Positions 1 through 48,126 of a stretch of DNA of 48,126 nt are shown here, one piece after another. Below the pieces are notes generated by a model that was not told the origin of the DNA, made no database searches, and was given only the letters and a program-made list of their open reading frames with translations. Both the position numbers and the translations under genes were made by a program. The DNA is taken from positions 1-48,126 of IMG/VR virus record IMGVR_UViG_3300036829_000162, one strand, 5' to 3'. Source of the DNA: a virus. Positions within the stretch are counted from its first letter, which is position 1, and each line of letters begins with the position of its first letter.

Positions 1-127
1 GATGCGACGCATTCCCGCGCTAGGAGGCTTGGGAGCGATTAAGTGGGGTCTGGTGGTCATTTGGCCACCTCCGGCGCCGGCGCATCGAAATTGAGAGGCA
101 TACACCCGGCGAGCCAGCGGTTGTATT
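1..127. repeat. terminal direct repeat, left copy (assembly overlap)
   Basis: These 127 bases are identical to the last 127 of the window. They hold the 5' part of the minus-strand gene whose full copy lies at 47562-48059 (ATG at 58-60) and the 3' end of the methyltransferase. Because genes run through the junction without interruption, the repeat reads as the overlap of a circular contig. A length of 127 is a common maximum k-mer size in short-read assemblers, so the repeat is probably not a biological terminus. Confidence 0.95.
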
Positions 128-629
128 TCATCTGCGGCCCGCGCGTGAAATACTTCGTCGGACCGCGGCGGTCCCGAACCTCGAAGTATTGGAGGCATCG
201 GACATAGCAACTGTCGCCAACCCGGACTAGGTAGGCGCGCTCGGGAAACAAGCCGCCGGATCCAGCCATCCAGATGGTGGAGAACCAGATGACGCGCTCG
301 CGGGCGATGTAGCCGGCGGCTCGAAAGAGCGAGGTCTTCATCTGGCAGTTGATGTGGATGTAGGGTGGGTCCAAGACAACCACGTCGAAGCTTTCTTTCG
401 CAAACGGTGGGAGCCATGCGTCGCCGATGACATCCGGCCGCACGATAGGGTCGCAGTCCATGCGGGTGCCGAATGTGGACCGGCCGCCGAAAAGGTGAAG
501 AACGCTTTTGCCGGAGGTATCGTTTTCGATACGTTTCCGAACCGCGGCCGGAAAGCTCCAGCCGTTCCCCTTGTCTTTGCGGGCGTTCCCACACCAGAGG
601 GTTTCGACATGAAGGTGAGTTCGTTTCAT
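57..629 (-). CDS. DPPY-type SAM-dependent (DNA) methyltransferase
   Basis: This 190-residue protein is a class I methyltransferase, probably methylating an exocyclic amino group in DNA. The SAM-binding motif I is VLHLFGG (residues 43-49), acidic residues follow at D58 and D60, and the catalytic motif IV is DPPY (87-90) after a hydrophobic strand. The RPDVIGDAW segment between them is common in phage methyltransferases of this kind. No target-recognition domain is evident and no restriction enzyme is adjacent, so an orphan modification enzyme protecting phage DNA is the likeliest role. Its ATG overlaps the stop of the upstream gene (ATGA), and its own stop overlaps the start of the next gene across the circular junction, so it is mid-operon. 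A non-DNA substrate cannot be excluded. Confidence 0.8.
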   Translation of the reverse strand: MKRTHLHVETLWCGNARKDKGNGWSFPAAVRKRIENDTSGKSVLHLFGGRSTFGTRMDCDPIVRPDVIGDAWLPPFAKESFDVVVLDPPYIHINCQMKTSLFRAAGYIARERVIWFSTIWMAGSGGLFPERAYLVRVGDSCYVRCLQYFEVRDRRGPTKYFTRGPQMKYNRWLAGCMPLNFDAPAPEVAK

Positions 630-1891
630 GAGCTGGCCCCCTTCGCTTTAGCGCCCTTCCCGAAGTCTTCCGCCCATTCGAGAATCAGACCGAGACCTCG
701 CGGCCCATGCGGGGCTCCAGGTGCGCGAGCGGGCAGTTTCCCCATGCCGCCGCGGTCAAGCCCCTTAAAGCGCGAGGCAATCGACAAGCAAAACGCCGTC
801 ACATTTTCGGCGCCCACCGCGTCGATCACGCGCGTGAGGTAGATTTGGCCCGGCTTTGTGTCGGGGTTGAACGTAGCTGTCCCGAAGTCCGTATTCGGGA
901 AAGATTTTTGCATTTGCTTGAGCTGTAGCGCCAGGTCGAGCTTTGCCTGCTTTTCGGCGTCATTTGCGACCAGGTTCTCCTCTGCTGCCTGGCGCGACCC
1001 TGTACCGCTGCTTGCACCCTCACGGAATGATTTGGCCTTCGCCTCGCCAGATGCCCCCCTGTAGATCTTTTGCGTGCCCCTGACGTCTAGGGGCTCTCTG
1101 GTAGTTCTCTCATTCAATAAGGATGGATTGTCTGTCGCGTTCGCACCAACCGCTTTGTACACGCCGTTTTCTTCGGTTTGTACACGGTCGCGAATTGTCT
1201 GTACGTACAATTCTAGCGGCGAGAGGATCCCTGAGAGGCGCTGCTGGCGTTCGGCGACCGCCTCCGGGTCGAGATTGCCCTTCAGTTTCGTCTCTCGCCT
1301 TTTTTCTAGACCCCACTGGCGGAATTGTGTATCATCGAGCTGATCGAGGATGGTCCTCGCCGCGGCGGTCAGGTCCGCGATCGCGTCTTTGCGGATGCGA
1401 ACGTAGGTCTCACGCTCAGCGAGGAACAGCTGGCGTCTCTCGGGAGGCCAGTCCTTTATTTGGTTGAGGATATAGGGCGGCAAATTGTCCGTACAGACAA
1501 TTTCGTACCCTGATTCGGCTTCCTCTAGCACCTCGGTTGGTGTGACATTGCCGTTGAGGTAGAGTGCTTTCTTGCGCTCGCCTTTCTTGGTGCCATTGCG
1601 CCAAAGCCCCCTCTTTGCCCCTTCGTTCCAGTAGCGGTAGATGGTGTGCTCGTCCATCCCCAGGTCCTCCGCGGCGTTCGCCAGGTGCAGCTCGGCTCCC
1701 TCGCCGCTGATCGCATAGGCCGATCGCCGGCCGATGTGCATCGTGTGGTCGATCATCCAGCTCCACAGGCGATAGAGAGGCGGCACCCCTACCTGCAGTT
1801 GCTGCCAGAGGTATTGGTCGGGCGGGATGACGTCCAGGTACCGCACGCCCAGAGCCTTCGACAGCTCTTGCATCTTCAGGTTCTTACTCAT
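626..1891 (-). CDS. putative replication initiator / winged-helix DNA-binding protein
   Basis: This 421-residue protein has an N-terminal winged-helix-like part (about residues 35-115) with a helix-turn-helix near LGMDEHTIYRYWNEGAK, a central charged helical region rich in R, E and Q, and a C-terminal segment ending LGLILEWAEDFGKG. This architecture (N-terminal wHTH, long linker, short C-terminal helix) resembles phage and plasmid replication initiators of the DnaD/Rep type, but no family is certain. Its own coding sequence carries repeated palindromes around 1127-1503, as lambda-type phages carry origin iterons inside the initiator gene; this is the main support for a replication role. It is coupled by ATGA overlaps to the genes on both sides. 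A transcription regulator is the alternative. Confidence 0.5.
   Translation of the reverse strand: MSKNLKMQELSKALGVRYLDVIPPDQYLWQQLQVGVPPLYRLWSWMIDHTMHIGRRSAYAISGEGAELHLANAAEDLGMDEHTIYRYWNEGAKRGLWRNGTKKGERKKALYLNGNVTPTEVLEEAESGYEIVCTDNLPPYILNQIKDWPPERRQLFLAERETYVRIRKDAIADLTAAARTILDQLDDTQFRQWGLEKRRETKLKGNLDPEAVAERQQRLSGILSPLELYVQTIRDRVQTEENGVYKAVGANATDNPSLLNERTTREPLDVRGTQKIYRGASGEAKAKSFREGASSGTGSRQAAEENLVANDAEKQAKLDLALQLKQMQKSFPNTDFGTATFNPDTKPGQIYLTRVIDAVGAENVTAFCLSIASRFKGLDRGGMGKLPARAPGAPHGPRGLGLILEWAEDFGKGAKAKGASS
1127..1503. repeat. cluster of palindromes and direct repeats inside the initiator gene (candidate origin)
   Basis: Two palindromic elements share the 13-mer AATTGTCTGTACG. One is at 1192-1213 with 7-bp arms GAATTGT/ACAATTC. 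The other is at 1482-1503 with perfect 8-bp arms AAATTGTC/GACAATTT and a 6-bp spacer, and carries the 13-mer on the minus strand. A partial copy, ATTGTCTGT, lies at 1127-1135. Between them TTTGTACACG occurs twice, at 1154-1163 and 1177-1186, spaced 23 bp. Spaced repeats within a putative rep gene fit iterons of a replication origin; they could also be operators. Confidence 0.5.
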
Positions 1892-2088
1892 CGTTGCTCA
1901 CTCGCTTTCCGCGCAGCGTGGCCGCGCCTGGTGATGCGGAAACGGTGTTCCTCCTCGTTCCCGCCAAAACTTTCCACGGAGAGGAAGCCGCGGTTGATCA
2001 GCTCGATCAAGGCATCGGCTAGTTCTCGTTCGCCGCGGAGCTGCGACACCATGTCGCGCACGGTCACGGGTTCGGGCTTGGGGCTCAT
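1888..2088 (-). CDS. small winged-helix-like protein
   Basis: This 66-residue protein reads as one small helical domain: a helix containing VRDMVSQLRGERELADALIE, then FLSVESFGG and a basic ending RITRRGHAARK. The helix-helix-wing order suggests a minimal winged helix with a DNA-binding or partner-binding role. It precedes the initiator candidate and is coupled to it by an ATGA overlap, so the two are probably co-expressed. No named family is recognised. Confidence 0.6.
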   Translation of the reverse strand: MSPKPEPVTVRDMVSQLRGERELADALIELINRGFLSVESFGGNEEEHRFRITRRGHAARKASEQR

Positions 2089-2312
2089 AGCGCGCCCCCC
2101 ATCGTGCGCGATCGCGCATAATCGTCGGGACTGAGGGGAGTTACAAAATTCGAAGAAAGTACCGGTCTTACGGCTTCACAGAGACGGCAGCCGCACGTCC
2201 AGGAGCCTGTTTTTTCGATGTCTAGTACTCGGTGATTGCGGCAAATGAAGGCTGCCGCCCATAGCAGATTGGGGTTGACCAGGGCAGTGCCCCGGGTTTC
2301 GTAGTTGCGCAT
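2085..2312 (-). CDS. hypothetical protein, first gene of the minus-strand early operon
   Basis: This 75-residue protein carries a cysteine cluster, CGCRLC, after a short hydrophobic start (LLWAAAFIC), which may bind a metal. It has a strong Shine-Dalgarno, AGGAGGG, 6 bases before its ATG and opens a chain of ATGA-overlapping genes (this gene, the small winged-helix gene, the initiator candidate, the methyltransferase, and on across the junction). An inverted repeat at 2327-2346 (CACGCG/CGCGTG) lies just upstream in the leader and could modulate translation. Function unknown. Confidence 0.6.
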   Translation of the reverse strand: MRNYETRGTALVNPNLLWAAAFICRNHRVLDIEKTGSWTCGCRLCEAVRPVLSSNFVTPLSPDDYARSRTMGGAL

Positions 2313-2749
2313 TGAATTACCCTCCTCACGCGCAGCTCGGCGCGTGAAAAAACGTCATCAAAATGCGCTGGGGGATATGGCAGAATGAAGTAGAGCCGTA
2401 CCTTCCCTGCGCTTTGTCTACAACTTGGCGCTGCGCTGATTCTTGGCGGAAGTAACGCAGCAGTCGAGAACTACAGGGTTCAAAGGGGAGGAGATCTTCC
2501 GCGGCTTCCCCGGTCGGGGACGGCGCTCAAGCGGTACAATCCGATTTTGCCCCGCCCTATTAACTTTCCCTTCCGAGTTTGCAAATTTGAATTGTGGCTC
2601 ACCGGGTTACGGTACCGGTATGAGTTCCATTCCCGGTACGAAAGCCCCGCTTTTGCCCACAGAATAGGCGCTACAGTCGTAGAATCCACGCGCCGCGAGA
2701 GTGACCCAAACACCCCCGCAGCGCTGACCAAACTCAAGGTGTGTTTGAG
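2313..2749. promoter_or_regulatory. divergent intergenic region between early operon and integrase
   Basis: This non-coding stretch must hold the promoters of the leftward early operon and the rightward integrase. It contains a hairpin (2327-2346) in the early leader and a palindromic core CGGTACCG with a nearby repeat of CGGTACG around 2610-2640. Integrase-adjacent regions usually carry attP, but no attachment core can be identified without a host sequence. No convincing sigma-70 hexamer pair was found. An open frame at 2443-2667 has no ribosome site and odd composition and is not called. Confidence 0.45.
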
Positions 2750-3688
2750 ATGGCTGCTGCCGATTCTAACGCCGCATTGCGCTATTTGAGCCTGCTCGAC
2801 GAAGCTTTGCTGGCCAAAAACACCCGGCTGGGGTACCAGGCCGATTGGCGGCACTTCGAGCGCTTCTGCACCGCTCAGGGTTTCCCCTCGCTCCCCGCCT
2901 CGACGGACACCGTTGCTCTCTTCATCGCTACCCGTTTGCAGAGCGGCCGGAAGGTCTCGACCGTCACCCGGAACGTGGCGGCCATCGCCTACCAGCACCG
3001 CGAACGCGGGATGGAAAGCCCCTCGACCGAGCGCATCCGCGAAATCCTCCGGGGCGCCAGGCGTCTGAAGGGAGAGCCGGCGCGCCAGGCGAAGCCGCTC
3101 TCGATCGAACACCTGCGCGAAATGGCGGAGTTCGCCGTACGCGAGGACACGGCCTTCGCCTACCGCAACCGCGCCATCATCGTGGTGGGCTTCGCCTCCG
3201 GCCTGCGGACGGCGAGCCTCGCGCAGCTCCAGCTGGGCGATGTGGAGTTCACTGAGAAGGGCGCCGTCTTGCACGTCCGCCGCTCGAAGGGCGATCAGGA
3301 GGGCCGGGGGCTGCTGATAGGTCTCCCCCCAGGCGAGAAGCCGGCTACCTGCCCGGTAAACGCGCTCAAAGGCTGGATTGAGCGGCGAGGCCGGTTCCCC
3401 GGGCCGCTGTTCATTCGCTTTGACCCGGGCTTCGGGAAAGAGCGCGCGCTTGAGCCCGAGCGCATCGGTCAAATCGTTCAGGAGCTGGCGGTGGCGGTGG
3501 GCTTGCGCAAGACCGAATACTCGGGGCATTCGCTGCGCGCCGGCTTCGTGACGGCGGCCGGCGAGGCGCGGTGTTCTGAACTCGCGATCGCGGCCGTGAC
3601 CGGGCATCGCGATATGGCCACGCTGCGCAAGTACTTCCGGAAGGTCGATCTGTGGCGGGGAAACCCCGCAGGGATGATCGGACTCTGA
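2750..3688 (+). CDS. int: tyrosine recombinase / phage integrase
   Basis: This protein (312 residues) is a tyrosine site-specific recombinase that would integrate and excise the phage genome at att sites. An N-terminal SAM-like core-binding domain spans about residues 8-100. The catalytic domain shows the full set: R153 in GLRTASL, K180 in RRSKGD, H260 and R263 in HSLRAGF, H286 in TGHRDMA, and the nucleophile Y295 in LRKYFRK. I start at the ATG because AAGGTG lies 8 bases before it; an in-frame GTG nine bases upstream is possible. The closest-looking relatives are Xer/phage integrases with GHSLRAGF. It is divergent from the early operon and precedes the regulator, the usual place for an integrase. 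Confidence 0.93.
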   Translation: MAAADSNAALRYLSLLDEALLAKNTRLGYQADWRHFERFCTAQGFPSLPASTDTVALFIATRLQSGRKVSTVTRNVAAIAYQHRERGMESPSTERIREILRGARRLKGEPARQAKPLSIEHLREMAEFAVREDTAFAYRNRAIIVVGFASGLRTASLAQLQLGDVEFTEKGAVLHVRRSKGDQEGRGLLIGLPPGEKPATCPVNALKGWIERRGRFPGPLFIRFDPGFGKERALEPERIGQIVQELAVAVGLRKTEYSGHSLRAGFVTAAGEARCSELAIAAVTGHRDMATLRKYFRKVDLWRGNPAGMIGL

Positions 3689-3941
3689 CTCGGGGGTAAC
3701 GCTTAGAGCGGCTACGACCTTCGGGCTATTGTCGTTGTCGCGTCGGGATGTTAGCCTTGTCGAGTTCGCGGTCACGCGCGAGCAATTCCCTTAGTAAAAA
3801 CCGGGGGTCGCTCTGTCCTCACACACCGGGCGGCTCCCGTTCAAGAACCCTCTAAAGTTATCACCGCGCTCGGCATTTGGCCAGTACCGCTTTTCCTTCG
3901 CCTCCGTTTGGGTTCGATCGCCTGCCGGCTCCCGCTTTCCG

Positions 3942-4229
3942 TCAGGCCGCCTTAGGGATTGCGATGCAGTGCGGGCACCCATCCACCACGCCCGGCGGAT
4001 GTAGGCCGACCCGGCACTCGGCACCGGTCTGCATGCACCCCGGCTGCTGCATGGCGTAGATGATCAGCTCGCGATCGCCCGAAACCCCGGCTTTGCGGCA
4101 AAGATTGCGGATGTGCGTATGGGCCGTGTTGAAACTGATTTCAAACTCGGCCGCGATGGCTTTGGGACTGGCACCTTGTGAGATCAGCCGGAAGAGGTGG
4201 CGCTCCCGCCGACTGTAAACCGTTGTCAT
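3942..4229 (-). CDS. LuxR/GerE-type HTH regulator with C-terminal Cys cluster
   Basis: This 95-residue protein has a complete LuxR-type DNA-binding domain (about residues 5-60: SRRERHLFRLISQG, then the recognition helix in SFNTAHTHIRNL). It has no receiver or ligand-binding domain, so it is a stand-alone domain as in small GerE-like regulators. The C-terminal tail has cysteines at 65, 72, 85 and 88 (CPHC), which may form a zinc site. It sits between the integrase and the first rightward gene and is transcribed away from the latter. Its position is that of a lysogeny or early-gene regulator, although no CI-like or Cro-like protein was found elsewhere. The intergenic region ahead of it has operator-like symmetry. 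Confidence 0.8.
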   Translation of the reverse strand: MTTVYSRRERHLFRLISQGASPKAIAAEFEISFNTAHTHIRNLCRKAGVSGDRELIIYAMQQPGCMQTGAECRVGLHPPGVVDGCPHCIAIPKAA

Positions 4230-4244
4230 TGCTCAAAAACCATG

Positions 4245-4288
4245 GACTCACCCTCGGAAATAACCGGTATTTTGGTTACTTCTGAGTC
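4245..4288. promoter_or_regulatory. operator-like inverted repeats between LuxR-type regulator and gam-like gene
   Basis: In the divergent gap, TAACC (4261-4265) faces GGTTA (4274-4278) across 8 bp, and an outer pair GACTCA (4245-4250)/TGAGTC (4283-4288) encloses it, not quite concentrically. LuxR-type domains bind dyad sites, so this is a reasonable operator for the neighbouring regulator. Core promoter hexamers could not be fixed. Confidence 0.45.
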
Positions 4289-4357
4289 TAACGGCAATAA
4301 AGTGCCATTTCAAACATTTACCCCTGACTCTTTTGCGGGCATTATCGACCGTAGTCG

Positions 4358-4906
4358 ATGAAACCCCCTGCGATCGAGATGCCCTCACCCCCGGTCTTCG
4401 ACCGAAACGCTCTCGATCGCGCCCTCTACCGGCTGCTCGAGCTCACTTTGCAGCATGAGCGGCTGGTCAACGCCCGCGATCGCGAAATCCTGTCCGTCGG
4501 ACAGCGCCACGCCCGCCCCATCGAAGCCGCTCGCCTTCAGATTTCGACCCTTGAGGCCGAGATTCAAGCCAACTACCTCGCCAACCGCCAAAGGATCGAC
4601 CCGGAAGGCGCGAAGGCGGTCGAGCTGCAGCATGGCGTCGTCGGCACCCGCGCCGCCACCACGCCGGCACTGATTCCGCTCTCGAGTAAATTCACCTGGA
4701 AGGCGATCGAGGGCAAGGTGCGGAAGCTCTGGAAGTCGAAATACTTCCACAAGCCGAAACCGCCGGCTCTCGACAAGAACAAGCTCAAAAAGGGGCTGTC
4801 GGCCGAGCAGCTCGCCAAGGCCGGGCTGAAGCTCGACGACTCGGAGACGTTCTACCTCGAGCTGAACCGCCTGGCGAACCCCGCCGAGCAGAAGGTGGCC
4901 GCCTGA
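4358..4906 (+). CDS. gam: Mu Gam-like host-nuclease inhibitor
   Basis: This 182-residue protein matches the Mu Gam layout: a long N-terminal coiled coil (about residues 15-90, ending ANYLANRQRIDPEG), then a short beta/helix section with a tryptophan helix (FTWKAIEGKVRKLW), a basic stretch with KKGLSAEQLAKAGLKLDD and a final strand FYLELN. Mu Gam is a Ku-like DNA-end-binding protein that shields linear phage DNA from host exonucleases such as RecBCD. It opens the rightward gene block. Its stop overlaps the next start (TGATG). Family assignment is by pattern only. Confidence 0.75.
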   Translation: MKPPAIEMPSPPVFDRNALDRALYRLLELTLQHERLVNARDREILSVGQRHARPIEAARLQISTLEAEIQANYLANRQRIDPEGAKAVELQHGVVGTRAATTPALIPLSSKFTWKAIEGKVRKLWKSKYFHKPKPPALDKNKLKKGLSAEQLAKAGLKLDDSETFYLELNRLANPAEQKVAA

Positions 4907-5109
4907 TGCACATGAAACCGGTCCATTCCTCGGCCGTAAAAGCCGTGGGCTACGATCCCGCCGCCCAGGAGATGCATGTTCAGTTTCACTCGGGAGACAC
5001 GATCTACACGTACCCCGGCGTGAAGCCCGAACAGCACCAGCAGCTGATGGCCTCGAAGTCGATCGGCGCGCACCTGGCGAAACACTTCAAGGGAAAGAAG
5101 GCGGCCTAA
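4906..5109 (+). CDS. KTSC-domain protein
   Basis: This 67-residue protein is a single KTSC domain: the start VHSSAVKAVGYDP, the strand MHVQFHSGDTIYTYPGV and the closing helix with KSIGAHLAKHF. KTSC is a small domain common in phage and bacterial proteins and sometimes fused to lysyl-tRNA synthetase-like or nuclease domains; its biochemical role is not settled. It overlaps the gam-like gene by one base, indicating coupling. Confidence 0.8.
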   Translation: MHMKPVHSSAVKAVGYDPAAQEMHVQFHSGDTIYTYPGVKPEQHQQLMASKSIGAHLAKHFKGKKAA

Positions 5110-5110
5110 C

Positions 5111-5380
5111 ATGCGAATGCCCGACGTCTGCGCGACGCGCGTCTTACTGACCGATGCGGATGGGAAGGTCTACGTCTTCGACAGCTTCCTCCATCCACAG
5201 ATCAAGCAGCTGCGCGAGGCTGGCGCGAAATTCACAGCCGAGACCGAGAAGCGGCTGAACAAGGCGCTCGTCGCGCTGGTGAAACGCCGGCGCGAGATCT
5301 TGGACGCAGAGGCGTCCCTGCTGAAATATGGGGCTGTCTGGGAAGGCGTTGCCGCCGGCGACGCGGAGGAGCAGCCCTGA
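5111..5380 (+). CDS. hypothetical protein
   Basis: This 89-residue protein starts with a beta-rich part (CATRVLLTDADGKVYVFDS) followed by a long charged helix (ETEKRLNKALVALVKRRREI). No family is recognised. The stop and next start overlap (TGATG), so it belongs to the same coupled operon as the gam-like and KTSC genes. Confidence 0.6.
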   Translation: MRMPDVCATRVLLTDADGKVYVFDSFLHPQIKQLREAGAKFTAETEKRLNKALVALVKRRREILDAEASLLKYGAVWEGVAAGDAEEQP

Positions 5381-5598
5381 TGTTTATTTCGAAAAAGGAG
5401 CTCGATCATCTCCAAAGACTCGGGGGCGAATTGGCGGAGCAGCGCTGGCGGATCGACGATTTACGGCGCGACCTCGACGGCGCCGTCACTTTACTGCGTG
5501 AGCAGGAGCGAGTCATCGAAGACCTGGTGAAGGTGCTGCACCTTCGCTTTGTTTCGCGAGTCACGACGACGTCGCCGTGTTTGGAGCGCCTCCACTAA
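5380..5598 (+). CDS. small coiled-coil protein
   Basis: This 72-residue protein is mostly one amphipathic helix (ELDHLQRLGGELAEQRW, then DDLRRDLDGAVTLLREQERV) typical of a coiled coil. Function unknown. It overlaps both neighbours by one base. Confidence 0.6.
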   Translation: MFISKKELDHLQRLGGELAEQRWRIDDLRRDLDGAVTLLREQERVIEDLVKVLHLRFVSRVTTTSPCLERLH

Positions 5599-5801
5599 TG
5601 AGCCTCTGCTACACCTGGGACAGCTACCCGCAAGGCCGCGTGCAGATTCTGCCGACCAGGCCGCAGGTGATGCGGCTCGTTTCCGACTCGGCGGAGAAGC
5701 CCGGCTTCTCCCAGCCTCCTACCGAGGAGACGCCGGCGGAGACCGAACACCCCGACGAGGAGCTGCACCGTTTGGCGGATGATGGCTGCCCGCATGTCTA
5801 A
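5598..5801 (+). CDS. hypothetical protein
   Basis: This 67-residue protein begins MSLCYTWDSYPQGRVQ and ends in an acidic, proline-rich tail (PPTEETPAETEHPDEEL). I start at the ATG in the TAATG junction, which matches the coupling style of this operon; an in-frame GTG lies 21 bases upstream. Its end overlaps the next gene by 23 bases. No family is recognised. Confidence 0.55.
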   Translation: MSLCYTWDSYPQGRVQILPTRPQVMRLVSDSAEKPGFSQPPTEETPAETEHPDEELHRLADDGCPHV

Positions 5802-6288
5802 GCGGCCGCCGGCAAAGAAGGCTCCGACCCCCAAGAACAAAACGGCGAAAGCCGCGCGGCGCGTCGTCATCGCCAAAGCCCTCGTGCAGCAGCAGACACC
5901 GAAAGCGATCGCACAGGCGATCGGCATCTCGCGCAAGACGGTGTATGAGGAATTGAAGGCTCCGGAGACCCAGCAGCTCATTCAGCGCTGGCTCACGCCC
6001 TATCACAACGATATCGCCAAGCTGATCCCCGAAGCCATCCAGGCGATCGCCGACTCGCTGCGGCCGATGCATAAGCGCGGCAAGAACTACGAAGTACCGA
6101 CCGATCTCATCGATCGGCTGCGAGCAGTGAAGGTGCTGGGCACGGTGCTCGGATGGGCGCAAGGCAAGACAGACGGCGACGCCGACGAACAATCACCCCT
6201 TCGGAAGTTCAAGGGAACCATGGAGGAATTGCTTGTCACGTTCCGCGAGCTCACGGCTGCAGGCGAGTCTCAAAAGCCGGCCGCGTAA
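5779..6288 (+). CDS. terS: putative terminase small subunit
   Basis: This 169-residue protein has a basic lysine/alanine-rich start, then a helix-turn-helix (TPKAIAQAIGISRKTVYEEL) and a helical remainder (IQRWLTPYHNDIAKLIPEAIQA) of the kind used for oligomer rings. Small terminases recognise the packaging site and load DNA onto the large subunit. The call rests on the HTH, the size and its place two genes before the large terminase. The start could also be the ATG at 5794 (MSKR). Another DNA-binding protein remains possible. Confidence 0.6.
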   Translation: MMAARMSKRPPAKKAPTPKNKTAKAARRVVIAKALVQQQTPKAIAQAIGISRKTVYEELKAPETQQLIQRWLTPYHNDIAKLIPEAIQAIADSLRPMHKRGKNYEVPTDLIDRLRAVKVLGTVLGWAQGKTDGDADEQSPLRKFKGTMEELLVTFRELTAAGESQKPAA

Positions 6289-6898
6289 GCTATCGCGCGC
6301 CGAGCAGAAGGAAGTCCGGCGACGCAATGAGCTGGTGGAGCAGCATCTCGAATGGGCGCACGCGATCGCGGCCGCGGTGGCGCGCCGGCTGCCGACCTGG
6401 TTCACGCTCGAGGATCTGATGGGGCCGGCCGAGATTGGACTGATCCAGGCGGCCTCGCGGTATGACGCCGCCAAGAACGACAGTTTCCGCGGCTATGCGC
6501 AGCGGAGAGTTTACGGCGCCTGCATCGCTTCTATTCGAAGGCGCGAGTACAAGGAGCGCGGTCATTTGTCACTCGAGGACGTCACGGATTTTCGCTACAC
6601 CGGCGCCCGGGAGAACAGCGATCGCAGTGGTGACAACTTCGAGCTGCAGATTCCGGCCGGTGGACCGGGTACCGATGAGCGCGCGCAGGTGGCGATCACC
6701 AGGCGCGTCGTCGTCGAGCGCGTGAGAGAGCTTCCGCCGGCGCATGCGCGAGTGATGCGGGCTCACTACTTCCGGAACATGACGCTCATTCAGATCGCGA
6801 AAGAGATGGACGTTACCGAGGCGTGGGTGTGCCGGCTCCATCGCGAAGCGATCGAGATGCTGCGACTCAGGTGCAGGGATTTGAAGGAGGCAGCATGA
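6233..6898 (+). CDS. FliA-like RNA polymerase sigma factor
   Basis: This 221-residue protein is a sigma-70-family factor. Region 2 covers about residues 30-103: LVEQHLEWAHAIAAAVARR, LPTWFTLEDLM and FRGYAQRRVYGACIASIRR, which follows the FliA/WhiG pattern. Region 4 covers about 163-213: LPPAHARVMRAHYF, then the HTH TLIQIAKEMDVTEAWVCRL. The section between is short and lacks a clear region 3. It starts at TTG with a very good GGAGGA 6 bases upstream and overlaps the small terminase gene by 56 bases. Such a factor would direct host RNA polymerase to specific promoters; between the terminase genes, a late-gene role is the natural guess. Confidence 0.88.
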   Translation: MSRSASSRLQASLKSRPRKLSRAEQKEVRRRNELVEQHLEWAHAIAAAVARRLPTWFTLEDLMGPAEIGLIQAASRYDAAKNDSFRGYAQRRVYGACIASIRRREYKERGHLSLEDVTDFRYTGARENSDRSGDNFELQIPAGGPGTDERAQVAITRRVVVERVRELPPAHARVMRAHYFRNMTLIQIAKEMDVTEAWVCRLHREAIEMLRLRCRDLKEAA

Positions 6899-7080
6899 AC
6901 GAAACCGAACGCCGGCGTTTTCATTACGCACGGCCCGACGCATCGCTACGGTGGGCCCAGGTGGTCCGGGTCGATGGCAACGAAGAGACGATTGTTTTTC
7001 ATTTCCTGACATCTCCCATAGCTGCTACTGGCATCGCGCAATCGCTCAACTTTGAGCAGGACAAGAGACAGCGTCGATGA
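6895..7080 (+). CDS. hypothetical protein
   Basis: This 61-residue protein (MNETERRRFHYARP and onward) starts at an ATG that overlaps the sigma-factor stop (ATGA), with AAGGAGG 4 bases before it. It contains a small beta section around WAQVVRVDGNEETIVFHFL and a basic end. Its stop overlaps the large terminase start. Function unknown; it is tightly linked to sigma and terminase genes. Confidence 0.6.
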   Translation: MNETERRRFHYARPDASLRWAQVVRVDGNEETIVFHFLTSPIAATGIAQSLNFEQDKRQRR

Positions 7081-8831
7081 TCGATCGGCTCTCTCCCCGC
7101 GAAGTCGAGCAGATGCTTCGCAGCTTCACTAATCACGAGAAATTCTGCGAGCACCTCAAGATCCGGAACAAGGAAGGCCTGGCCGTTCCCTACCGCAATT
7201 CCTACGCCGGCCGGAAGCTCAATAAGTCGATTCGGAAGCAGGAAATGGCGGGCCAGCCCGTGCGCCAGGTCTGCCTCAAGGCCTCCCAGGTGTGGATGAG
7301 CTCGAGCGTGGCGACCGAGATCTTCCGCCGCGTGCCGTTCTTCCCCGGCCGCCGCGCCCTCGTGGTGGCCGATATCCAGGTGCACGCGGACCTGGTTTTC
7401 GAGTATTACCTGCAGTACATCAAAAGCTACGCGGATAACCCTTTCGGCGACGAGTGGGGCTCGGAGATCCTGCTGCCCAAGCTGGTCAAAGACACCGACC
7501 ATTGGCTGCGCTGGGCGAACGATTCGAGCATTTTGGTTGGCACTGCCAATACGCCCGACATCGTACGTTCCGCTCCCTTCAACTGGCTGCACTTCTCAGA
7601 GGCCGCCTTCTATCGCTCGCTCGCGACGTTGATGACGGGCGCCATGCAGCGCGTCCCCAATTCTCCGGACTCTGGAGTGATTGTCGAGTCGACAGCCAAC
7701 GGCATGGGCGGCGATTTCTACGACCTGGTGCAGCTCGCCATGTCCGGAAAGAGCGGCTGGGGCTTTGTCTTCTTTGCCTGGCACGAGCATCCGGAAAACC
7801 AGATGGAGCCCACGAGGCTCGGGTATGCCGACCCAGCAGCGTTCCAGCGAACGCTGACGCGCGACGAATGGGCCGAGCAGCAAAACTATAACCTCACGCT
7901 GAAGCAGCTCGCCTGGCGCCGTTACAAGATCGATACCGAGTGCGAGGGTAAGCTCTCCCGCTTCCAGCAGGAGCACCCCGGCAACCCGCAAGAGGCATTC
8001 CTCGCTTCCGGCCGCACGATCTTCGATATGAAGGCCGTGGCGCGGATGCGGCCGATCCTCGATGCTCCCCGCGGCAGGCTCGAGGTCATCGACGCCGGCA
8101 TCGAGAAACGAGTGCAGTTCATTGGCAGCGAGGACGGCCGCGGCGAGCTGATCCTATTCGCCAAGCCGCGCAAGGGCGGCCGCTACATCATCGGCATTGA
8201 CCACGCGGAAGGCATTGATCCAACAGCCAAATCGGGATCGAGCGACCCCGATTACTGCTCGGCGACCGTACTCGATGGCGATACCGGCGAGCAGATGGCG
8301 AAGCTCAAGGAACGCTATGAGCCGGCGCCGTGGGCTGAGAGAGTGTACTGGCTCGGCCGTTACTTCAACTGGGCCTACCTGGTGCCGGAGCAAAAGGCCG
8401 TCGGTAAAGCGGTCATCGGCCAGCTGCTGGCCATGGAGGGCGGCGGCTATCCGCTCGAGCTGATCTACGCCACTAAGCGCGATCCGAGCGATCGCCGGCC
8501 GGCGCTGCTGCAGGAGCTCGGCTACGACACCAATACGATCTTCCGGCCGGTCCTGATCAGCGACCTGGACCGCGCGCTGCGCGAAGGCGCGATCCAACTG
8601 CACGACTCCGAGACGATCCAGCAGCTGCGTGAGTTCGTTCGCAAAGCCAACGGCCGCGAGGAAGGGCAGCGGCACGACGACGACGTCTTCAGCGTTGCGC
8701 TCGCCGTCCAGGGCTATAAATTCGCGCACCTGGCGTTTTCATATCGCGACAAGCTGCAGAAGCAAAACAGCCGCCAGTGGCAGCCGGTGAAGTACGGCGG
8801 CCGAGGAGATGACGACGATGACGACGATTGA
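7077..8831 (+). CDS. terL: terminase large subunit
   Basis: This 584-residue protein is the packaging motor ATPase/nuclease. The ATPase half has the Walker A-like KASQVWMSSS (68-77), the Walker B-like NWLHFSEAAFY and the coupling motif ESTANGMGG. The nuclease half has YIIGIDHAEG followed by DYCSATVLD, then EQKAVG and HDDDVFSVALA, giving the acidic residues of an RNase H-like fold. It ends in a run of seven aspartates. In related motors the Walker A usually reads K-x-x-Q-x-G-x-S; here the glycine position is W73. Headful packaging would fit the circularly permuted appearance of the genome. Confidence 0.92.
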   Translation: MIDRLSPREVEQMLRSFTNHEKFCEHLKIRNKEGLAVPYRNSYAGRKLNKSIRKQEMAGQPVRQVCLKASQVWMSSSVATEIFRRVPFFPGRRALVVADIQVHADLVFEYYLQYIKSYADNPFGDEWGSEILLPKLVKDTDHWLRWANDSSILVGTANTPDIVRSAPFNWLHFSEAAFYRSLATLMTGAMQRVPNSPDSGVIVESTANGMGGDFYDLVQLAMSGKSGWGFVFFAWHEHPENQMEPTRLGYADPAAFQRTLTRDEWAEQQNYNLTLKQLAWRRYKIDTECEGKLSRFQQEHPGNPQEAFLASGRTIFDMKAVARMRPILDAPRGRLEVIDAGIEKRVQFIGSEDGRGELILFAKPRKGGRYIIGIDHAEGIDPTAKSGSSDPDYCSATVLDGDTGEQMAKLKERYEPAPWAERVYWLGRYFNWAYLVPEQKAVGKAVIGQLLAMEGGGYPLELIYATKRDPSDRRPALLQELGYDTNTIFRPVLISDLDRALREGAIQLHDSETIQQLREFVRKANGREEGQRHDDDVFSVALAVQGYKFAHLAFSYRDKLQKQNSRQWQPVKYGGRGDDDDDDD

Positions 8832-8846
8832 GGAGATTTCGGCTGC

Positions 8847-9044
8847 ATGACCCATCGTGATTGGATGCAGGACCTCGAACGGCGCGCCGCGATCGCAGCG
8901 AGCGGCAAAACGGTCGAAGAACAGCCCGGCCCCGTTGTGTCCCGTTACCCCCTGAACCTCGAAGACCTTCACTTTTTGCGAGGTATGGACGCGGCTTTTC
9001 AGGAGCGGCCGTGCACGGCTAGGAGAGACGAATGCAATATTTGA
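8847..9044 (+). CDS. hypothetical protein
   Basis: This 65-residue protein starts MTHRDWMQDLERRAA and shows one helix followed by a proline-containing stretch (VVSRYPLNLEDLHFLRGM). It lies directly after the large terminase and its end overlaps the next gene by 13 bases. No family is recognised. Confidence 0.5.
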   Translation: MTHRDWMQDLERRAAIAASGKTVEEQPGPVVSRYPLNLEDLHFLRGMDAAFQERPCTARRDECNI

Positions 9045-9337
9045 ATCCTTCTTTTACGATTGGACCGCCGGAATCAACTGGCGGCGTCCTGTGCGAAGCG
9101 TGCGTCTATCTGCGCGGCGAGCACTCGATGGAGTGTCCGAAGCGCGCTGGGACCATAAGCAGCATCAAATTACTCGACGACCTCAGGCTCCCGCCCCCGA
9201 AGGATTGCCGCTCTTCCGCCTTCCGATGCAGAGATGCCGGGTGCTCAAGACGCGCCGCTGATGCCGTCACGGGACTTTGCAAGCCCCATCGGGAGCACTA
9301 TGCCGTGCTGGCTATCCTCTCGCAGCGACCAGCATAG
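9032..9337 (+). CDS. cysteine-rich putative zinc-binding protein
   Basis: This 101-residue protein has two cysteine groups: CEACVYLRGEHSMECPK near the N-terminus and FRCRDAGCSRRAA followed by GLCKPHREHY near the C-terminus. The second resembles small zinc fingers of the C-x4-C...C-x2-H type. A structural or nucleic-acid-binding role is possible. It is between the terminase and portal genes, where phages often carry small accessory proteins. Confidence 0.55.
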   Translation: MQYLNPSFTIGPPESTGGVLCEACVYLRGEHSMECPKRAGTISSIKLLDDLRLPPPKDCRSSAFRCRDAGCSRRAADAVTGLCKPHREHYAVLAILSQRPA

Positions 9338-9351
9338 CAGCGGATGGCGAT

Positions 9352-11583
9352 ATGTCGAGTGTGAAGTCCTATCAAATCGTTGTACCGGAAGCCGAGAAAG
9401 AAAAGCTCATCGATCGCATTGAGCAGGACTTCCTCAACGACAAAGCGTCACACCTCTCCTGGAATGAACGCTGCGCGCGTTGGCTCAAGAAGTGGGAAGC
9501 TCGCGTTTCGAAGCCGGCTCCCGGCGACGAGGACAAACCCAACCACGTCGTGCCGCTGATTCAGTGGCAGACGTTCAACAAGCTCGCTCGCGATCTCCAG
9601 TCGCTACTCGGCGAGGACGCCTCGATCACTGCTCGCGCCACCGGTCCCTCCGATGCCCGCAAGGTGCACAAGGTTGGCCGCTACATGACCTCGCGCGTGT
9701 TCGACCAGATGGAGATTATCAATCCTCTGGCGGTGTTTGAATTCCGCCGCATCTTGAACGGCTGGGCCGCGGCCTATCGGCCGTGGTGGAAGCGGGAATT
9801 CGAGACGATCGTCGGCGGCCGGCGTAAGCGCGTTTGCGACTTTGAAGGGCCAGGCTTTTTCCCTTGCGAGCCCGACGACCTGATGGTGCCTCCAGAGCGC
9901 GGCGTTACCTCGATCCAGGACTTCAGCCACACCATTCACCGCGTGCGCGTCACGGTCGACGACCTGCAGCGCGGCGACGGCACGCTCTACCAGGGCACCT
10001 CCGACCCCGAATTCGTTAAACAACTAATCGACTGGGCCTCCCAGAACACTTCAAACGACTACACCATGCCGGGCATGGATCCGGTGCGCACCGAGCGCGA
10101 GCGATCGGAAGGCGTCGACTACGACAGCTTCATGCTCGGCCGGCGCAGCCTGTGGGTGTGGCGGTGGTTTGGATACTGGCGGCCGCTCAAGAAGCGCAAA
10201 CGCAACGCCGAGCTGAACGACCTCGAGCGCCGGCTGCCGTTTGAAGCCGACTGGGTCATCACCTACATCCCCGGTCTGCGCAAGATCATCGGGATACAGG
10301 ACATGGTCGAGCTCTACCCGCGGATGCGGAAGCGCCGGCCGTTCGTCGAGTCGACGCTGATCAAAGACGGCACGTATCGGCCGAAAGGCTTTGGCGCGCT
10401 GCTCGAAGATCTCGAGAACGAAGCCTCCGCCAACTCCCGCCTGTTCACGGCTGCCGGCGAGCTTTCGGTGTGGCCGATCATCTTCTACAAACCGGGATCC
10501 GGTTTCGACGCCAAGAGCTTCAAGGTCGAGCCCGGCCGCGCCTATCCGACCGAGGATCCGGCCGGCGTCAACGTGATCAAGATCCAGCCCAACATGGAGT
10601 ACGCGATCGCGCGGCAGCAGGATATCCTCTCGATCGCCGAGCGCGTGACCGGCATCACGGACCAGAATCTGGGCCAGTCGGAAGAACGGCCGAACGCGCC
10701 CAAGACCGCGACCGGCCAGCTCGCTCTCATCGAAGAGGGCAACGTGCGCGCCTACCTCGATTCGACCGTGCTGCGCGAAGACTTCGAGCAGATCATCACC
10801 GATTTCTGGGACCTGGACTGTGATCTCGCACCCAAGACGGAACCGGGCATTTTCTTCCGCGTGACCGAGCAGCAGGCCAACGGTCTGTTCGACACCAAAC
10901 AGGGCGGCGCCTTCATGACCGCCAAGGAGTTTGGCGGCAAGTACGATTTCCGGCTGAAGTTCGCCACCTCGATCTGGTCGAGACAGCAGAAGAAACAAGA
11001 GCTGCTGATGTTCTACCAGATCGCGATGCAGAATCCGCTGATCGCCATGAACCCCAAAGCGCTCTGGTCTCTCACCAATCGCCTGGCGAACGAGTTCGGC
11101 ATCGACGACTTCGACACGATGGTGCCGCCGCCTCCGGATCTGGATGAGCCCAAGACGCCAGACGCCGAGTGGAATCTCATGCTCGAGGGCGATCCGACGG
11201 TGAAGCCCAACCCGCAGGACAACGACCAGCTCCACCTGGCCTCGCACCAAGAGCAGCTCGCGGACGCCAAGAAGGATCCGGATTCCGATCCACAAGCGAT
11301 CGGCCTCCTGACGAAACACATCGCCGAGACCATCGAGCAGATGCGCGTCAAGATGGCGATGCAGGCGCTGACCCATCAGCTCATGCTGCAGATGTCCGGC
11401 CAGCACCCGGGGTTCGCTCCCCCGGGCCTGCCGCCCGGCCAGCCTCAGCTCGGCCTGCCTCCCGGGCAGGCTCCCCAGCAGGGCGCTCCCCCAGCAGCAG
11501 CCCAAGCCGCCGGTAGTGTACCGCCGCCCCCGCCGGCTGTGGGCGCGACCATGGCGCCCCAACCCCAGGACGGAATGATGTGA
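9352..11583 (+). CDS. portal protein
   Basis: This 743-residue protein is of the size of P22-type portals (about 725 residues), and its place after the large terminase and before scaffold and capsid genes supports a portal, the dodecameric ring through which DNA enters and leaves the head. The N-terminal half is helical and aromatic (WNERCARWLKKWEARV, WAAAYRPWWKRE). The middle has a long helix-rich stem/wing part including QDILSIAERVTGITDQNLGQ. The last ~110 residues are P, Q and A-rich and probably flexible. I start at MSSVKSY, because the upstream in-frame residues overlap the previous gene and are compositionally unlike the rest. Confidence 0.8.
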   Translation: MSSVKSYQIVVPEAEKEKLIDRIEQDFLNDKASHLSWNERCARWLKKWEARVSKPAPGDEDKPNHVVPLIQWQTFNKLARDLQSLLGEDASITARATGPSDARKVHKVGRYMTSRVFDQMEIINPLAVFEFRRILNGWAAAYRPWWKREFETIVGGRRKRVCDFEGPGFFPCEPDDLMVPPERGVTSIQDFSHTIHRVRVTVDDLQRGDGTLYQGTSDPEFVKQLIDWASQNTSNDYTMPGMDPVRTERERSEGVDYDSFMLGRRSLWVWRWFGYWRPLKKRKRNAELNDLERRLPFEADWVITYIPGLRKIIGIQDMVELYPRMRKRRPFVESTLIKDGTYRPKGFGALLEDLENEASANSRLFTAAGELSVWPIIFYKPGSGFDAKSFKVEPGRAYPTEDPAGVNVIKIQPNMEYAIARQQDILSIAERVTGITDQNLGQSEERPNAPKTATGQLALIEEGNVRAYLDSTVLREDFEQIITDFWDLDCDLAPKTEPGIFFRVTEQQANGLFDTKQGGAFMTAKEFGGKYDFRLKFATSIWSRQQKKQELLMFYQIAMQNPLIAMNPKALWSLTNRLANEFGIDDFDTMVPPPPDLDEPKTPDAEWNLMLEGDPTVKPNPQDNDQLHLASHQEQLADAKKDPDSDPQAIGLLTKHIAETIEQMRVKMAMQALTHQLMLQMSGQHPGFAPPGLPPGQPQLGLPPGQAPQQGAPPAAAQAAGSVPPPPPAVGATMAPQPQDGMM

Positions 11584-11897
11584 TGACCGAGGCTCCCGTG
11601 ACCTTACCCGATCCTTCTCACGGCGCCATGATGTTCGAGTGGCGCTGTACCCGGTGCCCTGAGACTCACCTAGTCGCCTGGGTCTTCACCAAAGACCCGC
11701 CGCCCCTGCCTCTCGGATGGATGCGAGTCGGCAGCGATCCGATCTGCGGCGAGCACATCGGTGTCGTGCTTTTACAGCAGGAATTCACCGACGCCCTGAC
11801 CGCTTACACGTTTGCCGTCGAACTGGGCACCGCTGAGGAGCGATCGGCGGCAGTGGCGCGGTTAACCAAACTCTACGCCGAGGCGATAGAGGCATAG
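11583..11897 (+). CDS. hypothetical protein with CxxC
   Basis: This 104-residue protein contains WRCTRCPETHLVAWVF and later CGEHIGVV, a possible metal site, then a helical tail with several alanines. The start codon overlaps the portal stop (TGATG). Function unknown. Confidence 0.55.
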   Translation: MTEAPVTLPDPSHGAMMFEWRCTRCPETHLVAWVFTKDPPPLPLGWMRVGSDPICGEHIGVVLLQQEFTDALTAYTFAVELGTAEERSAAVARLTKLYAEAIEA

Positions 11898-11901
11898 AGA
11901 C

Positions 11902-12150
11902 ATGATTCACGACTACACGACTGCGGACCAGGACGCGATCGAGGAATTGATTTCGTCTCGCGGCCACGGCCTGGTGAAGCGAAAAGTTTACGCCGAGCTG
12001 AAAAAGCAGCGCGATCAGTTGGAACAGTTGGCGACGCCCGAGCTCACCTCATACATCCGTGGGCAGATCGCGGCATACAAAACGGTGCTCGACATTCCCG
12101 GCATTTTGCGCGGCGAAATCGCAGCCGACCTGAAGGAAAACAAACAATGA
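11902..12150 (+). CDS. hypothetical protein
   Basis: This 82-residue, helix-rich protein (DAIEELISSRGHGLVKRKVY, KKQRDQLEQLA) ends LKENKQ and is coupled by ATGA to the next gene. It resembles small head-region proteins of unknown role seen after portal genes. Confidence 0.5.
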   Translation: MIHDYTTADQDAIEELISSRGHGLVKRKVYAELKKQRDQLEQLATPELTSYIRGQIAAYKTVLDIPGILRGEIAADLKENKQ

Positions 12151-12356
12151 GCTTCAAGGCAGTGGAGAAAACGATCGAGAAGAAAGACGGCGTCTCGAAA
12201 GGCGCCGCCGGCGCCATCCTCGCCAAGTCGACGCGCGATGCGTCGCCAGCAGCGAAGAAAAAGAACCCGAAGCTCAAAAAGGTGAAGCCGGCGAAGGACA
12301 GCTCCTCAAGCCAGGCGCAGGGAATCATGAGCAGCATGCTCAATTCCAACTGCTGA
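12147..12356 (+). CDS. small basic hypothetical protein
   Basis: This 69-residue protein is rich in K, A and S (KKNPKLKKVKPAKDSSSS) with a short N-terminal helix resembling SKGAAGAILAKSTR. It may bind nucleic acid or be a flexible virion component. The following gene starts 73 bases downstream. Confidence 0.5.
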   Translation: MSFKAVEKTIEKKDGVSKGAAGAILAKSTRDASPAAKKKNPKLKKVKPAKDSSSSQAQGIMSSMLNSNC

Positions 12357-12429
12357 GAGATGAATCCGCTGTACCGCCGGGAGTTTCGCGACTGGCTGGC
12401 CAGTGTAGTGCGTTTTGAAGGAAAAGACC

Positions 12430-13041
12430 ATGACCCCAACGACGAACGTGACCCTCGACCCGGTCAACCAGGCGTTTTACTCCTGGCTGATGATGCTCTG
12501 CGCGTACGTGGAGCGGACCTACCAGATTGTGATGTTCCCGACGTGGACGCAGGTCGCGACACCGGGCCTCAACTCTGACAACCCGCAGCAAGTCGACAAT
12601 TTCTTCCTCACCTGCCCGCAGCTCGGCAAGCGCACCCAGGTAGGCCTCTCGGACCAGGGTTATTTCACCGGCCTGAATGGCAATCCCGGCGTTGCGGACC
12701 TGGCGACGATCATTCTCACCGAGATGACGTATCCGGCGCGGCCGCCTCAGCCGATCAGCATGGCGCCGATTGTGGTGGTTCCTCCGGCCCCGCTCTGCCC
12801 GATGGGCGATGCGTTCACGGATCTCGGCGAAGAGGACTACACCAACCTCAACCAGTCCGTCGCGATCGGCACGCTCTACAACAACAACGATCCGAGCGTC
12901 GCACCGATCGGCACGTATGTGCTCAAGGGCCGCAAAACGCCATTCGGCACACAGACCTGGTGGACGAAAGCGCCCGCGCAAAACAACGTGGTGACCGTCT
13001 CTGGCCAGACAGTGGCCCTTATGCCCGGCACAGTTGCCTGA
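12430..13041 (+). CDS. hypothetical structural-region protein
   Basis: This 203-residue protein begins MTPTTNVTLDPVNQAFYSWL and is mainly beta-type with prolines and many N and T residues, ending VVTVSGQTVALMPGTVA. AAGGA lies 7 bases before the chosen ATG, which rules out the earlier in-frame TTG. A virion role is likely from location. No family is recognised. Confidence 0.6.
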   Translation: MTPTTNVTLDPVNQAFYSWLMMLCAYVERTYQIVMFPTWTQVATPGLNSDNPQQVDNFFLTCPQLGKRTQVGLSDQGYFTGLNGNPGVADLATIILTEMTYPARPPQPISMAPIVVVPPAPLCPMGDAFTDLGEEDYTNLNQSVAIGTLYNNNDPSVAPIGTYVLKGRKTPFGTQTWWTKAPAQNNVVTVSGQTVALMPGTVA

Positions 13042-13050
13042 AAGGACTCT

Positions 13051-13233
13051 ATGGACCCCGTTACCGCAGCTTTAAACACCGTCAACTCGGCGCTGCTACT
13101 GGCCACCGAAATCTGGAAGGCCATGCCGGCAGCGCAGCAAGCCACCAATGCCGACGACTGGGGCAAGGTCACGCACAACGTGATGGACTTCGTTCAGTCG
13201 CTGCAGGCCAAACTGAACGCCATCGGCAAGTAG
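13051..13233 (+). CDS. small helical hypothetical protein
   Basis: This 60-residue protein consists of two amphipathic helices (LNTVNSALLLATEIWKAM and WGKVTHNVMDFVQSLQAKL). It has AAAGGA upstream and heads a cluster of three short genes between the portal and scaffold regions. It is not hydrophobic enough for a clear holin. Function unknown. Confidence 0.55.
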   Translation: MDPVTAALNTVNSALLLATEIWKAMPAAQQATNADDWGKVTHNVMDFVQSLQAKLNAIGK

Positions 13234-13238
13234 CCGCT

Positions 13239-13406
13239 ATGGCGTTTCATCCGGTAGATCTGCTGACGGGCAGCGGCGCGACCCTCATCGTGTCCGCTGC
13301 TGCCCGTGCGCTTCCAGAGCCTGAGCCGATGGGATCGAGGCTCTATCTGTTTTTCTACCGCTTCGCGCAAGGCCTTCTGGCCAACTGGGACAAGAATGCT
13401 CGTTAA
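13239..13406 (+). CDS. small hypothetical protein
   Basis: This 55-residue protein (MAFHPVDLLTGSGATLIVSA then MGSRLYLFFYRFAQGLLANW) has an alanine-rich first half and an aromatic amphipathic segment in the second. It resembles short proteins that precede head genes in other phages, but I cannot name a family. It overlaps the following gene by 11 bases. Confidence 0.5.
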   Translation: MAFHPVDLLTGSGATLIVSAAARALPEPEPMGSRLYLFFYRFAQGLLANWDKNAR

Positions 13407-13623
13407 AGCGGCTCTTCTGCTCGCCATGCTGCTGCTGTTCGCTCGGCTCGACGCGCAGGTCGCACCCGACAACACACAGCGCCTTGAGCAATTGAAGTGG
13501 CAGGAGCTCGCCGACGCTTGGAATCCCTTCGCCAGCAAGATGAACAACGGCGTCTTCGACGTGAAGCTCTGGGCCAAGGTAGTGAAGTCGGTGAACGCGA
13601 TCGACGGAAAGGGCTGCAAATGA
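13396..13623 (+). CDS. small protein with Sec signal peptide
   Basis: This 75-residue protein begins MLVKAALLLAMLLLFARLDA and then QVAPDN, a charged start, hydrophobic core and alanine-x-alanine-like cleavage region typical of a Sec signal. The mature part (about 54 residues) is helical with tryptophans (LKWQELADAWNPF, LWAKVVKSV). The protein should be exported, which is unusual between head genes. A lysis-related (spanin-like) role is possible but no lipobox or partner is seen. Confidence 0.6.
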   Translation: MLVKAALLLAMLLLFARLDAQVAPDNTQRLEQLKWQELADAWNPFASKMNNGVFDVKLWAKVVKSVNAIDGKGCK

Positions 13624-13976
13624 ACGGCATCATCATCGGCGAAACCTGCCCCTACTGCTCGAAGCAGCGCAGCCCACAGGACATCATCCGTCTGTCGGCC
13701 TTCACAATCTGCCAGGACTGCTGGCAGCGGCACCTCAAGGCCATGGAAGGGCTCTCCACTGGAAAATACACCGGCGAGTGTTCCGAGTGCGGCAAATCCG
13801 TCGACGAGCTGAAGCTGCGCCAGGGAAGTGGCGATACAGGAGTAAGAATGGCCATCCACTTCGAGAACGGCATTTACCGGCCTATGTGCATGCTGTGCGA
13901 TCGCACCTACGTGCCAAAGCGAGCCGATCTCTACGGGAAGACCGAATTTTGGAGGCAACGTGCTCATCAGGCCTGA
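13620..13976 (+). CDS. protein with four CxxC motifs (double zinc ribbon)
   Basis: This 118-residue protein has four CxxC pairs: C10/C13 (CPYC), C31/C34 (CQDC), C54/C57 (CSEC) and C90/C93 (CMLC). This is the arrangement of two zinc-ribbon knuckle pairs. Its ATG overlaps the preceding stop (ATGA). Zinc-ribbon proteins may contact nucleic acid or RNA polymerase; the role here is unknown. Confidence 0.65.
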   Translation: MNGIIIGETCPYCSKQRSPQDIIRLSAFTICQDCWQRHLKAMEGLSTGKYTGECSECGKSVDELKLRQGSGDTGVRMAIHFENGIYRPMCMLCDRTYVPKRADLYGKTEFWRQRAHQA

Positions 13977-14058
13977 CGGCAAGCCGATCCGATCTTCAAT
14001 CGGTTTGTTCGCAGCTTCCACCTCGTGCGGCCGGAAAAAATGCAGGCCGACGCTGTAG
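13960..14058 (+). CDS. possible 32-residue peptide
   Basis: A GTG with GGAGG 4 bases upstream opens a short frame (VLIRPDGKPIRSSIGLFAAS and onward) ending at TAG. It overlaps the end of the zinc-ribbon gene by 17 bases. The ribosome site is good but the peptide is tiny and has no family, so the call is tentative. Confidence 0.3.
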   Translation: MLIRPDGKPIRSSIGLFAASTSCGRKKCRPTL

Positions 14059-14100
14059 GCTTCCAGCACGTTTACTCCGACGAATCGAATGAGGAGTGCA

Positions 14101-15012
14101 ATGGAACAGACCGACGACGTCACCCTTCAAGAGGGTGCTCAACCGGCCGAAGCGGGCACAAAGCCCCAGGGCGGCGGTAACCGAAACGACGAAAAAGTAA
14201 CCATCACGCGAGCAGAGTTCGAGAGGATCAATCGCGAGCTCAAAGAGACGCGCGAATCGGAACGTGCCTGGGCAAGCCTTGCCCGCGGCCCTCAACAGCA
14301 AGCGCAACCGCAGGACGAAGAGGAAGTCATCGAGACCGACGACCTGTTGCCCGCCACCGGTAGCGAGGCGGTCGATGAAGCCATCCTGCAAAACCCCGAA
14401 AAGTGGGTGGAGGCGGTATCGAAGGGACCGGGCGCGATTAAGACCCTCATCAAGTCGATGGGGCTCGTCAGCGCTGCCGAGGTCGCCGAGATCGCCCGCA
14501 AGGTCGCAGCCCGCGCCATTTCCTACGAGCGCGGAAAGATGTCGACCGATGCCGCCCTGGTACGCGACTTTCCTGAACTGACGGACAAAAAGAGCCCGCT
14601 GTTCAAAGAGACCGCGAAGGAGCTGCAGGCCATGGTCAACCTGGACCCGAAGCTCAAAAACTCCCCCGGCGCTCTCCTGGCGGCCGCCAAGGTGGCAAAA
14701 GCCACCCTCGACGCCGCCGAAGCCGGCAAACGCGCCTCGCGCCGGCGTAATGACGACGACGAAGACGACGACCGCTACGACCGCTACGGCGATCGCGACG
14801 ACCGCGACGACGACGATCGCGAAGAGCAGGACCGCCGCCGCCGCTCGGACTCGCAGGACACCACGCGCAACCGCGGCCGCGATCGCTCGGGCGACGACGA
14901 CATGCTCGGCGACCAGGCGCGGCGAGTGATTGCCGAGATGGGCATCACCGCCGAAGAGTTCCGCGAGAGCGAGAAGCAGACCCGCGGCATGCGGCCGAGG
15001 GGGCGTCGATGA
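14101..15012 (+). CDS. putative capsid scaffolding protein
   Basis: This 303-residue protein is highly charged and helical: an acidic start, a region with EEEVIETDDLLPATGSEAV, alanine-rich helices (LLAAAKVAKATLDAAEAG), and a C-terminal mixed-charge tract of alternating D and R. These are features of phage scaffolds, which template the procapsid and leave before packaging, and the gene precedes the capsid genes. The start has GAGGAG upstream. Homology is not shown; only composition and position support the call. Confidence 0.55.
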   Translation: MEQTDDVTLQEGAQPAEAGTKPQGGGNRNDEKVTITRAEFERINRELKETRESERAWASLARGPQQQAQPQDEEEVIETDDLLPATGSEAVDEAILQNPEKWVEAVSKGPGAIKTLIKSMGLVSAAEVAEIARKVAARAISYERGKMSTDAALVRDFPELTDKKSPLFKETAKELQAMVNLDPKLKNSPGALLAAAKVAKATLDAAEAGKRASRRRNDDDEDDDRYDRYGDRDDRDDDDREEQDRRRRSDSQDTTRNRGRDRSGDDDMLGDQARRVIAEMGITAEEFRESEKQTRGMRPRGRR

Positions 15013-15320
15013 CAGCAGGATTGAGCATCAACGCCCGCCATCGGCGGCACTATAAGTCGGGCGGCTGCCTCGATAACGTCCATGCGGCGACGGTCGCAAA
15101 GAAGGAAACCAGCCGCAAATTCATGCGGTTCTTCCGCGACGTTCTCGATGAGGCGCGGCGCAAGATTCGGCTGGACGAAAAGGCCGAGTCTCCGACAGCC
15201 ATCCTGACTCGCCCCGAATATTTTGAGCGCGCCAGCAACCCGCGGACGACGCAATCGATGTTCGGCCGCGCTATGTCCAAAGTGCTCGGATTCTTCCGTA
15301 GCGGAAAGAAGGCTGCCTGA
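15009..15320 (+). CDS. hypothetical basic protein
   Basis: This 103-residue protein is rich in R and K (SINARHRRHYKSGGCLDN, RKFMRFFRDVLDEARRKIR). It is coupled to the scaffold-like gene by ATGA and to the next gene by TGATG. A head-assembly role is inferred from position only. Confidence 0.5.
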   Translation: MTAGLSINARHRRHYKSGGCLDNVHAATVAKKETSRKFMRFFRDVLDEARRKIRLDEKAESPTAILTRPEYFERASNPRTTQSMFGRAMSKVLGFFRSGKKAA

Positions 15321-15604
15321 TGGGACGCCCACGCAAACCGAAAGCCGATCAACCGGTGGCGGCGGATCCCGCGGCCGCTGAAACCCAAACTCCCCCGGTC
15401 ACCCCCGAACCAGCGCCAACGGCTGAAACGCCAGAAGCGACGGAGGCGACGGAAGAACAAAAGCCGGCTGCTCCGAAGGTCTGGACTATGGAGGAGCTCG
15501 TCGCCGAGTACTTCCCGAATGCCAAGAGATTTTCGGGCGGCGCCGCTGCAGGCCTGGAGCGCGAACTGCGACGGCGCAACCGCCTCGCGGAGAGAGGTTA
15601 TTGA
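15320..15604 (+). CDS. hypothetical protein with proline/alanine-rich N-terminus
   Basis: This 94-residue protein begins MGRPRKPKADQPVAADP with a low-complexity P/A/T/E-rich tract to about residue 50, then a folded-looking helical part (WTMEELVAEYFPNAKRF, LERELRRRNRLAERGY). No family is recognised. Confidence 0.5.
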   Translation: MGRPRKPKADQPVAADPAAAETQTPPVTPEPAPTAETPEATEATEEQKPAAPKVWTMEELVAEYFPNAKRFSGGAAAGLERELRRRNRLAERGY

Positions 15605-15606
15605 CG

Positions 15607-16206
15607 ATGGCAAACAAGAAAGCAACACGCGAAAAGATCAGTTCCACCGGTTTCGGAGAGAGCAAGCCCTTCGTAGCTCCGGAAGGGACGTTCAGCGAAA
15701 ATCCGGTTCTCAATCTGCACGTCGGCGGCGTGCTGGTGCGAGACCTTCCGATCGAGATGCAAGGCCGGATCGTCTACGCCCAGACCGACGAAGGCTTCGC
15801 CGAAAACAATGAGGGCAAGGTCGAGGGAGCGGCCCGCGTGATCAGCGACGGCTTCAACAAAGCGCTAGAGCAGCGGAAAGACGACGTGCTCGAACGCGAC
15901 ATGGAGAGCTACGAAGCCCGCGACCCGTTGAAGGAAGTTCACGATCAATACATTCAGCCTGGCATGCGCGGAAAGTTTTTGTCGCCGCGCAAGGTTAAGG
16001 AAAACGGCGGCACTGGCGATTACGAAATTGTGAAGGATGCAAAACAGAATCCTGTGAGCGTCCATGGAATGGTTTTAGGTCAGATGCCTGAGCGGAAAGC
16101 CAGGGCACGTAACAAGCACTACCAGGAGCGCAGCAATCGCCTGCTCACCGAAATGACGGAGAGATACAAGGCGGAAGGCGGCGCTACGGCAGTCGCTGAC
16201 CAGTAG
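15607..16206 (+). CDS. hypothetical head-region protein
   Basis: This 199-residue protein (MANKKATREKISSTGFGESK and onward) has a beta-type middle (NLHVGGVLVRDLPIEMQG) and a charged helical C-terminal half (RARNKHYQERSNRLLTEMTE). GAGAGG lies about 9 bases before the start. It immediately precedes the structured RNA element. No family is recognised; a minor head protein is possible. Confidence 0.55.
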   Translation: MANKKATREKISSTGFGESKPFVAPEGTFSENPVLNLHVGGVLVRDLPIEMQGRIVYAQTDEGFAENNEGKVEGAARVISDGFNKALEQRKDDVLERDMESYEARDPLKEVHDQYIQPGMRGKFLSPRKVKENGGTGDYEIVKDAKQNPVSVHGMVLGQMPERKARARNKHYQERSNRLLTEMTERYKAEGGATAVADQ

Positions 16207-16208
16207 GG

Positions 16209-16341
16209 CTTTGTGAGCGGCGAAAGGGTGCGATTCCCATAGGCCTGCAAAGAGTCTCCGCACGTCGGAGACTCGCTCACAAGGGTTTTGATGCGAAGCA
16301 GGCGCGTGCATTTCAGTTCCTGAAAAGGACACCCGCACGCG
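16209..16341 (+). ncRNA. pseudoknotted structured RNA element upstream of capsid genes
   Basis: Stem P1 pairs 16209-16218 with 16275-16284 (10 bp, one G-U). Inside it are a small hairpin GGG/CCC (16226-16228/16236-16238) with a 7-base loop UGCGAUU like a T-loop, and a perfect 9-bp hairpin P3 (16252-16260/16266-16274, loop CACGU) stacked directly on P1. GCCUGC (16243-16248) can pair with GCAGGC (16298-16303) downstream of P1, giving an H-type pseudoknot. Next come a stem GCGUGC/GCACGC (16304-16309/16335-16340) enclosing a 6-bp hairpin (16311-16316/16320-16325). It lies between a stop and the next gene. Function unknown: cis-regulator, ribozyme or processed RNA. Confidence 0.6.
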
Positions 16342-16408
16342 GCTCGACCTCGGCGACCAGGTCTTCGCTCTCAACGAGGGAACGAAATTCTCTTTTTGGA
16401 GTGGAGCA

Positions 16409-16927
16409 ATGGCAAACGTAAATGCCGTCCACGGACTTCGACCGCTGATGCGCTCGATTGTCGGTGGTGCAGGCGCAGCCCTGATCGGCGCGCACAAGCT
16501 CGCAGGCGACGGCACTGCACTATACATCTACGACGTCGTAAAGAAAGCTGGATCCGGCACCAAGAACACGATCTGCGTCACCGCAGGTACGGCGGCCGCG
16601 GCAGCTCTCGGCGTCAACCTGATCTTTGGCAAGGCTTCAACCGCCACAGATCACCTCGTCATTCCCGGCCTTTTCCAGGCCTTCGAGACGCAGATCGACA
16701 CGATCGCGGCCGCGGACCTGGACAAGAACTGCGCTCTCGTCGCGGGCGCCGGCAATGCGAACACTCTGGTTTCTGGTCACAGCGCCAACGGGGTAGCCAC
16801 CACCAACACCCTCGACTTCCACGTCCTGGGCTTGTGGGCCTCCTCCGATAACGCAGTCGGCGCCTTTGCGCGCATCGAAGTGACCTTTAACAACCAACAG
16901 TACAACGACCAAAAGGTGGGGGTGTAG
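16409..16927 (+). CDS. putative head decoration / structural protein
   Basis: This 172-residue protein starts MANVNAVHGLRPLMR, a beginning shared by a class of small phage head or surface proteins next to capsid genes. The rest is beta-rich with many A, T and G (LGVNLIFGKASTATDHLVI, ALVAGAGNANTLVSGHSANG). A good site (GGAGTGGAG) precedes its ATG. The frame is open upstream to a TGA at 16287, but there is no usable start there. It directly precedes the major capsid gene. Confidence 0.6.
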   Translation: MANVNAVHGLRPLMRSIVGGAGAALIGAHKLAGDGTALYIYDVVKKAGSGTKNTICVTAGTAAAAALGVNLIFGKASTATDHLVIPGLFQAFETQIDTIAAADLDKNCALVAGAGNANTLVSGHSANGVATTNTLDFHVLGLWASSDNAVGAFARIEVTFNNQQYNDQKVGV

Positions 16928-16929
16928 CC

Positions 16930-17856
16930 GTGCAGATCAGAGGACAATTTTCAGACTTCTTCTTCGAAACGATGCTCCCCGCCTTGAATGCCAAAATCTG
17001 GCAGAACTTCAAGGCCAAGCCCAGCCTGCTCTCGAAGCTGCTGCGTGTTGAAACCTCCGGCCGGTCGATCGAGCAATTCGCGACGATGGCCGGCGTTGGC
17101 CTCCCGGGCCTGGTGCAGGAAGGTGCCGACACCGGTACCGACACCATGGTGCAGGGATACAGCAAGACCTTCAAGCCGGCGAAATACGGCTTGGGCATTG
17201 CTGCTTCTCAGGAACTGGTCGAGGACGACAAGTTTGGCGTGATCTCGCGCCGCACGGTCGCTCTTTCGAATTCCATCCGGCAGGCGCGGGAAATCCAGGC
17301 AGCTTCGGTCTATAACAACGGGTTTGACGGAACCAACTTCGCCATCCCCGATGGACAGGCGCTCTTTGCGGCCTCGCATCCCCTGGTGAAGTCGGGCGGT
17401 ACGCAGAATAACCTGCTCTCCGTCGCGGCCGATCTGGACGTGGCGAGCCTGGAGCTGGCGCTGACCGACTGGGAGCTGACCAAGACCAACGAAGGCTTCC
17501 TGCAGATGTATCCCACGCCGCGGCTCCTGGTCGCGAGCGCGAACCGCTGGAACGTGGCCGAGATTCTAAAGTCTCAGCAGCGCTCCGACACCGCCAACAA
17601 CGCGACCAACGCGTTCAAGTACACGGAGACCGGCGGGAACATCGACTCCGTCGTTTGGCCCTATTTGACCGATCCCGATGCTTGGTTCCTCGTCGGACCT
17701 CCCGAAGAGACCGAAATCGTATGGGTCGATCGGAAGGCGCCGTACACGAAGTCCGATTACACCGAGAAATCGGAGACCGGCTTCATCTACATGCGCTATC
17801 GCGCCGATTTCGGTGCGTATGGCTGGCGTGCGGTCTACGGCACCCCGGGCGCCTAG
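16930..17856 (+). CDS. major capsid protein (Mu gpT-like)
   Basis: This 308-residue protein resembles the Mu gpT/Mu-like major head subunit family (Mu gpT is about 305 residues). Shared features are the N-terminal helix, the stretch with YSKTFKPAKYGLGIAASQEL, the loop with NNGFDGTNFAIPDGQALFA and HPLV, the helix segment with PTPRLLVASANRWNVAEIL, and the acidic end (YGAYGWRAVYG-like). This family forms the HK97-fold shell. The start is GTG, three bases after the previous stop with a weak site. The protein is the likely product of highest abundance in the operon. Confidence 0.8.
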   Translation: MQIRGQFSDFFFETMLPALNAKIWQNFKAKPSLLSKLLRVETSGRSIEQFATMAGVGLPGLVQEGADTGTDTMVQGYSKTFKPAKYGLGIAASQELVEDDKFGVISRRTVALSNSIRQAREIQAASVYNNGFDGTNFAIPDGQALFAASHPLVKSGGTQNNLLSVAADLDVASLELALTDWELTKTNEGFLQMYPTPRLLVASANRWNVAEILKSQQRSDTANNATNAFKYTETGGNIDSVVWPYLTDPDAWFLVGPPEETEIVWVDRKAPYTKSDYTEKSETGFIYMRYRADFGAYGWRAVYGTPGA

Positions 17857-17871
17857 ATAGCTCGTTTTCCC

Positions 17872-17899
17872 GAGGGGGCTCCGAGAAGGGGGCTCCCTC
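17872..17899 (+). repeat. hairpin and direct repeat after the capsid gene
   Basis: GAGGG (17872-17876) faces CCCTC (17895-17899), and GGGGGCTCC occurs twice (17874-17882 and 17888-17896). The stem could attenuate transcription after the capsid gene, but there is no T-tract, so a terminator is not claimed. Confidence 0.3.
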
Positions 17900-17923
17900 C
17901 AGATTTCATTCAGGAGCTTATAC

Positions 17924-18565
17924 ATGGCGACGGCATTTCCTTTGGATGCAGAGAGCGGCATCGCCCGCAATCTCTCTCGTTTCACTTCAACGCTCTTTCG
18001 CAATCGCTACCGCACCAACGTCGGCGATTCGAACGCAACTGGTAAGACCCCGCTGATCATCGCGGGCGTGCCCGGGCAGACGGCCGACTTATTGGGCGTC
18101 TTCGATTCCTCGAAGAACCCGATTCACTCGATCGACGCCGCGGGCGGCATGGTGCAGGGGAGTGGCAACTGCAGTCAGCGCGTGACCCAGGTCACGCTCT
18201 CGGCAGCCCAGATCACCACCTTGCACTCGGTTCCGGTGACCCTGGTCGCTGCCGGCGGCGCCAACACGGTACTGCTTCCGACCCTGCTGACCTTCCAATT
18301 CAAATTTGGGACGGTGCAGTTCACGGGCGGCGGCGCCGTCAGCCTGGTCTACCACGGGGCCGGCACGAACCTGCTCGGCGCCTCGGTCGCGGCCGCTACC
18401 GTGACCGGCAACGCCAATGCGGTGGTGAGTGTGGGCCCGGCCGCGGGACCGACGACCGCGACGACCAACACGGGGCTCGATTTCCTTGCCGCGACGGCCG
18501 ACTTCGCCGCCGGCGACTCGACCGCCATCGTGACCGTTTCGTACGACTTGCTGACCCTCGGCTAG
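17924..18565 (+). CDS. hypothetical beta-rich virion protein
   Basis: This 213-residue protein is beta-rich and G/A/T-heavy (VPVTLVAAGGANTVLLPTLL and TFQFKFGTVQFTGGGAVSLV) with few charges. AGGAG lies before its start. It follows the capsid gene and is likely a surface or head-fibre component. Its TAG is fused to the next ribosome site (TAGGAGACC). Confidence 0.55.
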   Translation: MATAFPLDAESGIARNLSRFTSTLFRNRYRTNVGDSNATGKTPLIIAGVPGQTADLLGVFDSSKNPIHSIDAAGGMVQGSGNCSQRVTQVTLSAAQITTLHSVPVTLVAAGGANTVLLPTLLTFQFKFGTVQFTGGGAVSLVYHGAGTNLLGASVAAATVTGNANAVVSVGPAAGPTTATTNTGLDFLAATADFAAGDSTAIVTVSYDLLTLG

Positions 18566-18573
18566 GAGACCTT

Positions 18574-18948
18574 ATGAGCGGCAGACGGCTACTTTTGGTG
18601 AGCGCGGCGCGAACGGCAACCACCGTCACGCCCGCGCTGCGCAACCGCTGGCACAAGGGAATCTCCCTTGTGCTGGTGGTTACGGCTGCGTCCGGAACGG
18701 GCGGCCTCACGCTGAAGATTCAGCAGGTGGACCGCGCGACCGGAAACACCGTCGATCTCCTGGTGGATGGCTCGGCGATTACGGCGACCGGGACCTATGG
18801 CTTCCAGATGGCGCTTTCCGAAGCCACGGCCGGCAACGGGATTCGCGCGGCATCGAGCCGGCAGCTTCCGACCGACTGGCAGGTGACGGTGACCCACGGC
18901 GACGCGAGCTCTTACACCTACCAGCTCAACGCGACCTTAATGGAATAG
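18574..18948 (+). CDS. hypothetical beta-rich virion protein
   Basis: This 124-residue protein belongs to a type often seen in phage structural regions (LVLVVTAASGTGGLTLKIQQ followed by DLLVDGSAITATGTY and WQVTVTHGDASSYTY). It looks like a single beta-sandwich. The start is preceded by GGAG overlapping the upstream stop. Role: probable virion surface protein. Confidence 0.55.
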   Translation: MSGRRLLLVSAARTATTVTPALRNRWHKGISLVLVVTAASGTGGLTLKIQQVDRATGNTVDLLVDGSAITATGTYGFQMALSEATAGNGIRAASSRQLPTDWQVTVTHGDASSYTYQLNATLME

Positions 18949-18957
18949 GAGACCGCC

Positions 18958-19398
18958 ATGGCAGCCGGGAGCTGGACGGTCTACAACAAAACGAAACTGG
19001 CGATCGGCAACAAGGCGGAAAACCTCAGCGCCGATACCTTCAAGATGGCGCTGTTCACGTCCGCTTCGAACGTGGGCAGCGCCTCGCTTTCGCCCGCAAC
19101 CAAAGCCAACGCGACCAACGAACTGGCAACCGCGGCCGGATATACCGCGGGCGGCGTCACGTTGACCGGCGTCACCTGGTCGGACGCAAGCGGCACTGAA
19201 ACTTTCACCAGCGGCAACGCGCAATGGACGGCGGCCGGTGGATCGATCACAGCCCGATATGCCGTGGTCTATAACGCAACCTCGGGCGACCTGGTCGCCT
19301 TCTGCCTGCTCGATACGACGCCGGCAGACGTGACCGCGGCCGATGGGAGCTCGCTCACGATTGCAATGAACGCCGCCGGGATTTTCACCCTGGCGTAG
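18958..19398 (+). CDS. hypothetical virion protein
   Basis: This 146-residue protein (MAAGSWTVYNKTKLAIGNK, TFKMALFTSASNVG, WTAAGGSITARYAVVYN) matches a common phage structural protein pattern in which a short beta-sandwich begins with FKMALFTS. These are often annotated as minor structural proteins near tail or head-fibre genes. It has TAGGAGACC before its ATG. Confidence 0.6.
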   Translation: MAAGSWTVYNKTKLAIGNKAENLSADTFKMALFTSASNVGSASLSPATKANATNELATAAGYTAGGVTLTGVTWSDASGTETFTSGNAQWTAAGGSITARYAVVYNATSGDLVAFCLLDTTPADVTAADGSSLTIAMNAAGIFTLA

Positions 19399-19407
19399 GA
19401 GATGGAC

Positions 19408-19812
19408 ATGTGGAAACGTTCTCAAATGATCGGCGCGCTGCTCTTGGCGATCACCCTATCGGCTGTAGCGCAGACTCCGGCGGCGCCCGTCGGCAGCATT
19501 AACTTTACGCCTCCGGCCCCGGGCAAGCTCACGGTGGCCGCGGGCGTCGAATCCTGCACACTGACCGGCAACTCGATTCCGGCGACCGACATTGCGACGG
19601 ACTGCGTTCTGAACGGAATCGTCATGCCGACGTTCCATGTCCCCGTAGCGGCCCTGGCAGGGCCGAACCCGGGCACGGGCTTGACTCTCGGTTTCAACTT
19701 CGGCGGCGACGCGATCACGATTCAACTCACGATCGCAAACGGCCTCATTACCTACTCAGCGGCGGCTACGCCCTCGGGCGGGCAGACTGCGAGCGGTACC
19801 GGAAGTTTTTAG
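19408..19812 (+). CDS. beta-rich protein with Sec signal peptide
   Basis: This 134-residue protein starts MWKRSQMIGALLLAITL then SAVAQTPAAP: charged start, hydrophobic core and AVA/Q cleavage region of a Sec signal. The mature part is a small beta-sandwich-like sequence (VGSINFTPPAPGKLTVAAGV, LTLGFNFGGDAITIQLTI). GGAG lies 6 bases before this ATG, which argues against the earlier in-frame ATG. An exported protein in the virion gene block is odd. It might bind the outer surface or the envelope. Confidence 0.6.
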   Translation: MWKRSQMIGALLLAITLSAVAQTPAAPVGSINFTPPAPGKLTVAAGVESCTLTGNSIPATDIATDCVLNGIVMPTFHVPVAALAGPNPGTGLTLGFNFGGDAITIQLTIANGLITYSAAATPSGGQTASGTGSF

Positions 19813-19835
19813 CGGGCCCGCAAGGGCCGATTCCC

Positions 19836-20558
19836 ATGTCGATCACTCACGTCCAGGACGCGATTTCGGGTGTGCCGAGTGCGGGTGTGTTCACCGCGAC
19901 CTTAAGCTCGCCGAGTGCTTCCAATTTCTTTATTGGCATTCTGGCGGCCTCGATCTCGGGCGCGGCCGTCACCTCGATTACTCAGACAAATGTCACCTGG
20001 ACGAAGGTTGTTAGCTCGGCCGTCAAGATCGATTCCGAAATCTGGAAGGGCATTCCCACCGGCACCCCCGGCACTTCGGTAGCGTGCAATACCTCAGGCT
20101 CGCCTCCTGGCGGCAGATTCAACGTCAGCGAATGGTCTTACTCGGGCGGCACGCTCGACACCGACCCCGCCGGCACTTCCTCCGGCAGCAACAACGGGAA
20201 CAGCACGGTCGTGACTACCGCGAGCGTGACTCCCACCGCCAGCGCCAACGCGCTGCTCGTTGCGGTCACCAACCACGCCAGCGGCAACATCTTTAGCAGC
20301 GGCCCCTCCGGTTCCGGCAGTGGGGCAACCTGGACCGCCTTTACCAACAATTTCGGCAACATCCACTACGACTACGCCATTGTCACCTCGACTTCGGGGG
20401 CTTACAGCGTGGCCGACACTTACTCGGCAGCAAACAACTGGGAGGCCGAGATCGCGACGTTCATCATCACGGCGCCACCCAGCGGCCAGCTTTTCCGGCA
20501 GCCTCCCATGAACGGCCTCGGAGTAGGCGGCCCCTTTTTTGGAAATCCACTTTTTTAG
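19836..20558 (+). CDS. hypothetical beta-rich virion protein
   Basis: This 240-residue protein is beta-type and S/T/G-rich (GVFTATLSSPSASNFFIGIL, GSNNGNSTVVTTASVTPTAS), ending in a C-terminal stretch LFRQPPMNGLGVGGPFFGN. It resembles carbohydrate-facing or fibre-like virion proteins in composition, without a family match. The ribosome site is weak. Confidence 0.5.
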   Translation: MSITHVQDAISGVPSAGVFTATLSSPSASNFFIGILAASISGAAVTSITQTNVTWTKVVSSAVKIDSEIWKGIPTGTPGTSVACNTSGSPPGGRFNVSEWSYSGGTLDTDPAGTSSGSNNGNSTVVTTASVTPTASANALLVAVTNHASGNIFSSGPSGSGSGATWTAFTNNFGNIHYDYAIVTSTSGAYSVADTYSAANNWEAEIATFIITAPPSGQLFRQPPMNGLGVGGPFFGNPLF

Positions 20559-20569
20559 GACACCTTTTT

Positions 20570-20869
20570 ATGGCATCGACTTATTCACAAATCGCAGCTT
20601 GGAGAAATTCGAGCGACGCAATCGATCGAGTGACGATGGCGGTAGTAACCTACGCCCGTTACATTCTGGGCGAAGACCCGACGACCGCGAACCACGCCCT
20701 ACGCGTCAACTGGGCAAAGGGCGCTTTCCAGAATCCCTCTGGAGTGGCGGGCGGGCTCTTAGCTGCAGTGTCGATCGACAGCAACATCCGGGACGTGCTC
20801 GCCTCGACGACCGACGCGACGCTTCAATCCGCAACCGAGTTTGCGATCAATCAAATCCTGAACTTCTAA
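20570..20869 (+). CDS. hypothetical helical protein
   Basis: This 99-residue protein is helical (YSQIAAWRNSSDAIDRVTMA, VTYARYILGEDP, TLQSATEFAINQILNF), unlike its beta-rich neighbours. It may be a small head or connector protein. AGGA lies about 9 bases upstream of the start. No family is recognised. Confidence 0.5.
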   Translation: MASTYSQIAAWRNSSDAIDRVTMAVVTYARYILGEDPTTANHALRVNWAKGAFQNPSGVAGGLLAAVSIDSNIRDVLASTTDATLQSATEFAINQILNF

Positions 20870-20873
20870 GCCA

Positions 20874-22304
20874 ATGGCAAAGCTATCCATTCTCGCCGGC
20901 GCGACCTCCCAATCGGTCAATGTCTTCATTCAGAACAGCTCCTCCACCACAGGGGCAGGACTGACCGGGCTGGTATTCAACAGCTCGGGACTGATCGCCT
21001 ACTACACGTTCGCCGGCGCGAACGCGACCGCTGTCTCGATCACGCTCGCCACGCTCGCGACGGTGACGACCGCCTACTCGGCGGGCGGTTTTATCGAGAT
21101 CGATTCCACCCACATGCCGGGAGTTTACCGGCTCGATCTGCCAAGCGGCGTTTTGGCTGCGTCGAAGGGGCGTAGCGTCCTGATCTACTTATCGGGAGCT
21201 ACCAACATGGCGCCCTGCGTCCTCGAGATTGAATTAACGGGCACAGACAACCAGGACGCCGTACACGGCGGAATGAGCGCATTGCCGAATACGGCCTGCA
21301 CCGGCAATGCGAGCCTCATCACCAGCGGCACCGGCACCGACCAGCTCTCGGTGGCAAGCGGCCGTATTGATATCGGCAAGGCCCTCGGTACGGCTGTAAC
21401 GCTGGATGCGAATAACGTGCTCAACGTGAGCACGAAGTATGTCGGGGGAACGCTGCAAACGGCTCGCGATATCGGGGCGAGCGTTCTGCTTTCGGCCGGC
21501 ACCGGCACCGGGCAGCTCGACTTCACCTCGGGCGTCGTCAAGGCCAACCTGGCGCAGATCCTCGGCACGGTCGTATCCACGCCGGCAACGGCCGGCATTC
21601 TCGATTGCAACGTGAAGAACTGGAACAACAACGCGGCCCTATCGGATAGCGGCGGCTTCCCTGAGGTCGATGTCGAACGGTTCAAAGGTACCGCCTCGGC
21701 CGGCACGGCAGGCTACGTCGGCATTGACTGGGGGCAGGTGACGAACAAGACCACCGGCAACGCTCTCACCGGAACCACCATCAGCAGCCTGCAAACCCTG
21801 GCGGCGGTTTCCTCGGTCACTGGCGATGTATCGGGCAAAGTCTTAGGCGGCGGCGCCTCGGCGTTTACCTCGATCGGCGTGCAGGCCGACGTCGAGCAGT
21901 GGAAGGGCTCTGCCGCGCCGGCGAACACCGGCGACGCCTTTGCACGGCTCGGAGCTCCCGCCGGCGCCTCGGTTTCGGCCGACGTGGCAGCGATCAACGC
22001 TAAGACCACCAATCTACCCGGCTCCCCGGCGGCCGTTGGCTCGCAGATGGACCTCGTCAACGCTCCCAACGCTACCGCTCTCAATGCCGCGGCCGACGCA
22101 ACGCTCGATCGCGCGGCAGGCGTCGAAACGGGTTGGACCGTGCGCCAGGCCTTCCGCATCTTCCTGGCAGCGCTCGGCGGGCTCGTTTCGGGCGCCGGCA
22201 CTTCCGCCGTCACCATCACCAACCCGGGCAACACCAAAAACCGGATTGTAGCCACGGTAGACGCCAGCGGCGATCGCTCGGCGATCACCTATGACGTGAC
22301 GTAA
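20874..22304 (+). CDS. large repetitive virion surface / fibre-like protein
   Basis: This 476-residue protein is G/A/T/S-rich and beta-type, starting MAKLSILAGATSQSVNVFIQ, with a long middle of semi-repeated short strands (DIGKALGTAVTLDANNVLNV, ERFKGTASAGTAGYVGIDWG) and a C-terminal domain (GWTVRQAFRIFLAALGGLVS, TITNPGNTKNRIVATVD). This pattern is common in phage and prophage structural blocks; fibre-like assembly is inferred. It overlaps the next gene by one base. Confidence 0.55.
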   Translation: MAKLSILAGATSQSVNVFIQNSSSTTGAGLTGLVFNSSGLIAYYTFAGANATAVSITLATLATVTTAYSAGGFIEIDSTHMPGVYRLDLPSGVLAASKGRSVLIYLSGATNMAPCVLEIELTGTDNQDAVHGGMSALPNTACTGNASLITSGTGTDQLSVASGRIDIGKALGTAVTLDANNVLNVSTKYVGGTLQTARDIGASVLLSAGTGTGQLDFTSGVVKANLAQILGTVVSTPATAGILDCNVKNWNNNAALSDSGGFPEVDVERFKGTASAGTAGYVGIDWGQVTNKTTGNALTGTTISSLQTLAAVSSVTGDVSGKVLGGGASAFTSIGVQADVEQWKGSAAPANTGDAFARLGAPAGASVSADVAAINAKTTNLPGSPAAVGSQMDLVNAPNATALNAAADATLDRAAGVETGWTVRQAFRIFLAALGGLVSGAGTSAVTITNPGNTKNRIVATVDASGDRSAITYDVT

Positions 22305-22672
22305 TGTTCGCGGCCCGCTATTTCGCGCCGCGGTACTTCGCTCCGCGCTATTTCCCGGAGCATGGGGCCAGCGTCAACCTCACGCTGCACCCCGGCGTCG
22401 CAGTGCTCGTCATCACCGGCCAGGCGCCGCTGGTCCTGATTACCGTCCCGAGCGGGAACGGCATTCCGCGCTACTTCACCACTCAGGCGAGTGGTAAGCC
22501 GCGCCTGGTGGCCACCGCCGGCTCGGGCTCGCCCTTACTGTTTGCGCCAGGTGGCAGCGGCACCCCGCGGGTGTTCTCCGGGGCTGCCGGCACTCCCGGC
22601 AATTTCGATGATCACGCCGGCGACTTTGACGATGCGCGCGGCAACTTCGACGAAGCAACGGATCCCTTATGA
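22304..22672 (+). CDS. virion protein with RYFAP repeats
   Basis: This 122-residue protein opens with three RYF(A/P) repeats (ARYFAPRYFAPRYFP), then has a beta domain and closes with repeated F-D-D/E units (NFDDHAGDFDDARGNFDEA). Short RYF repeats at the start are a known feature of small structural proteins in phages. It overlaps both neighbours (TAATG and ATGA). Confidence 0.6.
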   Translation: MFAARYFAPRYFAPRYFPEHGASVNLTLHPGVAVLVITGQAPLVLITVPSGNGIPRYFTTQASGKPRLVATAGSGSPLLFAPGGSGTPRVFSGAAGTPGNFDDHAGDFDDARGNFDEATDPL

Positions 22673-23748
22673 AAAAGCTGTCTGCCTTTTTTCTTCTCTT
22701 CTCGGTTCTGCACGCGCAGAGCGTCGTGAACATTCCCAATACGACGTTTCCGACCGTGCGCACGCTGCTCAATCAGAATTTCAGCGTCCTCAACAGCCGC
22801 ACGACAACCAACGTGCCAGAGGGCACGAACCTCTACTACACCGTCGCTCGCGTGCTCGCGGGGATCGCGGCCAACACGATCGCGCCGCTTAACATCAGTC
22901 TGCCCGCCGGCGGCACGGTGAGCTCTCCCGATCCCTTCTCGGTGACCAAGGCCTATGTGGCGGCTTCCGGAACTGCCCAGGCGCAAGTCGTGACGCTTTC
23001 GAGCTCGATCACGACGACCAATGCCGGCCTCTATTTCTGCTTCCTGCCGGTTGCCGATAACACCGGCGCCGCGCCGGCGATCGCGGTGAACGGCCTAACG
23101 GCTTTGCCTGTCGTGAAACCCGGGGCGACTTCGCTCGTCGCAGTGGTCGCGCATGACCTCAAGAGCGTGGCGCCGGCCTGCGTCGTCTCGGACGGCAGCG
23201 AGTTTATTTTGCAGAACACCGCATCGACCACGGGTGCGAGCTTATCGACTGTGACGACTAGGGATCTCTTTGTGGGTGGCATCGCTTCAGGCGCTTTCGC
23301 TTCCAACTGGAACATTGCGGGGCAGGGCGGGGCAAACACCGGGGCAAACCTGCCCTATATGGCGCTCACCGCAGATGCCTACATCGGGTTCACGTGGCCA
23401 ACCAACTGGGACAATTCGCAGCCGGTCAATATTCTTCTGACCGTGACGGATTACGCAGGGTCGGGCGGCAATTTCAAAATCGACTTCTCCGTCTCCTGCG
23501 TTGCGAATAACACGGCGATGGGGAGCGGCCTGACCTACAACTCCTCCGTCAGCACCAGCTCGCAATCGTTCACAGGGGGCGGCCTGGCCAATAACTCAAA
23601 GAACTACACCATCAGCACCCTGCCCTATGGATCGTGTGCCGACAACGACCTCGCAGTGCTTCTCATGCACCGGGACACAGGTGTGAGCGGCAACAGCGCC
23701 GATGCCATCGGCGTGATGCGAGTGGCGCTGCAGTACTCGATTAAATAG
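22669..23748 (+). CDS. fibre-like protein with signal peptide and EG-NLYYT motif
   Basis: This 359-residue protein begins MKKLSAFFLLFSVLHAQS, a Sec signal, yet soon carries FPTVRTLLNQNFSVLN and NVPEGTNLYYTVARV, the EG-x-NLYYT-x-x-RV motif typical of cytoplasmically assembled phage tail-fibre proteins. The rest is beta-rich. It therefore looks like a tail-fibre-type protein that has acquired an export signal, or a host-like secreted protein that shares that motif. It is coupled by ATGA to the gene before. Confidence 0.6.
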   Translation: MKKLSAFFLLFSVLHAQSVVNIPNTTFPTVRTLLNQNFSVLNSRTTTNVPEGTNLYYTVARVLAGIAANTIAPLNISLPAGGTVSSPDPFSVTKAYVAASGTAQAQVVTLSSSITTTNAGLYFCFLPVADNTGAAPAIAVNGLTALPVVKPGATSLVAVVAHDLKSVAPACVVSDGSEFILQNTASTTGASLSTVTTRDLFVGGIASGAFASNWNIAGQGGANTGANLPYMALTADAYIGFTWPTNWDNSQPVNILLTVTDYAGSGGNFKIDFSVSCVANNTAMGSGLTYNSSVSTSSQSFTGGGLANNSKNYTISTLPYGSCADNDLAVLLMHRDTGVSGNSADAIGVMRVALQYSIK

Positions 23749-23750
23749 CC

Positions 23751-26684
23751 ATGCGAAGACTGCCTTTTCTTTTTGCGCTCATCGCTCAGGCTGTCTGGGC
23801 GGACAGCACCTCTCTGGTGTTGAACTCCGGATCGTTCGCCACCATGACCATTCCCAGCGTGGCGGCATTCTCGGCTGAGGGCAACTACAACATCTCTTTC
23901 CGGATCCACACTATTACGTTTCCCGGCTCGCAAACCAACATCGGCACGATCGGCCGCACGCGCTTTTTTCTGGCGCCGGGAAACCTGCTCATTGGCGTGA
24001 ACGACGGCGACAGCCAAAGCAGTCGCGGCAACTCCGTAACCGTCGACCTGACTTCGCATCCCGACGTGATTGTGCGCGCGCAGCGCTTCGGAACGATCTT
24101 TCCGGTCCAGGACGGCTCGACGGGCTCGCAATGGCTCGAAGTCCAGGACGTGTTCACCGGCGCCATCCTCACCGAGGCCTGCGCGGTGAATATCGCGACC
24201 GCTTGCCCGGTCGATACCGCGGCGAACGCCAATGTCGTCGGCTCGGGCGGCGGCCTGGGCGCCTCGGGCGCCTCCTTCTCACTCGGCTGGCTGAAATGGT
24301 CCACCGTGACGGTGAAGCCGGGCAGCCCGATGCCCGACGAATCGACGCCGGCCGATCTGGGCGACTGGCATTTCAATAACTCACTTACCAATGCCGGCAC
24401 CGCGGGCTATGCGCTCACCCTGACCGAGACCTCCCCGACTTACGGCGCAACGCCGGCACGCAATCCCATCGTGCAGCTGACGCGGCAATATCTGCATGCC
24501 GGCATTCCGCAAGTGTTGACCTCGGCCGCCTCGGCGCTCGATGGCGGGTCGACGCTCGCGTATGCCTGGACGCAGATTTCGGGGCCAACGACCGTCACCT
24601 GGACCGGCGCGGCGACCGCGACGCCGACGGTTTCCAATACCGTCTTCGGCTCCTACACCTTTCAATTGATTTGCACCGATAGCTCCCTCAATCAAACTCA
24701 GCGAGTGATCGAGGACGGTTTCGTCTTCACTGACGCCAACGACGTCGTGATTACGGGCAATGCGCAGGTCGATGCCGTCCTCGGCCCGCAGAAACGATTC
24801 AATAGCGGCCCTTGGGACTGGGGCGACGATCGCCAGGCGGCCGAGTCCGCGCTGCAGATCGCCAACAACACATCGGCGGCATACGGCTACATCGGCGGCG
24901 GCTTTGGCACCTCACCCTGGAACGTCCAGGCGCCCGGCACGATCAGCGTCACCAATCACAGCGCCACGGTGACCGGCGACGCGAGCACGCGCTTTAATAG
25001 CGTCTCGGGCTGCCCGCCCTGGATCGCGATCTGGTATCCGGACTCTAGCCTGCCGGCGGGACACGGCAATCGCATCATGCCGGTCTTGAGCTGTGCGTCG
25101 GATTCCAGCCTCACGCTCGACACCGTGACGGGCAGCAGCAAAGGACCCTGGAACGATCAGGGCTCGCTCAATTCCATCATCGGATCCGGCCCAACCTATT
25201 CCGGCTGGCATTACGCTTTCATCGACTCCACCACGCTCGGAAACCTGATCGCGAACCAGTCGCCCAACGACTTTTACGACAACGTCGTGGCGCTCTATTC
25301 GCTTTACTACCGCTCGGGCATCGTTGAATATCTCTCGGCCGCGCGCAGCGCTGCCGATGGCCACTGGATTTTCGCCCTCGATTCCGGTCGCAATTTCTAC
25401 TTCGGCGAGTCGTTTGGCGGCTTCCCGCGCAATCGCGCCGTTTTGGGCATGTGGATACGCGCCTTGGATGGACGGCCGGATATGTACCCCGGCCTGGAGC
25501 TGATCGCGGCTTACGGCCATGCGGCGCACCAGAGCACCTATCCGTGGACGCTCGACTGGGGCCGGTATGGCGATCAACGCGAAACCTCTTATTCCTTGGG
25601 CGAGCAGACATACTGCGCGCTGCTCGATCCGACGGCGGCCAACGCGGCAACCTGCCGCGGCTATATCTCGGACATGATGACGAACGGGATCACGCCGCAG
25701 GCCTCCAAAAACTTCTACGTCGCCTATTTCGGAAATATGTTCGGCGGCAACTCAGGCACCGCGTACGCGAGCTGGGTTTCAGGCGGCGGCTCGGTCGCGC
25801 TGCAGCATGGATCCTCGACCGTTACCCTCTCCGGAAACGTCTGGAGCTCGGGCATGTTCGTGGTAGCGCTGAACGACGGCAACCCCTATCCAAACGTAAT
25901 GGCTTTCCTGCCGGCGACGTCGACGCCTGCATCGAACGCCGATTTCTTCGCCGGCGCCTATTGCCCGGCGTACGTCGACACTACCCACGTAACGCTCAAG
26001 GACTGCGCCAGCGGCGCTACCGTGCCCTGGCAGGGCAACGACTGCGGCAGCTGTGGATGGGCGCTCGGCCCTCCCGGCTCGCTCGGCCGCCAAGTGGGCT
26101 TTGGCGCGCAACCCTTCATGCTCGGGATGTTCGGCACGGTGATGAACTGGGTGGCTCAGGCCATGGCCTGCACCGCGCCCGGCGTTCCCTCTGGATGCGA
26201 CAACACCGTCGCGGCCAACGCGCGCAAGCATCACGTCCAGGTTGCCAACTGGATGAAAAACACAGCCTACAACGCCTCCTACAAGGCCGTTTGGTATGCC
26301 GCGGGCTTCGTCAACTGTCCAGCGGATACCATCGGGTGCGCGGACGCCAAGACGGCCGCCGAGGCGCGGCTCGACAACGCCGAATCCATGCGCGCGGTGA
26401 TGGTTTCCTACGCCTACAACGGCGACCCGGCGCTGCAGGCCTTCGGCGATATTCTCTTTAACGCCATGTGGGCAAAACCCGGATGGACGGCACCCGTCGG
26501 CTTCACTGGCGACGCGATTTACCTTACCGGATATAACGACGTTTACGGGTTCTTTGTGACGGGCGCGATTCCGCTTCCCAAGTATTTCGGGATCCTGTTT
26601 GGAATCGGAGGAAACGCCAGTTGGCCCGCCATCCGGCTGACAAACCTCGGCCACTCGCGAGTGGGCGCGTTCACCGGCCGCTAG
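23751..26684 (+). CDS. large secreted PKD / (alpha/alpha)-barrel-like putative depolymerase
   Basis: This 977-residue protein has a Sec-like start (MRRLPFLFALIAQAVWA), an N-terminal beta domain, a PKD-like domain around residues 260-330 (YAWTQISGPTTVTW, TYTFQLICTDS-like) and a long helical, W/Y-rich region after residue 350 (DWGDDRQAAESALQIANN, YYRSGIVEYLSAARSAADGH) that reads like an (alpha/alpha) toroid of polysaccharide-active enzymes. Two inserted beta units (near 24937-25155 and 25789-26020) recur in other tail genes. No catalytic residues can be assigned. A polysaccharide depolymerase or adhesin is inferred. Confidence 0.5.
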   Translation: MRRLPFLFALIAQAVWADSTSLVLNSGSFATMTIPSVAAFSAEGNYNISFRIHTITFPGSQTNIGTIGRTRFFLAPGNLLIGVNDGDSQSSRGNSVTVDLTSHPDVIVRAQRFGTIFPVQDGSTGSQWLEVQDVFTGAILTEACAVNIATACPVDTAANANVVGSGGGLGASGASFSLGWLKWSTVTVKPGSPMPDESTPADLGDWHFNNSLTNAGTAGYALTLTETSPTYGATPARNPIVQLTRQYLHAGIPQVLTSAASALDGGSTLAYAWTQISGPTTVTWTGAATATPTVSNTVFGSYTFQLICTDSSLNQTQRVIEDGFVFTDANDVVITGNAQVDAVLGPQKRFNSGPWDWGDDRQAAESALQIANNTSAAYGYIGGGFGTSPWNVQAPGTISVTNHSATVTGDASTRFNSVSGCPPWIAIWYPDSSLPAGHGNRIMPVLSCASDSSLTLDTVTGSSKGPWNDQGSLNSIIGSGPTYSGWHYAFIDSTTLGNLIANQSPNDFYDNVVALYSLYYRSGIVEYLSAARSAADGHWIFALDSGRNFYFGESFGGFPRNRAVLGMWIRALDGRPDMYPGLELIAAYGHAAHQSTYPWTLDWGRYGDQRETSYSLGEQTYCALLDPTAANAATCRGYISDMMTNGITPQASKNFYVAYFGNMFGGNSGTAYASWVSGGGSVALQHGSSTVTLSGNVWSSGMFVVALNDGNPYPNVMAFLPATSTPASNADFFAGAYCPAYVDTTHVTLKDCASGATVPWQGNDCGSCGWALGPPGSLGRQVGFGAQPFMLGMFGTVMNWVAQAMACTAPGVPSGCDNTVAANARKHHVQVANWMKNTAYNASYKAVWYAAGFVNCPADTIGCADAKTAAEARLDNAESMRAVMVSYAYNGDPALQAFGDILFNAMWAKPGWTAPVGFTGDAIYLTGYNDVYGFFVTGAIPLPKYFGILFGIGGNASWPAIRLTNLGHSRVGAFTGR

Positions 26685-26702
26685 TGGCGATATTCCCCGT
26701 AG

Positions 26703-27557
26703 ATGACCTACGGGCAACTCAAATTCCGGCTGACGAAGGCCTTCCCCGGCGTCGATGCGGACTTGATCGAAGGCTGGATCACCGATTGCTATCAGGCCAT
26801 CCTCGGCCGCATCCCCTGGACCAGGCTCGACCTGGAGGCCGTCCTGCAAACCACCGCGCCCTATTCCACAGGCACGGTGAGTGTCACCAACGGCTCGTCG
26901 AGCGTCGCACTGACCGGCGGGTCGTTCACGGCAGCGATGAGCGGCACCACGTTCCGGATTTCGAGCGACCAGGAAGAGTACCAGTTCACCTATAGCGGCA
27001 GCACGTCGGGCACGCTTGACCGGCCCTACTCGGGAACGACCAACGCCGCCGCCGGCTACAAAATCTATCAGGCGGTTTATCCGCTGCCGGCAAACTGCCG
27101 GTTTCTCGACGAGGGAGCCTTCGATAGTTTCGAGACCGGCCCCATGCGTCGCCTGCGATTCGAACAGGGCCAGCGGAGCTCCAGCCTGTTCTTCGGACCC
27201 CCCCAGCTCTGGTGGCCGTACATGGACGACGGCTCGACGCCGCCCCAGATGCAGGTGAAGGTCTTCCCCATTCCCGACAAAGCGTACGGGATCCCCTACA
27301 CCTACTCGGCCGAGGTCGCCAATCCCACCAGCACGACGACCACGATGCTGCCCTGGACGCAGCCGACTGCCCTCATTGAAGGCTCAACGGCGCGCATCAC
27401 TCGGCACCTCAAGGACTATGGCGCCAGCGATCGCGCGGCCGCCGAGTACGAACGAGCCATCTCGATCATGATGAGCCAGGACAGCCTGCGCAAGGGTCCG
27501 ACGACCATGCAGATGTCTGGACACTATACCGCCCACCGGAGGGATCGCTGGCGATGA
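26703..27557 (+). CDS. putative tail adaptor/connector protein with beta insert
   Basis: This 284-residue protein starts MTYGQLKFRLTKAFPGVDAD with a helical N-terminus, a beta insert (about residues 54-122), then a part containing YPLPANCRFLDEG and YDDAVR-like helices, ending with helices (ALIEGSTARITRHLKDYGA). It is the first of three adjacent proteins with similar layout, as expected for head-to-tail adaptors (P22 gp4-type role), which bridge portal and tail hub. Its stop overlaps the next start. Confidence 0.55.
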   Translation: MTYGQLKFRLTKAFPGVDADLIEGWITDCYQAILGRIPWTRLDLEAVLQTTAPYSTGTVSVTNGSSSVALTGGSFTAAMSGTTFRISSDQEEYQFTYSGSTSGTLDRPYSGTTNAAAGYKIYQAVYPLPANCRFLDEGAFDSFETGPMRRLRFEQGQRSSSLFFGPPQLWWPYMDDGSTPPQMQVKVFPIPDKAYGIPYTYSAEVANPTSTTTTMLPWTQPTALIEGSTARITRHLKDYGASDRAAAEYERAISIMMSQDSLRKGPTTMQMSGHYTAHRRDRWR

Positions 27558-28264
27558 ATGTGTCCGAGATGTCGGCGCTGGTGCTCTCCCAGGTGGACGA
27601 TCCGGCCGGCCAGGGATTCACGGCCGCGACGGTCCCCAACACTACGCCGCCTGAAATCCTGGCCGCCCTCAACGAGGGGCAGGTTCTCGCCAGCTGGCTC
27701 ACGCTCTGCCTCGAGGCGACGGCGACGTTCCCTCTCAACGGGTCCACCTTCTATCTGCCGCGGCCGCCCTTGACCGACTTCCTGGTGCCGCTCCGCTTCA
27801 CTTACGGCGGCGCGCGGATCCGTCCGGCGACGATTGCCGAGATGGAGGCCGAAAACGACGGCTGGCAGGCCACCGCCGGCACCCCGGCGCGCTATGCCTG
27901 CCTCGGCTTCAATTTCCTGATCGTGACGCCCCAGGTGACCGGCAGCGCCTCGATGACGTACGCGCGCTCCCCGGTTCCGCTGGTGAATGACGCCGACGTG
28001 CCTGAGCTGCTCGAGAGCTACCACCAAGACCTGGTCGATTATGCCGTTTACAAAGTGCGCCTGAAGGAAGGCGCGCAGGGGCTGGTCCGCGGACTCAAGC
28101 GGTTGACCCTGTTTTTGGACGACATGCAGCGCCTGGGCGATTACATCCGAGCGCGCAGCGTGGCGGCGCGCTACGACGTGTTGCCTCTCGAGATGGCGCT
28201 GCTCGACCGATCGCGGCTGGTGAGGCTCATCAAGACGATGGAGGCGAAACAAAATGGCGGGTGA
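27554..28264 (+). CDS. putative tail adaptor protein
   Basis: This 236-residue protein shares with the next one the order: N-terminal helix, strand FYLPRPPLTDFLVPLRF, then a RIRPATIAEMEAENDGW stretch followed by AGTPARYACLGF, then a long helical C-terminus (YHQDLVDYAVYKVRLKEG). Such proteins form the gate/adaptor ring between portal and hub in short-tailed phages. Function is inferred from layout and position. Confidence 0.55.
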   Translation: MNVSEMSALVLSQVDDPAGQGFTAATVPNTTPPEILAALNEGQVLASWLTLCLEATATFPLNGSTFYLPRPPLTDFLVPLRFTYGGARIRPATIAEMEAENDGWQATAGTPARYACLGFNFLIVTPQVTGSASMTYARSPVPLVNDADVPELLESYHQDLVDYAVYKVRLKEGAQGLVRGLKRLTLFLDDMQRLGDYIRARSVAARYDVLPLEMALLDRSRLVRLIKTMEAKQNGG

Positions 28265-28874
28265 AGTAGACAGCCAGGCGGTCATCACCACGTTGCTGCC
28301 GTCACTCCATTCCGACAGTCGCGCCAATCTGACCTTCTGGACCGAAAGCGACCTCATCAACTGGATGGACGAAGCGCTGAAACGCCTGGGAAGAGTCGCC
28401 GGCGTGTTTGTAGAGCGCGACACCAGCATCACGACCGTGAACGGGACGGCGGACTACGCACTGCCGCAACGTCACCACGCGACCCTGCACGCCTCCTATG
28501 GATCGACCGCCCTGCGGCCGGCCAGCATGCTCGAGCTCGAGATGCGCGATCCGGACTTCCAAACCACCACGGGGAGCCCCGACCACTGGTACGAAGATGG
28601 CCAGGGCTTCAATATTGCGCTGTCTCCGGTGCCCAACGCCGCGGTCAATCTGCCCCTCATCATGACCGCCTGGCCGCCGGCTCTCGACACCGCCAAGGCC
28701 AACACCCTGGTGCAGGCGCCGGCGCCGATTGCGCCCTACCTGTTTTTCTACGCCCTTGGCAAAGCGTACGAGCGCGAGAGCGAAGTCGAAATGCAAGACC
28801 TCGCGCAGCACTGCCTCGGCCAGTGCGAGCTGCTCGAGAAAGCCTTCGAAAAATATTACGGAGCGGGCCTTTAA
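28254..28874 (+). CDS. putative tail adaptor protein, paralogue
   Basis: This 206-residue protein parallels its upstream neighbour: N-terminal helices (LINWMDEALKRLGRVAG), strands DYALPQRHHATLHASY, LRPASMLELEMRDPDFQ with TGSPDHWYEDG, and a C-terminal helix (LGKAYERESEVEMQDLAQHC). It overlaps the preceding gene by 11 bases. Two or three tandem paralogues suggest duplication. Confidence 0.55.
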   Translation: MAGEVDSQAVITTLLPSLHSDSRANLTFWTESDLINWMDEALKRLGRVAGVFVERDTSITTVNGTADYALPQRHHATLHASYGSTALRPASMLELEMRDPDFQTTTGSPDHWYEDGQGFNIALSPVPNAAVNLPLIMTAWPPALDTAKANTLVQAPAPIAPYLFFYALGKAYERESEVEMQDLAQHCLGQCELLEKAFEKYYGAGL

Positions 28875-31403
28875 ATGGCATTCGAACCGAAGGACCTGCA
28901 AATCATTCCGCGAGGCATCAACCTGGTGCCGCCTGGCGACCAGGTCGCCGAAGGCGATTGCCTCGAGCTCACCGGCTGGTGGCCCGGATCACTCGGCCGC
29001 CTCGAGCAGGATCGCGGATGGGTTCTGAAGAACGTCGCCGGCGGCGTGGGATCGAACCTCGACATGCTCTCGGAGTGCCAGGGGCGCGTCTATTACGGCG
29101 GCAACGCGGCCGGCGTCGGCTACCTCTACCAGGTTGGCAGGGATACAGCGGGCGTCTGGCTCGAGAACGATTTCGACGGCTATCCGCTCGGGATGTGCGC
29201 CTACCAGAGCATTCAGTGGATTATGAATCGCGCGCACCAGCGGCGCGACGACGGCACAACCACCACCGACTGGGGAACCGAAGTGCCTGGCGCGATGAGC
29301 GCGGCCTCGGTGGCATCGGGCGGCGGCCTGGCCGATGGCACTCACGATTACTACGTCACGTTCGTCGACATTTACGGCTACGAGGGGAACCCTTCGCCCG
29401 TACTCGAGGTGGTTCTCCCGGCGGGCGCCTTCTCGACCGGCACCGTGGCGGTCGACACCGGATCCGCCACGATCGTGCTCTCTGGCGGGACCTGGACCAG
29501 CGGCATCACCGGCCAGACCTTTCAGGTCGCCGGCGACACCGACACCTACATCCTGACCTACGTCGACGCGACGCACGCCACGCTCAACACGCCCTACACC
29601 GGCGCGAGCAATGGCGCGGCGAGCTTTGCCATTTTCAGCCCCGCGAACGCCGGCACTGCGACGTTGACCAGGCCAACCGCCGCGACCCCTGCCCTTATCG
29701 CCGGCTGGAACGTTTACCGGCAGAGCCCCGGATCCGGATCCATTTACCAGGTCAACACCACGATGATCGCTTACGGCACGTCGACCTATCAGGATTTCGG
29801 CGACGAAGCGCACCAGCAGGACCAGGAGAGCCTGATCGAGGAAGACGTCGTCATGGAGGCCGATCACGACCCGCCGCCGGCCGCTCGCATCTTGGCCGCC
29901 ATCCCGTTCAACGGGCGCATCCTGGCCGCCAACTCGGCACAGTACCCGAACCGCATCTGGTTTACGCGGCCGCTCGAACCCAACTATTTCCCCGGCTCGG
30001 CCGATCCGCAGTCCGGAAACTGGGTCGACGTCGGCAACGATTCGGGCGACCAGATTCTGCACATCTCGGTCAAGGTGGGCTATCTCGTCATTTACCGTCA
30101 GCGCTCGATCTGGCAGCACTCGGGCGACCTGGGCGACCCTTCCGCGGTGCTTTCGCCCCTGATTCCGAACATGGGGATCGTGGGACCCCGCGCGGTGGTC
30201 TCTACTTCGACCGGTGACATTGCGGTCGTAAAGCAGGGCCTGGCCTTCGGCTTGTATCGCGTGACCGACTGGGAGCAGCGCGTGGGTGCCAAGGTCGAAC
30301 CCATCCTAAATGGACTCGGCGCCGAGAATTACTCCGCCATCAATCCCGCGGCGGCCTCCACCTGCGCTTTGGGTTACCAGCTCGGCCGACTCTGGTTCTC
30401 CTACCCGGACGGCAGCAACACCTACCCGAACCGGCTGCTGATTTACGACGTGGAACAGGACACGTTCAGCTATTCGGTCAGCGGCCGCTGGTTCTCGCGC
30501 ATCGGGTCTTTTGGCGCCTTCCTGCACGGCTCTCTGTTCTTCTTGGGAGCGAGCACCGGCAAGGTCTACAGCCTGATCGATGGCGGCAGCGAGGACGGAT
30601 CCGCCACGCCGCTCGCCTACCAGTCGCAATACCTCGACGTCGGCTTTCCGGATCACGAGAAGACCTGGGGCGACCTGGTGCTCTCGCACAACACCCAAGG
30701 GGCGGCCTGGACCGTCTCGATCCGGCTCAACAAAGGCGCCGACATCTTCAACCTGAAGGCCATCAGCTCGTCGTCTCTGACCAGGCAGGAAATTCCGCTG
30801 ATTTACCCGGTGGGCCACGCCAACGCAGGCCAGCCGATTGAGAGTTTCAATCTTTCAATCCGCGTGGCCGGCTCGGGCGCCACCACATTGCCGGGCGGCT
30901 ATATCGACACGCCGATCCTCCTGCACTACTTAGTGAAGCCGCGGCGGGCGACCACCTGGGACTCCGGGCCCACCGACCACGGCATGACCGGCGCCAAAGT
31001 CGTCGACATGGTGGAGATCGATTGCGACGGCGGCCCGCTGCTGCTCTATTACCAGAGCGACATTCCCGGCGGCCAGCTGGTTGAGCGTTCCAGTGGAACG
31101 ACGGGGCCCGGCGGCCAGGGCACCGGCTCAAACGGCCTGGCCATTATCGCCACCACCGGGCGCCAGGTGGTGCGTGTGCCGCTGCCGTCCACCATCACCG
31201 GCCGGCTGCTGCGCTACCAGCTCTATTCGCCTTCGGGCAATTTCCTTCTGTATCGGTTCCGCGTGCGCGCTTTGCCGGTCGGCCAGTTTGTCGACGGCAC
31301 CATGGGCGACACCTGGTACACCGAGCCGATCGCCGCCGGAAGCGCCGGCGTTGCACCAGTCTACGAAGCGGCACGCCGGGAGCGGCTGCCGCAGGAGATC
31401 TAA
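28875..31403 (+). CDS. tail hub / nozzle-type propeller protein
   Basis: This 842-residue protein begins EPKDLQIIPRGINLVPPGDQ, then ECQGRVYYGG- and NGRILAANSAQYPNRIWF-type blade units, the usual signature of the beta-propeller tail tube/nozzle of podoviruses (P22 gp10, T7 gp12 type). A recurring beta insert lies near residues 186-254. The C-terminal ~110 residues (from about 705, with YYQSDIPGGQL and the DGTMGDTWYTEPI end) form a separate domain that is repeated as the next two genes. Its start codon follows the previous stop directly. Confidence 0.65.
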   Translation: MAFEPKDLQIIPRGINLVPPGDQVAEGDCLELTGWWPGSLGRLEQDRGWVLKNVAGGVGSNLDMLSECQGRVYYGGNAAGVGYLYQVGRDTAGVWLENDFDGYPLGMCAYQSIQWIMNRAHQRRDDGTTTTDWGTEVPGAMSAASVASGGGLADGTHDYYVTFVDIYGYEGNPSPVLEVVLPAGAFSTGTVAVDTGSATIVLSGGTWTSGITGQTFQVAGDTDTYILTYVDATHATLNTPYTGASNGAASFAIFSPANAGTATLTRPTAATPALIAGWNVYRQSPGSGSIYQVNTTMIAYGTSTYQDFGDEAHQQDQESLIEEDVVMEADHDPPPAARILAAIPFNGRILAANSAQYPNRIWFTRPLEPNYFPGSADPQSGNWVDVGNDSGDQILHISVKVGYLVIYRQRSIWQHSGDLGDPSAVLSPLIPNMGIVGPRAVVSTSTGDIAVVKQGLAFGLYRVTDWEQRVGAKVEPILNGLGAENYSAINPAAASTCALGYQLGRLWFSYPDGSNTYPNRLLIYDVEQDTFSYSVSGRWFSRIGSFGAFLHGSLFFLGASTGKVYSLIDGGSEDGSATPLAYQSQYLDVGFPDHEKTWGDLVLSHNTQGAAWTVSIRLNKGADIFNLKAISSSSLTRQEIPLIYPVGHANAGQPIESFNLSIRVAGSGATTLPGGYIDTPILLHYLVKPRRATTWDSGPTDHGMTGAKVVDMVEIDCDGGPLLLYYQSDIPGGQLVERSSGTTGPGGQGTGSNGLAIIATTGRQVVRVPLPSTITGRLLRYQLYSPSGNFLLYRFRVRALPVGQFVDGTMGDTWYTEPIAAGSAGVAPVYEAARRERLPQEI

Positions 31404-31766
31404 ATGGCTTTCCAAAAAGTTTTTGACTTCAAAGAAATCACGATCGAGTATGCGTCGAACGGCACCGCGGTTTTTCAGTTCTACAGCGATATGCCCGGCG
31501 GAACGCTCGCGGTCCGGCTGCCGCTCGGCTCGCCCGGCTCCGGAGGCTTCTCTCTCCCGTCGACGGGCGGCATCACGATCCGTAAGACCATCACGATTCC
31601 GCTTGATGGCGTGCAAGGAACGCAGTACTACCCGATCGTGACGCCCGGCAACACGACGCAGATCATCCTGCTGCAGGCCAAAATCTGGCTTCGGCCGATC
31701 GGCGTCTATCTGGATGGCTCCCTCTCGGAAATCTGGCAGACGCAGCCCATCGCAGTGGGGGCGTAA
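31404..31766 (+). CDS. tail protein, stand-alone copy of the hub C-terminal domain
   Basis: This 120-residue protein matches the C-terminal domain of the preceding hub protein in order: FQFYSDMPGGTLAVRLP, a central TITIPLDG-type segment, WLRPIGVYLDG and WQTQPIAVG. It may assemble around the hub. The start follows the previous stop directly. Beta-sandwich architecture is inferred. Confidence 0.6.
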   Translation: MAFQKVFDFKEITIEYASNGTAVFQFYSDMPGGTLAVRLPLGSPGSGGFSLPSTGGITIRKTITIPLDGVQGTQYYPIVTPGNTTQIILLQAKIWLRPIGVYLDGSLSEIWQTQPIAVGA

Positions 31767-32327
31767 GTGGGCTTCCAAAAGGTCAAGCTCTTCAGCAAAA
31801 TCGAAGTGCACGTCGCGGCCAGCGCTCAAGGTACGTTCGCGATTCTGACCGATCTGCCGGGGAACGCCATGGCGCAGCGCACCAGCTTCCCTATCCCGAC
31901 GACCACCAGGCGGCCGGTGATCGCGCGGCTGCCCTTCAACACGCAGGGGCATCTGATCCAGGCGCTCCTGACTCCGAACGCCGCGGGCACCGTGACACTT
32001 TACGGCGCCCGGGTGTGGGCGCGGGAGCTTCCCAATGGCGAATGGGCCTGGTACGACCTGCCGGTGATCGAAACGCCGGCCGAATATGCGTCGGCGCCCT
32101 TGCCGATTCCGTCGACTCCCGAAGAGTGGAGCCCGGCCGAGCTGCCGATTCCGGCCACTCCGGAGGCCTGGAATCCATCGGCGTTACCGATTCCGCCTAC
32201 TCCCGAGGAGTGGTCCGCGGCCGAGCTGCCCATCCCTCCCACGCCCGAGGCCTGGGGAACCGCGGAACTTCCGCTCAAACCCACACCCGTGGTACCCGGC
32301 TGGAGTGACCTCGAGGTCGACAAGTGA
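31767..32327 (+). CDS. tail protein with hub C-terminal domain and proline repeat tail
   Basis: This 186-residue protein has the same ~110-residue domain (FAILTDLPGNAMAQR, VWARELPNGEWAWYDLPV) and then a repeat tract of a 14-residue unit, LPIPxTPEEWxxAE-like, in about four and a half copies, ending in GWSDLEVDK. The repeats would form an extended proline-rich stalk. The start is GTG immediately after the preceding stop. Confidence 0.6.
   Translation: MGFQKVKLFSKIEVHVAASAQGTFAILTDLPGNAMAQRTSFPIPTTTRRPVIARLPFNTQGHLIQALLTPNAAGTVTLYGARVWARELPNGEWAWYDLPVIETPAEYASAPLPIPSTPEEWSPAELPIPATPEAWNPSALPIPPTPEEWSAAELPIPPTPEAWGTAELPLKPTPVVPGWSDLEVDK
32091..32290 (+). repeat. tandem 42-bp-type coding repeat (14 residues)
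   Basis: The 3' half of this gene encodes imperfect 14-residue units with the core LPIP-x-TPE-(E/A)-W. Copies differ in sequence but keep the spacing, giving a 42-bp period. Such proline/tryptophan repeats usually form extended spacers, and copy number may vary between strains. Confidence 0.6.
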
Positions 32328-34897
32328 TCAAAGACATTCCTCCGATTCCCGGAGTCGTGCCTCAGCTCATCACCTCGGTCAACGAACGGCTACGGCAGAT
32401 TCGCCTGCTGACGAGCAGCTCGTCGCCGGCGCCTGGCGGCAGCGGATCGAAGACACCCGTACCCACGGGAACACCGGCGCCCCCGGCCGTGCTGACGATT
32501 ACCTTCTCTCCCTCGAGCGGCCAGTTGGGCGTTCCCTACTCGGGCTCGGTTTCGGCCGCCGGCGGAACGGCGCCTTACACGTACAGCATTACGGTCGGAG
32601 GCCTGCCCTTTGGTTTGACCCTGGACCCGGCCTCTGGCCAGATCTCGGGCACGCCTCTCGAGACCGGGCACTTTGTCTTCACCGCCAACGCCAAGGACGC
32701 CGACGGCAACCAGGTCAACGACAGCTTCACCATCACGATCACGCCGGCCAGTGCGCAGTTGGGCACCATCACCACGGTAACGGCGGCGCTCGCCGGCGGG
32801 GCGCGCTATCTGCTCCCCGATCAGAGCACGCACGATATCATCACGATCACCCCGCATTTTTCGGGCGGCGTGGGCACACAGAACGTAGGGGTTTGGCTGT
32901 TCTTCAGGCGTTCGACGGGCACCGCGGCGGCCTGGTATTTCCAGGGAAACTATCCCTGCCAGATTGGCGGCTCGATCAACCTCGACGAGCTCATCGTCGA
33001 TGGCTCCGCGGTAACGGCGCAGATCGCCGTCCAGGCCGGCGTCTTCCAGGGCGACTCGGTAACGGCGCTCGCGGGCCCGCCGGCGGCCGCGGTGAAATCG
33101 GGCACCTTCACGCTCAAGCTCGATCCCCCGATCGCCGGCGGCGCCACCGCTACCATTACCAACGCGGCCGGTTCGGCTCCCACGCAGGCCAACATCTACA
33201 TGGGGCTGAACTCGCTCGGCAACCCCTATGCCGAAGTGATCATCAGCGTGAACACGCCCGGCGGCATCGATCCGAACTGCTGGTATTACCAGGCCTGGGT
33301 GGAGTGGGTCGATTCGGGCGGCTCTCCCATCAACCCCGGCGGCGTGAACAATACGAGCGGATGGAACCCCGGCGTCCGTTTTGTCAACGACGGAAAGATC
33401 CAGCAATGGACGCTGCTGATCAACTACCCGGCCGCCGGCGTAGACGGATACCTGCGGATTGAATTGTTCGGCTTGAACCGTTCCGCCACGGCTTCGGTTG
33501 CGCCCTACACCGGCGACACCAACGTCACTTTACAGACGGCCTGGACTGGCTCGGCGAATCACTTTGACCTGCATGTGGGCGGAACGCCAGGCAGCGTCAC
33601 CACGAACCCCACCAGCCCCAAGAGCAACATCGGCCTGTCGGTTGCGTTCGATGCTTCGTTCACGTTTTTGAATCAGATCTTCGGCGGGCGCTTCATCCCG
33701 ACGAGTTACGTTTCGCCGGCGCCGGCTCTCGCCTGGGGCTTTGCCGGAAATACGGGCGCCAACATCTTCGCGCAAAACGCCGATGGACCCTCAACGACCA
33801 ACTCGCTAAAACTCATCAGCGACCACTCGTCGGTGCCGACGGTGTTTCAGCGCATTCCGGTCACGCCCAACACGCCCTTTAATGTCTCGAACTCGATCAA
33901 ATCGAGCGCCGGCGCAACTACGTTTGTGTGCAGCTTTCAGTGGCAGGATTCGAGCTTTGCGAACATCGGCTCGGCCACTTCGATTACGCTCACCGGACCT
34001 TTTGCCTCCTGGGGCAACGCCTACCTGGGAACCTGGCCTTCTCCCTCGAACGCCGCTTATATGTCGGTGCAGTTCGCGCTGCCGGCATCGAATCCGAACG
34101 CGGAATGGTGGGAAGTGGGCGACGTGCTGGTGCAGGCCGTCGTCGCGCAGCAAAGCAACTCCCAGCTCACGACCACGGCTCCGGAGATCGTCAACGGCGG
34201 CGGCATCCCCTCGGGCTATTCGGCGGCAGTCGCCGAATCGACGACGACCACCGCGCAATCGGCGGCCGGCCTGAACTCGTATCACATCGACGCGGCCGAC
34301 GGCTCCTACGCCGAGATGTTCAGCAGCGCGTCGTCGAACACCGGTTACGGCTGTAAGCGCACCGATAGCGGCGATGAGACCTTCGTTGCACCGGGACTTA
34401 TCCAGATTGTCGACGGCACATTCGGAAACATCGCCGATCTGACCGCCAACGGCTTTTCGTCCATGTCGACGGGAACGCCCTACAGCGGCTCTCTCGCGCC
34501 ATCGAGCTACCAGGGCGGCGTGGCGATCGGGCCCGGCATCACGCCCGGCGGAGGAGGCGGCCCGGCTTTAACCGTGCAGACCCTGGCCAATCCGTGGCTG
34601 GGCACGCCGACCTCGTCGAGAGCGCTCTCCACCGTCTATCGAAACACGACCGGCAAGACCGTGATCGTGTGTGTCACGGTGCAGTGGGGTGGCACGGCGG
34701 CGATGACCATGCGGGTGAAGGTGGACTCCGTGTCTACCCCGACCACGATCGTGCTCGAAGCCATCAACCCGAGCACGACTCTGGCAATGACCATCCCGGT
34801 GCTGTTTCCGGTGTTGCCGAACTATTACTACGAGATCGACTTTACGGGCGGCGGCTTGAGCTCGTCGTCTTTTCTGATCTGGACGGAGTGGAATTAG
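32324..34897 (+). CDS. tail fibre with He-PIG Ig-like domain and conserved tip domain
   Basis: This 857-residue protein begins with a short N-terminal anchor (VPQLITSVNERLRQIRLLT) and a low-complexity linker. A putative Ig-like He-PIG domain follows (about 60-145: LGVPYSGSVSAAGGTAPYTY, GLPFGLTLDPASGQISGTP). A long beta-rich shaft leads to a C-terminal tip domain (about 750-857) with WLGTPT, NTTGKTVIVCVTVQW, LFPVLPNYYYEID and SSFLIWTEW. This tip resembles the secreted protein two genes downstream. The start is GTG overlapping the previous stop. A host-recognition role is likely. Confidence 0.65.
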   Translation: MIKDIPPIPGVVPQLITSVNERLRQIRLLTSSSSPAPGGSGSKTPVPTGTPAPPAVLTITFSPSSGQLGVPYSGSVSAAGGTAPYTYSITVGGLPFGLTLDPASGQISGTPLETGHFVFTANAKDADGNQVNDSFTITITPASAQLGTITTVTAALAGGARYLLPDQSTHDIITITPHFSGGVGTQNVGVWLFFRRSTGTAAAWYFQGNYPCQIGGSINLDELIVDGSAVTAQIAVQAGVFQGDSVTALAGPPAAAVKSGTFTLKLDPPIAGGATATITNAAGSAPTQANIYMGLNSLGNPYAEVIISVNTPGGIDPNCWYYQAWVEWVDSGGSPINPGGVNNTSGWNPGVRFVNDGKIQQWTLLINYPAAGVDGYLRIELFGLNRSATASVAPYTGDTNVTLQTAWTGSANHFDLHVGGTPGSVTTNPTSPKSNIGLSVAFDASFTFLNQIFGGRFIPTSYVSPAPALAWGFAGNTGANIFAQNADGPSTTNSLKLISDHSSVPTVFQRIPVTPNTPFNVSNSIKSSAGATTFVCSFQWQDSSFANIGSATSITLTGPFASWGNAYLGTWPSPSNAAYMSVQFALPASNPNAEWWEVGDVLVQAVVAQQSNSQLTTTAPEIVNGGGIPSGYSAAVAESTTTTAQSAAGLNSYHIDAADGSYAEMFSSASSNTGYGCKRTDSGDETFVAPGLIQIVDGTFGNIADLTANGFSSMSTGTPYSGSLAPSSYQGGVAIGPGITPGGGGGPALTVQTLANPWLGTPTSSRALSTVYRNTTGKTVIVCVTVQWGGTAAMTMRVKVDSVSTPTTIVLEAINPSTTLAMTIPVLFPVLPNYYYEIDFTGGGLSSSSFLIWTEWN

Positions 34898-34902
34898 GGA
34901 TT

Positions 34903-35349
34903 ATGGAACAAGCCCATTTGGACCTGGCGCTGGAGTTTTTTCAGAAGATGAAGGGTCTCGCGCCCCATGAGCAGAAGGCGCTGCAGAACCGCGCGCAGAA
35001 CGTCCTGCTGTTCAACGAAGAACACTGCAAGGCTCACCCGATGGAGACGGTGAATCTCGCCCCAGAGCAGATCGAAGCCTATTGCGCCCACATGCTCGAC
35101 GGCGGCGGCGTGACCGATTCGAATACGGCAATCAACGACGGGCGATCTCTGTTTCTGCTCTACATGCAAGCGCTGCACGATCGCGACTGGTGCGCCATTC
35201 GTCACCTGGAGCGTCACATCGTGAAAGCGTATTTGAAGTCGAACGGACACGTCATCGTCGGCGCCGACGGCCGCGTGAAGCAGATGTCCGGCGCCAAAAG
35301 CGGGACGGCCCCCCCCATCCCTCCACCCGTAAAACAGGAGCAATCATGA
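34903..35349 (+). CDS. hypothetical helical protein
   Basis: This 148-residue protein begins MEQAHLDLALEFFQKMKGLA and is mainly helical, ending in a P-rich tail (TAPPIPPPVKQEQS). AGGGA lies shortly before the ATG. It lies between the tail fibre and the secreted tip-like protein. Function unknown; a fibre chaperone is possible but not shown. Confidence 0.5.
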   Translation: MEQAHLDLALEFFQKMKGLAPHEQKALQNRAQNVLLFNEEHCKAHPMETVNLAPEQIEAYCAHMLDGGGVTDSNTAINDGRSLFLLYMQALHDRDWCAIRHLERHIVKAYLKSNGHVIVGADGRVKQMSGAKSGTAPPIPPPVKQEQS

Positions 35350-35729
35350 AAAAGCTGATCTGTGTTTTGCTGTTGATCGTTTCGGCTGCCCTCGCGCAGA
35401 TACAAACCGCCGGCCCGACGTGGCTCGGAACCCCCACCGCTGGCCGAACGGTGCTGACGCGCTACCAGAACAACACCGGCAAGACGATTCTCGTGAGCGC
35501 GACGTTGCAGTTTGCGGGCACCGCGCCGCCGATGTACCTCGATGCCATGGTGGACCTCGGGCCGTTTCCTGTTACTCGGGTCGCGCGGGCACAAAACAAC
35601 ACCCAAACCGGGATTACCGTTTCGCTGTTCTTTCCCGTGCTGCCGGGCTATTACTATTCTGTCGTACCTTTGGGCGGCGGCTTCAGCTCGGTCGCGGTTA
35701 CGAACTGGGTGGAATGGATGCTTCCTTAA
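35346..35729 (+). CDS. exported copy of the tail-fibre tip domain
   Basis: This 127-residue protein starts MKKLICVLLLIVSAALAQ, a Sec signal, followed by a domain that lines up with the tip of the fibre encoded just upstream: both have WLGTPT, a conserved R, Y-x-N-x-TGKT, GTA, a PVLP-x-YYY motif and GGG-x-SS followed by W-x-EW. The start overlaps the preceding stop and AGGAG lies 6 bases upstream. A secreted fibre tip could occupy the receptor from inside the periplasm and limit superinfection. This function is inference; only the signal and the similarity are seen. Confidence 0.65.
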   Translation: MKKLICVLLLIVSAALAQIQTAGPTWLGTPTAGRTVLTRYQNNTGKTILVSATLQFAGTAPPMYLDAMVDLGPFPVTRVARAQNNTQTGITVSLFFPVLPGYYYSVVPLGGGFSSVAVTNWVEWMLP

Positions 35730-35751
35730 GCCTCCGGAAAAGCCCTAAACG

Positions 35752-35777
35752 CTCATCCTGGCGATATAGGGGATGAG
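35752..35777 (+). promoter_or_regulatory. hairpin at the start of the acetyltransferase-like gene
   Basis: CTCATCC (35752-35758) can pair with GGATGAG (35771-35777), which abuts the ATG at 35778. Folding would hide the ribosome-binding region of the next gene, so translation may be controlled or coupled. Confidence 0.4.
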
Positions 35778-36410
35778 ATGGATATTGCCGTCACATCCCC
35801 GTTTCCGTTCGCCGCACTCCCGCGGGTGTGGCGGTGGATCGAGGGCTTTCGCCACAAAGTAGCGGACGATTTTTCCCCCACCACTCTTCCTGAATTTCTC
35901 ACCGCCATGGCGGCGAAGTGGGAACTGCAGCACACCTGGGCAATCCTTGCCGACGGCGAGCTGGGCGGCCTGGTCACGTTTGAGCAGTTCAATGCCTGGC
36001 GTGGCACGGCGCACGTTTTGCTCAAGCCGGAATTTCAAGGCAAAGGTGTCGCCATGAGAGCGTGCCGGCAGGCCGTCGGCGAGATGTTCGCGCGGTTCCT
36101 GATCGGCAAGCTCGAATTCAGCGTGATCGCCAAGAATCTGGCGATCGGCTCGCTGCTGACCAATCTGGGAGCAACCCGCGAAGGAACGCTCAAGGCGCAA
36201 ACGCTGGTAAAGGGAGAGCCCACGGATGTTTGGGTGTACGGCCTGACGAAGAAAGTATTCGAGGAGAAACATGTCGTTCCTATTCGGGTCGAGCTCAGAG
36301 ACCAAAACCACGCCGACGCTGACGGCACAGGGGCAGGGGCTGTTCGACCAGCTCCACTCATTCGGGACCAGCCTGCTGACCGATCCCTCGTCGGGGCTGC
36401 AGCCGATTAA
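35778..36410 (+). CDS. GNAT-family acetyltransferase-like protein
   Basis: This 210-residue protein has a GNAT core: beta strand TWAILADGELGGLVTF, strand TAHVLLKPEF, the acetyl-CoA loop QGKGVA (87-92), helix RACRQAV, then EFSVIAKNLAIGSLLTNLG and DVWVYGLTKKV. GNAT-like proteins occur in podovirus virion blocks, where T7 gp13 has been compared to this fold, so a virion-associated role is possible besides an enzyme. The last ~45 residues are arginine/alanine/aspartate-rich and are read in another frame through the next gene, an overlap of 140 bases. Confidence 0.7.
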   Translation: MDIAVTSPFPFAALPRVWRWIEGFRHKVADDFSPTTLPEFLTAMAAKWELQHTWAILADGELGGLVTFEQFNAWRGTAHVLLKPEFQGKGVAMRACRQAVGEMFARFLIGKLEFSVIAKNLAIGSLLTNLGATREGTLKAQTLVKGEPTDVWVYGLTKKVFEEKHVVPIRVELRDQNHADADGTGAGAVRPAPLIRDQPADRSLVGAAAD

Positions 36411-36843
36411 ACAAGCGGGCGAGGAGTCGATCAACAACTCCTACGGAAATATTCCGCAGGTGATCTCAAGCTCCTTGGCAAAACGCGGCTACGGCTCCAG
36501 CGGCAGCATGGGCGACTCGCTCTATAAAACGCAGCTCGCCAGGCTCGGTTCGCTTTCGCAGTACCAAGGGCAATTCGCCAACCTGGTTTCGAACCGGCAG
36601 CTCGCCGGCGGCAGCCTCATGGACCAGCTGATGCAGACCCAGGTAGGCTCGGACCAGACCAAAAAGACAGTCGATCCCTCGCAGTTCTTCAGCGCACTGG
36701 GAAGCCTGGGCAGCCTCTTGATGCCGAATGGGATTCCAGGGTTAGGCGGTGGCGGAGGCGGCGAAGGATCGGGAGCAGTGACCGGCACGGGGCAATATAT
36801 GCCGCCTAACGTGTTTGGAACTGGATTCGGAGAGGACAGTTAA
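36271..36843 (+). CDS. putative internal virion / ejection protein
   Basis: This 190-residue protein begins MSFLFGSSSETKTTPTLTAQ and is helical with G/S-rich linkers and a glycine-rich end (GIPGLGGGGGGEGSGAV). Its layout and position fit the first of three internal ejection proteins of podoviruses, which pass through the membrane and carry DNA inward. GAGGAGAAAC gives an excellent site before its ATG, although it lies inside the upstream coding sequence. Confidence 0.6.
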   Translation: MSFLFGSSSETKTTPTLTAQGQGLFDQLHSFGTSLLTDPSSGLQPIKQAGEESINNSYGNIPQVISSSLAKRGYGSSGSMGDSLYKTQLARLGSLSQYQGQFANLVSNRQLAGGSLMDQLMQTQVGSDQTKKTVDPSQFFSALGSLGSLLMPNGIPGLGGGGGGEGSGAVTGTGQYMPPNVFGTGFGEDS

Positions 36844-36845
36844 CC

Positions 36846-38696
36846 ATGGGCGGATACAGCGGCGGCGGCGGAGCACTCGGAGGTCTGGCCAACGGGATTC
36901 TGGCCGGAATCGAACTGAGGCAGCGATTGCGGGCGGCGGCAGACCAGCACCAGCAGATGCTGCAGAACCAGCAAATGCAACAGCAGCAAATGCAACAGCA
37001 GCAGCACGACTCGGTCATGAAGAACCTCGCCGATCGGCTGAACCTGGAAATGCAGGGAGCGCGCCCCGTGAATAACGGCATGGTGCAGGAAATGCTCTCG
37101 ACCACCGACGCGATGCCCTCCGCGCCCCAGCAAGCGACGCAGGCAACGATGGGACCGTCCGATGCGTTACGGGCAGAAGTCTCGACTCCCGCGGGTGCGC
37201 AGGGTGAACCTCAGCCTCCCGCGTTGACTCCGAGCACGGCTGTCTCTCAGCCGACGGCCCCCGCGATCGCGGGCGGTACCCCAGTGGCCACCGGCGGCAT
37301 TATGCGCAAAGCAGACCGCTCGCGCACGGTGACCATTCCAGGGCTGCAGGGCGAAAAGTTGGATTACGAAATCCCAACTCCCGAGGAACAGATTCAGCGG
37401 CAGAATACTCTCGCCGAAAATCTTGAGACGCGGAAACAGATCGGCCTGCAGAAGGCAACCGCGGCCGCTTTGCACGTGTTCGGTGTAGACACACCGCCGG
37501 AGATCGCGGCGGTCTTCCCTGGACTCGGGCCCAAGGTCTTACGCAGCGAAATTCCGGCGCTCACTGAAAAGATCGCGCAGATGCGCAACGCTTCGTTCAA
37601 GGAAGTGACGCCTGGCGCAGCACTCGTAAACACTGGAGCTGTTCCCGGAGCTCCTGGAGCACCTGGCGCGCCGGCAGGGGGAGCCGCCGCGCCTGGCGGC
37701 CCGGTCGTGTTCAAAAACCCGCCGCTCGAAGACGCAGCTACACGCTCGGCGCGCGGATTTACGGCGGAAACGCTTGGCAAGAAGCCGGAAGACGTAACTT
37801 ACGATGAACTGGCCAAGGGCAAAGCGGCGTGGGAATACGCCACCATGAACCCTCTGGATCGGAAGATCAAGGAAGGGGATCTTGCACGTCAACCCTTGGA
37901 CCTCCTTGCAAAGAAGGGCGAAGTTGCGAACCAGGCGCTCGACCGCTCGCTCAAACAGAACGAGCTGGACCTGGCTAACGATCCCGAGATGATGCGGATG
38001 GCGGGCGAGAAGCTGCTGCAGACCGGCCAGCTGGGCGGCATGGGCAAAAGTAAGCTCCTGATGGGGAAGGCTTACGCGGCCGCGGCCGAACTCGCCAAGG
38101 AGCGCGGCATCGACCCGGCAACCATTCCTGGTATTCAGAGCGGCTATAAGGCCCTGTCTGAATCCCTGGCGGACATCCAGAAAAAGCAGAGCCAAATCGT
38201 GGCATTCGAAAAGGGCGGCGCCGCGAACCTCGACAATTTCATTCAATTGGCGCAAAAGCAGATTGACTCCGGAAGCCCTTTGATTAACCGGACGCTCCGC
38301 GGAGCTGCCAAAACACTCACGGGAAGCACCGACCAGGCGGCGGCCGATACGGCACGCGTGGCGGCTTTCAACGAGATTTCGAAGATCCTCAGCGGGAGCC
38401 TCGGCAATGCGGGAGTGAGCGACAGCGGCCGCAAAGAAGCCGAAGATTTGCTCCGCGGCGACTACACCATGCCGCAGCTTTTGAAGGTAGCCAAGGTACT
38501 GCGAACGGACATGAAAAACCGGTCCGACGCATACGGCCAGCAGCTCAACTCGATCCGTCAGGACATGCAGTCTCTGACGGCGCCCAAAGGTGGAAACACT
38601 GTGAAGCTGCAGGCGCCCGATGGAACCGTATCGGATGTTCCCGCGGACCAGGTCGATCACTACATCCAGCTGGGAGCCAAAAAGGTAGGTCAGTAA
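36846..38696 (+). CDS. large internal virion / ejection protein
   Basis: This 616-residue protein has a glycine-rich start (GGYSGGGGALGGLANGILAG), a glutamine-rich coiled coil (QQMQQQQ), disordered P/A/T-rich parts, and a long helical C-terminal half (LAKKGEVANQALDRSLKQNE, FNEISKILSGSLGNAGV). These are usual features of podovirus ejection proteins, which unfold and pass through the tail into the host envelope. Confidence 0.6.
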   Translation: MGGYSGGGGALGGLANGILAGIELRQRLRAAADQHQQMLQNQQMQQQQMQQQQHDSVMKNLADRLNLEMQGARPVNNGMVQEMLSTTDAMPSAPQQATQATMGPSDALRAEVSTPAGAQGEPQPPALTPSTAVSQPTAPAIAGGTPVATGGIMRKADRSRTVTIPGLQGEKLDYEIPTPEEQIQRQNTLAENLETRKQIGLQKATAAALHVFGVDTPPEIAAVFPGLGPKVLRSEIPALTEKIAQMRNASFKEVTPGAALVNTGAVPGAPGAPGAPAGGAAAPGGPVVFKNPPLEDAATRSARGFTAETLGKKPEDVTYDELAKGKAAWEYATMNPLDRKIKEGDLARQPLDLLAKKGEVANQALDRSLKQNELDLANDPEMMRMAGEKLLQTGQLGGMGKSKLLMGKAYAAAAELAKERGIDPATIPGIQSGYKALSESLADIQKKQSQIVAFEKGGAANLDNFIQLAQKQIDSGSPLINRTLRGAAKTLTGSTDQAAADTARVAAFNEISKILSGSLGNAGVSDSGRKEAEDLLRGDYTMPQLLKVAKVLRTDMKNRSDAYGQQLNSIRQDMQSLTAPKGGNTVKLQAPDGTVSDVPADQVDHYIQLGAKKVGQ

Positions 38697-38697
38697 A

Positions 38698-40509
38698 ATG
38701 GCCGATTGGTTCAGCCAAAACGCGCCGCAACCGAGCGCAGCGGCGGCACCGCCGGTAGCCGGCGGCGACTGGTTCGCGAAGAACGCACCGACAGCCGTTT
38801 CCACGGCGACAACGCCCCAAAGCCAGCCTCAGCGTTCCTGGCTCGATTCGGCCGTCGATTTTGGTAAGGGGCTTTGGAGCAACCTCGCGCAGAGCGGCCA
38901 GGCGCTCGTAAATACTGCCGAGGGTGCTTACAACACCGTCGCCCATCCGATCGACACGCTGCAGGGGAAGGCTGGCATCACCAAGGGCATGGCAGATGTG
39001 GGCGCCGCTCAGGACGCGGTACGCCTCAAAGCAGAGGACGCATTCAAGCGGGGTGACTACGCGGAGGGAGTGCGGCACGCCCTCGGTTATGTAATTCCCC
39101 TGGTGGGTCCTCAGATCGACGCATCTGGCGATAAGGCCCAGAAAGGCAAAGTCGCCGAGGCGCTGGGAGAGGCAACCGGGACTGGGCTGCAGCTCGCAGC
39201 TCCAGAGGCGCTAAAGGGCGTCAGCGTTCCGCTCACTCCCAAGCTCACGAATCCGAATCCGACCGAAGCCGGGGCACTCGACTACCTGCAGGACAAAGGC
39301 GTGCCTGTGCCGGCCGGCGCCCGAACCGGCAATCCGTTTGTGAAGAACGCGCAGGCCGCGGCGGATGTAACTCCTGTGGGCGCCGTTGTGGCCCAAAGAG
39401 CGGCAGCGAGGACTACCGACGCTCTGAGAACCGAGGCGGGGAACCTCGCCGATCGCGCACATCCAACCCCTGTAGTCCCGGAGCAAGCCGGCGCCGGGGC
39501 CCGAAACGCGCTAGGCCACGCGGCGGCACAGCGCGGCCAGGAAGCGCAGACTTCGTACGGGACCTTTCGACAGATCGAAAAGGGGCAACCGATGCCCGTC
39601 GATATTTCGGATATCAAAGACGAGCTCGCACCCATTTACCAGGACATGCAGAAGTGGATGCAGCCGGCTCTCCGCAACGCCTCGGCGGGCTTCCAGGCGG
39701 CTAAGAGCATCCTGGAGGGACCGGACGTAATCCCGGCGAGCCAGGCCGAGGCAGGCCTCGGCGGGTTGAAAGCTCTCGCGCGGGAAAGCGGCGGCCGCAA
39801 TGCCGGCATCGCGAAATTCGTCGTCCCGAAGCTGCAGGATGAAATCGATAGCACCGTCGCCTCCGTGGATCCGCACGCGCTGGTCGAGCTGCGCGCCGGC
39901 CGGACGGCCGCGGCGGCTCAGTATGGCACCCAGGCGATTCTCGACGATATGCGCCAGGAACCGGTGCAGGCCTTCAATCAACTGACCTACGCCAAGGACG
40001 CCGGCATCGACTATCTGCGCAAGGTTCAAGCGGAAGCCCCTGGCGAAATGAAGAAAATCGGGCGCGCCTGGCTAGAGAATGCTTTCGAGAAAGCGCAGCA
40101 AGAGGGCGGCTTCGGCCATGCCTCGAAGCTGTATAGCGACTGGGAAAACCTCGGGCCTGAGACGAAGCGCATTCTGTTCAACCCGCTCCTCGTCACTGAT
40201 CTCGACAAGTTCTTCCTGGGCGCAAAGAAGCTCGCTGAAAACCCGAACCCCAGCGGCACTGCCATTCTGGGAATCAGCGCGGGAAGCTTACTCGCCTTCA
40301 CTCATCCCACAACTGGGGTCCCTCTGATGCTGGGTGCCGGTGCCATTTCGAAAATGCTCCATTCTCCGGCTGGTGTTCGTGCCCTGAGTAATGGCGTCAA
40401 GATTTCGCTGAAAGGGCCGGCTCGCACAGCAGCGGCCGCGCAGCTGCTGAGAGTGGCAGGGAAGGATGCGGTGCCGGCAGACGATACCCAGCAAGAGAAA
40501 CAGCCATGA
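38698..40509 (+). CDS. large internal virion / ejection protein
   Basis: This 603-residue protein begins with two DWF(S/A)(Q/K)NAP units, then an A-rich helical body (AQSGQALVNTAEGAYNTVAH, RAAARTTDALRTEAGNLADR) and a hydrophobic C-terminal stretch (AILGISAGSLLAFT, LMLGAGAISKML). The last gene of the ejection trio commonly has such hydrophobic segments for membrane passage. No lytic transglycosylase motif could be identified. Confidence 0.6.
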   Translation: MADWFSQNAPQPSAAAAPPVAGGDWFAKNAPTAVSTATTPQSQPQRSWLDSAVDFGKGLWSNLAQSGQALVNTAEGAYNTVAHPIDTLQGKAGITKGMADVGAAQDAVRLKAEDAFKRGDYAEGVRHALGYVIPLVGPQIDASGDKAQKGKVAEALGEATGTGLQLAAPEALKGVSVPLTPKLTNPNPTEAGALDYLQDKGVPVPAGARTGNPFVKNAQAAADVTPVGAVVAQRAAARTTDALRTEAGNLADRAHPTPVVPEQAGAGARNALGHAAAQRGQEAQTSYGTFRQIEKGQPMPVDISDIKDELAPIYQDMQKWMQPALRNASAGFQAAKSILEGPDVIPASQAEAGLGGLKALARESGGRNAGIAKFVVPKLQDEIDSTVASVDPHALVELRAGRTAAAAQYGTQAILDDMRQEPVQAFNQLTYAKDAGIDYLRKVQAEAPGEMKKIGRAWLENAFEKAQQEGGFGHASKLYSDWENLGPETKRILFNPLLVTDLDKFFLGAKKLAENPNPSGTAILGISAGSLLAFTHPTTGVPLMLGAGAISKMLHSPAGVRALSNGVKISLKGPARTAAAAQLLRVAGKDAVPADDTQQEKQP

Positions 40510-40664
40510 AAGACCCGCGTTTCCTGGTAGACCGGTGGCCGGAGCCGGAGATTTACGAGGAGCTACTCTACGATTTGCCGGGCTGGCGAAAAAAGAACAG
40601 GCGCGCCCGTGTGGGGAGCGCGCCTGCAAACAAGGGGAAGGTTGTGCGGTCCTCAGCTCGTTGA
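40506..40664 (+). CDS. small basic protein at the end of the late operon
   Basis: This 52-residue protein (MKDPRFLVDRWPEPEIYEEL and onward) has an acidic, aromatic start and a basic second half. Its start overlaps the previous stop (ATGA). A strong hairpin (40599-40625) lies within its coding sequence. Its end overlaps that of the opposite-strand gene by 12 bases. Function unknown. Confidence 0.5.
   Translation: MKDPRFLVDRWPEPEIYEELLYDLPGWRKKNRRARVGSAPANKGKVVRSSAR
40599..40625 (-). terminator. intrinsic terminator of the minus-strand operon
   Basis: AGGCGCGC (40599-40606) and GCGCGCCT (40618-40625) form a perfect 8-bp GC stem with an 11-base loop. Read leftward, the hairpin is followed by TGTTCTTTTTT, an intrinsic terminator signature. 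It lies just past the last minus-strand gene (40653-40847) and inside the last rightward gene. Confidence 0.75.
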
Positions 40665-40847
40665 GGCGCTGCCCGCGCCCGCGGTCTGAGGTTGCGCCTG
40701 GTGCTCGATCCAGGCGTAGGCATCGCCCCACGTCGTGAAGCTGCGATTTTGATCGTTGAGCGTCACCTGAACCTGGCCGTTCGTAAATCGGATAGTGCAG
40801 TTTGAGCCCGAAGTTCGGAGTGCATCGAGCGTTTTAGCTGGATCCAT
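40653..40847 (-). CDS. hypothetical protein
   Basis: This 64-residue protein (MDPAKTLDALRTSGSNCTIR and onward) reads as a small alpha/beta domain (IRFTNGQVQVTLNDQ, FTTWGDAYAWIEH) and a short A/S/T tail. The chosen ATG has GGGAG upstream; the longer in-frame start is not preferred. It is the last gene of the minus-strand operon, before its terminator. Confidence 0.55.
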   Translation of the reverse strand: MDPAKTLDALRTSGSNCTIRFTNGQVQVTLNDQNRSFTTWGDAYAWIEHQAQPQTAGAGSASTS

Positions 40848-40879
40848 CGAAGAAGTCTCCCTCGGGGCAGTATAGCCTC

Positions 40880-41047
40880 TTAGCGGTTCAAATCGTGAAT
40901 CGCGCACCGCGTACACAAGCCATCGAGCGAGAGCGGCCGCGGCGCTTTACAGCGTTTGCAGCGGGGCTGCCCGATAACATTCGAGCCGATCCAGAGAGCG
41001 AGCCAGGAGCCCGCGGCGAGCAACAGGGCGACCAGTAGCCAGATCAT
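40880..41047 (-). CDS. small membrane protein with C-terminal zinc ribbon
   Basis: This 55-residue protein has one membrane helix (IWLLVALLLAAGSWLALWIG) and then two CxxC motifs (CKRC and CTRC), a zinc ribbon facing the cytoplasm if the N-terminus is outside. It is coupled to the upstream gene by ATGA. A membrane-anchored ribbon is uncommon. Function unknown. Confidence 0.6.
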   Translation of the reverse strand: MIWLLVALLLAAGSWLALWIGSNVIGQPRCKRCKAPRPLSLDGLCTRCAIHDLNR

Positions 41048-41247
41048 CGGGGTGTCCCTTTCACGAGCGCGGCTGACTCCTGGGCGCTCAACCCGGCTTC
41101 GGCGTGCAGCTCGATCCGCTTCGCGTCTAGCTCCCACTTGACGGGATACTCGCGGAGGCAGCGGCGGCAGATGTATCTGCCGTGAATCGGTGTCATCGGC
41201 TCGTCGTGGAAGGTGCGGCACCAGAGACGAAAGAGGCATTCCATCAT
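41044..41247 (-). CDS. small protein with zinc-ribbon-like cysteines
   Basis: This 67-residue protein (MMECLFRLWCRTFHDEP) shows CRTFH, then GRYICRRCLREYPVKW, and a helical basic end. The start is preceded by AGGAGGTGAA, and the ATG overlaps the preceding stop. It is probably a small zinc-binding protein. Function unknown. Confidence 0.55.
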   Translation of the reverse strand: MMECLFRLWCRTFHDEPMTPIHGRYICRRCLREYPVKWELDAKRIELHAEAGLSAQESAALVKGTPR

Positions 41248-41618
41248 TTCACCTCCTGAGAATACTGGAACCAGGCGCGATTCAGCGTCCGGACCACCGC
41301 TGCACAACGGATGCCATGAACGCGCTCAAACTCGTCGCGGCCGAGCGCGTGGTACGAAAGTGGCCCCATCGTGTGAAATTCCGCGTGCAGGGGAATGCAG
41401 CTGAAGTCTGACGCTTTTTGCCGCATCCCCCCGTCGCTTCCCGTGTGCGCGGCCTCGACGCCCTCTCCAGTGCGTCCAGACACCGCGCAGGGGAGAGAAC
41501 GAACCCATGCCCTGTATTTCGCATTGCGAGCCGGCCCGCGGCCGTTCCACTTACGGGGAGCGCGGCGGGGCGGTTTTTCGCCGGTGACCAAAAGGTAAAT
41601 CAGCCGAGAAGTCATCAT
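41244..41618 (-). CDS. DUF968/HNH-like putative nuclease
   Basis: This 124-residue protein resembles the phage DUF968/HNH-type family: YRAWVRSLPCAVSG, then VEAAHTGSDGGMRQKASD, IPLHAEFHTMG and HALGRDEFERVHGI. In relatives the first motif is a zinc-binding CxxC and the later one a C-x-x-H-H; here the second cysteine is serine (CAVS) and the later cysteine position is histidine. It may be a DNA nuclease of recombination or packaging, possibly altered. It is coupled to both neighbours. Confidence 0.6.
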   Translation of the reverse strand: MMTSRLIYLLVTGEKPPRRAPRKWNGRGPARNAKYRAWVRSLPCAVSGRTGEGVEAAHTGSDGGMRQKASDFSCIPLHAEFHTMGPLSYHALGRDEFERVHGIRCAAVVRTLNRAWFQYSQEVK

Positions 41619-41713
41619 GGCCGGCCCTCCACGAGAAAGGCGACGAGCGCGATGATCAGTAGGAAGAGGAGGCCTCCGCGGCCTCCCCATAACGCCCGAA
41701 GGTAGAGTCTCAC
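41615..41713 (-). CDS. 32-residue membrane peptide
   Basis: A GTG overlapping the stop of the upstream gene (GTGA) opens a 32-residue frame that ends with its TGA overlapping the next ATG (ATGA). The peptide has a strongly hydrophobic core (GGLLFLLIIALVAFLVEG) flanked by arginines. Exact coupling on both sides in an operon that uses this junction throughout makes it likely to be real. Function unknown. Confidence 0.55.
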   Translation of the reverse strand: MRLYLRALWGGRGGLLFLLIIALVAFLVEGRP

Positions 41714-42306
41714 CGGGCGGCTCCTTTCCCGCGCTGGATGTAAGCGGTGATCACCATGCTTTTGACTTCCTCGGGCTTCACTTCGCCGGGGTAGCGTTCG
41801 CGGGTGTATTTCCAGGCGGCGGCGTAAATGTCCACCAGTTGATTGGCTTCGGAGAGAAGATCGTCTCCCCAGGTGCTACTATTGCCGTTGTTAGCAGTTG
41901 GCTGCGTTTGACGAGATGGTGTTAGCGTGGCCGCCGGGGCAGGTGTGACAGCACCTGCTCCGGGTAATTTCGGGACGGCAAAGGTCCCGTTCCGCTGCTG
42001 CCCGATCGATGCGGCCAGTTGGCCGACGAGCTCGGGATCGCTGCCGTCATCCTTCCAGACCATCCACTCGGGGCGCTCGGTGCGTTTACCCGACCATTTC
42101 TTCAGGATCATGATCGGCTCGCCGGGGCGCGCCGCGATCTGGTTGACCTTTTCTCCCACGGAAAGGTCGAGATACATCGCCCTTCCGTCGGCCAGCGAGT
42201 AGTAAACCTGCTCGCCGAACTGGCCCGAAACGATCTTGCCCGCCGGGTACTTGAGGCGCACGCATACGGGCGTGTTCGGTTCGAAGGTGACCTTTTCGAG
42301 TGCCAT
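41710..42306 (-). CDS. hypothetical protein
   Basis: This 198-residue protein has an N-terminal beta domain (KVTFEPNTPVCVRLKYPAGK, VYYSLADGRAMYLDL) resembling an OB-like or DNA-binding beta domain, a P/A/T/N-rich linker (about 113-145), and a C-terminal helix (LVDIYAAAWKYTRERYPGE). A single-stranded DNA-binding role is possible from this layout but not supported by a family match. It starts 2 bases after the upstream gene. Confidence 0.5.
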   Translation of the reverse strand: MALEKVTFEPNTPVCVRLKYPAGKIVSGQFGEQVYYSLADGRAMYLDLSVGEKVNQIAARPGEPIMILKKWSGKRTERPEWMVWKDDGSDPELVGQLAASIGQQRNGTFAVPKLPGAGAVTPAPAATLTPSRQTQPTANNGNSSTWGDDLLSEANQLVDIYAAAWKYTRERYPGEVKPEEVKSMVITAYIQRGKGAAR

Positions 42307-42308
42307 GA

Positions 42309-42659
42309 TTACGCCACCCCCTGGAACAGTGCCGCCTGGGCAGGCTCAAGGCGCGGCTGCTTCCGTTCGGAGCAGCGGCATTCAAGATCATGCGCTTTCA
42401 GGCGATTCACCACGTTGCCGGTGGAGGTCGCAGTGTCGATGATCTGCTGGCGGGCATCGCAGGACGGCAAAGCGGCGAGCTCGTCGGCTTTCGCTTCCTC
42501 CTGGCGGATGGCATCGCCGCACTCTTCACAGACTAAGAGGGTTTGGCCGTCGTCGGTCTGGATGGTGTCCAGAAAGCCTTTGGTGGTTTGGCAATTCACG
42601 CACTCAGAGAGCGCGTAGAAATCGCGTTTTTCGGTTGCGTTGGAGAGGTTGTTATTCAT
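42309..42659 (-). CDS. hypothetical protein with zinc ribbon, first gene of operon
   Basis: This 116-residue protein has two CxxC motifs, CVNC and CEEC, 20-odd residues apart, then a helical part with further cysteines (ECRC). It is the promoter-proximal gene. The predicted transcription start coincides with its ATG and no Shine-Dalgarno is present, so it may be translated from a leaderless mRNA. Function unknown. Confidence 0.6.
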   Translation of the reverse strand: MNNNLSNATEKRDFYALSECVNCQTTKGFLDTIQTDDGQTLLVCEECGDAIRQEEAKADELAALPSCDARQQIIDTATSTGNVVNRLKAHDLECRCSERKQPRLEPAQAALFQGVA

Positions 42660-42665
42660 GAGTAC

Positions 42666-42716
42666 ATGCTACCATGCGAGCATCTACTAGTCAAGAGAAT
42701 AAATGCTATCATGCGA
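42666..42716 (-). promoter_or_regulatory. promoter of the minus operon with tandem operator repeats
   Basis: Reading leftward, TTGACT (42694-42689) and TAGCAT (42671-42666) are 17 bp apart, a good sigma-70 promoter. A 14-bp sequence (ATGCTACCATGCGA at 42666-42679) recurs with one change at 42703-42716, 37 bp apart. The first copy covers the -10 hexamer. The second holds TATCAT, a plausible -10 for the rightward gene. A repressor binding both would control both directions. Confidence 0.65.
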
Positions 42717-42724
42717 AACAGATT

Positions 42725-42910
42725 ATGCCGATTCCTGCTGAGATGGTTTGCGATTGTCTTCGATGCGGCCATACCTGGATCAAGCGAGTGGAGACGCGGC
42801 CAGCACGTTGCCCAAAGTGTAAGCAGCCCAACTGGGATATCGCCGCCGGCGTACTGCCACGCGGGCCACGTCCCAAGAAATCTGCGAAGAAAGGAAAGGT
42901 CGCTAAATGA
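42725..42910 (+). CDS. small zinc-ribbon protein
   Basis: This 61-residue protein is a zinc ribbon (CDCLRCGHTWIKR, then ARCPKCKQPNWD) with a lysine-rich tail (PKKSAKKGKVAK). The ribbon type is common in small bacterial and phage proteins of unknown role. The ATG at 42725 lies shortly after a TATCAT, so the leader is very short. The stop overlaps the next start (ATGA). Confidence 0.6.
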   Translation: MPIPAEMVCDCLRCGHTWIKRVETRPARCPKCKQPNWDIAAGVLPRGPRPKKSAKKGKVAK

Positions 42911-43194
42911 CCAAGGTGAGCCGAGTTCAGCGGATAGCGGGCGCGCTGGTCGCCGTTATCGGATTCATCGGCGTCACCGCGCGGCCCTCAAGCGCCCTCA
43001 TCGCCTGGAGTGCGGAATGGTGGGGATTCATAACCGGCAAGGTATTCATGCTGGCACTTCTCGTCATCGGAGCACGACTGGCGATGGGGCTAAGACTGAC
43101 ACGGCGGAACAAGGAACAGCGCTCGGAAGTGGCGCGCAAACTGAATGAGGTTCGATGGGCCGGCAAGAAGAAAAAGGCCGCAAAAAAGAAGTGA
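42907..43194 (+). CDS. two-helix membrane protein, possible holin
   Basis: This 95-residue protein has two hydrophobic segments (IAGALVAVIGFIGVTA and VFMLALLVIGARLAM), and a strongly basic C-terminal tail (AGKKKKAAKKK). Class II holins share this size, two helices and basic tail, but no endolysin is nearby, so the call is only a possibility. Confidence 0.5.
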   Translation: MTKVSRVQRIAGALVAVIGFIGVTARPSSALIAWSAEWWGFITGKVFMLALLVIGARLAMGLRLTRRNKEQRSEVARKLNEVRWAGKKKKAAKKK

Positions 43195-43217
43195 TTTGCA
43201 GAGTGTTGTAAGTTCGC

Positions 43218-43230
43218 GACAGTCACTGTC
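43218..43230. promoter_or_regulatory. perfect palindrome ahead of a rightward gene
   Basis: GACAGT-C-ACTGTC is a perfect 6-1-6 palindrome in the short gap before the next rightward gene. A second inverted pair, GGTGT (43236-43240)/ACACC (43252-43256), follows. Both could be operators or an RNA hairpin. Confidence 0.4.
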
Positions 43231-43271
43231 AGGTGGGTGTCGGTTCGTGAAACACCGAAAAGGAGCGTCGC

Positions 43272-43745
43272 ATGACGAAATTTTCCGCGCTCGAAGAGCT
43301 TCAGAGCGCAATTCGGATGGCGGTGGATGAAGCCGATTCCAAGCAAACGAGTCGGCAAATCGCGGCTAAGTTTTACGGGGATCACGGTGAACTGATTCGA
43401 CCGTTTGAAGTGGCATGGGTCCAGGAAAAGCTCGCGAGCCTCCTGTCGAACTATCGCCTCGGTCAGCGCCGTGCGAAGGACGTGCAGTACCAGTTAGGAT
43501 TCCGGCATATGCCGAAGCGCATCGTGATGCCCTCCGGGAAGTCCGTGCGGCGGGACCAGGCGACTATCGGAGTTTTGGAGGAGCTCGCAAAACAGTTAAG
43601 AGCCACAAAACATCGGGGCTTGGCTGAGGTGGAGAACGCGATCGCGCTCATGGCGAAATACCGGGGGAAGCCCGATTCTAAGTTCATTACCTGGGCTGAG
43701 GTTGTGGAGCGAGAGGCCGCAAAGAAACAGAAGGCTTCCCGATGA
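43272..43745 (+). CDS. hypothetical protein
   Basis: This 157-residue protein (MTKFSALEELQSAIRMAVDE and onward) is mostly helical and basic in the middle (RLGQRRAKDVQYQLGFRHMP) with a long C-terminal helix. AAGGAG lies 8 bases before the start. No family is recognised. It follows the palindrome, suggesting regulated expression. Confidence 0.55.
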   Translation: MTKFSALEELQSAIRMAVDEADSKQTSRQIAAKFYGDHGELIRPFEVAWVQEKLASLLSNYRLGQRRAKDVQYQLGFRHMPKRIVMPSGKSVRRDQATIGVLEELAKQLRATKHRGLAEVENAIALMAKYRGKPDSKFITWAEVVEREAAKKQKASR

Positions 43746-43906
43746 CGCAGATTCAAGGCTGGATTATCGTCGCGCTGCTGCTGTGGATCGGCACCGCAGT
43801 TTCACGAGTCAGCCGGCAGCTAGCTGTCTTTCTGAATAAATTCGACTTCGTTCATCACATTCGCGGCGTTGAGTGGATGCACGGGGTGCGGTCTGAAGAT
43901 CGCTAA
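43742..43906 (+). CDS. small membrane protein
   Basis: This 54-residue protein begins MTQIQGWIIVALLLWIGTAV, a single membrane helix, followed by a polar stretch with SRVSRQLAVFLNKF and an ending of VEWMHGVRSEDR. Its ATG overlaps the preceding stop (ATGA). Possible lysis or envelope role; unproven. Confidence 0.55.
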   Translation: MTQIQGWIIVALLLWIGTAVSRVSRQLAVFLNKFDFVHHIRGVEWMHGVRSEDR

Positions 43907-43954
43907 AAGTCGCCGAACGAAGAATCAATAACTTGTGGGCACAAAAAAGTCACA

Positions 43955-43984
43955 CATTTTGTTGCTGGACAGCCACACTTCGGC
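43955..43984 (+). repeat. 30-bp direct repeat, copy 1
   Basis: This 30-bp element starts CATTTTGTTGC and ends AGCCACACTTCGGC and recurs at 44609-44638 with only two changes. It lies about 110 bases before the gene at 44093. An upstream ACAAAA can pair with TTTTGT inside it. It is probably a regulatory site or part of a leader. Confidence 0.65.
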
Positions 43985-44092
43985 GATGGGACCCCTGATT
44001 TACAGACTGCAGGCTATTACGCGAACCTTAGACACATGCGTCTCGCGTTGATTATCGACTTTGATCCTACGTTCACAGAAGGAACTTCGACG

Positions 44093-44542
44093 ATGGCAAA
44101 AGACTGGGTAGAGCAACTTCTCAAACATAAGTCTCAGCGGTATGACGATCGAGAGCGCCAGGCGAAGCTGGAGACGATCGCCGTTGAGGGAACTCCAGAA
44201 ATGTTCAGGCGCTTAGCCCTTCGGGTCCGCCAGGATTGCGAACGCTTCGCGGCGGCGATGGGAAAGCGGATCGGCCTGAACACGCAGGCGCGTGAGATGG
44301 AAGTACAATCCCACGACTTTCCCTCGTTTTGGCTTAAGATCGAGGCGACAAACTACGGTATCAACGCCTACCGATCCATCCAAACCAGCTCCAGCCACCT
44401 GCCTGGCGAGCCGCTGGAATTGAAAATCCTGATTATTGCCAGGGCAGTTGACCAGCTCTTCTACCGATTGGACGGCCAGGACTATGCCGACGAGTCCGAA
44501 GTTTCAGAAATCCTTCTCAAGCCCTACTTCGAGATGGACTGA
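44093..44542 (+). CDS. hypothetical protein
   Basis: This 149-residue alpha/beta protein (MAKDWVEQLLKHKSQRYDDR, SHDFPSFWLKIEATNYGINA) starts at an ATG with AAGGA 9 bases upstream; a longer in-frame start at 44036 is less likely. It is flanked by two copies of a 30-bp repeat, which makes it look like a cassette. No family is recognised. Confidence 0.55.
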   Translation: MAKDWVEQLLKHKSQRYDDRERQAKLETIAVEGTPEMFRRLALRVRQDCERFAAAMGKRIGLNTQAREMEVQSHDFPSFWLKIEATNYGINAYRSIQTSSSHLPGEPLELKILIIARAVDQLFYRLDGQDYADESEVSEILLKPYFEMD

Positions 44543-44608
44543 AGGCTGGGACAATGCGCCAGAGCACTCGACGGAAAATCAACGACTTACGCTGATTGAA
44601 AAAGGGCG

Positions 44609-44638
44609 CATTTTGTTGCGGGAGAGCCACACTTCGGC
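44609..44638 (+). repeat. 30-bp direct repeat, copy 2
   Basis: This is the second copy of the element at 43955-43984 (28 of 30 bases identical). It lies 37 bases before the gene at 44676. Both copies thus precede a rightward gene, as expected for shared promoter or operator sites. Confidence 0.65.
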
Positions 44639-44675
44639 CAATTCTGGCCTACCAGTGGCAGCGAGGGAGTAAGTT

Positions 44676-44870
44676 ATGGACGATCAACTAGCAAGACAAC
44701 TGATTCAAGTTACGCAGCGCATCGCCGAGAACCTGGAGCGCATCTCTGGCTCTTTAGGAGCGCTGGCGCGCTACGCAGAGATGGAACACAAAGGCCGGGC
44801 TACAGAGCCTCAGACTCCTGAAAAGCGGGGATCTGAACCGGCGCGATCGGGAGGTCGTCAGTCGCGGTAA
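44676..44870 (+). CDS. small hypothetical protein
   Basis: This 64-residue protein has an N-terminal helix (ARQLIQVTQRIAENLERISG) and a polar tail (TPEKRGSEPARSGGRQSR). A GGGAG site precedes its ATG. Its 3' end overlaps a minus-strand gene by 71 bases. No family is recognised. Confidence 0.5.
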   Translation: MDDQLARQLIQVTQRIAENLERISGSLGALARYAEMEHKGRATEPQTPEKRGSEPARSGGRQSR

Positions 44871-44976
44871 GCAGCTCCTCGGCGATATGGAGAGCCACAC
44901 GCGCCTGGCTCTTGTTCAGGCCGGAACCGCGGACGATTCGCATGATGTGGTCTGCCAGGATCAAGGGCGCTTCCAT
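44800..44976 (-). CDS. small hypothetical protein, antisense-overlapping
   Basis: This 58-residue protein (MEAPLILADHIMRIVRGSGL, then NKSQARVALHIAEELLTATD) has convincing helical sequence despite being short. It follows the gene at 44995 by 18 bases in the same direction but lacks a clear ribosome site. It overlaps the end of the opposite gene. Function unknown. Confidence 0.5.
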   Translation of the reverse strand: MEAPLILADHIMRIVRGSGLNKSQARVALHIAEELLTATDDLPIAPVQIPAFQESEAL

Positions 44977-44994
44977 GGCTGAAATCGTAGCATC

Positions 44995-45192
44995 CTACGG
45001 CTTGGCCTGCCGGTAAAAGCTGCAGCTTTGTTCGTGCTCTGACGACGGCCCGCGGGCTTTCGCCCGTTTGAGCGTCATCACCTTGCAGGGGCAACGCGGC
45101 CCCTTGATCCGCGGCCGGCCGCTGCCAGCTCCGAACGTTTGGCGCGCTTCTGCCATCTCGCGCGCTTCCAACGTGGATAGCTCGCGGGGCAT
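44995..45192 (-). CDS. small hypothetical protein with CPC
   Basis: This 65-residue protein (MPRELSTLEAREMAEARQTF and onward) contains PRCPCKVMTLKRAKARG, a basic region with a close cysteine pair, and a further C near its end. Its start follows the preceding stop directly. No family is recognised. Confidence 0.5.
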   Translation of the reverse strand: MPRELSTLEAREMAEARQTFGAGSGRPRIKGPRCPCKVMTLKRAKARGPSSEHEQSCSFYRQAKP

Positions 45193-45435
45193 TTAGTTGC
45201 CCTCCAGGTTTCTCAGGCGGCTTTCGTGGGCCTCGACCAGCGTGAGCAAGACTTCAATGCGGCGGTCGGTGCGCTCTCCGGCGAGCCGCTGCTTTTCAAA
45301 ACGTTCCTCCCACTCTTTCTGTCTGGCGGCCGCCGCGCCCTCATGATCCCGCTGCATGTGTGCCATTAACTCCAGGCTTTGGGTCAGCGCTTCGATTCTG
45401 ACTCCGAGTGCCTCAATCCGTTCGTCGATGTTCAT
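45193..45435 (-). CDS. coiled-coil hypothetical protein
   Basis: This 80-residue protein is almost entirely a coiled coil (DERIEALGVRIEALTQSLEL, RRIEVLLTLVEAHESRL). GGGAGA lies upstream of its start. It starts a short minus operon with the next two genes and is divergent from the XhlA-like gene. Function unknown. Confidence 0.6.
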   Translation of the reverse strand: MNIDERIEALGVRIEALTQSLELMAHMQRDHEGAAAARQKEWEERFEKQRLAGERTDRRIEVLLTLVEAHESRLRNLEGN

Positions 45436-45462
45436 AGCAGCGTCTCCCTACTTTTTAATCAG

Positions 45463-45498
45463 AGCTGTTTTTGTCACACAATGCAAGCTGTTTTTGTC
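45463..45498. promoter_or_regulatory. tandem 13-bp repeats in a divergent promoter region
   Basis: AGCTGTTTTTGTC occurs at 45463-45475 and again at 45486-45498, spaced 23 bp (about two helix turns), between divergent genes. Spacing and location suggest a protein-binding operator. Confidence 0.5.
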
Positions 45499-45516
45499 GC
45501 TTCTTTTCCCGTCGCA

Positions 45517-45792
45517 ATGGACTCGGGCGATAAAAGGGGTGTGGGAAACAGACCACATCCCGAATCGCATTCCTCAGAAACAGAGCTCGCCCTGATTCGC
45601 GAAATCGTCACCCGGCTAGAGCTCGGTCTGCTCGGCGAAGACGGCAACGGCGGCAAGGTCGGAGCGCATGGCCAAGAGATTGAGGAGCTGCAGCGGTGGC
45701 GTAGTCGGATGAATGGCGCTCTGGGCGTGGTGCTGGTTTTGTGGAGCGCGACGGTGGCCGTGGCGGCCGCGCTGATCGGCCACAAGAATTAG
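45517..45792 (+). CDS. XhlA-like coiled-coil protein with C-terminal membrane helix
   Basis: This 91-residue protein (from MDSGDKRG) has a polar start, a helix (ELALIREIVTRLELGLLGED), and GHQ-like EELQRWRSRM followed by one C-terminal membrane helix (ALGVVLVLWSATVAVAAALI). The layout resembles haemolysin XhlA-type proteins near lysis genes. An in-frame ATG at 45481 would add 12 residues but overlaps the repeats. A lysis role is suggestive only. Confidence 0.5.
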   Translation: MDSGDKRGVGNRPHPESHSSETELALIREIVTRLELGLLGEDGNGGKVGAHGQEIEELQRWRSRMNGALGVVLVLWSATVAVAAALIGHKN

Positions 45793-45796
45793 AAAA

Positions 45797-46057
45797 TCAG
45801 TATTTCCCGCCGTGGGTAATGGCTGAATTGCAATCCATCCGCGCGTCGCGGATCTTGCGGATCGCGGCGCTGCGGTCCGGACCAGGCGGAACGAATCTCA
45901 CGATGATTTTCACGGCATCCGCCAGAATATTGCGCACGGACCTGCCCTTGGCAATCTGGTCTTCGTCCCAGGCGTGATACTCGAAAGCATCGTCGATTTG
46001 CTTTTCAACTTCTGGCGTCAGTTCTGTCGCTCGCGTGAAATCCACAATGGCTGGCAA
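45797..46057 (-). CDS. Acb2/Tad1-like (DUF7681) cyclic-nucleotide sponge, putative anti-CBASS
   Basis: This 86-residue protein follows the pattern of the Acb2 family: FEYH (25-28), Q34, a long helix (VRNILADAVKIIVRF) ending in PP-x-P, and then DRSAAIRKIRDARMDCNSAI (61-80), which matches the family's helix normally reading like E-R-S-x-A-I-R-K-L-x-x-A-x-x-x-N-A-A-I. Acb2 proteins are small oligomeric sponges that bind cyclic di- and trinucleotides and block CBASS signalling. It starts at TTG with a strong GAGGAG site 9 bases before. Binding residues and oligomer cannot be confirmed from sequence alone. Confidence 0.65.
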   Translation of the reverse strand: MPAIVDFTRATELTPEVEKQIDDAFEYHAWDEDQIAKGRSVRNILADAVKIIVRFVPPGPDRSAAIRKIRDARMDCNSAITHGGKY

Positions 46058-46216
46058 AGGCGTTTCTCCTCTTGAGCTATTCTAGGCCACCTCTGCACAC
46101 AGCCGATAGTCCCAAACGCCAATAAACACAGTACTCCCAGTCCAATTTCCTTACTTCTAACCCCCATATTTCTGTACACCCCCGAGCGTGCATGTTAGTC
46201 TCGATTCCGCTGGGAT

Positions 46217-46250
46217 GCCTGTACAGAGGCTTTTTGCTCTGTCGACAGGC
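46217..46250. repeat. 34-bp imperfect inverted repeat upstream of the serine recombinase
   Basis: GCCTGT (46217-46222) faces ACAGGC (46245-46250), and CAGAG (46224-46228) faces CTCTG (46237-46241), around a T-rich centre. It contains the 8-bp palindrome CTGTACAG. The form fits either a hairpin near the leader or a recombination or operator site for the adjacent recombinase. Confidence 0.45.
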
Positions 46251-46308
46251 CTGACGGTTACTGATCGTGACACTGGCCGGTGGCGATGTAAGGGGCGAGG
46301 AACTAAAA

Positions 46309-47052
46309 ATGAGAAATCGCAGCAAAGCCCCGGAGGTCTGCCGCGCCGTCGGCTACGTGCGCGTCAGCAAAGCGCTGGCCAGCGGGAAGCAGGAAATGTC
46401 ACCCGCGGCACAGGAAGAAAAGATCCGCGCTCTCGCCCTCTTGCAGAATGTCGAGCTGACGGAAGTGTACGCCGATCGCGAAACCGCCAAGCAAGGCTCG
46501 GTGCGGAAGCGCCAGGGGCTAATGGACGTGCTCGCATTGGCCAAGAAAGGCCAGGTCAACCGCATCATCATCGCCAAGCTCGACCGCCTGACCCGTTCGG
46601 TGATGGATCTGGGGGAGATTCTTACGATTCTCGACAAGGCCGGCGTCTCGCTGGCTTCCGCGACGGAAACCTGGATGGATACAGGCTCGGCGGCCGGCAG
46701 GATGATCTTGAACATCATCACCTCAGTGGCTCAATGGGAAAGAGAAGCGATCGGGGAGCGCACGCGTGCCGTGCTGCAGTTCAAACGCGAGCATCGCCAG
46801 GTCTACAACCACATCGCCTATGGCTTTCGCGCCGTGGGAGTCGCAAGACAGGGCAGGAAGGCCGCGGGGCAGCGCCTGGAGCCCGTTCCTGAAGAGCAGG
46901 CCGTGATTAAGCGGATGCTGGCACTGCGCAAGAAAGGCGCGACCCTGCGCGCGATCGCTGACGAGCTGAACGCCAAGAAAGTGCCGACGAAGATCAAAGG
47001 CGGAAAGTGGCATGCGTCGAGCGTGGCGAACGCCCTCCGGTTATCTACATAA
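46309..47052 (+). CDS. serine recombinase (resolvase/invertase family)
   Basis: This 247-residue protein has the resolvase catalytic domain: YVRVS with the nucleophile S20 and R18, then a KLDRLTRSV motif (K90-R96), and QWEREAIGERTRA. A C-terminal part (GATLRAIADELNAKKVPT) is a helix-turn-helix-like DNA-binding segment. These enzymes invert or resolve DNA, or integrate in larger forms. GAGG lies ahead of the chosen ATG. Together with the tyrosine integrase, the phage has two recombinase chemistries. Its target site is unknown; the inverted repeat at 46217 is a candidate. Confidence 0.85.
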   Translation: MRNRSKAPEVCRAVGYVRVSKALASGKQEMSPAAQEEKIRALALLQNVELTEVYADRETAKQGSVRKRQGLMDVLALAKKGQVNRIIIAKLDRLTRSVMDLGEILTILDKAGVSLASATETWMDTGSAAGRMILNIITSVAQWEREAIGERTRAVLQFKREHRQVYNHIAYGFRAVGVARQGRKAAGQRLEPVPEEQAVIKRMLALRKKGATLRAIADELNAKKVPTKIKGGKWHASSVANALRLST

Positions 47053-47094
47053 TTTTTCTCCCTCGGAGGGTTCGCGCGAAAAAGGCGCGGCGAT

Positions 47095-47325
47095 TCATAG
47101 GATCATCCGAAGCGGAATGGCTTCCACTTTGGCGGACGGTTTCTTCTGTTCGGCCAGTTCCGCTTCGAACACCTTATAGGCGCCGGGCGCCAGGCCTTCG
47201 TCCACGGCAACCCTGGTCACGTAGCAGTGAATCGGGATGCCGCTCTCAGTCTCGCCCTCCCAAATGCGTACGGGCAGTTCGTTGACAGTTACCACCTTGG
47301 ACGTGCTCTCGATCGTGATTTTCAT
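47095..47325 (-). CDS. hypothetical protein
   Basis: This 76-residue protein (MKITIESTSKVVTVNELPVR and onward) is beta-rich, with ETESGIPIHCYVTRVAV and LAPGAYKVFEAELAE. It is the last gene of the early operon and has AAGGAGG upstream of its start. It converges with the serine recombinase, separated by a short gap with a CGCGC/GCGCG hairpin (47073-47089). Function unknown. Confidence 0.55.
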   Translation of the reverse strand: MKITIESTSKVVTVNELPVRIWEGETESGIPIHCYVTRVAVDEGLAPGAYKVFEAELAEQKKPSAKVEAIPLRMIL

Positions 47326-47396
47326 CGGCGTTTCCTCCTTCGTTCGTACATCGTTTCGTAAATCGTAGTGATCAGCTTCAGGTAGAAGAGCGTCAT
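47322..47396 (-). CDS. 24-residue peptide
   Basis: This short frame (MTLFYLKLITTIYETMYERR) is a hydrophobic/aromatic helix ending in arginines. It lies between two genes of the early operon and its stop overlaps the next start (ATGA), so it fits the coupling. AGG lies upstream, but the call is tentative for its length; longer upstream starts are possible. Confidence 0.4.
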   Translation of the reverse strand: MTLFYLKLITTIYETMYERRRKRR

Positions 47397-47407
47397 AATG
47401 GAATTAC

Positions 47408-47569
47408 CTATTGCGACCCGGCCGGCGGCTCTTTCTCCTCGACTGGCTGCCGGCCAGCGTTTTCCTTTTCTGGCGTGATCAGCGGCCGCGACTGACTGAC
47501 TCCAGGTCCCGGGCATTTCTTCCAGTGCTCCCAGATGTCGACGTGCACAATGCGCTCATGCTCAGGCAC
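47408..47569 (-). CDS. small hypothetical protein
   Basis: This 53-residue protein starts at GTG with AAGGAGG about 6 bases before (VPEHERIVHVDIWEHWKKCP and onward); a longer ATG start lies 24 bases upstream. The end is P/E/K-rich. It overlaps the preceding gene by 8 bases. Function unknown. Confidence 0.5.
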   Translation of the reverse strand: MPEHERIVHVDIWEHWKKCPGPGVSQSRPLITPEKENAGRQPVEEKEPPAGSQ

Positions 47570-48059
47570 TGGTCCCTCCTTCTGCCTCGACAATTTTCAA
47601 GCCTTTGTCTTCGGCGCGGCGCGTTTCCGCGGCGTGTGATGCGTCGATCAGCGAGTTAGCCAACTCCAGGGCTTCGGCGGCGGTCAGTGTCTTCGTGGTG
47701 GCGGGTGTGTTCAGCGTCATGCTCATGTGCAGCGCGACGCCTCCTTCTGGCGTGCTCACGGCGAAGATCTCAGACGGCGGCCGGTGCGAACGGGACTTAG
47801 CTTGTAAAGCCGCTCTCCCCCGTTCCGAGATTCTCCAGTGGTCGACGGCTTCCGGATCCATCTCGACCCACCGGTGTTTCTGGAAGGTCTGCCAGGTGTG
47901 GGTGCTGATCGGTTTCAAGTGTTGACCGCTGGCGCTGATCAGCTCCCGGTAGTGGAAGCTCTTGTAAATGGCACAACCGTGGTCTGCCATCACTTCCAGG
48001 ATGCGACGCATTCCCGCGCTAGGAGGCTTGGGAGCGATTAAGTGGGGTCTGGTGGTCAT
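47562..48059 (-). CDS. hypothetical winged-helix-like protein spanning the circular junction
   Basis: This 165-residue protein (MTTRPHLIAPKPPSAGMRRI and onward) has an N-terminal helical region (RRILEVMADHGCAIYKSF) with a basic helix, TWQTFQKHRWVEMDPEAVDH, and RISERGRAALQAKSRSH, which reads like a winged helix ending in a wing. The C-terminal half is beta and then helical (TLTAAEALELANSLIDASHA). The ATG overlaps the methyltransferase stop (ATGA), with GGAGGTGG upstream. It lies in the same operon as the initiator candidate. A DNA-binding role is inferred only. Confidence 0.6.
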   Translation of the reverse strand: MTTRPHLIAPKPPSAGMRRILEVMADHGCAIYKSFHYRELISASGQHLKPISTHTWQTFQKHRWVEMDPEAVDHWRISERGRAALQAKSRSHRPPSEIFAVSTPEGGVALHMSMTLNTPATTKTLTAAEALELANSLIDASHAAETRRAEDKGLKIVEAEGGTSA

Positions 48060-48126
48060 TTGGCCACCTCCGGCGCCGGCGCATCGAAATTGAGAGGCAT
48101 ACACCCGGCGAGCCAGCGGTTGTATT
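48000..48126. repeat. terminal direct repeat, right copy (assembly overlap)
   Basis: This is identical to positions 1-127. It holds the 5' end of the gene ending at 47562 and a truncated copy of the methyltransferase 3' end. Together with the left copy it closes a 47,999-bp circle. Confidence 0.95.

Follow-up and report, generated by a model that had tools for sequence, protein, structure and literature searches.

A conserved pseudoknot RNA upstream of the capsid genes in phages of soil Acidobacteria, a candidate two-state translational control element

Gene neighborhood of the leader

The window, that is, the whole analyzed stretch of 48,126 nucleotides of the virus record IMGVR_UViG_3300036829_000162, contains an intergenic gap (16207-16408) that separates an upstream 201-aa gene without assigned function from a downstream 172-aa gene. 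The following features lie at and beyond the 3' end of this gap:

16398..16401, plus strand: Shine-Dalgarno (SD) sequence GGAG of the decoration gene, 11 nt 5' of ATG 16409
16409..16927, plus strand: predicted capsid decoration (turret/cement-like) gene, 172 aa (AlphaFold2 and Foldseek)
16930..17856, plus strand: major capsid protein gene, Phage_capsid_4 / Mu gpT-like (Pfam PF25209, E 4.7e-18; PF10124, E 3.3e-6)

The AlphaFold2 model of the 172-aa protein (pLDDT 81) gave as its top Foldseek matches the base of the phi29 head-fibre gp8.5, the HFTV1 capsid-interface protein, and the T1 capsid protein, with probabilities of 0.99-1.00 and E-values of only 1.5e-3 to 2e-2. Since these E-values are modest, the structural model identifies the gene product as a likely, rather than a proven, capsid decoration protein. 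As a lone search query this protein found no relatives; an alignment-based query succeeded where the single sequence had not. A nucleotide search against annotated phages yielded no credible match. At 23751-26684 and 32324-34897 the window encodes large tail-region proteins with a PKD domain (PF22352) and a putative Ig domain (He_PIG, PF05345), both typical of adhesion parts.

Protein coding was rejected for the gap itself, as no plus-strand open frame of at least 60 aa was found inside 16207-16408. A scan of 15900-16450 revealed neither an intrinsic terminator (a GC hairpin with a U-tract) nor a plus-strand promoter of the sigma-70-like type scanned; the original prediction, in which no U-tract followed the hairpins of the gap, was correct in this respect.

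Structure and conservation of the element

A capsid protein search retrieved 36 viral loci, and the gaps before the decoration gene were compared. The first part of the gap varies freely and can be nearly absent or exceed 330 nt; directly 5' of the decoration gene, the shared sequence GCGAAGCAGGCGCG...ACCUC...GUCUUCGC...UGAGG...AGGAG was observed. A covariance model built from 21 sequences detected the element in 32 distinct loci, 11 of them outside the model-building set, and its match in the window (16290-16387, 70 bits) is the sole one in the record. With one locus added later (L200), at least 33 distinct phage loci carry the element. Its components in the window are as follows:

16293..16379, plus strand: conserved aptamer-like domain of ~90 nt, comprising P1, P1b, P2, P3, and the pseudoknot (covariance model and alignment)
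16293..16299, plus strand: 5' strand of P1, GCGAAGC, pairing with 16361 and 16363-16368
16301..16358, plus strand: P1b, GG 16301-16302 with CC 16357-16358 (read from the sequence)
16303..16341, plus strand: P2 (16303-16309/16335-16341) with the inner hairpin P3 (16316-16320/16327-16330), both with double changes
16348..16352, plus strand: 5' strand of the pseudoknot, CCUCG, pairing with 16375-16379
16361..16368, plus strand: 3' strand of P1 (P1'), G(U)CUUCGC, in which the bulged U is invariant; this strand doubles as the 5' arm of the SD hairpin (alignments A3/A5 and folds)
16375..16379, plus strand: 3' strand of the pseudoknot (PK'), CGAGG, with the C/U-rich stretch immediately 5' of the SD as its second partner (alignment and folds)

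P1 encloses the P2/P3 hairpin, the pseudoknot has the consensus CCUCR/YGAGG, and two bases of the domain, A16300 and the bulged U16362, are conserved and unpaired. Pairs of P1, P1b, P2, P3, and the pseudoknot were counted over 31 distinct aligned sequences. Pairing was observed in 94.6% of the pair cells and in 22-50% when one side was slid; 41 cells carry double changes, compared with 10.0 +/- 2.4 after shuffling (0/500 shuffles as high) and 3-9 in the slid versions. The usual A-U pair of P1 is replaced by U-A in L003 and by G-C in L021. P2 varies freely with compensation, showing double changes in five of its seven pairs, and P3 shows them in two of four. For P1b, 80.6% of cells are paired in alignment A5, where some rows, the window's included, are misaligned by one column.

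The pseudoknot has 95.5% of its cells paired, as against 27-44% when its 6-pair version was slid. It is nearly invariant and only its last pair compensates (A-U, G-U, or G-C), so its covariation support, carried by one column pair, is real but thin. As judged from the aligned sequences, P1, P2, and P3 are supported by compensatory changes, and we regard both the conservation of this structured RNA and its link to the capsid genes as almost certain.

L015 (about 3165-3340) and likewise L016-L018 carry a second copy of the element's 5' part (GCGAAGCAGGCGCGTCCAGC), placed 167 nt 5' of the full-length one; this looks like an insertion or partial duplication inside the element.

Distribution of the element

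Across the 32 aligned loci, the element lies immediately 5' of the decoration gene start, with the major capsid gene next, and GGAG lies close to the start codon in 32/32 leaders. Eighteen whole records, among them two MAGs of ~6 Mb, each contain exactly one copy. Two loci found by the model are located on Acidobacteria MAG contigs (59.8 and 87 bits). One of these two contigs (97 kb) also contains a TIGR03435 member, a formate-dehydrogenase-like gene, and a sensor kinase, which points to a prophage in a bacterial chromosome. The element belongs to soil phages infecting Acidobacteria. Among 297 sampled Acidobacteriota genomes there were no copies before host genes, only the known prophage and two chance matches (L121 and L122), which lie inside long coding frames on the opposite strand, one of them clpC-like by sequence.

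Several other candidates were discarded. Six pattern matches (L042, L055, L062, L072, L075, and L082) scored 19 bits or less and were attributed to chance, as were 28 of 29 matches to patterns with non-A variants of P1; the single real one (L126, identical to L003) has the matched U-A pair. A frameshift or readthrough signal was rejected, as the spacing between the upstream stop codon and the element is variable, at about 5 to 340 nt. The locus L044 / L166 (IMGVR_UViG_3300009678_000016) has the same length as the window (48,126 bases) but represents a related, clearly different virus, with about 66-73% identity to the window where longer stretches align.

The variable upstream module

The 5' part of the gap in the window is occupied by a separate structure:

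16209..16284, plus strand: lineage-specific upstream module with a T-loop-like hairpin and a 9-bp hairpin, outside the conserved RNA (z = -3.6; absent from L001 and L004)

This module was the centre of the original prediction, which described one T-loop-containing, pseudoknotted RNA at 16209-16341. All stems named in it exist in the sequence at the positions given: the 10-bp outer stem (16209-16218/16275-16284), the 9-bp hairpin (16252-16260/16266-16274), and the T-loop-like hairpin with a GGG/CCC stem and the loop UGCGAUU (16226-16238). The proposed pseudoknot GCCUGC/GCAGGC is real as complementarity of 16243-16248 with 16298-16303; the pairing is not conserved, because relatives keep GCAGGC, a core sequence in nearly all of them, including those without the upstream module, in the absence of any GCCUGC partner. 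The predicted stability was reproduced for the 133-nt stretch (z = -3.8, 0/200 dinucleotide shuffles equal) and for the module 16209-16284 alone (z = -3.6). Folding energy does not decide its assignment to the sense direction, since the minus strand of the 133-nt stretch folds equally strongly (z = -4.3).

The slot holding the module is 8 nt long in L001 and 5 nt in L004, the closest relatives, which have no T-loop/9-bp module; it spans 20 nt or less in 9 of 21 relatives having the element, these two included, and the other inserts are mostly dissimilar. BLAST of the module against the fetched loci produced no credible match. ARAGORN called no tRNA or tmRNA in the window or in 24 loci, and relaxed thresholds gave weak calls, alike in many gaps. 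The exact core of the T-loop hairpin has three matches in viral contigs, one in a predicted tmRNA and the others without clear relation.

Slots of other loci contain features of their own. T-arm-like sequences (GGTTCGATTCC and variants) were observed at L009 671-853, L006 1745-1855, and L124 about 1690-1720, between head genes or directly 5' of another phage gene, and ARAGORN at default settings called no tRNA at them. Another module (CAACTCGGGCGACGGCTCGGGAAGGCGG) is common to L003, L009, L010, and L011 in the same slot, and L005 (about 3074-3320) has a small additional open reading frame between the upstream gene and the element.

The interval 16209-16341 therefore cannot be kept as one element: it joins two unrelated things, the lineage-specific module and the 5' half of the conserved element, which extends beyond 16341 to 16379 and then on toward the SD. 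The anatomy was redrawn, as the T-loop module, the 9-bp hairpin, and the GCCUGC/GCAGGC pairing are not conserved and the conserved covarying RNA lies mostly further 3'. Covariation, the check proposed with the original prediction, failed for the T-loop pseudoknot, which homologs lack, and was borne out for the adjoining element at 16293-16379. The broader claim of a structured RNA between head genes, probably cis-regulatory and without a match to a described family, was upheld.

Searches with Rfam 15, including Mu-gpT-DE, riboswitches, and ribozymes, identified no family at the gathering threshold in the window and 12 related loci; at E <= 10 the window gave only a chance match to sX12 (17.9 bits versus a threshold of 106). 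Mu-gpT-DE RNA is a metagenomic motif named for a neighboring Mu gpT-like capsid gene. Its name marks a downstream element, whereas the present element lies upstream and gave no match to this family (accession RF03012, from PMC7657543) even at E <= 10.

Alternative pairing of the Shine-Dalgarno sequence

The 3' part of the leader is predicted to form a second structure:

16363..16406, plus strand: SD hairpin pairing CUUCGCUC/GAGUGGAG, CAA/UUG, and GAGGGAA/UUCUCUU (-19.0 kcal/mol, z = -3.8, 0/200 shuffles)

In the pseudoknot-free fold, the SD pairs with P1' and the bases that follow it, and PK' extends the helix just 5' of the SD; both closing 3' strands of the domain have a second partner at the SD site. 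When the 32 leaders are folded without pseudoknots, their SD is paired with a mean probability of 0.93; the value for 113 other genes on these contigs is 0.59 (Mann-Whitney p = 4e-12, kinship uncorrected). In L020 and L023 the SD is not hidden by P1'. More distant capsid relatives (26-55% identity) lack the element, and their mean SD pairing of 0.59 is like that of ordinary genes. Some distant relatives that lack the element (L096, L099, L101, and L196) bury the SD of their decoration-like gene in a simple long-range hairpin, such as GGTCTCC...GGAGACC, which may be a less elaborate version of this control.

A permutation test on 30 leaders compared each leader's own halves (-14.6 kcal/mol) with swapped 3' halves (-13.0 kcal/mol) and gave z = -5.07, with 0/20,000 permutations as good; five control pairings (reversed, complemented, and neighboring pieces) had |z| <= 1.3. 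The post-SD motif GGAGYGAA, complementary to UUCGCUCC, occurs in 14 of 32 leaders and in 16 of 254 SD contexts overall, leaders counted in. Column covariation of the SD hairpin in a fixed alignment was not significant (78.4% versus 77.6% shuffled, 65/500 shuffles), probably because the helix slides between leaders. The complementarity of the leader halves provides good, though not final, support for the SD hairpin.

Proposed mechanism and alternative explanations

From its position, the element would be transcribed as an mRNA leader, and it probably exerts a two-state, cis-acting translational control of the decoration-capsid gene pair. The proposed states are (i) the ON state, in which P1 would close the P2/P3 domain, CCUCR/YGAGG would form beside P1, and the SD would be free; and (ii) the OFF state, in which P1' and the next few bases would pair with the SD and its 3' flank, and PK' with the strand 5' of the SD. 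Since P1' and PK' are common to both, the two states would be mutually exclusive, and since P1 and the pseudoknot are transcribed complete before the SD, the open state can form first.

Mean energies before the pseudoknot loop cost are close, at -37.0 kcal/mol for ON and -39.0 kcal/mol for OFF; once complete, the hairpin state equals or exceeds the open one in stability. The leader is likely bistable. For the window leader, OFF is the more stable state by about 8 kcal/mol, not counting the pseudoknot penalty, so that ON would depend on a partner or on kinetic trapping. Both states presumably form in cells, with the pseudoknot state acting as ON and being stabilized by some factor. Candidate stabilizers would be a protein of the phage or host, a small molecule, or earlier transcription and folding, of which a protein would be the most plausible trigger, given that the element occurs with a single phage gene pair. 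The switch would time or tune capsid synthesis during infection. More tentatively, the element may represent a new class of bistable phage RNA that switches virion-shell synthesis on through its pseudoknot and responds to a factor of the phage or host, or to the assembly state, so as to time or balance capsid production.

The strict capsid-gene link and the absence of the element elsewhere would also suit a phage-encoded protein binding a leader that is no true switch, in autogenous control or in mRNA stabilization or processing, with the SD pairing incidental. The T4 gene 32 leader sets the precedent, its pseudoknot being, according to a 2010 review that also mentions the rpsO pseudoknot operator, perhaps the only viral one in translational autoregulation (PMC3014915). 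We consider such a leader rather unlikely here, as it leaves unexplained why P1' and PK' are complementary to the SD region beyond the swapped controls.

By analogy, the T4 gene 32 leader is the best phage precedent for the element: in both, a phage mRNA leader carries a pseudoknot, supported here mostly by invariant pairs, 5' of the start codon, and the encoded protein is abundant. The element differs from it in that (i) no A+U-rich cooperative binding site was noted and the fold is different, (ii) it precedes capsid genes rather than the gene of an ssDNA-binding protein, and (iii) an alternative SD hairpin shares strands with the pseudoknot. Outside phages, alternative hairpin and pseudoknot forms of the E. 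coli rpsO (S15) leader control translation; the pseudoknot is the repressed form there and the proposed open form here, and no sequence or structure relationship to the rpsO leader was found.

In SAM-II and preQ1 riboswitches, a pseudoknot domain lies directly 5' of the SD, with mutually exclusive pairing as the expression platform. The present architecture would suit a metabolite riboswitch: a conserved aptamer-like domain with the conserved unpaired A16300 and bulged U16362 lies in the predicted mRNA leader, and the variable SD hairpin would serve as the expression platform, whose mutual exclusivity is supported by the folding and permutation tests but not by column covariation. However, the ligand-bound SAM-II and preQ1 pseudoknots hide the SD, whereas this one is proposed to free it, and no Rfam riboswitch matches. 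Known riboswitch classes recur upstream of many genes; this element was seen upstream of a single phage gene pair only, and upstream of no host metabolic gene in the 297 sampled Acidobacteriota genomes, which makes a small-molecule aptamer improbable.

Some T4 late genes are timed through an SD that is hidden in read-through transcripts and free in short late ones. A late promoter inside the element would produce the same effect, and the SD hairpin is strongly predicted and capsid genes are late genes; such a device is very improbable, given that the scan of 15900-16450 gave no plus-strand promoter of the sigma-70 type and that the conserved P1/P2/P3/pseudoknot fold would be left unexplained. 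Least credible of all is an RNA with T-loop and pseudoknot at 16209-16341 that would serve as a ribozyme, processing signal, or sRNA: the folding of its module and the T-arm-like sequences in the same slot of L009 and L006 speak for it, but the slot is minimal in the nearest relatives, is otherwise filled mostly with unlike inserts, and GCAGGC is conserved without its partner.

Significance of the element

The element is a previously undescribed RNA family of a general kind, the pseudoknot leader or SD switch, that is already known. No description of such a capsid-gene leader RNA was found in the open-access literature, and neither the Rfam copy nor open-access papers yielded a conserved structured leader RNA on capsid genes. 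Late-gene control in dsDNA phages has mostly been described in terms of promoters and antitermination, and conserved structured leaders of capsid genes are hardly known. Acidobacteria abound in soil, and the annotated collection contains hardly any of their phages. The aligned family, the covariance model, and a testable two-state mechanism make the element directly accessible to probing. If the proposed switch is true, the element would be a natural bistable translation element and would offer a route to study how capsid stoichiometry is set.

Follow-up and report, generated by a model that had tools for sequence, protein, structure and literature searches.

Why would a phage place the tip of its own tail fibre behind a signal for export, when tail fibres are assumed to remain in the cytoplasm until lysis? 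The question is raised by a small gene, P0001, in a soil phage contig of 48,126 nucleotides (IMG/VR record IMGVR_UViG_3300036829_000162; this whole stretch is called the window below). An earlier note, made from the letters of the DNA, had proposed that its product is an exported copy of the fibre tip that masks the receptor or excludes later phages. The following features make up the locus.

32324..34897, + strand: tail fibre without a signal, 857 aa, with an Ig-like (He_PIG) domain at residues 60-140; homologue of the fibre of the related record G004
34571..34894, + strand: tip domain of that fibre, sister of P0001 (by homology and tree)
34903..35349, + strand: 148-aa gene between the fibre and P0001, with no assigned function; ATGA combines its stop with the P0001 start (ORF list)
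35336..35340, + strand: ribosome-binding site AGGAG of P0001 (sequence)
35346..35729, + strand: P0001, signal-bearing tip protein, 127 aa (ORF, translation, homology)
35346..35396, + strand: Sec signal peptide of P0001, 17 residues, expected cut between A-L-A and Q, without a lipobox (sequence, signal rule)
35397..35726, + strand: mature C1q/TNF-like head domain of P0001, 110 residues (predicted fold)

The gene and its signal are established by computation. The reading frame and translation matched the protein first described, and the signal, MKKLICVLLLIVSAALA with Q after the cut, is of textbook form, with a net charge of +2, a hydrophobic core and a score of 7.09 in our rule-based scoring. 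A spurious start is ruled out by the AGGAG at 35336-35340 and the ATGA overlap with the upstream stop, and GC content by codon position (0.56/0.49/0.75) is high at the third position, like that of the neighbouring genes. The only cysteine of P0001 is residue 6, within the signal, and the sequence around the cut lacks a lipobox with its cysteine. P0001 consists of signal and head only, with neither shaft nor anchor. A chance hydrophobic N-terminus is unlikely, since the rule flagged none of the presumed cytoplasmic proteins among 109 controls (37 from E. coli, 32 from P22 and 40 from lambda). It flagged 12 in all (6/37, 2/32 and 4/40, respectively), namely all five that we take to be exported (SurA, LptD, ThiB, Lom and Bor) and seven that are presumably inner-membrane proteins, so that by itself the rule cannot separate a cleaved signal from an anchor. 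No fibre or spike among the 109 controls was flagged.

The relationship to the fibre is equally clear. P0001 is 45% identical to the last 107 residues of the fibre encoded upstream (E 7.2e-24 in a search of the window's own record, 1.6e-20 with blastp), the alignment runs from end to end, and the shared motifs come in the order that the earlier note had listed. That search of the record returned P0001 itself and 34571-34894, and the mature protein (35397-35726) spans the whole tip domain, exactly one copy of it. In a 51-row tree of the tip domain, P0001 and the window's fibre tip are sisters (support 96/87), with branch lengths of 1.78 and 0.36, so that P0001 is most simply a duplicate of the phage's own tip, although the tree has few columns and its bootstrap is unsettled. 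Signal labels change three times on this tree, against 5.8 in shuffles; with so few columns and so unsettled a bootstrap, the number of independent signal gains is unsure.

What P0001 has kept of the tip bears on what it might do. It retains 20 of the 26 family-consensus residues and only 7 of the 40 that are specific to the tip; the WLGTP and GGG inserts, specific to the pair, are kept, and 8 of 12 sparse columns are identical. Tip-specific loops were not selectively retained (loops 1/12, strands 6/28, Fisher p 0.65). With 7 of 40 tip-specific residues left, P0001 may bind a different ligand by now, or it may be a copy in decay. The idea that P0001 masks the same receptor that the fibre would bind is weakened to that extent, although the two inserts are retained. 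P0001 might also be a functionless by-product, a tip fragment that recombination of mobile fibre modules left behind a signal and that is now decaying; the long branch, the loss of most tip-specific residues and the absence of P0001 from relatives (see below) would fit. We consider this quite improbable, because the frame is open, the ribosome site good, the start coupled and the signal of perfect form, because the fold core and the inserts are kept, and because signals persist across several divergent protein families.

The predicted fold agrees with a fibre head. AlphaFold, given 51 sequences, models P0001 (pLDDT 86.1, pTM 0.79) as a C1q/TNF-like jelly-roll, a fold that many trimeric fibre heads share. 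Among such heads (BclA, the C1q family and the BC2L-C lectin; Z 7.5-8.4), BclA matches the model with Z 8.4 and rmsd 2.9 over 97 aligned residues and C1QL2 with Z 8.2, but identity is about 6-12%, and a Z of about 8 perhaps reflects a mere common arrangement. In BFVD the model has 26 matches at E<=1e-3, the top one annotated 'Tail fiber protein' (E 2.9e-8). Foldseek returned no solved structure at E 1e-3 or better; the tip of the Bdellovibrio fibre Bd2133 is among the fold matches at E 0.017.

P0001 matched no family in Pfam (E<=1) or PHROGs (E<=0.1), and neither did the fibre tip domain. Searched alone, P0001 gave 26 pattern matches in viral contigs, none of them confirmed, and no relative among 50,697 phage records. 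A profile of P0001 with the tip reached 21 loci in viral contigs and one of the tip with its kin 50; in bacterial and archaeal genomes, of which few bacterial ones were reached, 2 of 34 candidates for the tip profile were confirmed. With an iterated profile, the domain was recognised in 47 distinct ORFs across 75 loci plus the window; it usually forms the C-terminus of a fibre-like protein and is sometimes present in two or three copies per protein. The tip domain is a common terminus of phage fibres; the fibre at 32324-34897 carries it at the end of a shaft, and P0001 does not. Tandem tips in two or three copies occur at L014 9606-10526 and similar loci, one of them as a separate 307-aa protein.

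Is P0001, then, a lone oddity? That view is ruled out by six tip-bearing ORFs with a signal, P0001 and those at loci L006 (1825 aa), L022 (251), L050 (363), L059 (800) and L066 (833), and by many other signalled proteins; recurrence in several phages is established. P0001 aside, a signal is found on 5 of 40 tip-bearing proteins with their own 5' end, as against 9 of 289 other ORFs of at least 150 aa at the same loci; some of these nine belong to the same signalled set, and the count leaves aside loci L025-L027 and the 4 of 44 proteins that lack their own 5' end. Besides the window, L022 alone has a plain tip as well as a signalled one, and there the two are not sisters. At L053 6287-8704, a signalled fibre-like protein of 806 aa lies right behind a plain tip-bearing fibre. 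Soil phages both related and unrelated to the window have Sec signals on spikes, on enzyme-like proteins and on whole fibres, the longest of 1825 residues. The proposal of an exported copy of the phage's own tip therefore holds in so far as a Sec-signalled tip copy does lie in the structural operon, but 'copy of a tip' is too narrow, and with whole signalled fibres and spikes in other phages, it may be misleading to look for a function that only a lone tip could have.

The window itself has further members of this set, within a P22-like tail module of two adaptor-like genes, a gp10-like gene, the fibre, an acetyltransferase-like gene and large cysteine-free genes, which we take to encode ejection proteins.

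19402..19812, + strand: 136-aa signal-bearing protein in the structural block
22669..23748, + strand: 359-aa signal-bearing fibre-like protein (VPEGTNLYYT), sharing its N-terminus with a 707-aa signal-bearing protein of the related record G074
23751..26684, + strand: 977-aa signal-bearing protein with a PKD domain, 15 Cys and a putative enzyme-like body
28875..31403, + strand: P22 gp10-like tail protein, marker of the tail module
35778..36410, + strand: acetyltransferase-like gene adjoining P0001, with related genes in some relatives

The two small genes at 31404-32327 (120 and 186 aa) are similar to one another and to a portion of the gp10-like protein; they are apparently duplicates, which relatives have kept.

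We compared 37 related records, 36 of them viral contigs found through the window's capsid protein (31-81% identity) and one through the capsid of the cultured phage Tunturi_2 (74%). The tip domain occurs in 2 of the 37, the 148-aa gene in one, and a counterpart of P0001 in none. Signalled proteins of at least 250 aa are nevertheless encoded on the capsid strand in 8 of the 13 long related records, each covered in full (G047, G048, G057, G061, G064, G066, G071 and G074; the gene is identical in G057 and G061), whereas G007, G068 and G076 have no signalled proteins and G073 and G082 only ORFs of up to 223 aa. In podovirus contigs most signalled genes occupy the interval from the capsid gene to the adaptor or gp10 genes. 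Several families have kept the signal while the body diverged, and a LamG-like signalled family is common to podovirus G074 and siphovirus G038 (32% over 276 residues), which together point to a mobile pool of signalled fibre-like genes; P0001 is one local product of that pool. Around its endolysin, G038, the record of locus L059, has a row of signalled proteins of 174, 800, 435, 257 and 227 aa (L059 625-9090).

In G004, a relative of the window and the record of locus L006, the arrangement is reversed: its plain fibre of 1014 aa is homologous to that of the window (50% identity over 174 residues) and lacks the tip domain, which sits instead on the signalled 1825-aa protein. Six of its 18 tabulated proteins are signalled. 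One of 237 aa (L078 10002-10712) has an Ig-like domain that shares 41% identity with its counterpart in the fibre of this phage; the stretch that follows might, as a guess from a single-sequence fold of pLDDT 35, be an outer-membrane barrel.

The signalled set also occurs in Tunturi_1 and Tunturi_2, both of them phages cultured on Acidobacteriota. In Tunturi_2, whose host is Tunturiibacter psychrotolerans X5P2, signals are found on gp12, gp13, gp14, gp16 and gp17, of which gp13 is annotated as tail fiber, gp14 as pectin lyase ('tail spike' in Tunturi_1) and gp17 as virion structural. For records 1 to 4 our tables extend over the first 50 kb, and for record 5 over 30 kb; they omit some small CDS and misread one endolysin row clipped by the stretch edge. 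In them the rule flags 5 of 26 CDS in Tunturi_1, 6 of 27 in Tunturi_2 (one a 44-aa membrane peptide), 1 of 43 in Tunturi_3 (not a fibre), 1 of 38 in Tunturi_4 and 1 of 16 in Tunturi_5 (an annotated lipoprotein). Host habit as the cause of signalled fibres is rejected in part, because Tunturi_3 was isolated on the same strain as Tunturi_2 and yet has plain fibres. The signalled genes number five each at L089 9802-22744 (Tunturi_2) and L091 10371-23028 (Tunturi_1), and four large signalled proteins of Tunturi_2 carry 10 to 34 Cys.

Cysteine content sets the signal-bearing proteins apart. They contain 2.7 to 4.7 times as much cysteine as plain structural proteins of the same phages (window 1.21 v 0.43%, Tunturi_2 2.07 v 0.44%, G004 1.47 v 0.54%; pooled, one-sided Mann-Whitney p 1.1e-5, n 16 and 45), and the inclusion of ORF 20874-22301, which a lax cut (3.45) places among the signal-bearing proteins and which probably has no signal, biases against this result. 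Such richness is as expected of proteins that fold outside the cytoplasm and are truly exported. The mature part of P0001 has no cysteine, and the argument therefore has no direct bearing on it.

Signalled fibre-like proteins, P0001 included, might be virion parts that are exported by Sec, form their disulfides in the periplasm and are fitted during or after lysis. Their genes lie within the structural block, where annotations in Tunturi_1 and Tunturi_2 include tail fibre and tail spike; the tip changes place between plain and signalled proteins, as G004 shows; leaving aside its gp10-like protein, Tunturi_2 lacks a large plain fibre; and among the structural genes compared between Tunturi_1 and Tunturi_2, signalled gp17 differs most (L091 19474-23028 and L089 18902-22744; 85% identity, against 96-100% for the other 17 compared). 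We nevertheless regard this as unlikely, given that the signalled proteins have no N-terminal anchor domain in common, that P0001 has neither shaft nor anchor, and that G007, a related record, lacks a signalled set and bears its tip on a plain fibre. We know of no tailed phage that fits Sec-exported parts to its virions. Nor does the main text of the Tunturi paper, by word search, speak of virion proteomics ('mass spectrometry' and 'signal peptide' each occur 0 times). A broader version is a long shot: that this phage group, cultured Acidobacteriota phages included, might make its receptor-binding apparatus partly inside and partly outside the inner membrane, with Sec-signalled fibres, spikes and tips maturing through periplasmic disulfides and joining virions at lysis, accompanied by soluble lone tips like P0001.

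Somewhat more probable than virion parts, and still on the unlikely side, is that the set serves lysogenic conversion or public goods, as exported adhesins and glycan-active enzymes that aid the host cell or the lysate in a soil biofilm, in the manner of lambda lom and bor. The window encodes a tyrosine integrase and a serine recombinase, lambda lom is located between J and the side tail fibre, and the signal-bearing repertoire varies between phages; in Tunturi_2, gp14 shows a similarity to pectate lyases that falls below the cut-off (PF12708, E 2e-5) and gp17 has chitobiase C-terminal domains. Yet the genes sit in the structural block with no visibly separate moron, and no enzyme family was found, beyond PKD, for the 977-aa protein of the window or the 806-aa protein of G004. 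The two site-specific recombinases, at 2741-3688 and 46267-47052, are different ones in a single phage.

Our leading reading of P0001, held tentatively and at somewhat less than even chances, is masking or exclusion at the surface of the infected cell. We infer its course, including export in the cell, timing, trimer, ligand and effect on adsorption, as follows. The head of the phage's own fibre tip would have been duplicated, and the copy would have gained, or been fused to, a Sec signal. Produced from the structural operon, P0001 would be exported by the host Sec pathway, lose its signal and fold into a small, probably trimeric head that binds carbohydrate or receptor in the periplasm or beyond. 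There it would be one member of the signalled set of fibre-, spike- and enzyme-like proteins of this phage and its kin, which may act on the envelope of the infected cell, where they would bind the surface glycans or receptors that virions use, or trim them. Late superinfection would be reduced, and fewer progeny would be wasted by adsorbing to the dying cell and debris. By analogy, the place of P0001 near the fibre gene resembles that of llp beside pb5 in T5. Against masking or exclusion, P0001 is not conserved in the two collections and the 37 related records searched, it lacks both a lipobox and a known outer-membrane route, and whole exported fibres (1825 aa at L006, 800 at L059) would be an odd means of receptor masking.

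If true, this would be a novel means of shielding the infected cell, in which a phage exports a duplicate of its own tip, and the signalled fibre-like set may alter how the surface of that cell meets other phages. Fibre- and spike-like proteins of cultured phages that bear Sec signals either are misannotated and no part of the virion, or belong to a virion completed outside the cytoplasm; either outcome alters how host range is read from such genomes, and in Tunturi_1 and Tunturi_2 the question is directly testable.

Several known systems are comparable. Lambda Lom and Bor are, like P0001, exported phage proteins, and lom lies among tail-fibre genes, but Lom is an outer-membrane barrel and Bor a lipoprotein, without known homology to fibres. 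Closer in layout are Llp of T5 and Cor of T1-like phages, which are likewise small, carry an export signal and are encoded near the receptor-binding gene. According to excerpts of the T5 paper, Llp is encoded beside the receptor-binding gene and blocks further infection from the periplasmic side, and other coliphages probably share this layout; in the window, one 148-aa gene intervenes between P0001 and the fibre, the putative receptor binder. Llp and Cor are superinfection-exclusion lipoproteins, whereas P0001 lacks a lipobox, and those excerpts do not describe Llp as a copy of the receptor-binding protein, whereas P0001 is a paralogue of the fibre tip. In bacteria, MAT proteins of Bdellovibrio are phage-fibre-like, have a signal peptide and exchangeable tips and are found on the cell surface (excerpts of PMC10769870); they are long fibres in which a conserved domain of ~130 residues and a trimeric shaft follow the signal, whereas P0001 is a lone phage-encoded tip whose signal runs straight into the head. 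WceF of Pantoea is exported and has a phage tailspike fold (excerpts of PMC7949094), and differs from P0001 in being a bacterial biofilm glycan hydrolase with a Tat signal. MAT and WceF indicate that fibre-like folds can be exported. Text searches of open-licence papers, preprints aside, turned up no tailed phage described as having Sec signals on its tail fibres. Exported phage proteins that act at the envelope are a known kind, of which P0001 would be a variant, and the signalled set to which it belongs is the larger finding.
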